Assembly (NCBI GenBank): GCA_020073015.1
Contig: JAIQFZ010000035.1
Coordinates: 1-41,620, forward strand
Origin: Terriglobia bacterium
GTDB lineage: Bacteria; Acidobacteriota; Terriglobia; Terriglobales; Acidobacteriaceae
Reading direction: 5' to 3'
DNA: 41,620 nt
In this document: positions 1-41,620 of the stretch, one piece after another
Layout of the letters: each line of letters opens with the position of its first letter
How positions within the stretch are numbered: the first letter of the stretch is position 1
The notes under the pieces: generated by a model
Database searches by the model: none
What the model was told of the DNA's origin: nothing
Seen by the model: the letters and a program-made list of their open reading frames with translations, nothing else
Made by a program: the position numbers and the translations under genes

Positions 1-140
1 CTATACCCCTGTCTACGCTTCACTGAGTTCCTCGCGGTATCAGCGCAAGACTCGGGGCCGAGCGGATCGCTAATCCTTTCTCGTAAGAATTTTGCATTCT
101 CTGCTTCATACCGGTTTATCCCGGCGCACAAATATCGCCT

Positions 141-169
141 TTACACCAACAACCCCGTCGTTGGTGTAA
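141..169. terminator. Hairpin downstream of the M48 protease gene
   Basis: A perfect 10-bp inverted repeat, TTACACCAAC / GTTGGTGTAA, encloses a 9-nt loop just beyond the 3' end of the minus-strand M48 gene. No T-run follows on either strand, so it is a weak candidate for an intrinsic terminator. It could equally stabilise a 3' end or bind a protein. I see no gene in the rest of the first 193 bases. Confidence 0.35.
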
Positions 170-193
170 TCGCCTGAAGTTCATATTCTGAGG

Positions 194-1933
194 TCACTGG
201 TGGAGATGTGGTTCGCCAGACTGCCACGGCTGTGTTCCGGCCTGAGCTTTTTCGTGTCCATCCAGCCGCTTGAGGTAGGGAAAGAATGGAGACACTTCGA
301 ACGGCATCTTCTCCGATGCCGATAGCAGGGGCACGGGTTTGCTTTTGATCATCTCAATCCGGTCCGACCAGGGATCGACCTTGATTCGCGAGCCGAGCGG
401 CAAGGCGGAAATTTGGTCCAGCCGATCCATCTGCAGATGCTTGGGAGAGTTGGCCAGCGTCTGCATCCCGACCAGATGACTGCCCCCGAAGTCGTTGCTG
501 AAGGTCCCACGCAGCAGGTTCGGCAATTGCGGAGAGCGAGTTTCCAGAGCTTCCAGGAAGAGTGCAGCATTCGCGAACTGGTCTTTATACGGCGACTTCG
601 AAAACAGCTCCAGACCTTTTTTGTCGGCGGCGGCTTCTTCCGCGGGATCGAAACGGAAGTCAAAGTGAGCAAAGGTCTCCAGATCCGAGAACGGCAAGCT
701 GAAGCCCGACAAGTATCCGTCGCCGAGGGAGTGGTGCAAAACGATGTGGGCCAGTTCGTGCGCCAGCACGGCGGCCAGGGTGGTCTCATCGGGTAGCACA
801 TCGAGAAGCCCGCGGCTAAGAACGATGGTTCGGCCGATGACGAACGACTCGAGTGGCGTTGTCAGCAGCACGCGGCAACGAACCCCAGCGATGTCGAGGT
901 CGTTGGTAACCAACAGATTATTTGTGACGGTCTGCAAGATCTCGTCGACTTCGCCGTCTGCAGCCATGAGTCCGGCAACCTGCAACCGCTCCACCACATC
1001 GTCTTCCGCCGTATAGGTTGTCTTCCCCAGCGTGTAAGCCGGGCTCAGGTCCTGGGAAGCCTCGTGCCGCTTGGGGTCGACCCACGTCGGTGCGTCGGTC
1101 AGAGGTTTGGCAAACTCCCGGTGGTCCCCGGCGTGTTCCAAGTCGTAGCCCCAGATGCGAGTCTGAGCTTTAAACCAGAGACCGTGGCTCGAGGGATCGT
1201 GAGGGTCCGACTCTTCGGTGTAAACGTAGGCCGGCATCCACATGATGCTCAGGGTGTTCAGCCGCCAACTGTCGAAGTGAAACGCGCGCTTCGAAAACGC
1301 CTTCGAGGTGTACGTTCCGGTGAAGCGCACAATGTTGAAGTCCCGATCTTCCACCCAGATCCGGCCGACAAACCCACGATTCCCGGAAACCTCCCGGGGT
1401 TTTACGTCGATGGCGGCGCAGCGCACTTCCCCCAGAACCTCCATGCGGACAAATTCGAACGTGTAGTTCTGGCGGTCGAAGTGATCCAGGTCAGGGAACA
1501 CCGCCTGCGCGAAGCCAGTCGCCGCGAACGGTTGCGCATTCTTGGGCAATTTCTTCTCCGCACCCTGCTTCAAGCGTTCCTGGTCTTCAAAGACGAGATT
1601 CGCCGAGGCATTGCCAGTCAGATCCAGACGGCTCAGGAAATAGTCGTCGCCCTTGGGGGCGGTCCCTAGATCGGGATCTGGCCTTTCTTCCTGGATGTAG
1701 GTCTCGACGACCGGCTTGAAGTAGCGCATCACATCGGTCAAGCGGCGTTCCTGCCGGATGGCCGAGTCGACAAAGTCATCAAACGCGACCGACTTGCGTG
1801 CAGGGGCGGGCGACGCTTGGGCCAGGCCGGGAGGGTGCGCCGCGCGAGCATTGCTCTGAGCGGCGACGAACCCAGCGACGAACACCGCAAATATCGCCCA
1901 GCCAAGCCAGAAAAATGTCATCCGTGCAAACAT
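194..1933 (-). CDS. Exported M48-type zinc metalloprotease
   Basis: A 579-residue protein whose hydrophobic N-terminus (about residues 5-26) reads as a signal peptide or membrane anchor, so the enzyme probably works outside the cytoplasm. The C-terminal half carries the zinc-protease signature HELAH at about residues 392-396. A downstream acidic stretch, AEEAAADKKG (about 431-440), fits the third zinc ligand of M48 peptidases. The N-terminal half (about 40-300) is not a recognised peptidase region and resembles the beta-rich outer-membrane-associated domains found in acidobacterial secreted proteins. M48 peptidases cleave envelope proteins in quality control, but the substrate here is unknown. 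The gene diverges from the M20 peptidase gene across about 170 bp that must hold both promoters. Peptidase class is clear; biological role is not. Confidence 0.85.
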   Translation of the reverse strand: MFARMTFFWLGWAIFAVFVAGFVAAQSNARAAHPPGLAQASPAPARKSVAFDDFVDSAIRQERRLTDVMRYFKPVVETYIQEERPDPDLGTAPKGDDYFLSRLDLTGNASANLVFEDQERLKQGAEKKLPKNAQPFAATGFAQAVFPDLDHFDRQNYTFEFVRMEVLGEVRCAAIDVKPREVSGNRGFVGRIWVEDRDFNIVRFTGTYTSKAFSKRAFHFDSWRLNTLSIMWMPAYVYTEESDPHDPSSHGLWFKAQTRIWGYDLEHAGDHREFAKPLTDAPTWVDPKRHEASQDLSPAYTLGKTTYTAEDDVVERLQVAGLMAADGEVDEILQTVTNNLLVTNDLDIAGVRCRVLLTTPLESFVIGRTIVLSRGLLDVLPDETTLAAVLAHELAHIVLHHSLGDGYLSGFSLPFSDLETFAHFDFRFDPAEEAAADKKGLELFSKSPYKDQFANAALFLEALETRSPQLPNLLRGTFSNDFGGSHLVGMQTLANSPKHLQMDRLDQISALPLGSRIKVDPWSDRIEMIKSKPVPLLSASEKMPFEVSPFFPYLKRLDGHEKAQAGTQPWQSGEPHLHQ

Positions 1934-2103
1934 GCGGAGACGAGTCTAAATCCGCGCGCGCGCGTTGGGCAGATCTCAGAAGTGCCTTTGGCCACCCTTT
2001 AGAACGGCGGTTCGGCAAGCGCGAATGGAACCTCCAACAGGCTGCCCGGTTGTGCAGCGCGTCGGTCCGATCTGGCCGCGGGCGTTATAAGATAAGCGCC
2101 AGG

Positions 2104-3360
2104 ATGGAGTTGACCCCGCCAATCGAAATGTCTGACTCGTACCCTCCGGTGCAGGAGGAAGTCGCGCGGCTCGCCGGTTTGCCCGAGGTGCGTGCGGCGT
2201 TTGACTGGTTCCGCTCCCAGGAGTCCCATTTCATCGAGTGGCAGATGGAATCGGCGAGGATTGCAGCGCCTCCGTTCGGGGAGGCTGCGCGCGGGGCATG
2301 GCTGGCGGAGCGCTTTCGCGAACTCGGTCTCAGTGACGTGCAAGCCGACGAAGTTGGCAACGTATTCGGCGTGCGTCCCGGTTATGGCGGCCGTTCGGTC
2401 GCGCTCAGCGCCCACCTCGACACGGTGTTTCCGGCGAGCACGCCGCTGAATATCCTGCAACAGGGCAGCCGTCTGTACGGTCCGGGAGTGGCCGACAACG
2501 GCACCGGCATCGCCGCCCTGCTGGCGGTGGCCGGCGCCATCCGGGCGGCGCGAATTTCTCATGCCCTGCCCTTCGTCTTCATCGGGAATGTGGGTGAGGA
2601 GGGCGAAGGCGATCTGCGTGGGATGCGGCATGTATTCGCGACGCCGCGCTGGCGGGATTCGATTGCCTACAGCGTGGTCGTGGACGGCGCAGGGTCGGAC
2701 ACCGTAGTGGCGGAAGCGTTGGGCAGCCGGCGGTTTGAGGTGATCGTGCGCGGTCCGGGCGGACATTCCTGGAGTGATTTCGGCGCGCCCAATCCGATCA
2801 TCGTGCTCGCGCGTGCCATCGAAGCCTTCAGCCAGACGCCGGTGCCGTCGTCGCCGAAAACTACTTTCAATGTCGGAGTCGTCCGCGGGGGCACATCGGT
2901 CAATTCGATTCCCGAATCCGCCAGCATGCGGGTCGATCTGCGCTCCACGTCGATGGCGGAGATTGACCGACTGGAACACGCGCTGCGCGTTGCGGTCGAT
3001 CAAGCCCTCGAAGCGGAGAATCATGCCGCGGCCGGACATGGACGGCGAAAGTCGCAAGCGGTGCAGTCGGAAATCGTAGCGATCGGGAACCGTCCAGCGG
3101 GCGAACTGGCGGCGGACACACGCATCCTGAAGGTGATCCGCGCGGTGGATGCGCAACTGGGCAATGCGGCACAGGTGCAGCGCGCCTCGACCGACGCCAA
3201 CATTCCGCTTTCGCTGGGCCGCGAAGCCATTGCCATCGGCGGCGGCGGATCGGGCGGGGGGGCGCACACGTTGCAAGAATGGTTCGACGCCAACGGACGA
3301 GACCTCGGCCTCCGGCGTATCTTGCTTACAATGCTGGCATTGTCGGGAGTGGGAGAATAA
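2104..3360 (+). CDS. M20 family metallopeptidase
   Basis: A 418-residue cytosolic-looking di-zinc peptidase of the M20 family (peptidase T / acetylornithine deacetylase / carboxypeptidase G2 type). All expected metal-ligand motifs are visible: SAHLDTVF, GVADNGTG, the catalytic GEEGEGD, VVVDGAG and a C-terminal GGGAHTLQEW. The dimerisation (lid) domain is marked by RGPGGHSWSDFG. The frame stays open upstream to 1798, but that extension runs over the start of the divergent M48 gene and is low quality, so I chose the ATG at 2104; an ATG at 2128 is an alternative. Its stop codon overlaps the start of the amidohydrolase gene, implying a co-translated pair, possibly for peptide or amide turnover. 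The exact substrate cannot be read from the sequence. Confidence 0.88.
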   Translation: MELTPPIEMSDSYPPVQEEVARLAGLPEVRAAFDWFRSQESHFIEWQMESARIAAPPFGEAARGAWLAERFRELGLSDVQADEVGNVFGVRPGYGGRSVALSAHLDTVFPASTPLNILQQGSRLYGPGVADNGTGIAALLAVAGAIRAARISHALPFVFIGNVGEEGEGDLRGMRHVFATPRWRDSIAYSVVVDGAGSDTVVAEALGSRRFEVIVRGPGGHSWSDFGAPNPIIVLARAIEAFSQTPVPSSPKTTFNVGVVRGGTSVNSIPESASMRVDLRSTSMAEIDRLEHALRVAVDQALEAENHAAAGHGRRKSQAVQSEIVAIGNRPAGELAADTRILKVIRAVDAQLGNAAQVQRASTDANIPLSLGREAIAIGGGGSGGGAHTLQEWFDANGRDLGLRRILLTMLALSGVGE

Positions 3361-5066
3361 TGAAGCGAACTGTTCTGATGCTTTTTATGGCCATCACGTC
3401 GGGCATGTCGGCGCAGAGCGCGGCCCCGAAGCCGGTCTCCGATGTGATCTTCACGCACGGCAACGTGTACACGGGAGTGCTGGATTCTTCCTCTTTGGTC
3501 GCAGGCAAGCGGGCCGAGGCGATCGCCGTGCGGGGGGACCGGATTCTCGCGGTGGGAACGCGCGACGATGTCATGAAAACGAAAGGGCCGGACACTAAAG
3601 TCGTGGACCTGGACGGGCACTTCGTCATGCCCGGGTTCAACGATGCTCATCTGCATCTGGCCAGCGCGGGCTTCGAAAAGCTGAATGTTGACCTGGTCGG
3701 GGCGAAGACGCTCGATGAGTTTCGTGAGCGGTTGCGCGCCAAAGTCGAAGCTGCTGGTCCGGGGGAGTGGGTGGTGGGCAGCGGCTGGGATGAGACGCTC
3801 TGGCCGGTGAAGGTTCTACCCACGCGCTGGGATCTGGATGAAGTGAGCGGGAATCACCCGGTTTATCTCGGGCGCGTGGATGGGCATATCGGTGTTGCCA
3901 ACACACGGGCGCTGCAGTTGGCCAGCGTCACGGTGGCCAGCCGCGACCCGGAAGGTGGCAAGATCGATCGCGACGAAGCGGGAACACCCAATGGAATCTT
4001 GCGCGAAACCGCGCAGGGCGCGGTGCGGGCGGTCATCCCCAAGCCTGACCATGACAAGCGGAGGAAGGCAATCGAAGTGGCTCTGGCGGACCTGGCCAGT
4101 CACGGGATCACCTCCGCGCAGGACAATTCCGCATGGGAAGACTTCCAGGTCTACGAGGAATTGGAACACGCAGGCAAACTGACCGCGCGCATTTCCGAGT
4201 GGCTGCCGTTCGATGACTCCCTGGACGAACTCAACCGGAAGCGCAGTTCCCATCCCGCCTCCGACAATATGCTACACACGGGAATGCTGAAGGGCTTCAT
4301 GGACGGCTCGCTCGGGTCGAAAACGGCGGCCCTGCTCCAGCCCTACAGTGACGATCCGAAAAACTCCGGAATCCCGCAATATGAGCAGGCCAAGCTGAAC
4401 GCGATGACGAAAGAACGGCTGCTGGCGGGATATCAGATCGGCTTTCATGCGATCGGCGACAAGGGTGTCGAGATGGCGCTCGACGCATTTGCCGACGCGG
4501 AGAAGGCAGCCCGCGCGGCCGGCACCAAGGCGGCCGACGGTGGCACCGACTATCGGCTCCGCATCGAGCACTCCCAGGTCACCGTGCCACTGCAGATTCT
4601 TCGCTACCGGGAACTCAGGGTCATCGCGTCGATGCAGCCCAATCATCTGCTGACGGACATGAACTGGGCCGAATCGCGCTTGGGCCCGCAGCGGGCCGCG
4701 CATTCTTATGCCTGGGCCGAGTTCCTGCGGCGGGGGGCAGCCCTGGCCTTTGGAACCGATTACCCAGTTGAGCCGGTGACACCATTCCGGGGACTCTATT
4801 CCGCCCTCACACGGCAGAACGAGGCCGGGAAGAAAAGTTACTATCCTGGGCAAAAGCTGACGATCGAGGAGGCGATCGCGGCCTACACGGCCGGGTCGGC
4901 GTTCGCCGAGTTCTCCGAAAAAGAAAAAGGCAAACTCGCGCCGGGCATGCTGGCCGACTTCGTTGTCCTCGACCGCGATATCACATCGGTGCTTCCGCCG
5001 AAGGTCCTGGAAACGAAGGTTCTGCGTACAATCGTCGGCGGCAAGACGGTGTACGAAGCGAAGTAA
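3360..5066 (+). CDS. Exported amidohydrolase (YtcJ-like)
   Basis: A 568-residue protein of the amidohydrolase superfamily, YtcJ-like branch. The start is the ATG embedded in the TAATG overlap with the preceding stop codon. This gives a clean signal peptide (MKRTVLMLFMAITSGMSAQS) that would be lost if an upstream start were used. Visible motifs are the N-terminal beta-sandwich (VIFTHGNVYTG), the metal-binding PGFNDAHLHL, the mid-barrel GFHAIGDKG, RIEHSQV, ALAFGTDYPVEP and the C-terminal GKLAPGMLADFVVLDRD. Family members hydrolyse amides, formamides or cyclic amides; substrates are mostly unknown. Export plus coupling to an M20 peptidase suggests scavenging of amide- or peptide-type compounds, but this is inference. 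Confidence 0.88.
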   Translation: MKRTVLMLFMAITSGMSAQSAAPKPVSDVIFTHGNVYTGVLDSSSLVAGKRAEAIAVRGDRILAVGTRDDVMKTKGPDTKVVDLDGHFVMPGFNDAHLHLASAGFEKLNVDLVGAKTLDEFRERLRAKVEAAGPGEWVVGSGWDETLWPVKVLPTRWDLDEVSGNHPVYLGRVDGHIGVANTRALQLASVTVASRDPEGGKIDRDEAGTPNGILRETAQGAVRAVIPKPDHDKRRKAIEVALADLASHGITSAQDNSAWEDFQVYEELEHAGKLTARISEWLPFDDSLDELNRKRSSHPASDNMLHTGMLKGFMDGSLGSKTAALLQPYSDDPKNSGIPQYEQAKLNAMTKERLLAGYQIGFHAIGDKGVEMALDAFADAEKAARAAGTKAADGGTDYRLRIEHSQVTVPLQILRYRELRVIASMQPNHLLTDMNWAESRLGPQRAAHSYAWAEFLRRGAALAFGTDYPVEPVTPFRGLYSALTRQNEAGKKSYYPGQKLTIEEAIAAYTAGSAFAEFSEKEKGKLAPGMLADFVVLDRDITSVLPPKVLETKVLRTIVGGKTVYEAK

Positions 5067-5118
5067 TGCTCTGCTGGAAATGCGGCATGAGCCCGGATGG
5101 CACGAGATCAATACGCCC

Positions 5119-5430
5119 ATGACTGCGAAGGAGCGGGAACGAGCGTTCCTGATTGGCGCCCCGCTGGCGATTATTCCTGCGCTGTGCGTCCTTCCTGCGG
5201 GTGTGTTCCTGGTTATCATTCCCCGCGTGGCCCATGCGCAGATGATTGCGCTGCTCGTGTTGCCGGTTTGCGCGATCATGGGCAGCTTTGGGCTATGGAA
5301 GCTGGCGCTCGGCGCCGTGCAGAAACCGTGGGGAATCTTCAACGTGTTGAGTTTTGGAGCGCTGCTCGTATTGCTGGTTATCGCGAGCTACACGGGGCTG
5401 TTTCTGGCGCTGGTGGCGGCGAAGCTGTAA
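5119..5430 (+). CDS. Small membrane protein of unknown function
   Basis: A 103-residue hydrophobic protein with about three predicted membrane spans: residues around 9-32 (GAPLAIIPALCVLPAGVF...), 37-60 and 76-98. A short charged N-terminus (MTAKERER) precedes the first span. An in-frame ATG at 5080 would add 13 residues, and neither start has a strong ribosome-binding site. It lies about 50 bp after the amidohydrolase gene on the same strand, so it may be the last gene of that operon. I do not recognise the family and assign no function. Confidence 0.6.
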   Translation: MTAKERERAFLIGAPLAIIPALCVLPAGVFLVIIPRVAHAQMIALLVLPVCAIMGSFGLWKLALGAVQKPWGIFNVLSFGALLVLLVIASYTGLFLALVAAKL

Positions 5431-5510
5431 GGGGCGCGCAGGCCTTGGCAAGCCGCGGCTACCTGCGCCGTCTGGAGCCGACACGGTCATCGAATCTGTC
5501 CAACTCACGC

Positions 5511-7376
5511 CTACGGCGGAAATCCCATTCGCTTGACCAAGTCCTGGAAGCGTGGGTCCGAGCGGAGAGTGTCCATCCGCAGATCGGCCTTCAGGAAAAA
5601 CGACAGGTCGGCGGATCTCTCGTCATAAGCTTTTTCGAGGAATTCGAAGGCTTTGTGTTTATTACCCAGGCCGGCATAGATCGTGGCAATCATGTAGGGC
5701 GAAACATAGGTGGTCTTCGATTGTTCCAGAAAATCCCGCAGGACCTTTTCCGCCTCTGCTCTCTTGCCGGTACGCGCATAAGCGTATGCGAGGCCAGCCG
5801 TAGGATCACTGTCGTTGCCTGAGTATTCGACCGCTTTCTGATACTCGGGAATTGCCAGGAGTGTTTGTCCTGAACCCTGATACGCGACAGCAAGCAGGTT
5901 GCGGCCCAACCAATGACGGGGATTGGAAGGCACATAGTTCCGCATTGCTTCGAGCATCGGCTTGTAGTCGCGCAGTTGGTAGTAAACATGTCCAGAGTGG
6001 ACCTCCGACTCCAACCGCACGGGATCGAGTTGGCGGACTATTGCCCACTCCGCAAGTGCCTCGGCCCGCTGGCCTCTCCAGGCAAGGTAGTTAATGTGAT
6101 GTAAATGAACCCGAAGGGAGTTCGGGCTTAACTCAAAGGCTCGTTGAAAGTTTCGGTCGGCCGCCTGCACGTCCCAGTCGTACCGCCAGTTTGTATACGC
6201 AAGAACACCATAGGCCTCCCCAAGGTTCTCATCCAGTCGGAGAGCTTTGGCGACGAACTCTTTTGTTCGTTTTGCTGCCTCGCCTGGCGGCAGTCTGCGA
6301 GTGATCATGTAGTTCAGGTAGCAGTTCGCCAGGCCGGCGTATGCAAGAGCGAAATTGGGATCTTTCTGCAGCGCCTGTTCGTAGTAAGCCTGCTCTTTGG
6401 CCATTGCCTCGAAGGTGAAGCTCAGATTCTCAACCTGTCCTCGGAGGTAGTCCAAGTAGGCATCCGGATTGACTCGGCGTGCCCGGCTGAACTGTTGCTG
6501 TGCTTGCGGCGTCAAGTTGAGCCGGATTTGCTGGGTAACCGCGCGGGCGATATCGGCTTGCGTCAGCAAGATGTCACTCCGGTCGCGATCATAACTTTCT
6601 GCCCAAAGGTGTGCCTGGTTTTTGACCGCGATCAGCTGCGCAGTAATGCGCACCCGGCCTCCCTCCTGTTGCACGCTGCCTTCCAGAACGTAATCCACGC
6701 CCAGTTCACGCCCGATCTCGCTGATGTTCTTGGGCGAATTTTTGTACTTCATGACCGAAGTTGCGGCGATCACCCCGAGACGATGCGCATCCAGGCGTCC
6801 CAGCCAGTTGATCGTCTCGTGGGTCATGCCGTCGCTGAAGAATTCCTGACCGGGATCTCCACTGAGGTTCTCGAATGGCAGGACAGCGAGCATGACTTTT
6901 CTGTCGGGCGACACCGATTTGTGGGTCTGGCGCCACCACAGATAGGACGAAATCGCAATCACCAGAAGGGCTATGCAGCCGGCGGTCACCAGCCGCCATC
7001 GCGGTCGAATGGCCGCCGGTGCCCGGGTTTGGAGGTTCGCCGGAGTTGCCGTTTGCGCCGGAGCAATGAAACGGTAGCCGTGACGGGGAAGGGTTTCGAT
7101 GAAGCGCGGGTTGTCGGCGGAATCGCCCAGGGCCTCTCGCAGTCGCTTAACGGCCGCGTTCAGGCTGTGCTCGAAGTCAACGAATGTATCGGTTGACCAC
7201 AGCTTGCGCTGCAGTTCTTCCCGGGTCACAACTTCACCCGGGCACTCAAGCAACATCCCCAGCACTTGCAGGGGCTGTTCCTGGAGCTTGATCTTAACTC
7301 CGTTCTTGCGCAGTTCTCCGGCGCGCAAATCCACCTCGAAGGCGCCGAAACGTAAAGGGTTGGTGGCGAGAGACAT
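5511..7376 (-). CDS. Membrane-bound winged-helix/TPR regulator (CadC-like)
   Basis: A 621-residue protein with a clear layout. An OmpR/CadC-type winged-helix DNA-binding domain covers residues about 5-105, including FEHSLNAAVKRLREALGDSA and PRHGYRFIAP. A single membrane span lies at about 133-150. A FlgO/adenylate-cyclase-associated-like domain follows (about 160-300; VLPFENLSGDPGQEFFSDGM, DYVLEGSVQQEGGRVRIT). TPR repeats fill about 310-610 (FALAYAGLANCYLNY, GLAYAYARTGKRAEAEKV). This architecture is frequent in Acidobacteria and resembles one-component regulators that bind DNA inside the cell and sense outside it. No receiver domain is present. The target is unknown; the divergently transcribed small secreted protein is the obvious first candidate. 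Confidence 0.88.
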   Translation of the reverse strand: MSLATNPLRFGAFEVDLRAGELRKNGVKIKLQEQPLQVLGMLLECPGEVVTREELQRKLWSTDTFVDFEHSLNAAVKRLREALGDSADNPRFIETLPRHGYRFIAPAQTATPANLQTRAPAAIRPRWRLVTAGCIALLVIAISSYLWWRQTHKSVSPDRKVMLAVLPFENLSGDPGQEFFSDGMTHETINWLGRLDAHRLGVIAATSVMKYKNSPKNISEIGRELGVDYVLEGSVQQEGGRVRITAQLIAVKNQAHLWAESYDRDRSDILLTQADIARAVTQQIRLNLTPQAQQQFSRARRVNPDAYLDYLRGQVENLSFTFEAMAKEQAYYEQALQKDPNFALAYAGLANCYLNYMITRRLPPGEAAKRTKEFVAKALRLDENLGEAYGVLAYTNWRYDWDVQAADRNFQRAFELSPNSLRVHLHHINYLAWRGQRAEALAEWAIVRQLDPVRLESEVHSGHVYYQLRDYKPMLEAMRNYVPSNPRHWLGRNLLAVAYQGSGQTLLAIPEYQKAVEYSGNDSDPTAGLAYAYARTGKRAEAEKVLRDFLEQSKTTYVSPYMIATIYAGLGNKHKAFEFLEKAYDERSADLSFFLKADLRMDTLRSDPRFQDLVKRMGFPP

Positions 7377-7634
7377 AAGTCCAACCCGAACAAAGCTGTC
7401 GGATCTACTTCGAAGAGATTCTACTCCTCGATAGGGACCCGATGATGTACCGCGTCACCGGTCCTTAGAGTTGCTTCTCTGTCTGTCGGGTAGCCGGTGA
7501 CCCACGTTTCTCCTGCTCGTCACCTGCCCGGCATTGCAGAATTCGCCTCAGCAACGCATGTTGAACCCGTGCCGGCGCCTCGTGCGGCACGACGGAAAAG
7601 ATCATGAAGGTCAACGAGGTGGAATGGAGGTCTT

Positions 7635-8063
7635 ATGAAATCGCGGATCAGTATCGTGCTCACAATTGTGGTTGTGTTCATCCTGGGAATGTCTGTGGCA
7701 CTGCAAGCCCAGACCCAGATCACAACCCTCTTCAAGGTGGAGGTGCCCTTTGACTTCAGGGTCGGAAGTACGCATCTTGCGGCTGGACACTACACCGTGT
7801 TTCATGTCGGCAGTCAATGGATCTTGTTCCAAAGCAGCGACGGGAAGGCGACCGCCATGGTACCCGTGATCGTGTCGAACGCTCCGGCGGTTCAGGCAGC
7901 CTCCAAGCTGATCTTCAACAACTACGGAGATCGGCACTTCCTGGCACAGGTCTGGACCGAAGGCGACGGCCAGAAACACGATTGCTTTCAGTCTCGGACC
8001 GAACAGATGCTGCTGGCCAGCCAGCGCCGATCCGGGACGGCCACGGTGGTGGCGCAACGTTGA
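7635..8063 (+). CDS. Small secreted protein, acidobacterial type
   Basis: A 142-residue protein with a strong signal peptide (residues 1 to about 25, cleavage near ALQAQ) and a beta-rich mature part beginning VEVPFDFRVGSTHLAAG. I associate this 'VPFDF...AGxYTV' pattern with small secreted proteins found in several copies in acidobacterial genomes; no function is established. Two cysteines are absent as a pair (a single Cys lies near position 116), so a disulfide-stabilised fold is unlikely. A good ribosome-binding site, GGAGG, lies 4 nt upstream of the ATG. It faces away from the CadC-like regulator gene across a 258-bp intergenic region that could hold a shared control site. Confidence 0.78.
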   Translation: MKSRISIVLTIVVVFILGMSVALQAQTQITTLFKVEVPFDFRVGSTHLAAGHYTVFHVGSQWILFQSSDGKATAMVPVIVSNAPAVQAASKLIFNNYGDRHFLAQVWTEGDGQKHDCFQSRTEQMLLASQRRSGTATVVAQR

Positions 8064-8253
8064 GTGGAGCTCAGACGCGGCAACTTCCCCACCCTAATTA
8101 GCCCAGCCCCTAAAGGAGTGCTTGAACGAGGGGCGATTTTCGGCATCGCGGAAACGACGTCCTGATACGAATCTCCTGGGCGTCAACGCGGTGCCGTTTT
8201 TTTGCGTCTAATCGAGTAGAAGCCTGCCGCCTCAGTGCAAGCCATGGCGAAGG

Positions 8254-8283
8254 TATAATGGTAAGTTACGTATTTTCAGGAGG
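8254..8283 (+). promoter_or_regulatory. Promoter -10 box and ribosome-binding site of the HtrA gene
   Basis: A perfect TATAAT lies at 8254-8259, 30 nt before the start codon. A consensus AGGAGG Shine-Dalgarno sequence is at 8278-8283 with 6-nt spacing. No good -35 hexamer is present 16-18 nt upstream, so an activator or alternative sigma factor may contribute. The rest of the 226-bp gap before the HtrA gene shows no coding sequence. Confidence 0.55.
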
Positions 8284-8289
8284 AAAGAA

Positions 8290-9873
8290 ATGGATTCGCG
8301 CGCAAGCGCCCTTTGGGTGCGCCTTAAAGCCAACCGTTGGGCGTACACATTCACGATCCTGGCGACCCTGTCTGTTGGGATTCTGATCGGCACCATTGTT
8401 TCGTATGGAGTGAAGGGCAAGGAGGGGCAGAAGTCGGACGCGACTCCGCTCACCGTCCCCGCTCCGCAACAGCTCTCGAACGCGTTCTCTCAAATTTCCA
8501 AGCAGCTTGAGCCGAGCGTGGTGAACATCAATACCGAGTCCACCATCAAGAACCCGCACAAACGGCGCAATCCGCACGTCGATCCGGATCAGGGCGATCA
8601 GGGCGGCGGCGATGACAGCCCCTTCCAGGATTTCTTCGACAAGTTCTTCGGGGGCCAGGGCGGTCCCGATGCGGGCAACATCCGCCAGCGCTCGCTGGGC
8701 TCGGGCGTGATTGTGGACTCCAAGGGGTACATCGTCACCAACCGGCATGTGGTCGAGAAAGCGGACCGCATTCGGGTGAAGCTGCAGGATGAGTCTCCCG
8801 GGGCTCCGGGACACGATGCCAAAGTGATCGGCATGGATCAGGAGACCGATCTGGCGGTGATCAAGATTGACGTCGATCATCCGCTGCCAGCCGCGAAACT
8901 GGGTAACTCCGAAGGCATGCAGGTGGGTGATTGGGTGCTGGCGATCGGCAGTCCGTTCGGTTTGCAGGAAACCGTGACGGCGGGGATCGTTTCGGCCAAA
9001 GGGCGGAACATCGTGCCCAACCGCCAGTTCCAGTCCTTCATTCAAACCGATGCGGCCATCAATCCGGGCAACTCGGGCGGACCGCTGGTGAACATGGCCG
9101 GCGAAGTGATCGGCATCAACACCGCCATCCTGACGGAAACCAGTTCCTACGCCGGCGTGGGATTTGCCATGCCGTCGAATACGGTGGCGCAGGTCTACAA
9201 CCAGTTGATCGGGCCGGACCATCGGGTGGCGCGTGGCTCGATCGGCATTGAGTTCGCGGCCCAGCCCAATCCGGCCATTGCGCGTGTCTATGGATCGGGC
9301 GTAACGGTTTCGAATGTGGTTGCCGGAAGTCCCGCCGAAACGGCTGGCTTGAAAGTGGGCGACACGATTACCTCCGTGGACGGCAGGGACGTGAAGGGCG
9401 GCGACGACCTGGTGGCGGACATTGCGTCTCGTAAGCCGGGGTCGAAGGCGAAACTGGCCTACGTCCGGAATGGAAAGAAAGAAGAGACCACGGTCACGAT
9501 TGCCGATCGGTCGAAACTGTTTGCTTCCCGTCTGGGAGACGATGAAGAAAGCCAGAACGAGGAAGAGCCCAAGCCCAGCAAATCCGGGTTGACGGTTCGC
9601 GCCATTACGCCGGAACTGGCGGATCGTTTGAACATTCCTGCCGGGAAGGGCGTGGTGGTACAGGACGTGAAGCAGGGATCGTTCGCCGAGGATGTGGGAC
9701 TGAATCGCGGCGACGTGATCCTGGAGGTCAATAAACAGGCAGTGAACAGTCCGGAGGACTTCACGAGGATCGAGTCATCGCTGAAGAGCGGGCAGGATGT
9801 GGTGTTCCTGGTGCGTCCGCGGGGCTCACGGCCCCAGGATGGCGCGATTTTCCTGGCCGGGACACTTCCGTAA
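8290..9873 (+). CDS. degP: Do-family serine protease HtrA/DegP
   Basis: A 527-residue periplasmic protease/chaperone. An N-terminal membrane segment (about 18-40) anchors or exports it. The trypsin-like domain has the full catalytic triad: His153 in NRHVVEKAD, Asp187 in ETDLAVIKID and Ser262 in NPGNSGGPLVN. Two PDZ domains follow (about 335-410 and 430-520), as in DegP/DegQ rather than the one-PDZ DegS type. A glycine/aspartate-rich linker, DPDQGDQGGGDD, sits before the protease core, where DegP has its regulatory LA loop. It probably degrades or refolds damaged envelope proteins. The gene appears monocistronic, with its own -10 box and a strong terminator directly downstream. Confidence 0.95.
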   Translation: MDSRASALWVRLKANRWAYTFTILATLSVGILIGTIVSYGVKGKEGQKSDATPLTVPAPQQLSNAFSQISKQLEPSVVNINTESTIKNPHKRRNPHVDPDQGDQGGGDDSPFQDFFDKFFGGQGGPDAGNIRQRSLGSGVIVDSKGYIVTNRHVVEKADRIRVKLQDESPGAPGHDAKVIGMDQETDLAVIKIDVDHPLPAAKLGNSEGMQVGDWVLAIGSPFGLQETVTAGIVSAKGRNIVPNRQFQSFIQTDAAINPGNSGGPLVNMAGEVIGINTAILTETSSYAGVGFAMPSNTVAQVYNQLIGPDHRVARGSIGIEFAAQPNPAIARVYGSGVTVSNVVAGSPAETAGLKVGDTITSVDGRDVKGGDDLVADIASRKPGSKAKLAYVRNGKKEETTVTIADRSKLFASRLGDDEESQNEEEPKPSKSGLTVRAITPELADRLNIPAGKGVVVQDVKQGSFAEDVGLNRGDVILEVNKQAVNSPEDFTRIESSLKSGQDVVFLVRPRGSRPQDGAIFLAGTLP

Positions 9874-9884
9874 CTGGTATAAAC

Positions 9885-9954
9885 ACCGGCGAGACTGGCA
9901 CTGCGCCCCCGCTTCGGGGAAGATAATTGCAGGCTGATCTCGCCGGTTTTTTTT
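9885..9954 (+). terminator. Two-tier intrinsic terminator after the HtrA gene
   Basis: The arms ACCGGCGAGA (9885-9894) and TCTCGCCGGT (9938-9947) form a perfect 10-bp stem followed by eight T residues (9947-9954). The 43-nt loop holds a second GC-rich hairpin, CCCCGCTTCGGGG. It starts 12 nt after the protease stop codon and reads as a rho-independent terminator on the plus strand. Confidence 0.75.
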
Positions 9955-9968
9955 GCGCGATCGAAATC

Positions 9969-10541
9969 ATGCAATCCTGGTTATCAACTCGAAGCTGGAC
10001 CTGCGCGACCCTGTGCGGGTTGCTCTGCCTGGCTGTGCCCGCCAGCGCCGCTGCGCCGGACACTCCCACGCCGAATCCGGCGAGTTCGTTGCCCGCTCAT
10101 CCGGTGAGCGTGAAGCACTCCAAACACAAGCCTTCGACGGTGAAGCGTTCCTCCAGCAGCAAGCAAGCGCACGGCAAGACCAAAGGCAGGAGAAAACGCG
10201 GCCAGCAGGCGATTGATTCGCCGCGCGCCCGCCAGATCCAGGAAGCGCTGATTCGTGAGCACTACATGACCGGCGAACCCTCGGGGAAATGGGATGCCGC
10301 AACGCAGGACGCGCTGAAGCGGTATCAGGCTGCCCAGGGATGGCAAGCGAAGACGGTTCCCGATTCCCGGGCCTTGATCAAGCTGGGCCTGGGGCCCAGC
10401 AAGGACGGACTGCTGAACCCGGAAAGCGCGATGACCGCCGGGCCGCTGGCCAGCGACGTTAAGGCGGGGACGAAGCCGAAGACAGGCGATCCGGCGAATG
10501 GGTCGAGCAGCGCTCCTGACGAGAGCAAGCCTCAGCCGTAA
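9969..10541 (+). CDS. Exported peptidoglycan-binding-domain protein
   Basis: A 190-residue protein with a signal peptide (MQSWLSTRSWTCATLCGLLC..., cleavage near ASAAA). A basic Ser/Lys-rich linker (about 35-80) is followed by a PG-binding-1-like repeat (about 82-135; IQEALIREHYMTGEPSGKWD, TQDALKRYQAAQGW). This domain is usually found in cell-wall enzymes. Here no catalytic domain accompanies it, and the C-terminus is low-complexity. The frame opens further upstream to a TTG at 9927, but that codon lies inside the HtrA terminator, so the ATG at 9969 is preferred. Because the terminator sits between the two genes, this gene probably needs its own promoter or read-through. Confidence 0.8.
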   Translation: MQSWLSTRSWTCATLCGLLCLAVPASAAAPDTPTPNPASSLPAHPVSVKHSKHKPSTVKRSSSSKQAHGKTKGRRKRGQQAIDSPRARQIQEALIREHYMTGEPSGKWDAATQDALKRYQAAQGWQAKTVPDSRALIKLGLGPSKDGLLNPESAMTAGPLASDVKAGTKPKTGDPANGSSSAPDESKPQP

Positions 10542-10627
10542 ATTCCTCACGATTTAAGGTTGCGATCGATGCCCTCCGGCCAGAGGCTGAGCCCGACGGG
10601 CGAGTCGCGCCCGTCTCTCCACCCGCC

Positions 10628-11362
10628 TTATTCCATGACCGGTTTGGGGTTGTAGGGGATGGGCTGTCCGTTCACGATCGCACCCGGGTTGCCCTCGACT
10701 AACGCTTGCGCGTACTCGGCGCCTACGATCTGTTCGGCTAACTGGCGCGCTTGGGAAAGAATCGGAACGCGACGCTTTGCGTCGTGGGCGTCGGAGGCGA
10801 GGATGTGCACGGCGGCGTGGTCGAGCAGCCAGCGTGCGATGATCTCCGGCCGCTCGCCCCAAAACCCGGTGAGGGCGGAAGCTGTGACCTGCATCAAGCA
10901 ACCCTGTTCGGCCCACTCGAGGATGCGCTGGGGACTCTGTTGCAGGATCGGATTGCGCTCGGGGTGAGTCAGAATCGGAGTCAGCCCGCAGTCCCCGAGA
11001 CGGACAAAACAGTCGGTGAGCTGGATGGGCACGCTGTAATTGCTGAGTTCGACCAGCAAGTAGTTGGTTTCGCCGATGGTGTAGCTGTGCGGCCGCTCGA
11101 GCACCCGCTCCAGGTTCTCGTAGGAGAGGTGACAATCGCAGCCCAGACTCAGGCGCAGGGAAGGCCCGACCTTTTCCTGCAATTGCGCCAGAAGGCCGGT
11201 CAGATAGACGCGATCATAGGCATACCGATCATTGGCGTGGGGGGTGGCGACCGAGTGCGTAATACCATCGTGGGCCGCCATGCGGCACATTTCGACGGCC
11301 ACCTCCCAGGATTTGGGTCCGTCGTCAACTTCCGGAAGAAGATGGCAGTGAATGTCGATCAC
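10628..11362 (-). CDS. CpsB/YwqE-type PHP tyrosine phosphatase
   Basis: A 244-residue PHP-domain enzyme. Metal-binding motifs are visible at the N-terminus (DIHCHLLPEVDDG), then at VATPHAND, LGCDCHLSYENL, LTHPERN and ILASDAHDAKRR, in the order expected for CpsB/CapC/YwqE manganese-dependent phosphotyrosine phosphatases. These usually control BY-kinases that drive capsule or exopolysaccharide export. The start codon is GTG. No polysaccharide export genes or BY-kinase lie in this window, so the enzyme is an orphan here. Length matches the family (about 240-260 residues). It is transcribed convergently with the upstream peptidoglycan-binding gene and divergently from the small protein gene at 11.4 kb. 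Confidence 0.88.
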   Translation of the reverse strand: MIDIHCHLLPEVDDGPKSWEVAVEMCRMAAHDGITHSVATPHANDRYAYDRVYLTGLLAQLQEKVGPSLRLSLGCDCHLSYENLERVLERPHSYTIGETNYLLVELSNYSVPIQLTDCFVRLGDCGLTPILTHPERNPILQQSPQRILEWAEQGCLMQVTASALTGFWGERPEIIARWLLDHAAVHILASDAHDAKRRVPILSQARQLAEQIVGAEYAQALVEGNPGAIVNGQPIPYNPKPVME

Positions 11363-11403
11363 GGGTGTAGTTCGATTTTAGAATACATCTGGCGGGAGCG
11401 GTG

Positions 11404-11613
11404 ATGACGTCCTCCGAAGGGCCGAGATTCCTCGGCATGACCACGAATGAAAGGCTGGTTGCCGCCGGACTGTTGGAGCAGTGGGACGAAGCAGTGCGGG
11501 CACGCCATCGAGGGCAGAGGATTGCCTTGCTGGAACAGGTCGAGATCGCGGGGGCGGGCGCGATCGAAATTGCCGACGCTGTCCTGGCTAGTCCGGCGCG
11601 GTACGGTTTTTGA
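11404..11613 (+). CDS. Small conserved hypothetical protein
   Basis: A 69-residue soluble protein. The core, NERLVAAGLLEQWDEAV, followed by a basic segment and an ending in ADAVLASPARYGF, matches a pattern I recall from short uncharacterised bacterial proteins. There are no membrane segments or cysteines. A GTG directly before the ATG and an internal ATG at 11437 (MTTNERL) are alternative starts. It lies in the gap between the CpsB-type phosphatase and the beta-propeller gene. Function unknown. Confidence 0.6.
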   Translation: MTSSEGPRFLGMTTNERLVAAGLLEQWDEAVRARHRGQRIALLEQVEIAGAGAIEIADAVLASPARYGF

Positions 11614-11738
11614 TGCTCGCAATCCGGCCGCATGCATCCAAATGGGAGATCGGCAGTTGCGCAGTTCCGGCCTTCTCGTGCACGATGGTAGGAACAAATT
11701 TTCGAACTGAGAGTGGGTCTCGAGGAGCAGGTTCTGAA

Positions 11739-12878
11739 ATGAGCTTTCCAGGGTCAGCGCGGGTCGCGCTGAGGAATCGAGTGTGCCTTCGTTGGACGGC
11801 CGCCGCGTTGACAGTGGTTCTGGCTGGACTTTCCATTTCTTGCGGGAGTTCCTCGTCTTCCCCGTCGGCCAGCCATAATGCTTACGTCACTCTGCCCGAA
11901 GAAGGTTCCGTGCGCCTGTTGCATGTCAACAATTCCACCGGCGCCCTCACGGCGGGATTGCAGACGCCGGCGGTGGCGGGCACCACTCCCACCGGGCTGG
12001 CTTTGCATCCATCGAAGAAGTTTCTTTTTGCGGCGAATTCCGCCGCCAATACGATTTCCGTTTTCGACGTCGCCGGCGATGGGACGCTGACGCCCAGCGG
12101 CACTCCGACGCCTGCCGGGGTCGGCCCGCGCGGGATGGCCCTGGATCCATTGGGGCAGTACCTGCTGGTGACCAACACCGTTTCCAACAACATTTCCGTA
12201 TTTTCCGTGGCTTCGGGGACGGGCGCGCTCACCGAGGTTGTGGGATCGCCGTTTCCTGGGAACAATGGACCGACCGAGATTCTCATCACTCCGTCCGGCA
12301 AGTTCGTTTACGTTACGAATCCCAGCATCGGGTTCATTACCGCCTTCACGTTTGCGGGCGGCGTTCTCAGTCCGGTGCCAGGCTCGCCATTTGCTTCGGG
12401 CAGGGGCGTGAGTGCGGTGGCGGTGGAATCGGGCGAGCATTTCCTCTATGCCGCGAATACCATTGCGAACACGATTTCCGGATTTGCTATCGATTCGACT
12501 ACCGGTGCGCTGACTGCGGTTCCGGGTTCGCCGTTCTCGTCCGCTGCCGGTACCGGGCCGAGCGCGATGTCCATGGACACGGCGAACAAGTTCCTCTATG
12601 TGGCGACTCAGGGGTCCGCCGACAGCATCTGGGCTTTCACCTGGAATACCACCACCGGAACGCTGACGGCCGCCTCGAACTCGCCCTTCAACCTGCTGAG
12701 CGGGGGAGGCTTGTTCTTGCTCATGGAGCCGAACGGAGGCTTCTTTTACATCGGGAACCAGTCCGGGTCCAATATCGTGGCCTATCAATACAGTTCGGGG
12801 AATGCCGCTCCCACGGCCGTGACGGGCTCGCCGTTTTCGATCGGGTCGGCGCCCGGCAAGATGGTGATTGCCCACTAG
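11739..12878 (+). CDS. Beta-propeller (lactonase/YVTN-type) lipoprotein
   Basis: A 379-residue exported protein. The signal sequence ends in a Cys followed by a serine run (LSISCGSSSSSPS), suggesting a lipoprotein, although the lipobox is not canonical. The mature part is built of about seven repeated blades with recurring units such as KFLFAANSAANTISVFDV and GALTAVPGSPFSS, typical of the 6-phosphogluconolactonase-like/YVTN propeller superfamily. Acidobacteria carry many copies of such secreted propellers and few have known activity; true lactonase activity is not supported by any visible catalytic motif. The start at 11739 has an AGGAG 11 nt upstream; the longer open frame to 11610 overlaps the preceding small gene and lacks a signal peptide. 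Confidence 0.82.
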   Translation: MSFPGSARVALRNRVCLRWTAAALTVVLAGLSISCGSSSSSPSASHNAYVTLPEEGSVRLLHVNNSTGALTAGLQTPAVAGTTPTGLALHPSKKFLFAANSAANTISVFDVAGDGTLTPSGTPTPAGVGPRGMALDPLGQYLLVTNTVSNNISVFSVASGTGALTEVVGSPFPGNNGPTEILITPSGKFVYVTNPSIGFITAFTFAGGVLSPVPGSPFASGRGVSAVAVESGEHFLYAANTIANTISGFAIDSTTGALTAVPGSPFSSAAGTGPSAMSMDTANKFLYVATQGSADSIWAFTWNTTTGTLTAASNSPFNLLSGGGLFLLMEPNGGFFYIGNQSGSNIVAYQYSSGNAAPTAVTGSPFSIGSAPGKMVIAH

Positions 12879-12882
12879 CAGC

Positions 12883-12900
12883 ATCACAGCAGACTGTGAT
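12883..12900. terminator. Hairpin after the beta-propeller gene
   Basis: ATCACAG-CAGA-CTGTGAT forms a perfect 7-bp stem 5 nt after the stop codon. The T-tract after it is short (TTTC), so termination strength is doubtful. A second small hairpin, CACCC-TTTC-GGGTG, lies at 12947-12960 in the hypC leader. Confidence 0.4.
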
Positions 12901-12984
12901 TTCAGTCACTGCCCAACGTTCGGGGAAAGACGATAACGGAATCGTCCACCCTTTCGGGTGCAGCCTCACTTGGGAGCCAACACC

Positions 12985-13242
12985 GTGTGCCTGGCGATTC
13001 CGGGAAAGATTCTGAGCAGCGAAGATTTGGGTCTGGCGCGCTCCGGGCGGGTGCAGTTCGGAGGCATCGTCCGCCAGGTGCGGCTGGATTTCGTTCCCGA
13101 GGCGAATCCGGGCGACTACGTGATGGTGCACGTCGGGTTTGCGATCAGCAAAGTCGATGAGGCCGAAGCCCAGCGGACCTACCAGTTGCTGGCGGAGATG
13201 GGGGCGCTCGAAGGAGAGCTTCCACCGGAAGAGAACCAATAG
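12985..13242 (+). CDS. hypC: [NiFe]-hydrogenase maturation chaperone HypC
   Basis: An 85-residue HypC/HupF family chaperone. The start is GTG: the family invariably begins Met-Cys-Leu-Ala-Ile-Pro-Gly-Lys, and the codons here read GTG-TGC-CTG-GCG-ATT-CCG. This keeps the essential Cys at position 2. A GGGAG ribosome-binding site lies 8 nt upstream, which decides against the longer open frame from 12958. HypC holds the Fe(CN)2CO moiety with HypD and delivers it to the hydrogenase large-subunit precursor. It is the first gene of a hypC-D-E-A-B run. A 279-bp gap with a palindromic repeat separates it from hypD. Confidence 0.93.
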   Translation: MCLAIPGKILSSEDLGLARSGRVQFGGIVRQVRLDFVPEANPGDYVMVHVGFAISKVDEAEAQRTYQLLAEMGALEGELPPEENQ

Positions 13243-13413
13243 CGTCGATTGGCCGCACATTTTCCGCCCAGCGCTGCCTGCCCAACGGGACAGAAACCTC
13301 GATGTTCAATGCTCACCCAGCATTGTGACCTCCATCACCGAGTGAGTGTTCATGCCGGCATAGAGTGAGTTTCGCAAGCGGCTGCAAGGGATGGGAACCG
13401 CCTGGGCCCTCAG

Positions 13414-13465
13414 GGGCTGAAGCCCGCGCTGGTGGCGGTCCGGGCGGCACGGCTGAAGCCGTGCC
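13414..13465. repeat. GGCTGAAGCC-type palindromic repeat pair
   Basis: Two palindromes sharing the core GGCT-GA-AGCC lie in the hypC-hypD gap: GGGCTGAAGCCC (13414-13425) and GGCACGGCTGAAGCCGTGCC (13446-13465, 9-bp stem with a GA loop). A related core, CGGCTTTAGCCG, occurs at 26949-26960. They look like members of a dispersed intergenic repeat family rather than operators. Confidence 0.7.
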
Positions 13466-13521
13466 CTTCCCAGAGCAACTTGGGGGGATGGTTCCCGACT
13501 TTGCTGCCGTGTGAGGGCTGC

Positions 13522-14619
13522 ATGAAATACCTGGACGAGTACCGGGACGCACGCATTGCGCGGGCCTTGCTGGCCGAGATCGCGCAGGAAGTGCGCGGCC
13601 ACTGGGTGCTGATGGAAATCTGCGGCGGGCAAACCCACACCATCATGCGCTATGGCCTGGACGAGCTGCTGCCCAAGAACATCGAACTCGTGCATGGCCC
13701 CGGCTGCCCGGTGTGCGTGACGCCGCTGGAGACCATCGACAAAGCCCTCGAACTCGCCTCGCGTCCTGACATCATTCTCGTTTCCTATGGCGACATGCTG
13801 CGCGTGCCGGGCTCGACGAACGATCTGTTTACGATCAAGGCCAAAGGCGGCGACGTGCGGGTTGTGTACTCGCCGACCGAGGCTCTGAAGATCGCACGCC
13901 AGAATCCCGGCCGCGGAGTGGTGTTTCTGGCGGTGGGCTTTGAGACCACTGCCCCGGCCAACGCCATGGCGGTCTGGCAGGCCAAAGAAGAAAAGATCCA
14001 CAACTTCTCGGTGCTGGTTTCCCACGTGCTGGTGCCGCCCGCCATTCGCGCCCTGATGACTTCATCGGAGTGCCGGGTGAATGGATTCATCGCTCCCGGC
14101 CACGTTTGTACCGTCATGGGCTATGAGGAGTACGAGGCGCTGGTGCGCGATTTCCGTGTCCCGATTGTGGTGGGCGGGTTTGAGCCGGTCGATCTGCTGG
14201 AGGCCGTGCTGATGCTGGTCCGGCAGCTTGAAAAGGGAGAGGCCAGGGCGGAGAACCAGTATGTGCGGTCCGTGAACTACGAGGGAAATTTGCCGGCGCA
14301 GCGCGTGGTCAAGGAAGTATTCGAGATCGTGGACCAGAAGTGGCGCGGCATTGGAACCATTCCAGCAAGCGGCCTGCGCGTACGCGACGCTTACGGCGAT
14401 TATGATGCATCGCGCATCTACGGCCTGGCTTCCATCACCGCCGAAGAGCCTGCCGAGTGCATCAGCGCCAAGGTGCTACAGGGTTTGAAAAAGCCAACCG
14501 ATTGTCCCGCGTTTGGTATGCGTTGCACGCCGCACAACCCGCTGGGCGCGCCCATGGTGTCGTCCGAAGGGGCGTGCGCGGCCTACTACAACTACCGTCG
14601 CGACCTGGCGGTGCGTTGA
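13522..14619 (+). CDS. hypD: Hydrogenase Fe-ligand assembly protein HypD
   Basis: A 365-residue HypD, close to the usual length. All signature motifs are present: [10 protein letters not shown] (Cys34), [11 protein letters not shown] (Cys62, Cys65) and the C-terminal iron-sulfur region with [20 protein letters not shown] and [10 protein letters not shown]. HypD is the redox-active scaffold on which Fe(CN)2CO is assembled, using cyanide delivered by HypE and the HypC partner. The start at ATG 13522 follows a GAGGG ribosome-binding site. The open frame back to 13432 runs through the palindromic repeat and is discarded. The hypE start lies 8 nt downstream. Confidence 0.95.
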
Positions 14620-14627
14620 GAAATACG

Positions 14628-15689
14628 ATGGGGGACAAGACCAACTCGCTGGCGCAACTCAGTTGTCCGGCGCCGCTGCCGGTGAAGGACACGGTTGTGC
14701 TCGGCCATGGCAGCGGCGGACGCCTGAGCGCGGACCTGATGCGCTCGATTTTTCTTCCGGCGTTTCGGAATCCCGTTCTGGAGCGGCTGGACGACCAGGC
14801 CATTATCAACGTGAACGGCACACGGCTGGCCATGACGACGGACTCTTTTGTTGTCAAGCCGCTGTTTTTTCCGGGCGGCGATATCGGTTCGCTGGCCGTG
14901 CATGGAACCGTCAACGATCTGGCCATGGGGGGCGCGAAGCCGCTCTTTCTGAGCGCGGCTTTCATCATTGAGGAAGGACTCTCGATCGATGTGCTGCGGC
15001 GCGTGGTGGACTCGCTGCACGCGGCGGCACGCGACGCGGGCGTCGAGATCGTTACCGGAGACACGAAGGTCGTCGAGCAGGGATGCGGCGACGAGTTGTT
15101 CATCAATACGACCGGGATTGGCCTCGTGCCGGACGATCTGGACCTGTCGGCGGATCGCGCGCGGCCGGGGGATAAGGTGTTGCTGAGCGGCTCGATCGGC
15201 GAGCACGGCATCGCGATTCTGGCGCAGCGCGAGGGGTTGGAGTTCGAGTGTCCGGTGGAAAGCGATAGCGCGGCGCTGCACAACCTGGTGGCTGACATGC
15301 TGCACGCCAGCCGCGAGATTCGCTGCATGCGCGATCCGACGCGGGGCGGCGTCTCGAGCACGTTGAACGAGATTGCGGAGCAGTCGCGCGTAGGGATCCG
15401 GCTGGAGGAGAGCGCGATCCCGATTCGCGAGGAAGTGCGCGGCGCCTGCGAGATGTTGGGGTTGGATCCGCTGTATGTGGCCAACGAGGGCAAGCTGATC
15501 GCAATCGTTGCGCCGGAGGCGGCCGGTGTATTGCTCGATGCCATGCGGAGTAATCCGCTGGGAAGGAATGCGCAAATCATCGGCACGGTGGTGGAGGCGC
15601 GCTCGCCGATCGTGACCATTCGAACGTCTCTCGGTACCAGCCGCATCGTGGATATGCTGACGGGCGATCAGTTGCCGCGCATCTGCTGA
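14628..15689 (+). CDS. hypE: Hydrogenase cyanide-ligand synthesis protein HypE
   Basis: A 353-residue AIR-synthase-fold ATPase. It contains VLGHGSGGRLSADLM near the N-terminus, MTTDSFVVKPLFFPGGDIG, the ATP-binding DLAMGGAKP and MRDPTRGGVSSTLNEIA. It ends in QLPRIC, so the C-terminal Cys that carries the thiocarbamate, later dehydrated to thiocyanate, is intact. HypE normally receives the carbamoyl group from HypF; no hypF is in this window. Starts upstream of 14628 overlap hypD in another frame and are spurious. The hypA ATG follows 7 nt after the stop codon. Confidence 0.95.
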   Translation: MGDKTNSLAQLSCPAPLPVKDTVVLGHGSGGRLSADLMRSIFLPAFRNPVLERLDDQAIINVNGTRLAMTTDSFVVKPLFFPGGDIGSLAVHGTVNDLAMGGAKPLFLSAAFIIEEGLSIDVLRRVVDSLHAAARDAGVEIVTGDTKVVEQGCGDELFINTTGIGLVPDDLDLSADRARPGDKVLLSGSIGEHGIAILAQREGLEFECPVESDSAALHNLVADMLHASREIRCMRDPTRGGVSSTLNEIAEQSRVGIRLEESAIPIREEVRGACEMLGLDPLYVANEGKLIAIVAPEAAGVLLDAMRSNPLGRNAQIIGTVVEARSPIVTIRTSLGTSRIVDMLTGDQLPRIC

Positions 15690-15696
15690 AGGCTCC

Positions 15697-16077
15697 ATGC
15701 ACGAGATGGGAATCGCCAATTCGATCCTCGATGGCGTGGCGAAAGAGCTGCGCCAGCGGCCCGGAAGCCGCGCCGTGAAGGTCGGCGTGCGCATCGGCGA
15801 ACTGGCGGGAGTGGATCCGGACGCGCTGAGTTTTGCGTTTGAGGCTTTGACTCTGGATACACCGCTCGCCGGGCTGGTGCTCGACGTGGAGTACCGCGCG
15901 CCGCGCAGCCGCTGCCGCGACTGCAGCCGCGAGTTTGAGGTGCGGAACTTCGAACTGCTGTGTCCCGGTTGCGGGGGCGTGAACGCGGAATGCATCAGCG
16001 GGGACGAAATGGAATTTGCCTACCTGGAGGTGGAAGAAGATGAACCGTGTGCCGCTGGAAGGAAAAGTTCTGAATGA
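15697..16077 (+). CDS. hypA: Hydrogenase nickel-insertion protein HypA
   Basis: A 126-residue HypA/HybF. The N-terminal MHEMGI holds the nickel ligand His2. The zinc site is formed by Cys73/Cys76 (CRDC) and Cys89/Cys92 (CPGC). The acidic C-terminal tail, YLEVEEDE, is family-like, and about ten further residues overlap the hypB start. HypA passes nickel to the hydrogenase large subunit together with HypB. A GAAGG ribosome-binding site lies 5 nt before the ATG. The 38-bp overlap with hypB indicates translational coupling. Confidence 0.94.
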   Translation: MHEMGIANSILDGVAKELRQRPGSRAVKVGVRIGELAGVDPDALSFAFEALTLDTPLAGLVLDVEYRAPRSRCRDCSREFEVRNFELLCPGCGGVNAECISGDEMEFAYLEVEEDEPCAAGRKSSE

Positions 16078-16720
16078 GAATGCGCGCGTAGCGGCCGAGT
16101 TGCGCGAGCGTTTCCGCGAGCACCGTGTGCTGGTGGTGAACCTCATCAGCTCTCCGGGATCAGGCAAGACCACGCTGCTCGAAAAGACGCTGGAGAGTTT
16201 TTCCGCCGCCGAACGGGTCTCAGTTCTCACCGGCGACCTGCAGACCGAAAACGATGCCAACCGTCTGAAGCGTTACGGATTTCCGGTAAAGCAAATCACC
16301 ACGGGCGGCACCTGTCATCTGGATGCCCGCATGATCGAGAAACATATTGCGGACTGGGACCTGGATAAGCTCGACCTGCTGATTGTGGAGAACGTCGGGA
16401 ACCTGGTTTGCCCGTCGAGCTATGATCTGGGCGAAGCCGCGAAAATTGTGCTGCTCAGCGTGACGGAAGGCGAAGATAAGCCGCTGAAGTATCCGTCGAT
16501 TTTCTTCAAGTCGGAACTCATGGTGCTGACCAAGACCGACCTGCTGCCGTATGTGCCGTTCGACGCGGCGCTTGCGATTGAAAATGCCCGGCGGGTGCAT
16601 GCGGAGATGGAAGTGGTCAGAGTGTCCTGCCTGACGGGCCATGGAATGCAGGATTGGTTGAACTGGCTGGAGCAGCGCAAGCATGCGTTTCTGGCGGGGC
16701 TGCCCGAGACCGTAGCCTAG
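16040..16720 (+). CDS. hypB: Hydrogenase nickel-insertion GTPase HypB
   Basis: A 226-residue SIMIBI GTPase. The P-loop SSPGSGKTTLLE has GSGKTT at residues 40-45. Further features are the metal-binding GGTCHLDARM, the Walker-B region LLIVENVGNLVCP and the base-recognition motif LTKTDLLPY. The N-terminus (MNRVPLEGKVLNENARVAAE) lacks both the high-affinity Cys-x-x-Cys-Gly-Cys nickel motif of E. coli HypB and the His-rich stretch of rhizobial HypB, so it is of the short, non-storage type. The ATG at 16040 overlaps the end of hypA. It is the last gene of the run; the cytidylate-kinase-like gene beyond is convergent. Confidence 0.94.
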   Translation: MNRVPLEGKVLNENARVAAELRERFREHRVLVVNLISSPGSGKTTLLEKTLESFSAAERVSVLTGDLQTENDANRLKRYGFPVKQITTGGTCHLDARMIEKHIADWDLDKLDLLIVENVGNLVCPSSYDLGEAAKIVLLSVTEGEDKPLKYPSIFFKSELMVLTKTDLLPYVPFDAALAIENARRVHAEMEVVRVSCLTGHGMQDWLNWLEQRKHAFLAGLPETVA

Positions 16721-16788
16721 AATCGACCGGCGCTTGCGATCCTCATCATCACGACGATTACGGAGTCCCGCAGGTTCCCCTCACAGCG

Positions 16789-17439
16789 TCAGCGAACGCC
16801 GCGCAGTTCGGATTCAACCGGACGGCCTTCGAGCATGCGCATGCCGTTGAGAATGGTGGTCATGACGTTTTCATCGCCGATGGCGGTGTTGATCATCAGG
16901 TGATAGAAGCTGCGCATCGGCCAGTCCGCGTTGAAGTAATGCTTGATGTAGGCGATGCGTTCTTTGTCGACGTTCTCGACCAACTCTTCGGCTTCTTCCC
17001 GGCTCTTACCCATGGCCAGTAAGCGTCGGATTTTCTCGTCGTGGGGAGCGTAGGTGAAGACGCGGAAGGTATCCTCACGCTCGCGCAGGAAATAGGGAGA
17101 CCCACGGCCCACGATCACGGCGTTCCCTTCGGCGGCGATGTTGCGCGTGATTTCTTCCATCATGGCAATCATGCGATCGGTATCGAAGGTGCGCGCATCC
17201 GCGAGCGGAATGCTGCGCTCGTAACTGCCGCGCCAAAAGGCTTTCGCGAGGCGATAGACACGGCTATCCACGCGCTCGTCACAGAGGGCAACCGCCGACT
17301 CCGCTACCTGGGCCCGCCGGGCAATCTCAGTGGTCAGGCTCTGATCCCAGAGCTTCCACCCCAACCGGCGCGCCAGTTCACACGCGATGCCACCCCCGCC
17401 ACTGCCAAACTCCCGTTCCAGCGTGACGATGCGAAACAT
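16789..17439 (-). CDS. Cytidylate kinase-like family protein
   Basis: A 216-residue protein of the cytidylate-kinase-like family. The N-terminal MFRIVTLEREFGSGGGGIAC replaces the strict GxxGxGKS P-loop of true CMP kinases. Later motifs include NAVIVGRGSPYFL and a helical segment EKIRRLLAMGKSREEAEELV. Family members are widespread; their nucleotide substrate is not settled. A purine-rich ribosome-binding site lies before the ATG, which starts 16 nt downstream of the efflux transporter stop codon. It is therefore probably the last gene of the tolC-emrA-emrB transcript, although a functional link is not evident. Confidence 0.85.
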   Translation of the reverse strand: MFRIVTLEREFGSGGGGIACELARRLGWKLWDQSLTTEIARRAQVAESAVALCDERVDSRVYRLAKAFWRGSYERSIPLADARTFDTDRMIAMMEEITRNIAAEGNAVIVGRGSPYFLREREDTFRVFTYAPHDEKIRRLLAMGKSREEAEELVENVDKERIAYIKHYFNADWPMRSFYHLMINTAIGDENVMTTILNGMRMLEGRPVESELRGVR

Positions 17440-17455
17440 GCCCCTCCCCCTCGAC

Positions 17456-19057
17456 TCAGTGTACCGCGATCCCGCCGCCCGGCTTGGACTTCTTGATCAG
17501 CATCACACAGGGAATTAAGCAGCCGATCACGACCCCGAGCACCCAAAAATTATCAATGTAGGCCAGCATGGTCGACTGCCGGATGACATTCGCCTGGGTC
17601 AAGGCATAGGCATGCTGCAACGCGGTTCCAGGCCCGGAGCCGGGTCCAGAACCACCGCCCAGAAAAGTACCCGCCATCCCGTGCAGCCTGGATTGAAACA
17701 CCGGGTTGGCGGCGCTCAGGCTCTCCGCAAGCCGCACCTGGTGAACCTGCGCGCGGCGAGCGAGGCCGGTGGTGACAAAAGAAATCCCGACGCTACCGCC
17801 TATATTTCTGGCGAGGTTCATTAAGCCGGATGCGGCATTGTTCTTGTCGCGCGGCAGAGACGAATACGCAGCGGTGTTGATGGGCACGAACAGGAAAGCC
17901 AGTCCCAGGGCCTGGTAGACGCGGGCCATCGTGACGGTGTGGAAGTCGACACTCAGGTCGAACGTCGTCATATGGAACAGTGAAATCGAGAGCATCGACA
18001 AACCAAACAGCATGAGCCAGCGCGGGCTGTAACGCGAAAGCAGAAACCCGACCACCGGCATGGCCACCATGATCGTGAAACCACCCGGCATGAGTGCCAA
18101 CCCGGACCGCTCGGCCGTGTAACCCAGCATCGTCTGCATGAAAAGCGGCAGCAGCAGCGTGCTGCCGAGCAGGGCAAACCCCAGCATGAACATCAGGAAG
18201 TTGGAGGTGGCGAAGGTGCGGTTGCGAAACAAATGCAGATCGATGATGGGGTCTTTGTGCCGCCACTCCCAGAACACGACGAAGATCAGCGCCGCTGCCG
18301 AGACCACGGTGAGGATCACGATGAAATTCGATTCGAACCAGTCTTCGCGCTGTCCTTTGTCGAGGATCACCTGCAGCGTTCCCAGGCCGAGCGCGACCAG
18401 GCCGAGCCCGATGTAGTCGATCCTGGTTTCGCTCAGCTTGCGGCGCTTGAGGTAGGGAGGATCCTGGATGAGCCGCGACGTGAGCGTCAGGGAAAGAATG
18501 CCGACTGGGATATTGACGAAAAAGATCCAGCGCCAGCTGAAGTTGTCGGTGATCCATCCGCCGAGCGTCGGCCCGATGGCTGGGGCCATAACCACCGCGA
18601 TTCCATAGACAGCGAACGCCATGCCGCGCTTGGCGGGAGGAAAGGTGTCGGCAAGGATCGCCTGCTCGCTGGGCTGAAGGCCGCCACCGCCCGCGCCTTG
18701 AAGAATGCGGAAGATGATCAGCATGGCAAGGTTGGGGGCGAAGCCGCACAGGAATGAGCTGACGGTAAACAGGGCGACACAGCCCATGTAGAAACGTTTG
18801 CGGCCGACAATGGACGAGAGCCAACCGCTAAGCGGGAGAACAATGGCGTTCGACACCAGGTACGAGGTCAGTACCCATGTGCTTTCGTCCTGCCCCGCGG
18901 AGAGGCTGCCTGCGATATGCGGCAGGGCAACATTGGCGATGCTCGTATCGAGCACCTCCATGAAGGTCGCGAGCGTGACCGCCAGCGCGATGATCCATGG
19001 ATTGACGGCCGGCCGCCAGGCTTCGGCCTCGTTCATGGTGATGGTTGCCGCACCCAT
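17456..19057 (-). CDS. MFS multidrug efflux pump, DHA2 (EmrB/QacA) family
   Basis: A 533-residue transporter with the length and hydrophobicity of 14-span DHA2 pumps. Visible features are DTSIANVALPHIAGSL in span 1, the motif-A region SGWLSSIVGRKRF, and the motif-C-like APAIGPTLGGWI followed by WRWIFFVNIPVG. Such pumps export drugs or detergents by proton antiport. In Gram-negative bacteria they do so through an EmrA adaptor and a TolC channel, both encoded directly upstream in the same direction. The gap to emrA (about 110 bp) holds palindromic repeats and could weaken read-through. A downstream Met (MNEAEAWRP) is an alternative start. The exported substrate cannot be predicted. Confidence 0.92.
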   Translation of the reverse strand: MGAATITMNEAEAWRPAVNPWIIALAVTLATFMEVLDTSIANVALPHIAGSLSAGQDESTWVLTSYLVSNAIVLPLSGWLSSIVGRKRFYMGCVALFTVSSFLCGFAPNLAMLIIFRILQGAGGGGLQPSEQAILADTFPPAKRGMAFAVYGIAVVMAPAIGPTLGGWITDNFSWRWIFFVNIPVGILSLTLTSRLIQDPPYLKRRKLSETRIDYIGLGLVALGLGTLQVILDKGQREDWFESNFIVILTVVSAAALIFVVFWEWRHKDPIIDLHLFRNRTFATSNFLMFMLGFALLGSTLLLPLFMQTMLGYTAERSGLALMPGGFTIMVAMPVVGFLLSRYSPRWLMLFGLSMLSISLFHMTTFDLSVDFHTVTMARVYQALGLAFLFVPINTAAYSSLPRDKNNAASGLMNLARNIGGSVGISFVTTGLARRAQVHQVRLAESLSAANPVFQSRLHGMAGTFLGGGSGPGSGPGTALQHAYALTQANVIRQSTMLAYIDNFWVLGVVIGCLIPCVMLIKKSKPGGGIAVH

Positions 19058-19093
19058 TATTTATTGTGTCAACCCTTGCTTCGTCTTGTGTAG

Positions 19094-19175
19094 CGCGGAC
19101 ACTCTTGTCCGCGTGCCTGCAGCAAATCCGCTGTCAGCGCGCGGACAAGAGTGTCCGCGCCACACGAGCTATTTA
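19094..19175. repeat. GCGGACA..TGTCCGC palindromic repeat, two inverted units
   Basis: Unit 1 is CGCGGACA-CTCT-TGTCCGCG (19094-19113). Unit 2 is GCGCGGACA-AGAG-TGTCCGCGC (19139-19160). The two units are in opposite orientation (TGTGTAGCGCGGACA versus the reverse complement of TGTCCGCGCCACACG), forming a larger inverted repeat. The right end, CACAC-GAG-CTATTTA (19161-19175), contains the emrA stop codon. A closely related copy occurs at 37339-37375 beside queG. Confidence 0.75.
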
Positions 19176-20437
19176 TCCCACACCTTGGGTACGACCGACA
19201 TGCCGGGACGCAGTTCGTGTCCCTTGGTCTCGCCCGGCTCAAACACGATCTTCACTGGAATGCGCTGCACAACTTTCACGTAGTTGCCGGTCGCGTTCTC
19301 AGGAGGCAGCAGGCTGAAACGCGCACCGCTGGCGCCCGCAATCGAATCCACGTGCCCTTTGTATTTTTTCCCGTTGGCATCGACGAAGATTTCTGCCGCC
19401 TGGCCCGCCTTGATGTTTCGGAGCTGAGTCTCCTTGAAGTTGGCGGTGACCCAGATGTCTTCGAGCGGGATGATTTTCATCATCTCCTGGCCGGTTTGCA
19501 CATTCTGCCCGACTTCGACGGTGCGATTGCTGACGACCCCACTGACGGGCGCGACGATCTTCGTGTACTGCAGATTCAATTCGGCCTGTTGCAGGTCGGC
19601 TTTCTTGCGATCCGCGTTGGCTTGGGCGGAACGGGCGCGGGAACGCGTGGCTTGCATCATCTGCGGCGCGGTTTCGGCGGTGCGCAGATCGGCGCTGGCT
19701 TGCAACAATCTGCTCTGGGCCTGTTCGACCTGGGCCGCGGCCGCGTCGGCCGCCGCGCGCACCGCTTCCAGACCCGCGGCACTGGCCTTGGCGGCGGCTA
19801 CGGCCTGGTCGTACTGCTGCTGCGAGATTTCCTGTTTGTCGATCAGTTGCTGGTAGCGCGCCAGATCGTTCTGCACCTTGACGTTGTTGGCCTCGGCTTC
19901 GACCACCTGCGCCTGGGCCGCAGCTAACTGCTGGCGCGCCCCCGCGATGCCGGCTTTCGCATTGGCGACTCCGGCCTGCGTGCCGGCGACCTGGCTCGAC
20001 GTGCTCACGTTGGTCAGGGGCACATTGATGCCGGCGGCGGCAGCCTGCGCCTGGGCGTCGGCGTAGTCGGCACGGGCGCGGGCCACGGCCACTTCATAGT
20101 CGGTCGGATCGACCTCCACCAGAACGGTGCCCTTCTCCACGTACTGGTTGTCTTCGACATTGAGCTTCAAGACATGGCCGCTGACGCGCGCGCTCACGGC
20201 ATTGATGTGACCATCAATCTGCGCATCGTCGGTGGATTCGTAGCTTCCGAAATAGCGCCAGAGCAGGACGCCTGCCGCCAGCAGCAGGGCAATCACCAAA
20301 AACAGGCTTAACTTCGCGCGTGGATTCCCTAGAAGCGCGGCGCGGCGCTGGTAGCGCGCCTCGCTGTCCGAGGGGGGCTGGGGCTGTCCGGAACGCTGCT
20401 CCGGTTTCGACTCGACGACCGTCGTTGACTGGTCCAT
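19169..20437 (-). CDS. EmrA/HlyD-type periplasmic efflux adaptor
   Basis: A 422-residue membrane-fusion protein. One N-terminal membrane span lies at about 43-63. The first lipoyl half-motif is AQIDGHINAVSARVSGHVLK. A long alanine/glutamine-rich coiled-coil hairpin follows (about 110-275), then the second lipoyl half KIVAPVSGVVSNRTVEVGQN and the barrel segment DIWVTANFKETQLRNIKAG. This is the EmrA layout that bridges an inner-membrane MFS pump and an outer-membrane TolC channel. It starts 3 nt after the TolC-family stop codon, so the two are translated together. The TAG stop lies inside the terminal sequence of a palindromic repeat. Confidence 0.93.
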   Translation of the reverse strand: MDQSTTVVESKPEQRSGQPQPPSDSEARYQRRAALLGNPRAKLSLFLVIALLLAAGVLLWRYFGSYESTDDAQIDGHINAVSARVSGHVLKLNVEDNQYVEKGTVLVEVDPTDYEVAVARARADYADAQAQAAAAGINVPLTNVSTSSQVAGTQAGVANAKAGIAGARQQLAAAQAQVVEAEANNVKVQNDLARYQQLIDKQEISQQQYDQAVAAAKASAAGLEAVRAAADAAAAQVEQAQSRLLQASADLRTAETAPQMMQATRSRARSAQANADRKKADLQQAELNLQYTKIVAPVSGVVSNRTVEVGQNVQTGQEMMKIIPLEDIWVTANFKETQLRNIKAGQAAEIFVDANGKKYKGHVDSIAGASGARFSLLPPENATGNYVKVVQRIPVKIVFEPGETKGHELRPGMSVVPKVWDK

Positions 20438-20440
20438 ACG

Positions 20441-21913
20441 CTACTTCCCTTTCAGATAATCCAGCACGCCTTCTTCGGCGCGGCCAATGGCCCGCGCGAA
20501 CGAAACTTTGGCGAGGTTGTGAAGATAGAGACTCGAGATCAGGCTCTCGTGTGCGGAGGCGACCGCTTCCTGCGCCTGGATGACCTCCAGGTTGTCGGTC
20601 ACGCCGGCGGTGAAGCGGTCCTGCGATTGGGTGAGCGCTTGCTCGGCGAGATTGACGGAACTCTGGGCCACTTCCACCTGATCGCTCGACGACTTGAGGT
20701 CGAGCAGGGCGTTGCGGACATCCTGATCGATCTCGCCCCGGACGTCCGCCAGTTGCGCCTGGGCCTGGCGGAGGCTCGCGTCGGCTTTCAGAACATCGGC
20801 GTGAACGCGGCCGCCCTGGAAAATCGGAATGTTCAGCGTGCCGAGAACATGGAAGGTGGGCAGCACATCGCCGGGTACAGCCCCGATTTGGCCATAGTCG
20901 GCTGCGAAATCGAGGCTGGGATAGTAACCCGCGACCGCAGCGCTATGTTCGAACTGCGCAGCCAGCAAGCGGCTTTGAGCAGCCTTGTAGTCGGAGCGCA
21001 GGGAGTAGGCGCGCTGCAAGCTGCTCTCGAGATCCGGGATCGGAAACGCTTCGTAGGGAGCCTTATCCGCCAGGGTGAATTCCTGGGCGGGGGCCAGTCC
21101 GATGACTCGGGCCAGAACCAGCTTCTGCTTGGCAAAATCGTTGGCGGCGGCGATCAGTTGCTGCTGGCGCGTTTGATATTGTACTTGCGCCCGCAGCGTG
21201 TCGATGACCGGACTCACTCCCGCCTGCTGCTGGGCCACTGCCTTCTGGTAGAGCGCCTTGGCGGTTTCAACCTGCGCCTGCGCCGTTTCGACGCGTGCTG
21301 CCCCCGCAATGGCCTGCAGATAAGCATTGCCGGCTGCCAGCACCACCAGGTCGCGCGCGTCCTTCAGATTGAGTTGGGCCACCGTTTCGTTGCTCACTGC
21401 GGAACGGTATTTCTGGATCGACTTCCAGTCGAACAGCTTTTGCGTGCCCGACGCCCGCACATCAAAATAGGAGAACGGCCCGATCACCCTTGGAAACTGA
21501 AAAGGACCGATTGCGCCGCGCAATCCGAGCGCTTCGAGGCTCTGTTTTTGCGCAGCCTCCTGCACATCGGCGTTGACGTGCGGCAGCAAATCGCTGAGCT
21601 GTTGCCACTTCTGTCCGCGCGCGGCGATGGTGTTGTATTCCGACAGAAGGCCGGCCAGATTCTGGCGCAGAGCACGCTCGATGGCATCGCGGAAGGTGAG
21701 CGGCAGCACGCCCGGCGTGGGCTTAGCCTCCGCCACACTGCCGAATACCGGATTCTGCGCGGAGGTTGGGGTCTGCGGAGCGCTGGCCTGGGAACTTCCC
21801 ATGGAAGTTGCCGTTTGAGCGGTCAAGACAGAGCCATACGTGGAGAGAGCGACCAGACAGCAGAAGGCACGAGCCAACCGCACCTGCCAACCAGCACAAC
21901 TTCGAGCAGCCAT
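20441..21913 (-). CDS. TolC-family outer-membrane efflux protein
   Basis: A roughly 490-residue outer-membrane channel subunit. The chosen ATG gives a signal peptide (MAARSCAGWQVRLARAFCCL...) with cleavage near LTAQ. GTG at 21973 and ATG at 21928 are in-frame alternatives that add up to 20 residues. Two internally related helical halves are visible, each with long Ala/Gln-rich coiled coils: about LTFRDAIERALRQNLAGLLS onward, and ESSLQRAYSLRSDYKAAQSR onward. This is as expected for TolC/NodT. It is the first gene of the tolC-emrA-emrB operon and so completes a tripartite drug or toxin exporter. Confidence 0.92.
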   Translation of the reverse strand: MAARSCAGWQVRLARAFCCLVALSTYGSVLTAQTATSMGSSQASAPQTPTSAQNPVFGSVAEAKPTPGVLPLTFRDAIERALRQNLAGLLSEYNTIAARGQKWQQLSDLLPHVNADVQEAAQKQSLEALGLRGAIGPFQFPRVIGPFSYFDVRASGTQKLFDWKSIQKYRSAVSNETVAQLNLKDARDLVVLAAGNAYLQAIAGAARVETAQAQVETAKALYQKAVAQQQAGVSPVIDTLRAQVQYQTRQQQLIAAANDFAKQKLVLARVIGLAPAQEFTLADKAPYEAFPIPDLESSLQRAYSLRSDYKAAQSRLLAAQFEHSAAVAGYYPSLDFAADYGQIGAVPGDVLPTFHVLGTLNIPIFQGGRVHADVLKADASLRQAQAQLADVRGEIDQDVRNALLDLKSSSDQVEVAQSSVNLAEQALTQSQDRFTAGVTDNLEVIQAQEAVASAHESLISSLYLHNLAKVSFARAIGRAEEGVLDYLKGK

Positions 21914-22143
21914 GGAACCTGAGCCCATCCTTAATGAACCGTAAATCGTAAACGCATTGGACTCTTTTTTCACCCTGAGCGTCGCAAATTGTTGAGCGGG
22001 CTGGGAATTCGGTTGGTTCTAGTTACGAAGCGGAAGGCGCCGCCGTGACCTTGGTCATCTTGTGTAACCTCGGGCAGAAGGCCAATCTAGGAAAGGCAAC
22101 AATGCTTCCCCGCTGTACGACCTGCGCTTGGGAAGTCGTGCGT

Positions 22144-22836
22144 ATGAGCGAAGCTACGAAACCGTCAACCTCGAAGGGATCGGACTGGACTCGTCTGCTC
22201 ACCGATCCGGATCTGGTGAGCCATCTCGGCCGGCTGCTCCAAACCTACCGCGAAGTCGCGCCTGAACTGCGGGAAGCTGCGCTGCTCAGGGCGATGCACG
22301 AGATCAAGGACGCCGCCGTCAAGGCACGCGAACTCGCGAAGCCTGTGCCAGGACCTGCCCAAGTCGAAGCAGAGGCGGAGATGGAGACCGAGTTGCCCCA
22401 TCCCGAACCCATCGATGAAGCGCCTCCGTTCGAGCCCGACCTGTTTGCGCCTCAAGCGGGGCTGGACCGGCGTCGCTTCCAGCGAATCAAGTGCTTTGTC
22501 GCGGTCGAGATTCACGTCGAGGGATTGGAAGAGCCGGTGTGGGGAAACCTTTCCAACGTCAGTCGCGGGGGCTGCCTGGTAGAGACGGCGTCGGCGGTTC
22601 CTCCTGGTAAAGCCCTGGAAATCGGGCTGTGGGTAGCCAGCGGGAAGATCTGGGTGAAGGGCGTGATCCTGAGCGGTGTGGTCACGCGCACCGCGCCTTC
22701 GTTCGGGGTGCGGGTAAAGTTTTCCGAGGCGGAACTGGCTGAGAAAGAGCATCTGCGCGAATTCCTGAAGTTCGTTGAGAACACCACCCGCAAGGCCCAG
22801 AGCGGACACGCTTATGTCGCGAAACTGAGAGTCTGA
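22144..22836 (+). CDS. PilZ-domain protein (putative c-di-GMP receptor)
   Basis: A 230-residue protein whose C-terminal part is a PilZ domain. It has RRFQR (residues 110-114, the RxxxR c-di-GMP motif) and LSNVSRGGCLVE (the [D/N]xSxxG motif). Both key motifs are intact, so nucleotide binding is plausible. The N-terminal 100 residues are helical and Pro/Glu-rich in the linker, without a recognised domain. The ATG at 22144 has a GGGAAG ribosome-binding site 8 nt upstream; the frame stays open to a GTG at 22045 but that extension looks non-coding. A diguanylate cyclase lies at the right edge of the window, but proximity alone does not pair them. Confidence 0.83.
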   Translation: MSEATKPSTSKGSDWTRLLTDPDLVSHLGRLLQTYREVAPELREAALLRAMHEIKDAAVKARELAKPVPGPAQVEAEAEMETELPHPEPIDEAPPFEPDLFAPQAGLDRRRFQRIKCFVAVEIHVEGLEEPVWGNLSNVSRGGCLVETASAVPPGKALEIGLWVASGKIWVKGVILSGVVTRTAPSFGVRVKFSEAELAEKEHLREFLKFVENTTRKAQSGHAYVAKLRV

Positions 22837-22983
22837 AGACCCGCTTTCCCTGCACATCCGGCAGCAACTTTTCCCACCCGCCGGGTTCATTCCAGGAAAG
22901 TCATTGAGGGTGGAATGTCTTTGCGTGCGCGAAATCTAGCGGTGGCCGCCGGAGTTTCAGAGAAGATAGCTGCTTCGGGCTAT

Positions 22984-23030
22984 GAGCTACGAGCAACCGT
23001 GTTTGGCTCGCAGCCCGCAGCTCGTAGCTC
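22984..23030. repeat. GAGCTACGAGC inverted repeat
   Basis: A perfect 11-bp inverted repeat, GAGCTACGAGC (22984-22994) and GCTCGTAGCTC (23020-23030), with a 25-nt loop lies 18 nt before the DUF1501 start codon. A partial copy, CAGCTCGTAGCTTA, occurs at the aroA stop codon (27761-27774). This suggests a dispersed repeat rather than a specific operator. Confidence 0.6.
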
Positions 23031-23048
23031 GAAGCAGAGGTTCCTATC

Positions 23049-24302
23049 ATGTCCAGTACTCGTCGAATCTTCCTTCGCAACGGCGCGCTGGCCGTGGCGG
23101 GCGCGGCGGCTTTACCGAGCTTTCTGACACGGGCGGCTTTGGGCGCGGCCGATCCGGGCACGCGCGCGAAGCGGCTGGTGGTGATCTTTCAGCGCGGCGC
23201 GGCCGACGGTCTCAACATTGTTGTGCCCCACGGTGAGCCGTCGTACTACGCGATGCGGCCAACCATCAATATTCCCAGGAAATCTGTGCTCGATCTGGAT
23301 GGCTTTTTTGGGCTGCATCCTTCGATGTCGGCGTTTCAGCCGCTGTGGAAAGAAAAGCATCTGGCGATTGTGCATGCGGCGGGGTCGCCTGACCCGACGC
23401 GTTCGCATTTCGACGCGCAGGACTTCATGGAATCGGGCACACCGGGCGTGAAGGTCACCGATGACGGTTGGCTGAACCGCGCGCTGCACGAACTTCCTGC
23501 AGATAAATCTGCGGCGGACAAATCCGCGTTTCGTGCGATCTCGCTGGGGCCTTCGCTGCCGCGCATTCTGTCGGGCAAGGAACCGGCAGTTGCGATCAAC
23601 GATCTGAATGCTTTCTCTGTGGGCGGAAAAAATCCGAGGGCTGCGCCCATTGCGAACACCATCGAAGCGATGGACGAAAATTCCGTGGACACGGTCCTGC
23701 ACGGCACGGGCCAAGAAACTTTCGACGCGGTGAAGATGCTGAAGGCGGCCGACCCGGCCAAGTATGCACCCGCCGCTGGGGCGAACTATCCGAAGGGACG
23801 CTTCGGCGACAGCCTCAAGCAACTGGCGCAGTTAATCAAAGCCAACCTGGGCGTGCAGGTCGCGTTCGCCGACATCGGCGGATGGGACCACCACGTCAAC
23901 GAAGGCAGCACGCAGGGCCAGATCGCGAATATCCTCGGAGACTTCTCGCAGTCAATTGCCGCCTTCTGCACTGACCTGGGCGATCTTGGTGAGGACACGG
24001 TGGTGGTCACCATGTCGGAGTTCGGCCGCACCGCCCGCGAAAACGGCAACCGCGGCACCGACCACGGCCACGCCAACGTGATGTTCGTCCTAGGCGGCCC
24101 GGTAAAAGGTGGCAAAGTCTATGGCCGCTGGCCGGGGCTGGATCAGTCACAACTCTACGAAGGACGCGATCTGGGGGTGACGACGGACTTTCGGCTGGTG
24201 CTCAGCGAAGTTGTGTCGCAGTACCTGGGAAACAAGGATTTGAACACAGTGTTTCCGGGGTTCGTAGGGCAGCCGGTGCAGTTTCTGAAACTGTTGGGAT
24301 AG
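23049..24302 (+). CDS. DUF1501 protein with Tat-type signal
   Basis: A 417-residue protein of the DUF1501 family. The N-terminus, MSSTRRIFLRNGALAVAGAA, carries a twin-arginine export signal (RRIFLR), so a folded, possibly cofactor-bearing protein is moved to the periplasm. The sulfatase/phosphatase-like core shows VIFQRGAADGLNIVVPHGEP near the N-terminus and, late, VVVTMSEFGRTARENGN followed by GTDHGHANVMFVLGGPV. These Asp/His-rich motifs are typical of the family and suggest a metal site. In many bacteria DUF1501 genes are paired with a DUF1800 gene, but none is next to this one. Its enzymatic role is not established. Confidence 0.88.
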   Translation: MSSTRRIFLRNGALAVAGAAALPSFLTRAALGAADPGTRAKRLVVIFQRGAADGLNIVVPHGEPSYYAMRPTINIPRKSVLDLDGFFGLHPSMSAFQPLWKEKHLAIVHAAGSPDPTRSHFDAQDFMESGTPGVKVTDDGWLNRALHELPADKSAADKSAFRAISLGPSLPRILSGKEPAVAINDLNAFSVGGKNPRAAPIANTIEAMDENSVDTVLHGTGQETFDAVKMLKAADPAKYAPAAGANYPKGRFGDSLKQLAQLIKANLGVQVAFADIGGWDHHVNEGSTQGQIANILGDFSQSIAAFCTDLGDLGEDTVVVTMSEFGRTARENGNRGTDHGHANVMFVLGGPVKGGKVYGRWPGLDQSQLYEGRDLGVTTDFRLVLSEVVSQYLGNKDLNTVFPGFVGQPVQFLKLLG

Positions 24303-24311
24303 AAAACGTAT

Positions 24312-24800
24312 TCATGACTCCGGAGGATTCCAGGCGCCGGTTGAGGCCGAGCGTAGCTCGTCTGACTCAATTACAGCGATCGCTTCTTCCCCGTACGACT
24401 CCAAATCCTCCTTCTCCCACTGCTCTCCAGCCCTGACGACGTGGAACCGTAGCGTACAACCACCCCCACTGGCAGCAATAATGAAGCGGAAGGAAGCATC
24501 TGGCGCAAACTCGCGCAGCCGCTGGTTTAGTGAAGTTGCGAGCGCAAAGGACTGGTCAACTAAGTTTTCTGGGCTGCTTTCGGAGACGAAGTCTTCAATG
24601 TGGATGTGATTTGCAAAGCACTCATATCCGGATCTGTCAGGAAAATCATTCCTACTTAAGTGAGGCTGCCCTGAGAATACAATGCAATCCCCGCTGCGAG
24701 TGAATTCGTGATCGGCAACCTCCGAAAGCTCGGGCCGCACCATCCGCACATGAGACGGAGCTTCCGGAACCAGGCGTCTCATTCGGGAGTTCAATCGCAT
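24312..24800 (-). CDS. Hypothetical protein
   Basis: A 162-residue soluble protein that I do not recognise. It has no signal peptide or membrane span. The middle (HIHIEDFVSESSPENLVDQS) and the region RFIIAASGGGCTLRFHVVRA suggest an alternating alpha/beta fold, and the end is acidic (EKEDLESYGEEAIAVIESDE). Codon use looks coding throughout. It is convergent with the DUF1501 gene (9-bp gap) and follows the Rieske gene by 45 bp on the same strand. AT content is slightly higher than in the neighbours. No function assigned. Confidence 0.6.
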   Translation of the reverse strand: MRLNSRMRRLVPEAPSHVRMVRPELSEVADHEFTRSGDCIVFSGQPHLSRNDFPDRSGYECFANHIHIEDFVSESSPENLVDQSFALATSLNQRLREFAPDASFRFIIAASGGGCTLRFHVVRAGEQWEKEDLESYGEEAIAVIESDELRSASTGAWNPPES

Positions 24801-24845
24801 ACGCGAAGATTCTACCGCGTGCGGAGGTTGAATCTTTGTGTCCAG

Positions 24846-25148
24846 CTAGATCTCGATCAGTACCTCCCCGCCCTCAATCTTCACCGGATACACCGCCACC
24901 TTCGCTCCCGGCGGGCCGGCCTCGCCGGTCTTCGGATCCCATGCCCAGCCGTGCCATGGGCAGATCACTTTGCCGCCTTCGATTACGCCCTGGCCGAGCG
25001 GGCCTCCGCGGTGCAGGCAGGTGTTTTCCATGGCGCTGATTTCGCCGTTCACGTTGGCGACGCAGACTAGCTTATCGCCGCAGGGGAATTCCTTGGCTTG
25101 GTTCGGGGCGGGGAGTTCGGGTTGGGTGGCTAGCTTAACAAAGGGCAT
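24846..25148 (-). CDS. Rieske [2Fe-2S] ferredoxin-like protein
   Basis: A 100-residue stand-alone Rieske protein. The cluster motifs are CLHRGG and CPWHGW, giving the Cys-x-His ... Cys-x-x-His ligand set, in the soluble ferredoxin (NirD / dioxygenase ferredoxin) spacing rather than the membrane bc1 type. No signal or membrane helix is present. The frame is open to 25208, but that stretch lies inside a dispersed intergenic repeat, so Met at 25148 (MPFVKLATQPEL) is the better start. It lies downstream of the orphan nuoB in the same direction. No oxygenase or nitrite reductase large subunit is nearby, so its redox partner is unknown. Confidence 0.88.
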   Translation of the reverse strand: MPFVKLATQPELPAPNQAKEFPCGDKLVCVANVNGEISAMENTCLHRGGPLGQGVIEGGKVICPWHGWAWDPKTGEAGPPGAKVAVYPVKIEGGEVLIEI

Positions 25149-25162
25149 GTCTGCACGCGGGA

Positions 25163-25237
25163 TGTCATTCTGAACGTAGGGGTCCTTCGACTTGCCCTCA
25201 CCGCGCAAGCGCGGCTCGGGCGGCGCTCAGGATGACA
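25163..25237. repeat. GTCATTCTGA...TCAGGATGAC inverted repeat element
   Basis: TGTCATTCTGA (25163-25173) and TCAGGATGACA (25227-25237) pair at 10 of 11 positions and enclose about 53 nt that contain a second palindrome, CCGCGCAAGCGCGG (25201-25214). It fits a short dispersed repeat common between acidobacterial genes. It accounts for the spurious N-terminal extension of the Rieske frame. Confidence 0.65.
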
Positions 25238-25256
25238 AGAAGTATATTAGGTTTAA

Positions 25257-25291
25257 CTGATGGCTGATGGCTGACAGCTGAGAGCTGACGG
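25257..25291. repeat. Tandem (TGGCTGA / AGCTGA) repeat after nuoB
   Basis: Directly 3' of the nuoB stop codon lies a run of five or six short units: CTGATGGCTGATGGCTGA, CAGCTGA, GAGCTGACGG. It is similar in style to the GGCTAA repeat at 32373-32420, which also sits next to a minus-strand stop codon. Confidence 0.6.
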
Positions 25292-25852
25292 CTATTTCGG
25301 CTGCATCGTCTGGGCGACCATCACCTGGCGCTTGAAATTCTCCATCATGCTTTGATCGAGCCGGACTTCGGTGGGCTTCTTGGCGAGCGTCATGGTGTCG
25401 ATCTTGTCCTGCAGCCGGAGCATCGCGTAGAACAGGTTCTCCGGACGCGGCGGGCATCCGATCACATAGACATCTACCGGGACGATGCGGTCCACGCCCT
25501 GCAGCACGGAGTAGGTATTGAACGGTCCGCCGACAGACGAGCAGGCGCCCATCGAGATCACCCATTTGGGCTCGGGCATCTGGTCGTAGATGCGCTTCAC
25601 CACCGGCGCCATCTTGAGCGTAACGGTGCCGGAAACGATCATCAGGTCGGATTGCCTGGGGCTGGGGCGGAAGACTTCCGAGCCGAAGCGCGCGATGTCA
25701 AAGCGCGCGGTCGACGACGCGATCATCTCGATGGCGCAGCAAGCCAGACCAAACGTCATCGGCCAGAGCGCCGACTTGCGCGCCCAGTTGAAGACGTAGT
25801 CCACCGTGGTGATCATGAAATTCTTTTCGAACTTGTTCTGGAGCCAGCTCAT
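25292..25852 (-). CDS. nuoB: NADH-quinone oxidoreductase subunit B (orphan nuoB)
   Basis: A 186-residue complex I PSST/NuoB subunit that holds iron-sulfur cluster N2, the last electron donor to quinone. All four ligands are present: the tandem Cys38-Cys39 in GLACCAIEM, Cys104 in GACSSVGG and Cys133 in GCPPRPE. The family signature [17 protein letters not shown] is also intact. It ends with a family-variable tail ([11 protein letters not shown]). nuoA, nuoC and the other subunits do not flank it. It is therefore either a detached copy serving a complex I encoded elsewhere or a second paralogue. A Rieske gene follows on the same strand. Confidence 0.95.
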
Positions 25853-25981
25853 GGGTCCTCGTGCGGTACAGGATACCCGATCATGATACGCCCGGGAGTG
25901 ATGGAGATCACAGGGGAGCTGCGAACCCTATTCCACTCACCAATTCCCTTCGGTCCCGTCTAACCCCCGACGGGAGGCGTT

Positions 25982-26878
25982 ATGACGCAACAACGCAGGA
26001 CCAGTCTGTGGAAGGCGGTCGCAGTTGGCGCAATCGCAGCGATTTTCCTCATCTCCAGCGCACAGGGCTCGGACCAGAGTGGCAAGCTGACGGAAGAATT
26101 TCACAAGGTCTACCCGCTGTCAGCCCAGGGGCGCATTGAAGTCGAGAACCTCAATGGTCCGGTGCATATCAGCAGCTGGGACCGCAATGAGGTCAAGGTA
26201 GACGCGGTGAAGAGCGCCTGGACGAAGGAACGGTTGGAGGAAGCGCGCATCGAGATTCGCTCGGAGGAGAACAGTCTTTCCATCCGCACCGAGTATCCTG
26301 ACCACGATCAGACCTTCAACCGCGACGACCGGCATAACAACAACCCGGCCAGCGTGGAATACACCTTGACCGTGCCCCGTCAGGCGCGGCTCGATGAGAT
26401 CAAGCTGGTCAATGGCCGCCTCGATGTCCAGGACGTGGCGGGCGAGGTGCGGGCCTCCTGCGTGAACGGCCGCATTCAGGCGCGCAATCTGCAAGGGCCT
26501 GTCGAACTGGACACCGTGAATGGCGAGCTCGAGGCCAGCGTGAGCCAGCTGACTTCGTCACGGCTGAAGTTGTCGTCGGTGAACGGCGCGCTGCGTGTGA
26601 CCTTGCCGTCCGATGCGAAGGCGGATATCCAGGCCAGTACCATCTCGGGCCATATCTCCGACGACTTTGGACTACCCGTCAAGCGCCACCAGTATGTCGG
26701 CCAGAGTTTGCACGGCGAACTGGGGGGCGGGGGAGCGGAAGTGAGGCTCTCCAATGTGAATGGGACGATCGAGATTCGCCATGCGGGAGATAATCGTCCG
26801 CTAAGCCCGGTTAAGAACCTGGAACGCGATCATAACGACGGAGATAATGATAAGGACGATGAAGACGATGAGATCTAG
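25982..26878 (+). CDS. Exported beta-helix protein, DUF4097-like
   Basis: A 298-residue protein with a signal peptide (about 1-30; AVAVGAIAAIFLISSAQG). A repetitive beta-strand region follows with recurring 'NG.l.v.....' units: RIEVENLNGPVHISSWDR, IKLVNGRLDVQDVAGEVRAS, CVNGRIQARNLQGPVELDTV and LSSVNGALRVTL. This is the pattern of DUF4097/adhesin-like proteins. The C-terminal tail is strikingly acidic (DHNDGDNDKDDEDDEI), which might bind calcium. A GGGAGG ribosome-binding site precedes the ATG. Many such proteins are linked to envelope-stress operons, but no anti-sigma factor gene is adjacent here. Confidence 0.8.
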   Translation: MTQQRRTSLWKAVAVGAIAAIFLISSAQGSDQSGKLTEEFHKVYPLSAQGRIEVENLNGPVHISSWDRNEVKVDAVKSAWTKERLEEARIEIRSEENSLSIRTEYPDHDQTFNRDDRHNNNPASVEYTLTVPRQARLDEIKLVNGRLDVQDVAGEVRASCVNGRIQARNLQGPVELDTVNGELEASVSQLTSSRLKLSSVNGALRVTLPSDAKADIQASTISGHISDDFGLPVKRHQYVGQSLHGELGGGGAEVRLSNVNGTIEIRHAGDNRPLSPVKNLERDHNDGDNDKDDEDDEI

Positions 26879-26905
26879 GCGGATCGCGGTCTTGATCTTG
26901 GGTGG

Positions 26906-26960
26906 CGCAGCGCTTTCAGCGCTGCGATCAGGGTTCTGTTCTCCTCCACGGCTTTAGCCG
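26906..26960. repeat. AGCGCT and GGCTTTAGCC palindromic repeats
   Basis: CGCAGCGCT-TTC-AGCGCTGCG (26906-26926, 9-bp stem) and CGGCT-TT-AGCCG (26949-26960) fill the gap between the convergent DUF4097-like and methyltransferase genes. They may double as a bidirectional transcription barrier. The second matches the core of the hypC-hypD repeat. Confidence 0.6.
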
Positions 26961-26994
26961 CCGCGGTCGGAATGCCGCGCCGCTCGTCCCTTTC

Positions 26995-27747
26995 TTAGTA
27001 GATCGTGTACCCGGGCGCCGGATTGCGCACGTCCGGCTTGGACGCCATCAGCAGCAACGCGCCGATTCGCTTGAAGGCCTTCAGATCGTCGAGCGAATGG
27101 AAGGACGTGGTCTGGTAATTTTCCGGCGTGGGCGTGTCGTCGGGAATCTGCGCGTACTCCACTTTCTCGAAGGCATGCGCCTTCAGCAAGTCGACATACT
27201 CCGCGGCCGAGCGCACGTGCACCGGCACTTTCAGCTTGGGCACCCACTGCAGCGAATACGGATTGTCCTTGTAAAGATTGATCAGGATGAACAGGCGCCC
27301 GTGCGGCGCCAGCACGCGGAACAACTCTGCCAGCGCCCGATCCTGGTCGGGATAGTAGTAGAACGATTCGACGGACAGTACCTTGTCGAAGAAGTTTTCC
27401 TCCCAGGGGATCTGGGCGGCCGATCCGACTACGAACATCACGTTCTCGAATTCTTTCGACGCGGCGCGCGCCTGCCGGATCATCTCGTCGGAAATATCGA
27501 CGCCTACGACTTGCCCGAAACCCTGCGGCCCTTCGCCGACCATGCGCGCCAGCAAGCGCGTCGCCCAGCCCGAACCGCAGCCCAGATCGAGAATGCGCTC
27601 GCCCGGACGAAGATCCATGCGGCGCATGGTCTTTTCCGTAATGTCGAGGTGATGGTTCTCCATTTTCGGACCTTCACCTTGCTCGGCCCAGCGGTTGAAT
27701 TCCTGCTGGAGGCGATCGTCGGGGGATGGGGGTTTGCCGGGGATCAT
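26995..27747 (-). CDS. Class I SAM-dependent methyltransferase
   Basis: A 250-residue Rossmann-fold methyltransferase. Motif I is ERILDLGCGSGWATRLL (about residues 53-70), followed by the acidic loop VVGVDISDEMIRQARA and the post-motif ENVMFVVGSAAQIPWEENFF; this resembles the ubiquinone/menaquinone (UbiE-like) Methyltransf_11 group. The substrate is not predictable. The start lies 24 bp after the aroA stop codon on the same strand, so co-transcription with aroA is likely, though there is no obvious shikimate link. Confidence 0.85.
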   Translation of the reverse strand: MIPGKPPSPDDRLQQEFNRWAEQGEGPKMENHHLDITEKTMRRMDLRPGERILDLGCGSGWATRLLARMVGEGPQGFGQVVGVDISDEMIRQARAASKEFENVMFVVGSAAQIPWEENFFDKVLSVESFYYYPDQDRALAELFRVLAPHGRLFILINLYKDNPYSLQWVPKLKVPVHVRSAAEYVDLLKAHAFEKVEYAQIPDDTPTPENYQTTSFHSLDDLKAFKRIGALLLMASKPDVRNPAPGYTIY

Positions 27748-27771
27748 GGTTTTTCTCTGACAGCTCGTAGC

Positions 27772-29064
27772 TTACTTCGCAATCTTCCGCAGATCCTCGA
27801 AGAACGTCGGGTACGACACTCCGGCTGCATCCGCGCCGAGAATCGTCGTTTCGCTTTCGGCCCGCAGCGCGGCTACGGCAAACGCCATGGCGATGCGATG
27901 GTCGCCGAAGGAATCGAGTTCTGCGCCATGCAGCCGCTGGCCGCCGGGAATCCGCATGCCGTCGGGACGCTCCTCTACTTCCGCGCCCATCTTGCGCAGA
28001 TTGGTCGCGCACGCCGCAATGCGGTCCGACTCCTTCACGCGCAACTCTGTGGCGTCGCGCACTTCGATGCCATTCTCGGTGTAGGGGGCGACCGCGGCCA
28101 GCACGGGGATTTCGTCGATCAGCGCAGCGGTATCAGCACCTGAAATCGTTCCACCTTTCCAGGCTGCTCCGCACGCTTCGACCGTGCCCACCAGTTCGCC
28201 ATGGTGTTCCTCCAGTTGCGCGACCGAGATCTTCAATCCCATCTGGATCAGGATATCGAGCAGGCGGGCGCGCGTGGGGTTCATCAAAATGCCGGGGAGT
28301 GTGACCGCAGACCCCGGGAACAACGCCGCCGCACACAGGAAGAAAGCGGCACTGGAGAGATCACCGGGCACGAGAGCCTCGATGGCATGCAGCCTCTGTC
28401 CGCCGCGAATGCGCGCGGCATTTCCGCTCCGCTCAACTTCTGCGCCAAATGCCCGCAATGCGATTTCGCCGTGATCGCGCGTGCGGATCGGCTCTTCGAC
28501 GGTCGTCTCACCATCGCCGAACAAGCCCGCAAACAGCACGCACGACTTTACCTGTGCGCTGGCTACTTCCGGCTTGTAGTGGATTGCCTTGAGCGGGCCG
28601 CCTTGAATTTTGAGTGGAGGCCGTCCGCCCTCGCTCGACGAAATCTTTGCGCCCATTTCGGTGAGCGGCTTCATGATGCGCGCCATCGGCCGGCGGGAAA
28701 GCGACTCATCGCCGAACAACTCGCTCGCGAAGGGCTGACCCGCAAGAATGCCGCTCAGCATGCGCATGGTCGAACCGGAGTTCCCGCAGTCAAGCGCTTG
28801 CGCCGGAGCTTTCAGTTGGCGGCCCACACCGACCACCTCGATGGCCCCATGCTCCGTCCGCCGCCACTCTACGCCCATGGCACCGACGCAGCCGAGCGTG
28901 CTTTCGCAATCGCGCGCGGCGGAGAAGTTCTGGAAGCGGCTGGTGCCTTCCGCAATGGCCGCCAGCATCGCGTAGCGGTGGGAGATGGATTTGTCGCCAG
29001 GGATGCGCACCACCCCATTGACGGCGCGCGCGGGGCGAACCGATGCGGTCGTATCCGTAACCAT
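27772..29064 (-). CDS. aroA: EPSP synthase (3-phosphoshikimate 1-carboxyvinyltransferase)
   Basis: A 430-residue cytosolic enzyme of the shikimate pathway that joins phosphoenolpyruvate to shikimate-3-phosphate. Signatures: VRIPGDKSISHRYAML (Lys25 and Arg30 in the substrate site), DCGNSGSTMRMLSGILA (the PEP-binding loop), AQVKSCVLFAGLFGDGETTV, LRVKESDRI and GDHRIAMAFAVAAL near the C-terminus. The PEP loop reads GNSGST where the E. coli-type class I enzyme has GNAGTA; a Ser at the Ala position is more like class II (glyphosate-tolerant) enzymes. This is suggestive only. No other aro genes are next to it. A fragment of the GAGCTACGAGC repeat abuts its stop codon. Confidence 0.96.
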   Translation of the reverse strand: MVTDTTASVRPARAVNGVVRIPGDKSISHRYAMLAAIAEGTSRFQNFSAARDCESTLGCVGAMGVEWRRTEHGAIEVVGVGRQLKAPAQALDCGNSGSTMRMLSGILAGQPFASELFGDESLSRRPMARIMKPLTEMGAKISSSEGGRPPLKIQGGPLKAIHYKPEVASAQVKSCVLFAGLFGDGETTVEEPIRTRDHGEIALRAFGAEVERSGNAARIRGGQRLHAIEALVPGDLSSAAFFLCAAALFPGSAVTLPGILMNPTRARLLDILIQMGLKISVAQLEEHHGELVGTVEACGAAWKGGTISGADTAALIDEIPVLAAVAPYTENGIEVRDATELRVKESDRIAACATNLRKMGAEVEERPDGMRIPGGQRLHGAELDSFGDHRIAMAFAVAALRAESETTILGADAAGVSYPTFFEDLRKIAK

Positions 29065-29109
29065 AAACTTTAAATATAAAGGAGATTTCTGATCCGGGTG
29101 GATCGCGCC

Positions 29110-29514
29110 TTACTGCGTTCGCACTCGGCCGGCAGCCTCGGCGAGGATTTCCTGTGGTACTTCCCGCACGGTTACCGCGAACTCGAACTTCGGGGTCTCC
29201 GATCCGCGTCCCCAGCGATTCACTTCCCAGTGGGCACGGATGAACTTTACTTCGGGCTTCCCCGCAAGATCGAGCAACAAGGGAACTTCCTCGCGATAGA
29301 ACTTCTGCGGGAACGCGACGATGGGCTTGGGATCCCACGTCGTGCCGTCTCCTGAACCTTGCACGCTGACGTCGAGCGATTCCTGCTCGACCACGGCGGT
29401 GATGTCCAGCGTCAGCAGAAAGATCCGGCCTTCGGTGCGGCTCAGATCGAGGGCCGGGCCGTCTCCTTTGGCAGTAGCCACGGTTTTCTCAGGAACGAGG
29501 AAGGCTTCGATCAT
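29110..29514 (-). CDS. Hypothetical beta-rich protein
   Basis: A 134-residue soluble protein without signal peptide or membrane span. It is mostly short beta strands: RIFLLTLDITAVVEQESLDV, SVQGSGDGTTWDPKPIVAF, VKFIRAHWEVNRWGRG and KFEFAVTVREVP. The layout suggests a small beta-sandwich of the sort used for binding, but I recognise no named family. It lies 45 bp upstream of aroA in the same direction and is probably the first gene of a hypothetical-aroA-methyltransferase transcript. Function unknown. Confidence 0.65.
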   Translation of the reverse strand: MIEAFLVPEKTVATAKGDGPALDLSRTEGRIFLLTLDITAVVEQESLDVSVQGSGDGTTWDPKPIVAFPQKFYREEVPLLLDLAGKPEVKFIRAHWEVNRWGRGSETPKFEFAVTVREVPQEILAEAAGRVRTQ

Positions 29515-29621
29515 GGGGCGATTCTAGCAGAGGCAGTCGGCAAGTGACGGTCCAAAGGACGCCGGTACTCTGCCGAACCTCGCATTGGCAAGGTAGAATT
29601 CCGGCGTAGGAAATTGTCTCC

Positions 29622-31007
29622 ATGAAAATAGTGCTTTCTTTGTGTTTGACGACTGCTCTTTTCTGGACGCCAGCAATCGCTCGACCACAACACTCCGACA
29701 CCCAAAGCAAGAAGACCGCGGGGGTTGCGCCGCCCATGCGGGAACTCGACTGGGATACCTATCTCGACAAAGTACAGGGCGCATGGATGGGAAAGATGAT
29801 CGGCGTCACTTTCGGCGCTCCCTGGGAATTCCAATACCAGAACACGCCGATCGGATTCGACATCACCGATTGGCCGCTTTCTCCAACGCGCATGAAGGAG
29901 TACCGGGCGCGCGCGACCAACAAGCCCGGCGACTGGACCCCGATCACGAGCGAGGCTGACAATCAGAACGTTCACATCGTCCACGACTTCATTCTCGATT
30001 CAGAGAAAGAGCACCCCAGCTTCGGCATTCCCGACAATGACGACATCTACATCAATCTGCTGTTTCTCTATTGCATGCGCCGCTACGGGATTGACGTTGA
30101 TCCGGTCACGGTCGCCCGCGAGTGGGACAAGAAGATTCGCCAGGTGTGGCACGCGAATGACGCCGGACTCGCCAACATCCGCAAAGGCATCCTGCCTCCC
30201 GATTCCGGCAACCCGCGCAATAACCTGCACGCCGATGACATCGACTTCCAGATTGAGTCCGACATTTTTGGCATGATCGCTCCCGGCATGCCGCAAGTCT
30301 CCAACCGCTACGGCGAACGCATGGGGCACATCATGAACTATGGAGACGGCGTCTACGGTGGCATGTTTATTTCCGCCATGTACACGCAGGCGTTCTTCGC
30401 CCGGGACATTCGAGAAGTTGTCGACAACGGCCTGAAGGCGATTCCGGCGGAAAGCCTCTACGCCCAGACGATCCGCGACGTCATCCAGTGGCATGACCAG
30501 TATCCCAACGACTGGCTCAAGACGTGGCATCTGGTACAGGCCGAGTGGGGCGAAGTGGATCACTGTCCCGATGGCTACAAACAGCCATTCAATATCGACG
30601 CAAAGCTGAATGGCGCCTATGTTGTGATGGGTTTGCTCTACGGCGATGGCGATTGGTATAAGACCATGAATTACGCGACTCGTGCCGGCCAGGACGCCGA
30701 CTGCAATCCCGCGAACGCTGCCGGCATTCTAGGTACGCTGATCGGTGCGCACGCGATTCCCGCGCAGTATAGCGAACCGGTTCACAACACCTATTGGAAC
30801 AAGACGCTCGCCGGCCTTCCCGATTCCTACGAGGTGGATGCGCTCGCGGGCGATACCGCGCAGATTGGCCTCAAAATCCTGCTCGCGAACGGGGGAGAGG
30901 TCGTATCCAGATCCGGCAAGATGGTGCTGCGAATTCCTCAGCAGGACCCGGTCCCGCCCTCCGACCTGGAGCAGGTGAAGTGGGACGGCGACAAACCCGT
31001 CTTTTGA
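29622..31007 (+). CDS. Exported ADP-ribosylglycohydrolase-family protein
   Basis: A 461-residue protein with a signal peptide (MKIVLSLCLTTALFWTPAIA), unusual because most family members are cytosolic. The ARH/DraG-like helical domain begins at about residue 45 (KVQGAWMGKMIGVTFGAPWE). Magnesium-site motifs are divergent. The usual N-terminal TDDT appears as ADNQ (near 112-115). The C-terminal GxDxDT becomes GQDADCNPANAAGILGTLIG (about 355-375), keeping the two aspartates. DNDDIYINLLFLY matches a motif seen in exported relatives. The enzyme could cleave an ADP-ribose or another N-glycosidic bond outside the cytoplasm, but substrate and activity are inferred only from fold. It is monocistronic and convergent with the alpha/beta hydrolase gene. 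Confidence 0.85.
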   Translation: MKIVLSLCLTTALFWTPAIARPQHSDTQSKKTAGVAPPMRELDWDTYLDKVQGAWMGKMIGVTFGAPWEFQYQNTPIGFDITDWPLSPTRMKEYRARATNKPGDWTPITSEADNQNVHIVHDFILDSEKEHPSFGIPDNDDIYINLLFLYCMRRYGIDVDPVTVAREWDKKIRQVWHANDAGLANIRKGILPPDSGNPRNNLHADDIDFQIESDIFGMIAPGMPQVSNRYGERMGHIMNYGDGVYGGMFISAMYTQAFFARDIREVVDNGLKAIPAESLYAQTIRDVIQWHDQYPNDWLKTWHLVQAEWGEVDHCPDGYKQPFNIDAKLNGAYVVMGLLYGDGDWYKTMNYATRAGQDADCNPANAAGILGTLIGAHAIPAQYSEPVHNTYWNKTLAGLPDSYEVDALAGDTAQIGLKILLANGGEVVSRSGKMVLRIPQQDPVPPSDLEQVKWDGDKPVF

Positions 31008-31091
31008 CTTACCGGGGTCTCACACAAGGGGAATACTGACCCCGACTCGGCCGGCGTAACCAGCCACGAACCGGCCCCGGCTCGCAACCGG

Positions 31092-31892
31092 CTACGTCAA
31101 CGGCACGTCATCCAAAAACTGGCGCAGGGTTTTTCCGACCAGTTCCGGCTGCTCCCAGGGCGCGTAGTGGCCTGCCTTCGGGATGACTTTCAGTTGGCTG
31201 CCCGCGATGCTCTGGCGCATCAGCTCGCCGTCGGCAACCGTGGACAGTATGTCTTCTTCGCCAATTAGGATCAGCGTGCGGACGTTGATCGTCTTCAGGT
31301 CGGCCACTGAATCGGGGCGCTCTGCCATGCCGCGCTGGACCAGGCTGATATCTTTCGGCGACATTTTCCGCATCATGCGGCGGGCGCCCTCGACCACATC
31401 GGGACGCATGCCGACCGTGGTCCGGCCCATCAGTTTCGGAATCATTGTCTCGAGGAACTGCGCGGTTCCTTGCTCCAGAACGTCCGCGGCTGCCTTTAAC
31501 CGGTTCGATCTGGCTTCGGGCGTGTCGGGCTGAGGCCGCGTATCGCAGAGCACCAGCGCACTGACGCGCTCGCGAAAACGGCGCCAGAACTCAAACGAGA
31601 TGTATCCGCCGATCGAACAGACGATGAACGCAGACTTCCCGACTCCTGCCGCGTCCAGCACCCGCGCAACGTCCTCGGCATGCTTCTCCATGAGCGCGGG
31701 CCCTTCGCCGATTTCCGAGTCGCCGTGGCCGCGCAGGTCGGGGGTGATCAGCCGATAACGCGAATTCAGTGCTGGCGCGATTGGGTTCCAGAACTCGTGA
31801 TGACAAGGAAAGGGATGAAGCAGAATAACCGGAGGGCCGCTCCCCTGGATTTCATAGACGATCTCGGCGTCGTCGCTGCGCAGGCGGTCCAT
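31092..31892 (-). CDS. Alpha/beta hydrolase
   Basis: A 266-residue alpha/beta-hydrolase-fold enzyme. The oxyanion strand is PPVILLHPFPCHHEFW. The nucleophile elbow is VCSIGGYIS, with Ser at the expected place but Cys where the first Gly of GxSxG usually sits. Asp is probably in LILIGEEDILS, and the catalytic His is in PKAGHYAPWEQPE. Length and layout resemble 3-oxoadipate enol-lactonase/haloperoxidase-like esterases, but the substrate is unknown. No aromatic-degradation genes are nearby. It is separated from the PspC gene by a palindromic repeat. Confidence 0.86.
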   Translation of the reverse strand: MDRLRSDDAEIVYEIQGSGPPVILLHPFPCHHEFWNPIAPALNSRYRLITPDLRGHGDSEIGEGPALMEKHAEDVARVLDAAGVGKSAFIVCSIGGYISFEFWRRFRERVSALVLCDTRPQPDTPEARSNRLKAAADVLEQGTAQFLETMIPKLMGRTTVGMRPDVVEGARRMMRKMSPKDISLVQRGMAERPDSVADLKTINVRTLILIGEEDILSTVADGELMRQSIAGSQLKVIPKAGHYAPWEQPELVGKTLRQFLDDVPLT

Positions 31893-31948
31893 GGGAGCAG
31901 ATTAGAACACAACGGGCTACAAGAGCGGGATGCAAGGCTGGCAAGACG

Positions 31949-31987
31949 TAGCGCCGCCGTCCCGGCGGCTGTCCGGCCGGCGCTACA
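31949..31987. repeat. GTAGCGCCG...CGGCGCTAC palindromic repeat
   Basis: A 9-bp inverted repeat (31949-31957 / 31979-31987) encloses a smaller GC-rich hairpin and is flanked by related 8-mers, TGCAAGGC and TGCAAGCC. It lies 15 nt beyond the stop codon of the PspC gene (minus strand), the same placement as several other repeats here. Confidence 0.6.
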
Positions 31988-32002
31988 TGGATGCAAGCCG
32001 AA

Positions 32003-32320
32003 CTAGGTTGATACCGGCTGGCCCGCCGCCACTACCGGGTGAACTTCGGGCTCTTCGGGCACGATAATCCAGGCCAGGACGTAGGCGACCACACCGGGAA
32101 AGACTCCCGCCATGAGCGTCACGAAGACCCACAGGATACGCACCAGCGAGATGTCCAGATCCAGGTATGCTCCAAAGCCGGCGCAGACGCCCGCGATCTT
32201 ACGGTCCGACCGCGACCGGATCAGTTGCTTCGGCCGAGGCACAGTCCCAACTACCGTCCCGCAGTAGGTGCAGAAGCGTGCGTCCTCAGCGATTCCCTTC
32301 CCGCAAGCGTTGCAGTACAT
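32003..32320 (-). CDS. Zinc-ribbon/PspC-domain membrane protein
   Basis: A 105-residue protein. An N-terminal zinc ribbon, MYCNACGKGIAEDARFCTYC, has Cys3, Cys6, Cys17 and Cys20. A basic linker leads to a PspC domain (about 36-90) with RKIAGVCAGFGAYLDLDISL and a membrane segment LWVFVTLMAGVFPGVVAYVL. PspC-domain proteins are associated with envelope stress. The zinc-ribbon fusion is common in Acidobacteria, but no pspA or other phage-shock gene is adjacent. A GAGGGAG ribosome-binding site lies before the ATG. Confidence 0.88.
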   Translation of the reverse strand: MYCNACGKGIAEDARFCTYCGTVVGTVPRPKQLIRSRSDRKIAGVCAGFGAYLDLDISLVRILWVFVTLMAGVFPGVVAYVLAWIIVPEEPEVHPVVAAGQPVST

Positions 32321-32372
32321 AATCGCTCCCTCGATTAATGGTACGCGCGCGTGGTCCCAAATGTTCCAGGAT

Positions 32373-32420
32373 CAGCTCTTGGCTTTTAGCTAGAGGCTAA
32401 GGGCTAAAGGCTAAGAGCTG
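32373..32420. repeat. GGCTAA-type inverted/tandem repeat
   Basis: CAGCTCTTGGCTTTTAGC (32373-32390) and GCTAAAGGCTAAGAGCTG (32403-32420) are inverted copies matching at 16 of 18 positions around a 12-nt loop. Inside, the unit GGCTAA recurs three times. The element lies 9 nt past the stop codon of the TPR gene (minus strand). Confidence 0.65.
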
Positions 32421-32429
32421 CCTCTCGCC

Positions 32430-33665
32430 CTACTCCCGGTACGCCTCTTTCATCCGCTTCCGCGCCTTGTCGGCCTCGGCGTTGCCGCCGTTGGTGGCCA
32501 CCACCGCTTCGTATTTCTTGATGGCCAAATCGCGCTTCTGGAGTTGGTCATACATCTCGCCGGCACCGAGGTTCGCCTTCTGCAGCAATTCCGGATCGGC
32601 GCCCGCCACGTCGCTCACCAGTTCATAGGCGGCCGCTGCAGCCGAGTAGTTCTTTTCGCTGCGCAGCAAGTCACCCAATCCAATCGCTGCGATTTCGTAG
32701 TGCAGGTTGCCGTATTTTCCCGCTCGCCCGTTCTGCCACACCCGGCGATACTGCTCCTCGGACTCGGAGTTCTTACCCGAGGCCCGCAACAGGTTCGCTT
32801 CCTCGAGTGGGAAGAGATAATTGCGGGGGAACCTGGGGCTCAGCGCACGCGCGATTTCGAGGGCCTGGCCATAGCGGTGTTCTCTCCGCAGAAACACCAG
32901 GGATACAACCCCGGCGTCCACGCTGGTTTCGCCGTTGGCGTGGTAGGCATCGGACAGGTACTGAATGCCTTTTTCCTTGTCCCCGCTCAGCCCGACCAGG
33001 GCGACCGCCACCTTCACGGCCAGCGGCAGGCTGCCCATCACGTAGTTGTGGGTCCCGAGCACGAGTTTGGCATCCGTATATTTCGGATCCAACTCGAGAA
33101 CCCGTTCGTGGTCCCGGCGCGCGCCCACGGCGTTCCGCAGAGAAGAAAACCAGGCCCGCTCGATCAGCGCGGTGTAGAGGGCGAACTGCCCGCGTGTCAC
33201 GCCCCGCGCGTAGAGCATGTCCACATTGTTCGGGTTGTGCGAGAGTTCGGCATTCTCGAGCCGTTGCGCCTCCGCCACCAGGTGCTTGATGCGTTCCTTC
33301 TGGGCCGGGTCCGCCGGGCGGTGTGCTTGCCCGACGAAGCTATCGTTGGCGTACTCGCCGGTATTCATCGCGCCCATGCGATACAGTTCGCGCACCAGGA
33401 CCGCCGAAAGCAGGTGATTGATGGCAAACGGATCGTTCGGATGGCGCGCCTCCACCTTCTCGAAGTCCTGAATGGACCCCTCGTAATCGAGGTCATAGAG
33501 GCGCTGGAACGCTGTTTGATTCAGCGGATCGGCGGGCCGGTACGAAATCGGGGCAGCCGCGGCGGCCAGACAGCATTCCGCCCCAGCCAGGGGCGGATCC
33601 AAGAAGCAAAAGCCACGTTCGATCAAGTTTACCCGATTGGGCTCCCGGCCGATAAGAGGAACCAA
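32430..33665 (-). CDS. Tetratricopeptide-repeat protein, possible N-terminal frameshift
   Basis: A helical-repeat protein of about 390-410 residues. TPR-like units are visible (YEGSIQDFEKVEARHPNDP, HERVLELDPKYTDAKLVLG, YDQLQKRDLAIKKYEAVVAT). The N-terminus is a problem. No ATG exists in the frame; the only openings are TTG codons (33665, 33623), and the first 30 residues are not signal-like. The other frame reads LLLLGSA just before PLAGAECCLAAAAAPIS in this frame. Removing one C from the CCCC run (plus-strand GGGG at 33590-33593) would join them into a normal signal peptide. So this may be an exported protein with a frameshift mutation or a base error. Function unknown. Confidence 0.7.
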   Translation of the reverse strand: MVPLIGREPNRVNLIERGFCFLDPPLAGAECCLAAAAAPISYRPADPLNQTAFQRLYDLDYEGSIQDFEKVEARHPNDPFAINHLLSAVLVRELYRMGAMNTGEYANDSFVGQAHRPADPAQKERIKHLVAEAQRLENAELSHNPNNVDMLYARGVTRGQFALYTALIERAWFSSLRNAVGARRDHERVLELDPKYTDAKLVLGTHNYVMGSLPLAVKVAVALVGLSGDKEKGIQYLSDAYHANGETSVDAGVVSLVFLRREHRYGQALEIARALSPRFPRNYLFPLEEANLLRASGKNSESEEQYRRVWQNGRAGKYGNLHYEIAAIGLGDLLRSEKNYSAAAAAYELVSDVAGADPELLQKANLGAGEMYDQLQKRDLAIKKYEAVVATNGGNAEADKARKRMKEAYRE

Positions 33666-33835
33666 ATCGGCTATGTTGCTGTCCTACACGTTTGTGCAAA
33701 ATGGGAATTTCAGGGGTGGGTTGGGTAATTCTTGCCTTGCCGAACGGTTTGCCGACAGTGCGATGCTCTCATAACTATCTTATTTGCAACAATTTAATTT
33801 GGTGATCGGCTTGCCATTCCAAATTCAGCAACAGG

Positions 33836-34273
33836 ATGGGAACCATGGGGGAAGTCGCGAATCAGGTCCAGCACGAGTTTTGGCGCCCGCCGATGCCGGC
33901 GGCGTCCGATGCTGCGGCCAGTCAGGAATTCGTCGAAACCTGCCGGCGTTGCGGCACTGAGTTCATCGTCAGCTCACGCTTTTGTCATGCCTGCGGCGCG
34001 ACCCGACCCGAACTGAACGCGTCCTCGCGCGTGATGGAACTCCCGGGACTGGCCGAACTAAGCGCCCTCGGTGAGCGGCTCGGCCTAACCACCGCATCGC
34101 TAATCGCTTTCCTTGTTGGTATCGTTTGCATCGTGGGAGCCTTGACCGTGGGCTTGGTTTTCAGCGCCAGGACAATGCTCGACTGGCAGGCAATTCAGAT
34201 CTGGCGTATCGAGTGGCTGCTGGGAGCGATCTCGGCGTTCGTTGCGGGCCGTCTGTTCAAGAAGTCTTCCTAA
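33836..34273 (+). CDS. Zinc-ribbon membrane protein
   Basis: A 145-residue protein. A zinc ribbon is formed by CRRC (about residues 36-39) and CHAC (about 51-54), followed by about two membrane segments: TASLIAFLVGIVCIVGALTV (about 86-108) and IEWLLGAISAFVAGRLF (about 123-140). ATG codons at 33836 and 33845 are both possible; the second has AGGATGGGA upstream. It diverges from the TPR gene and ends 17 bp before the convergent thiD. Function unknown; a membrane-associated regulatory or assembly role is only a guess. Confidence 0.72.
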   Translation: MGTMGEVANQVQHEFWRPPMPAASDAAASQEFVETCRRCGTEFIVSSRFCHACGATRPELNASSRVMELPGLAELSALGERLGLTTASLIAFLVGIVCIVGALTVGLVFSARTMLDWQAIQIWRIEWLLGAISAFVAGRLFKKSS

Positions 34274-34290
34274 GCCAGTTTCCCGCTAAT

Positions 34291-35157
34291 CTAGCCGCGC
34301 GAGTGTGCGTGCTCGGCATCGGCATCGGCCACGGCCGCACTGCGTCGCCTTTGCAGATTCATGCGATAAAGATGATGCAGGGGCCCAATGCCGTGTCCCA
34401 ACGGCTGGGCATTCGTAATCGCGGCGGCTACATAGGCCTTGGCGAGAAGAACCCCTTCCGGTAACCCCCGCCCCTGCGCCAGATGACAAGCCAGCGCCGT
34501 CGCAAAGGCACATCCGGTACCGTGGGTGGAATTCGATCGCTGGCGGTCCGCCTTGAAAACTTCCTGCTCTGTGCCCCGGCTGGTACTGAAACTCAAGAGG
34601 TCGATTGCCTTGTCGAGGTGGCCACCCGTCACGACGACGTTGGTGGCTCCTAACGCGTGCAGGCGAGCCGCCGCCTCGCGCATCTCGTCCAGGTTCGTCA
34701 CCGCCACACCGGTTAACACGCTTGCCTCGTCCAGATTGGGCGTCACCACCTCGGCCAGCGGAACCAACTTTTCGATCATCAGCCTGGTTCCGGCGGCATC
34801 CAGCAGGTCGATCCCTGAACTGGATTTCAGGATGGGGTCCAGCACGACGTGGGGCAGCTTTGACTCCTCCAGGAAACCGGCAACCGCCTTAACCACCTGC
34901 TCATTGCCGAGCATGCCGAGATGGACCGCTTCAATTTCAAGGTCGGACGCCAGTTCCTGCAGGGTGTCGCGGATGATCTTCGGATCCACTCCCTGGACCC
35001 GCCGAACCCCTTGGGTGGACTGAACCGTCAAGGCGGTGATGCAGCAGACCCCGTAGCAATCGTGAGCGGCGATCGTTTTGATGTCGGCGGTAATTCCCGC
35101 CCCCGAGGACGGGTCAAACCCCGCTACCGTCAATACCACAGGAGGTCTTACAACCAT
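34291..35157 (-). CDS. thiD: Hydroxymethylpyrimidine/phosphomethylpyrimidine kinase
   Basis: A 288-residue ribokinase-fold enzyme of thiamine biosynthesis and salvage that phosphorylates HMP and HMP-phosphate. Signatures are VLTVAGFDPSSGAGITADIK at the N-terminus, ITALTVQSTQGV, HVVLDPILKSSSG and STHGTGCAFATALACHLAQG (the anion hole and catalytic Asp/Cys region of the family). The ATG at 35157 is preferred over the open frame to 35238 because the family begins here and a GAGTGGG ribosome-binding site precedes it. I looked for a TPP riboswitch upstream and did not find the CUGAGA core. No other thi genes are nearby. Confidence 0.92.
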   Translation of the reverse strand: MVVRPPVVLTVAGFDPSSGAGITADIKTIAAHDCYGVCCITALTVQSTQGVRRVQGVDPKIIRDTLQELASDLEIEAVHLGMLGNEQVVKAVAGFLEESKLPHVVLDPILKSSSGIDLLDAAGTRLMIEKLVPLAEVVTPNLDEASVLTGVAVTNLDEMREAAARLHALGATNVVVTGGHLDKAIDLLSFSTSRGTEQEVFKADRQRSNSTHGTGCAFATALACHLAQGRGLPEGVLLAKAYVAAAITNAQPLGHGIGPLHHLYRMNLQRRRSAAVADADAEHAHSRG

Positions 35158-35625
35158 GCTGCCCACTCTAAACCCAAACACCTGAGCTGGGAACTCCACT
35201 TCCGGCTCATCCCGCTCCCAGAGATCAGGAATCCCCACCCGTTATTCCGTTGGTTAAGGATGGAACTGCCAAGCTGTGTACCATCATACAAACATTCGTA
35301 GCTCTAACTGTATGATTACATTGTTCTTATCTTATTATTCTCGTAAGGCTAACATTCGAAAACAGGTTACACCATCTTGCTTGAACCAGCAGTGCTTGTG
35401 TTTACTATTTTGTAATCGACAGCCTCTTCATTGTTTCAACAACATAGCTCACAAATCCCATAGTTTTCATTGTGCTAAGTCATTGATTAATTACTAGTTA
35501 GTTAATTCGGCACCCGATTTTAGAGGTTGACATACCCCCTCCGCCCCGCTAGCATTCTTAGATCGTTTGACCAAAGGAGCATGCGACCCTAGAGAACGAC
35601 GACTTTCAAATAGCGAGGTCATTGA
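35158..35625. other. AT-rich gene-free island between thiD and rlpA
   Basis: About 470 bp without a convincing gene. From about 35240 to 35520 the base composition is clearly more AT-rich than anywhere else in the window, with stop codons in most frames. One 73-codon frame (35276-35497) starts with GTG, has no ribosome-binding site and gives a Cys/His/Asn-rich product without features, so I do not call it. A near-palindrome around ACTAGT lies at 35487-35505. The right end holds a strong promoter for rlpA. Confidence 0.6.
35527..35555 (+). promoter_or_regulatory. Sigma70-like promoter of rlpA
   Basis: A perfect -35 hexamer TTGACA (35527-35532), a 17-nt spacer and a -10-like TAGCAT (35550-35555, four of six consensus bases). 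Transcription would start near 35562, giving a leader of about 64 nt. A GAGGT ribosome-binding site lies 7 nt before the rlpA ATG. Confidence 0.65.
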
Positions 35626-36120
35626 ATGCGACGACGATTAGCCGAAGGTCTGGCGATTGCTTTATCGGTTGCCAGCCTGGGGGCAGGAGCCGCATCCGGG
35701 CGTGGCAACTCGGAAGCCGCCAAGGTCACAAGCCCGCCGGTCATTTCGACCAGCGGTCAGAAATCCCACAAAAACAAGAAGTCTCAGCCCTATCAAGTAG
35801 GGACCGCGTCCTGGTACGGAGAATATTTCCAAGGCAAGCAAACGGCCAGCGGTGAGCCCTACGATATGCGCGATTTCACCGCCGCCCATCCCAGCCTGCC
35901 GCTGGGGACGTTCGTCAAGGTCACGAATCTGAGGAACGGCAAGGTGGTGGTGGTTCGAATCAACGATCGCGGTCCGGTGGTTGACGGCCGCATCATTGAC
36001 GTTTCTTACAACGCCGCGCGCGCGCTGGGATTCAAAGAGCGTGGATTGCAGAAAGTCCGCCTGGACATTTACCAACCCCCCACCCTGGCGCAGCTGCAAC
36101 CGGTAGCCAAGCTCAACTAA
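35626..36120 (+). CDS. rlpA: RlpA-like double-psi beta-barrel protein
   Basis: A 164-residue exported protein. The signal peptide (MRRRLAEGLAIALSVASLGA) is followed by a low-complexity linker and a double-psi beta-barrel (about 58-155). Signatures are GTASWYGEYFQGKQTASGEP, FTAAHPSLPLGTFVKVTNL and VRINDRGPVVDGRIIDVSYN. The aspartates that serve as catalytic acid in RlpA lytic transglycosylases are retained (RINDRGP, and the FTAAHPS region). The C-terminal SPOR domain of E. coli RlpA is absent, so septal targeting may differ. A good promoter precedes the gene. pyrF starts 20 bp after the stop codon. Confidence 0.88.
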   Translation: MRRRLAEGLAIALSVASLGAGAASGRGNSEAAKVTSPPVISTSGQKSHKNKKSQPYQVGTASWYGEYFQGKQTASGEPYDMRDFTAAHPSLPLGTFVKVTNLRNGKVVVVRINDRGPVVDGRIIDVSYNAARALGFKERGLQKVRLDIYQPPTLAQLQPVAKLN

Positions 36121-36140
36121 ACCCGATACACTCGGCACAG

Positions 36141-36839
36141 ATGGACCCGCGCCAGCGTCTCATCGTTGCCTTGGATGTGTCTTCGTCCGCGGCCGCCCGC
36201 AAGATCGTGGCGGCCGTGGGCGACTCCGCCCATGCTTACAAGGTCGGAATGCAGCTCTACACGGCCGAAGGCCCTGCCATCGTGCGTGAATTGACTGGCT
36301 CCGGACGCCGCGTGTTCCTCGACCTCAAGTACCATGACATCCCGAACACCGTGAGCGCAGCGGTTCGCGAAGCGGCGCAGCTCGGCGTCAGCATGCTGAC
36401 CGTGCATGCCACCGGTGGCGCGAAGATGCTGCGCGCCGCCGCCGAAGCCGGGCACGCCGTCAATCCCGACTTGCTCGTGCTGGCCGTCACCGTCCTCACC
36501 AGTCTCGATGACGCCGATCTCAACATGCTCGGTATCCGGGGCGGGATTCTCGATCAGGTTCTACGCCTTGCCGCCCTCGCGCTCTCGAACGGCTGCCAAG
36601 GGATCGTGGCCTCCGCGCAGGAAGCCTCTGCGCTGCGCGAGGAGTTCGGGCGCGACTTCACCATCGTGACGCCCGGGGTGCGTCCTGCCGGCAGCGGCGC
36701 CGACGACCAGGCCCGTGTGGTCACGCCCGCCGAAGCCATCGCCGCCGGAGCCTCCTACATCGTGGTGGGCCGCCCCATCACCGAAGCGCCTGACCCGGCT
36801 GCGGAGGCCCGAGCTATCCTGGGACAGCTCGCCGCCTGA
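36141..36839 (+). CDS. pyrF: Orotidine 5'-phosphate decarboxylase
   Basis: A 232-residue TIM-barrel enzyme that converts OMP to UMP, the last step of de novo pyrimidine synthesis. Signatures: LIVALDVSSSAAARKIV at the N-terminus, the catalytic FLDLKYHDIPNTV with its Asp-x-Lys-x-x-Asp array (Lys at about residue 61), TVHATGG, VTVLTSLDD, TPGVRP and YIVVGRPITEAPDP at the phosphate site. Length is normal. It follows rlpA closely on the same strand and is closed by a strong hairpin terminator 38 bp downstream. Confidence 0.95.
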   Translation: MDPRQRLIVALDVSSSAAARKIVAAVGDSAHAYKVGMQLYTAEGPAIVRELTGSGRRVFLDLKYHDIPNTVSAAVREAAQLGVSMLTVHATGGAKMLRAAAEAGHAVNPDLLVLAVTVLTSLDDADLNMLGIRGGILDQVLRLAALALSNGCQGIVASAQEASALREEFGRDFTIVTPGVRPAGSGADDQARVVTPAEAIAAGASYIVVGRPITEAPDPAAEARAILGQLAA

Positions 36840-36848
36840 GAGCAGAAG

Positions 36849-36872
36849 GTTTCAGAGTTTCAGGGTTTCAAC
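36849..36872 (+). repeat. GTTTCA triple repeat with 8-nt period
   Basis: Three copies of GTTTCA spaced 8 nt apart (GTTTCAGA GTTTCAGG GTTTCAAC) lie just after pyrF and immediately before the terminator hairpin. The style matches the other short tandem repeats placed after stop codons here. Confidence 0.5.
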
Positions 36873-36877
36873 GAAAA

Positions 36878-36902
36878 AAGGCGCGGCATTGAGCCGCGCC
36901 TT
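36878..36902. terminator. Bidirectional intrinsic terminator pyrF / zinc-ribbon gene
   Basis: AAGGCGCGGC-ATTGA-GCCGCGCCTT is a perfect 10-bp stem with a 5-nt loop. It is preceded by an A-run (AAAAAA) and followed by TTCCGTGTTTTT. It sits between the convergent pyrF and small zinc-ribbon genes. On the minus strand the A-run becomes a clean T-run, so it should terminate both transcripts. Confidence 0.8.
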
Positions 36903-36927
36903 CCGTGTTTTTGCTGACTACTGCCTC

Positions 36928-37107
36928 TCACAGCTTTTCAAAAAACTCACACGCCGAGCACGAAATATAGATCCCGCCCGGCACGCCGCGCTCGCGGTCC
37001 TTCACGCGCTTGACGATGCGCGTGTCTTTGCCGCACTTGGGGCATGAGGTGGATTTCGTTGTGTCCATGACCTTCTTACGGTCGGCTGTCTTCGCAATCT
37101 TCGCCAT
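36928..37107 (-). CDS. 59-residue zinc-ribbon protein
   Basis: A small basic protein, too short for usual length cut-offs. It begins MAKIAKTADRKKVMD, has a first metal pair in SCPKCGKDTR (Cys22, Cys25), a basic middle (IVKRVKDRERGVPGG) and a second pair in YISCSACEFFEKL (Cys50, Cys53). The four cysteines spaced as two CxxC knuckles indicate one zinc ribbon, as in small nucleic-acid-binding proteins. An AGGAGAACCTGA leader gives a strong ribosome-binding site for the ATG at 37107, and a good terminator follows 26 nt after the stop codon. I do not know its function. Confidence 0.8.
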   Translation of the reverse strand: MAKIAKTADRKKVMDTTKSTSCPKCGKDTRIVKRVKDRERGVPGGIYISCSACEFFEKL

Positions 37108-37338
37108 TCAGGTTCTCCTGACAGGAATGTGCCGCCAGCCCAAAGGGCTGCGGTTCTACCTGGTAATTGGGAGTATTCAGGGTTAGCCGGTCCAAACTCT
37201 CAGTCCGGCAGGATGAACACACCGAGACGCGGTGCACTGTACTCGCCACTCGAATTTTACACGATCCCGTAGACAAAACCGAACCCCGTAGAGACCCGGC
37301 TTGCCGCGTCTCCGCTGTGCCACCGCTCGCTGCACCTT

Positions 37339-37375
37339 GGGCGGACAGGAATGTCCGCCCCACACAATCTATTTA
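37339..37375. repeat. GCGGACA..TGTCCGC palindromic repeat at the queG stop
   Basis: GGGCGGACA-GGAA-TGTCCGCCC (37339-37360) is followed by CACAC-AAT-CTATTTA, whose last three bases are the queG stop codon read on the minus strand. The layout matches the copy at the emrA stop (19139-19175) base for base in spacing, with three differences in the terminal 15-mer. A GTAGAGACCCGGCTTGCC-like palindrome lies about 50 bp upstream (near 37288). Confidence 0.75.
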
Positions 37376-38455
37376 CTGCTGAACTCTGCCCAAGGCCCAC
37401 CGCGCGTGGCTGGCAACGACCGAATCTGGATCCTCAGCCAGTCTCTTCAGGGTCGGCAGAAACTTCACGTTGCCGCTGTTGCCCATCGCGATGACGGCGT
37501 TGCGGCGCAGGCCGGAGAGCTTGGTGCGCCGGATGGGCGATCCGCGGAAGACGGTACGAAATTCCTCCGGCGGCATTTCGGCCAGCCAGTCGAGCGCCGG
37601 ATTGACCAGGCCTTCGCGCGGCTGGAATTCGGCGGCGGCAGTCGCCGGCGCTTTCCGGTTCCACGGGCAAACGTCCTGACAGATGTCACATCCGAAAGCA
37701 TGACGGCCCATGCCGGAGCGAAGATCGTCGGGAATGTCGCCGCGCTTCTCGATGGTCAGGTACGAGATGCAGAGGCGTGCGTCGAGTTGGCCAGGAGCCG
37801 CGAAGGCGTGGGTGGGACAGGCGTCCAGACAGCGCGTGCAGCGACCGCAGCGGTCGGGCGCAGGCAGGTCGGCCTCGAGTTCAAGGGAAGTCAGGATCAC
37901 GCCGAGAAACAGCCACGATCCCAGCTTCTGGTTGAGGATGCAGGTGTTCTTGCCGATCCAGCCAACACCGGCGTATTTGGCATAGATGCGCTCGACCAGC
38001 GGGCCGGTGTCAACGTAGGAACGGCAGTGGATCGTGGCTAGTGGATTGTGGTTGGTCAGTTCCACTCGGATCGAATCTTCGAGCTTGCGCAGTCTTCGCA
38101 GGACGGCGTCGTGGTAGTCCTCCTGGCTCCAGGCATAGCGCGAGATCCATCCCTGGGCAGCGTCTCCGGTTTGCGTCGAATAGGGATGCGCGGTGTTGTA
38201 ATTGAGGGCGCAGACAACCACGCTGTGCGCCCAGGGAGCAACCCGCGCCAGCGACGCTCGCTTGAGCTGTCCAGCTTCGTCGCGCGACTCCATGTACTTC
38301 ATTTCGCCGTGCTGGCCGGCGGCGATCCAGGCAGGAAACGATTCCAGTTCACCGAACTCGCGAACCGGCGCGATGCCGCAGAGGTCGAACCCGACGTCGC
38401 GGGCGAACTGCTTGATGCGGGATGGAAGAGCAGAGAGCAAGTGGTCGGTGGCCAA
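37373..38455 (-). CDS. queG: Epoxyqueuosine reductase QueG
   Basis: A 360-residue cobalamin- and iron-sulfur-dependent enzyme that makes the final step to queuosine in tRNA (reduction of epoxyqueuosine). Two [4Fe-4S] motifs are seen: CGRCTRCLDACPTHAF and CDICQDVCPWN. Other family motifs are RSYVDTGPLVERIYA (catalytic Asp) and GVGWIGKNTCILN (cobalamin region). The C-terminal HEAT-like tail (NAVIAMGNSGNVKFLPTL, HARWALGRVQQ) is typical. No ATG is available: an in-frame TAG lies just upstream and the only plausible start is TTG at 38455, which may keep expression low. Its stop codon lies within a palindromic repeat end. No other queuosine genes are adjacent. Confidence 0.93.
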   Translation of the reverse strand: MATDHLLSALPSRIKQFARDVGFDLCGIAPVREFGELESFPAWIAAGQHGEMKYMESRDEAGQLKRASLARVAPWAHSVVVCALNYNTAHPYSTQTGDAAQGWISRYAWSQEDYHDAVLRRLRKLEDSIRVELTNHNPLATIHCRSYVDTGPLVERIYAKYAGVGWIGKNTCILNQKLGSWLFLGVILTSLELEADLPAPDRCGRCTRCLDACPTHAFAAPGQLDARLCISYLTIEKRGDIPDDLRSGMGRHAFGCDICQDVCPWNRKAPATAAAEFQPREGLVNPALDWLAEMPPEEFRTVFRGSPIRRTKLSGLRRNAVIAMGNSGNVKFLPTLKRLAEDPDSVVASHARWALGRVQQ

Positions 38456-38610
38456 GGTTTTGAGGCTATCCAGAGAAGGCTACCACTGTCAGGTCGGCGA
38501 ACGGGGGTGCCGGCCGCGGGGTGACCTGATGACCATGTGCTGGTGATGTGCGTCACAGCCCGCTGTTACAAGGCCACGGGACAATACATCTGGAGTTCGA
38601 CGGAGCACCC

Positions 38611-39498
38611 GTGTTCAAAATCATCCATGCTCAGTTCATCGCTCCTGGAATCAAGCGATTCATTCTGGAAGCGCCCCGGATTGCGCGCAAGCAGCGCCCG
38701 GGGCAGTTCGTAATCCTGCGGGTCAACCAGACCGGCGAGCGCATCCCGCTCACCATTGAGCGCTCGGATCCGGAAAAAGGCACGGTCAACCTGGTCGTGC
38801 AGTCGATGGGCAAAACCACCCACCTGCTGAATTCGCTGGAAACCGGCGACAGCATTCTCGATGTCGTTGGGCCGCTGGGGAAACCTTCCGAGATCGCGAA
38901 GTTCGGGACGGTCGTGGTCATGGGCGGAGGCGTGGGCACGGCGATGGCGTATCCCACGGCGGCCGCGCTGAAGCGGGCCGGGAATCGCGTCATCACGATT
39001 CTGGGCGGACGGAATAAAGATCTCGTCCTGCTGGAACGCGAGATGCGCGAAGTGAGCGACACGGTGTTTGTCACCACCGACGACGGCAGCTATGCCGACA
39101 AGGGGCTGGTCACCGACAAGCTTCGCCAGTTGATCGAGAACGGAACGCGCATCGACCTGGTGCTGGCAGTGGGGCCGATCCCGATGATGCGGGCGGTTGC
39201 GGAGATGACGCGCAAGGAGCGGATCCGCACGATTGTCAGCCTGAACCCGATCATGATCGACGGCACGGGAATGTGCGGCGGCTGCCGCGTGTTAATCGAG
39301 GGCAAGAGCGAATTCGCCTGCGTGGACGGGCCAGAGTTTGACGCGCATCGCGTCGACTTCGCCGTCCTGGTGCAGCGCAATTCGATGTATCGCGACGCGG
39401 AGAAACGGTCGATGGACGACTACAAACGGGAACTCGAAGCAAAAAAGGCTGCGGTCAAGACTGAGGCTGAAACGGCTTGCGTGCTGGAGGGAAAGTAA
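38611..39498 (+). CDS. NfnA/SudB-like ferredoxin-NADP reductase subunit
   Basis: A 295-residue FAD- and [2Fe-2S]-binding subunit of the dihydroorotate-dehydrogenase-electron-transfer / NfnA group. The FAD domain has RPGQFVILRVNQTGERIPLT. The NAD(P) domain has VVVMGGGVGTAMAYPTA and LVLAVGPIPMMRAV. The cluster ligands are Cys222, Cys225 (MCGGCRV) and Cys237 (FACVDGPEFD). The start is GTG at 38611 with a GGAG 5 nt upstream; the longer frame from 38548 runs through poor sequence. Its TAA is immediately followed by the ATG of the NfnB-like partner. The complex may exchange electrons between NAD(P)H and ferredoxin. Electron bifurcation cannot be read from sequence alone. Confidence 0.88.
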   Translation: MFKIIHAQFIAPGIKRFILEAPRIARKQRPGQFVILRVNQTGERIPLTIERSDPEKGTVNLVVQSMGKTTHLLNSLETGDSILDVVGPLGKPSEIAKFGTVVVMGGGVGTAMAYPTAAALKRAGNRVITILGGRNKDLVLLEREMREVSDTVFVTTDDGSYADKGLVTDKLRQLIENGTRIDLVLAVGPIPMMRAVAEMTRKERIRTIVSLNPIMIDGTGMCGGCRVLIEGKSEFACVDGPEFDAHRVDFAVLVQRNSMYRDAEKRSMDDYKRELEAKKAAVKTEAETACVLEGK

Positions 39499-40950
39499 AT
39501 GGCTACGACTCCGACGAAGTCGAAAAATCCCATCCCCAACCGGGAGCGCATCAAGATGCCGCGGCAGCACATGCCGGAGCAGCCTCCGCTGGTACGCGCT
39601 CAGCAGTTCACCGAAGTCAACCTTGGATACTCAGCGGAGCTGGCGCAGCAGGAGGCGCTGCGCTGCATCGAGTGCGCCAAGCCCACCTGCACCGAGACCT
39701 GCCCGGTGGGCGTGAAGGTGAAAGAGTTCGTGCAGTTGATCGTGGAAGGGAATTTCTTGGGAGCAGCGGCGAAGATCCGCGAAGATAATGTGCTGCCTGC
39801 GATCACGGGACGCGTCTGCCCGCAGGAGGACCACTGCGAAGGCGGTTGCCTGCTCAAGAAAAAAGGTGAGTCACTGGGCATCGGGTACCTGGAGCGGTTC
39901 GTCGCCGACTACGAGCAGCAGCACTTCGATACGAAGAACATCGTGAAAGCTCCGCCCACAGGGAAGAAGGTTGCCATCGTCGGCAGCGGGCCTTCGGGTC
40001 TGACGGCGGCGGGTGACCTGGTGCAGAAGGGGCACCAGGTGCACGTTTTCGAGGCGCTGCATGAAGTCGGCGGCGTGCTCACGTACGGCATTCCGGAATT
40101 CCGGCTTCCGAAAAAGATCATCCGCGAGCAGGTCGACTACATGCGCGCCATGGGCGTGGAGTTCGAAACCGATGTGGTCGTTGGCCGCACCGTAACGATC
40201 GACGAACTGCTGGAGGAGGAAGGCTACGACGCGGTCTTCATCGGGACGGGCGCGGGCCTGCCGCAGTTCATGGGCATTCCGGGCGAGCATCTGAACGGCG
40301 TGTACTCGGCGAACGAATTTTTGACGCGCATCAATCTGATGCACGCTTACGAGTTTCCCAAGTACGACGAGCCGATGGTGGACTTCCGCGGCAAGAACGT
40401 TGCGGTGATCGGCGGCGGGAATACGGCTCTGGACGCGATCCGGTCGGCATTGCGGCTGGGAGCGGGCAAAGCATATGTGCTGTACCGGCGCAGTGAGGCC
40501 GAGATGCCGGCGCGTATCGAAGAAGTGAAGCACGCGAAGCAGGAAGGAATCGAGTTCCAGGTGCTGGCCGCTCCCATCGAGTTCCTGTCGGATGGCAAAG
40601 GATGGCTCAGCGGCGCGCGTTGCCAGAAAATGGAACTGGGGGAGCCCGACGCTTCCGGGCGGCGGCGGCCGGTACCGATCGCGGGATCGGAATATGAGGT
40701 GCCCCTTTCGGTGGCCGTGATCGCGATCGGGACGAGCGCGAACCCGATTGTGCAGAGCACGACTCCCGGGCTGAACACGAATAAGCGAGGCTACATTCAA
40801 GCCGATGAGACGACGCAGAGAACCTCGCGCAAGGGAGTGTTCGCAGGCGGCGACATCGTAACGGGCAGCGCGACCGTGATTCTGGCGATGGGTGCCGGGC
40901 GGCGAGCGGCAAAAGGGATCGACGAGTACCTCAAGTCAGGACAGTGGTAG
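39499..40950 (+). CDS. NfnB/SudA-like (glutamate synthase small-subunit type) flavoprotein
   Basis: A 483-residue partner of the preceding subunit, of the GltD/NfnB group. N-terminal cysteine-rich motifs for two [4Fe-4S] clusters are complete: CIECAKPTCTETCPVGVK and CPQEDHCEGGC. Two dinucleotide folds follow: AIVGSGPSGLTAAGDLVQKG (about residue 155-175) and VAVIGGGNTALDAIRSALRL. The C-terminal FAD motif is GVFAGGDIVTGSATVILAMG. A true glutamate synthase large subunit is not adjacent, while the NfnA-like gene is fused by a stop-start junction. This supports an NADH-ferredoxin:NADP oxidoreductase-like complex over GltBD. Confidence 0.9.
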   Translation: MATTPTKSKNPIPNRERIKMPRQHMPEQPPLVRAQQFTEVNLGYSAELAQQEALRCIECAKPTCTETCPVGVKVKEFVQLIVEGNFLGAAAKIREDNVLPAITGRVCPQEDHCEGGCLLKKKGESLGIGYLERFVADYEQQHFDTKNIVKAPPTGKKVAIVGSGPSGLTAAGDLVQKGHQVHVFEALHEVGGVLTYGIPEFRLPKKIIREQVDYMRAMGVEFETDVVVGRTVTIDELLEEEGYDAVFIGTGAGLPQFMGIPGEHLNGVYSANEFLTRINLMHAYEFPKYDEPMVDFRGKNVAVIGGGNTALDAIRSALRLGAGKAYVLYRRSEAEMPARIEEVKHAKQEGIEFQVLAAPIEFLSDGKGWLSGARCQKMELGEPDASGRRRPVPIAGSEYEVPLSVAVIAIGTSANPIVQSTTPGLNTNKRGYIQADETTQRTSRKGVFAGGDIVTGSATVILAMGAGRRAAKGIDEYLKSGQW

Positions 40951-40976
40951 AACTGGGGGCTGCTCTGGACAGCCTT

Positions 40977-41620
40977 CTACTTCTTGTGAGCCTGGGCGGC
41001 GCCTCGCTTCTTGAAGGCTTTCACGGAATGCTCGACTCGGTTCCGGCCATGTTCTTTGGCCGCATAGAGACCGGCATCCGCGCGGCTTAATAGCGATTCT
41101 ACTTCGTCCTTCCCAACGCATTCCGAAACCGCGACGCCCATGCTCACGGTAATGCTCTTCTCGGCATCGAGAGCAACCACGGGCGTCCCTGCCACCACTT
41201 CTCGCAGTTCATTGCCGCGGGCCATCGCGTTCTCCAGATCGCAGCCGGGCAGCACGAGCAGAAACTCTTCTCCCCCATAGCGGCCAATCCAGTCATACAC
41301 GCGCAGGCTGGAACGGAGCCGGCGCGCGATCTCCTGCAACGCTTGATCGCCGAACAGATGCCCGAGGGTATCGTTGACCTGCTTGAAATGGTCGATATCG
41401 GCAAGAATGATGCTGACTGGTTTCCGCTCCCGCCGGGCTCTCTCCAGTTCCCGCTGGAGCATCTCGAGAATCTCACCCCGGTTCAGCAACTCCGTGAGGG
41501 AATCGTGCGTGGCCGCGTGGCGCATGGCCTCCCGGGCTTGCACGAGTTCATCCTGCAGGTCGAGAATGCGTTTCCCAACCATGAGACGGGCTTTCAGCTC
41601 CGATTCATCAAACGGTTTGA
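40977..41620 (-). CDS. Response-regulator diguanylate cyclase (5' end outside window)
   Basis: The window ends inside this gene. The last bases upstream of the Met at 41582 stay in frame and read KPFDESELKARL, the C-terminal signature of a receiver domain. The real protein is therefore a receiver-GGDEF fusion of the PleD/WspR type, not a 201-residue GGDEF protein. The GGDEF domain has HDSLTELLNRG, ILADIDHFKQVNDTLGHLFG, the active-site GGEEF and, five residues before it, RVYD, an intact RxxD inhibitory site. It should make c-di-GMP and be product-inhibited. The C-terminus is a short basic tail. It is convergent with the NfnB-like gene. Confidence 0.9.
   Translation of the reverse strand, partial: KPFDESELKARLMVGKRILDLQDELVQAREAMRHAATHDSLTELLNRGEILEMLQRELERARRERKPVSIILADIDHFKQVNDTLGHLFGDQALQEIARRLRSSLRVYDWIGRYGGEEFLLVLPGCDLENAMARGNELREVVAGTPVVALDAEKSITVSMGVAVSECVGKDEVESLLSRADAGLYAAKEHGRNRVEHSVKAFKKRGAAQAHKK

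Follow-up and report, generated by a model that had tools for sequence, protein, structure and literature searches.

A predicted exported ADP-ribosylglycohydrolase-like protein of Acidobacteriota with intact metal carboxylates and replaced ADP-contact motifs

The window, a 41,620-nucleotide stretch of DNA from a Terriglobia bacterium (Acidobacteriota), carries on its forward strand an ATG-initiated open reading frame (29622-31007) for a 461-residue product related to ADP-ribosylglycohydrolases (ADPRGH). The gene is surrounded by genes for an EPSP synthase, a methyltransferase, an alpha/beta hydrolase and a PspC protein, among others. An operon was considered and rejected because the immediate neighbours lie on the other strand, and the region 29300-31150 contains no promoter-like site and no + strand terminator-like site. 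Ten window neighbours were scanned for the partners of a ribose-utilization (rus)-type locus, and no ribokinase, permease or nucleoside hydrolase was found among them. A PfkB-like match at 34291-35238 is a phosphomethylpyrimidine kinase. The gene and its predicted export signal are placed as follows.

29622..31007, + strand: predicted exported ADP-ribosylglycohydrolase-like gene; ATG start, 461 codons plus stop
29622..29681, + strand: predicted signal peptide, residues 1-20, putative cleavage between AIA and RP (from the sequence, the hydrophobic-segment tally and the third-position pattern of codons 1-38)

PF03747 (ADP_ribosyl_GH) is the sole Pfam family in the protein (E 3.5e-37, residues 53-381). 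Its score of 129.1 bits, against a curated cut-off of 26.2, bears out the fold signatures reported in a first-pass annotation of this DNA. An NCBIfam scan returned a weak tail match alone, far under its cut-off, and a search of solved-structure sequences with the window protein alone as query gave one chance match. The AF2 model, built with eight close rows as input, has a pLDDT of 37 and its predicted helices are unreliable. The gene is the single PF03747 gene found in its own genome (5.5 Mb assembly). Matches to the window protein occur in 43 of 396 phylum genomes and in 6 of 150 family genomes, and PF03747 overall in 116 of the 396. Seven close loci, all from Acidobacteriota metagenome-assembled genomes, encode proteins 68-92% identical to the window protein, while a search of viral contigs found no relatives. 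No characterized close cytosolic relative, which the first-pass annotation had named as grounds for giving up its proposal, was found, and the literature, covered by titles and abstract openings and in part for subscription journals, yielded no functional study of exported PF03747 members.

The N-terminus reads MKIVLSLCLTTALFWTPAIA followed by RP, with a basic residue, a hydrophobic run and an AIA-RP site, in agreement with the signal peptide proposed earlier. We tallied hydrophobic segments that end well upstream of domain helix 1, in place of an earlier signal-peptide heuristic that responded to helix 1 in cytosolic proteins as well. Such a segment is present in 31 of 35 exported-set rows versus 0 of 24 cytosolic rows, with L170 uncounted for want of an anchor, L169 unscored and the anchor of L029 inside its GH84 part. 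The four exceptions are three GH84 fusions, whose signal-like segment stands before the GH84 domain, and L038, which is probably not exported. Lipobox-like cysteines are seen in several relatives.

Translation likely starts at 29622, judging from comparison with the close loci. A hydrophobic stretch precedes the conserved Met39 in all eight close sequences, which makes a start downstream of the signal peptide unlikely; Met39 itself is invariant in the eight. Within codons 1-38, differences at positions 1/2/3 number 5/10/15 against L001, 10/11/16 against L002 and 12/12/22 against L003, and the corresponding nonsynonymous and synonymous changes are 13 v 8, 17 v 5 and 16 v 12; signal peptides usually tolerate an excess of nonsynonymous change. 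Base identity to the window gene over these codons is 74% (L001), 66% (L002) and 57% (L003), and upstream of the ATG 47/80, 49/80 and 46/80 aligned bases are identical, so that the drop in identity upstream is clear against L001, slight against L002 and absent against L003. On the downstream start that the first-pass annotation had set as a check on export, the third-position excess and the upstream hydrophobic stretch thus favor 29622 and leave the shorter product as an unlikely possibility.

The metal site was then located from the following features.

29826..29828, + strand: E69, equivalent of ARH3 Glu41; E in 36/36 exported-side rows
29874..29981, + strand: additional segment (residues 85-120) lying between E69 and D140, about where ARH3 has its Glu41-flap; contains ADNQ; a gap in 16 wider relatives, present in 8 close sequences
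30036..30047, + strand: N139-D140-D141-I142, TDDT equivalent by row and profile alignments
30687..30710, + strand: GQDADCNP, residues 356-363, GGDTDT equivalent by alignment; D358 and D360 conserved, with C361 where ARH3 has Thr317

The first-pass annotation had described altered metal-site motifs, with ADNQ standing for the N-terminal TDDT and GQDADCNP as the C-terminal motif. The latter assignment was confirmed at residues 356-363, but ADNQ (residues 112-115) had to be abandoned as a metal motif: it is kept in two of seven close orthologues (L002, L003), appears as AENQ, ADDQ, SDNQ or further changed in the other five, and falls in columns where, in a 21-row alignment, the 16 wider relatives have gaps. 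The motif aligned with TDDT is N139-D140-D141-I142, in the context PDNDDIYIN, and its D140 and D141 are invariant in 21/21 rows. Profile alignments to the solved MJ1187 and DraG place D140-D141 on their TDDT, and those to 6dre and ARH3 give the same register with scores too weak to count alone. As a whole, the 21-row profile matches the solved MJ1187 (9.9e-13), the Tri1-type 6dre, DraG and ARH3; the match is significant for all four at the C-terminal GQDADC, while in the N-terminal part it is significant for MJ1187, moderate for DraG and weak for 6dre and ARH3.

We further compared 36 exported-side rows (L013 included, L038 counted though it has no upstream hydrophobic segment, L169 in no count owing to a frame break) with 22 cytosolic rows (L116 and L125 left out). 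E69, D140, D141, D358 and D360 are each present in 36/36 exported-side rows, and the same five columns in the cytosolic rows hold E in 20/22 and D in 21/22, 17/22, 16/22 and 20/22, respectively. The metal carboxylates are hence preserved on the exported side at least as well as in this 22-row cytosolic sample. Ten further distant rows have E69 in nine (one gap), D140-D141 in nine (one masked) and D358 with D360 in nine, L082 being the exception. Because these carboxylates are intact, the description of an altered metal site is largely wrong, and canonical ligands do lie elsewhere in the chain, the outcome that had been named as contradicting it. What stands of it is the replacement of the threonine ligands (ARH3 T76 and T317) by N139 and C361, the Thr317 position being C in 29 of 36 exported-side rows. 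The spacing from E69 to D140 is 70 residues versus 35 by ARH3 numbering, where the Glu41-flap comprises residues 41-75 (accessible text of PMC8319183), so that the close orthologues have a longer lid region. The same text reports that ARH3 activity is severely cut by D34G, E41A, T76R, D77N and D78N.

Three other positions differ from the cytosolic members.

29805..29807, + strand: V62, position of the GD-motif active-site Asp (ARH3 D34, assigned from spacing); not D in 36 exported-side rows
30228..30263, + strand: HADDIDFQIESD, residues 203-214, replacing the G(N/C)G..MR loop of cytosolic members; Arg in 0/36 exported-side versus 22/22 cytosolic rows
30333..30362, + strand: MNYGDGVYGG, residues 238-247, replacing the TH motif (row alignments)

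By these alignments, the exported side has lost ADP-contact motifs while keeping the metal carboxylates. The column of the GD Asp, whose equivalence to ARH3 D34 we infer from a seven-residue spacing to Glu41, holds V in 18, C in 13, N in four and G in one of the 36 exported-side rows, and D in all 22 cytosolic rows; the window protein, with V62, does not have the Asp expected of a functional ADP-ribosylhydrolase. Nor does it have the expected loop: DIDFQIE stands in place of G(N/C)G..MR, and the Arg column, Arg in 22/22 cytosolic rows, is never Arg on the exported side (E in 29 rows). An hhalign profile-profile alignment likewise puts the M-R pair on I211-E212, and the solved DraG, 2cwc and Lmo0067 have the GNG..MR form. 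The His of TH, present in 22/22 cytosolic rows, is found in one of 36 exported-side rows, 30 of which have N. The loop presumably lies on the adenosine side, and ARH3 G150 is presumably within the GNG motif. In ARH3, activity drops severely on changes at F143, S148 or G150, which coordinate adenosine, but not on Tyr149 to Leu (accessible text of PMC8319183). The earlier suggestion that activity may have shifted to another glycosidic bond gains support from the loss of GD Asp, GNG..MR and TH and from the sugar contexts of some relatives, although the motif it named lends it none.

A quick tree of 58 rows, a phylogeny of the kind first proposed as a check, places 34 exported-side rows and 24 cytosolic rows on opposite sides of a branch with an SH-aLRT of 100; long branches meet at this split, and L038 is basal and labeled exported. 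The two sides were gathered differently, the exported one by similarity to the window protein and the cytosolic one by best PF03747 scores rather than at random. The near copies L005, L015 and L036, the window itself (L008, L009) and six cytosolic loci for which no suitable open reading frame was picked (L118, L126, L136, L139, L142 and L143) were left out.

We searched for partner genes at 47 context loci (L001-L007, L045-L084). L003 and L065 carry the same sequence, which leaves 46 distinct loci; L049/L071, L060/L076/L077 and L083/L084 form groups of close relatives, and six loci span less than 9 kb. The search was seeded with single sequences and may miss distant partners. A PF07168/PF06800-type permease lies near the gene in three of the 47 (L006, L045 and L047), a nucleoside hydrolase in one (L006) and PfkB in one (L045). 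L006 (71% identical) has the order ADPRGH, permease, nucleoside hydrolase, with a signal-like N-terminus, and resembles a rus-type locus in part; L045 combines the gene with PfkB and permease, and L047 with permease and a sugar-binding protein. At the genome scale, a nucleoside hydrolase is encoded in 25 of 34 ADPRGH-bearing genomes, never less than 30 kb from a listed place of the gene, and PF07168 in 44 of 396 genomes, about 3 kb or less from the gene in two (G242, G291). In L066 (G417), an 82% orthologue at ~4751-8111 follows, by eye, an apparent GntR regulator and a SelA-like PLP enzyme on one strand.

The window's own genome carries, on contig C61 (~32796-80783; L160-L162), seven nucleoside hydrolase genes, a permease and a PfkB kinase within ~48 kb, which we read as a large nucleoside or ribose scavenging island. 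With this gene set, a ribose-scavenging pathway is available for the product, unlinked to the window. The hydrolases are of the inosine-uridine type, several with signal-like N-termini, and the permease is of the ureide/sugar type. Nucleoside hydrolase copies are also clustered in G417 contig C18 and G465 contig C39.

Other relatives keep different company. In L001, which carries the 92% orthologue, a TonB-receptor-like outer-membrane protein, the gene, a GDSL esterase and a GH84 NAGidase (1.4e-96) follow one another on one strand, and in L027, L029 and L030 a GH84 NAGidase is fused N-terminally to the PF03747 domain. A GH2 protein lies opposite the L003 gene and a ROK kinase opposite the L004 gene, both on the other strand, and the C-terminus of L010 gives a sub-threshold carbohydrate-esterase match. 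GH84 is encoded in 11 of 34 ADPRGH-bearing genomes: as a fusion in three, on another contig in five, the window's own genome among them, and on the same contig but at a distance of over 1 Mb in three. Full genes for these three fusions, which have a signal-like N-terminus, are found in L056, L057 and L063. On contig C69 of the own genome (G000; 147927-154056), a TonB-receptor-like and GH84 locus is arranged, by eye, like L001:2404-10690 without the ADPRGH and GDSL genes, which suggests that the ADPRGH and GDSL esterase pair moves in and out of the receptor-GH84 locus.

Outside Acidobacteriota, a translated search of plasmid records matched 31, and contexts cover seven of them, four from Bacteroidota. 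In three of these four, those of highest identity, ribokinase and a GRP sugar permease adjoin the gene: Parabacteroides (39% identical) has rbsK-ADPRGH-nucleoside hydrolase-GRP transporter, Spirosoma (43%) rbsK-ADPRGH-GRP, and Flammeovirga (30%) rbsK-GRP-ADPRGH with SusD and SusC adjoining on the other strand. These three records (L168-L170) resemble a rus-type locus in part. A Pfam scan bears out four genes in Parabacteroides and two in Flammeovirga, and assigns the Flammeovirga permease to the same family as that of L006. The Persicobacter homologue (24% identical) apparently lacks a signal peptide, and neither a permease nor a ribokinase was matched within ~9 kb of it (18.8 kb region); a weak nucleoside-hydrolase match lies 6 kb downstream, after two long open reading frames resembling SusC and SusD by eye. 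Sugar ABC transporter genes adjoin the homologue in two Alphaproteobacteria and one Actinomycete. In the alphaproteobacterial L171 and L173, two tandem ADPRGH-family genes adjoin genes for a LacI regulator and a sugar ABC transporter. The Spirosoma plasmid homologue (L169, ~9900-11500) is unannotated, and its reading frame is interrupted near the GxDxDC motif, through either a real change or a sequencing error.

Since the metal centre is kept, ADP-recognizing features are lost, the protein carries an export signal and some relatives lie near sugar-scavenging genes, with ribose the clearest, the best reading, at somewhat less than an even chance, is that the window protein may be an exported DraG-fold binuclear-metal glycoside hydrolase that leaves the ADP half unrecognized and most likely cleaves an exogenous ribosidic bond. 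It would act in the periplasm or at the cell surface, where the binuclear metal centre would hydrolyze a ribosidic bond in a free riboside, a nucleoside-like compound or a glycan-borne ribose; a GRP/ureide-type permease would then take up the released sugar, and a ribokinase would phosphorylate it. We infer both catalysis and the bond cleaved, as well as that the solitary window gene does the same job as its operon-borne relatives. The sugar-catabolic contexts of some relatives answer in outline the earlier objection that such an enzyme has no obvious substrate outside the cytoplasm: exogenous ribosides or glycans could serve. Against the riboside reading, a permease lies near the gene in just 3/47 loci and none is among the ten neighbours scanned around the window gene, Persicobacter has no permease or ribokinase match within ~9 kb, and other orthologues are near GH84, GH2 or ROK genes that are not obviously ribose-related.

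This last group sustains the main rival, in which the exported enzymes work alongside glycan hydrolases and cut a linkage within glycans, whether GlcNAc-containing or not, with the ribose contexts as a side branch. The three N-terminal GH84 fusions, the position of the 92% orthologue between a TonB-receptor-like protein and the GDSL esterase and GH84 genes, the GH2 and ROK genes facing L003 and L004 and the esterase match in L010 all speak for it, but GH84 is present in just 11 of 34 ADPRGH genomes and, fusions apart, on another contig or over 1 Mb off, and we consider this rival rather doubtful. Family membership and intact metal carboxylates would also suit a true extracellular ADP-ribosyl hydrolase acting on proteins, poly(ADP-ribose), NAD or related compounds; with the GD Asp, MR Arg and TH His in 0, 0 and 1 of 36 exported-side rows against 22/22 cytosolic rows, this is unlikely.

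The lost D34 equivalent could instead mean lost activity. This position, on which ARH3 activity depends, holds Val, Cys, Asn or Gly in all 36 rows, as for a non-catalytic protein whose fold and metal site hold a sugar. That Acidobacteriota and a Bacteroidota row alike conserve all five carboxylates, together with many clade-specific residues, would be unusual for a dead site, and we hold a binding protein to be quite improbable. Least credible is a cytosolic enzyme translated from Met39 with an illusory signal peptide: Met39 is invariant, and comparison with L003 shows no higher identity in codons 1-38 than in the upstream bases (57% and 46/80), yet the third-position excess, the contrast with L001 (74% against 47/80), the upstream segment in 31/35 rows and the lipobox-like cysteines leave it hardly any room.

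With reserve, we raise the possibility that the exported proteins form an undescribed metal-dependent glycoside hydrolase family that has abandoned ADP-ribose, with the DraG centre turned to extracytoplasmic ribosides or amino-sugar glycans in Acidobacteriota and Bacteroidota and sometimes joined to GH84 as a second catalytic domain. Genome annotation labels exported-clade proteins ADP-ribosylglycohydrolases, and the accessible text of PMC7251102 interprets enrichment of the family as ADP-ribose removal from proteins. Should the exported clade serve sugar scavenging and no longer recognize ADP, labels of this kind can mislead on biology; a protein-editing fold would then be a source of new glycosidases, whose substrates might be guessed from rus-like and GH84-linked loci.

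Among known systems, the window protein shares with the DraG/ARH proteins (human ARH3, DraG, the Tri1-type 6dre, MJ1187) PF03747 and the aligned Glu, Asp-Asp pair and C-terminal D.D ligands. It differs in its predicted export, in the replaced GD Asp, GNG..MR and TH, in N139 and C361 at the threonine ligands and, from ARH3, in the doubled distance between Glu and the Asp pair. E. coli YegU (yegTUV) is likewise homologous to ADP-ribosylglycohydrolases, and its gene neighbours encode a sugar kinase and a nucleoside-type transporter, but the protein is cytosolic. The ribose-utilization locus of B. thetaiotaomicron near BT2804 is named rus, and Glowacki et al. 2020 reportedly found ADP-ribosylglycohydrolases in other rus loci. 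Near BT2804 lie a ribokinase, a TonB receptor, SusD, a nucleoside hydrolase and a DMT permease, and the gene list in the accessible text includes no ADP-ribosylglycohydrolase (PMC10434189). Whereas the window gene is solitary, three of its Bacteroidota relatives share with rus loci an operon with ribokinase and a GRP-type permease, in one case also with a nucleoside hydrolase.
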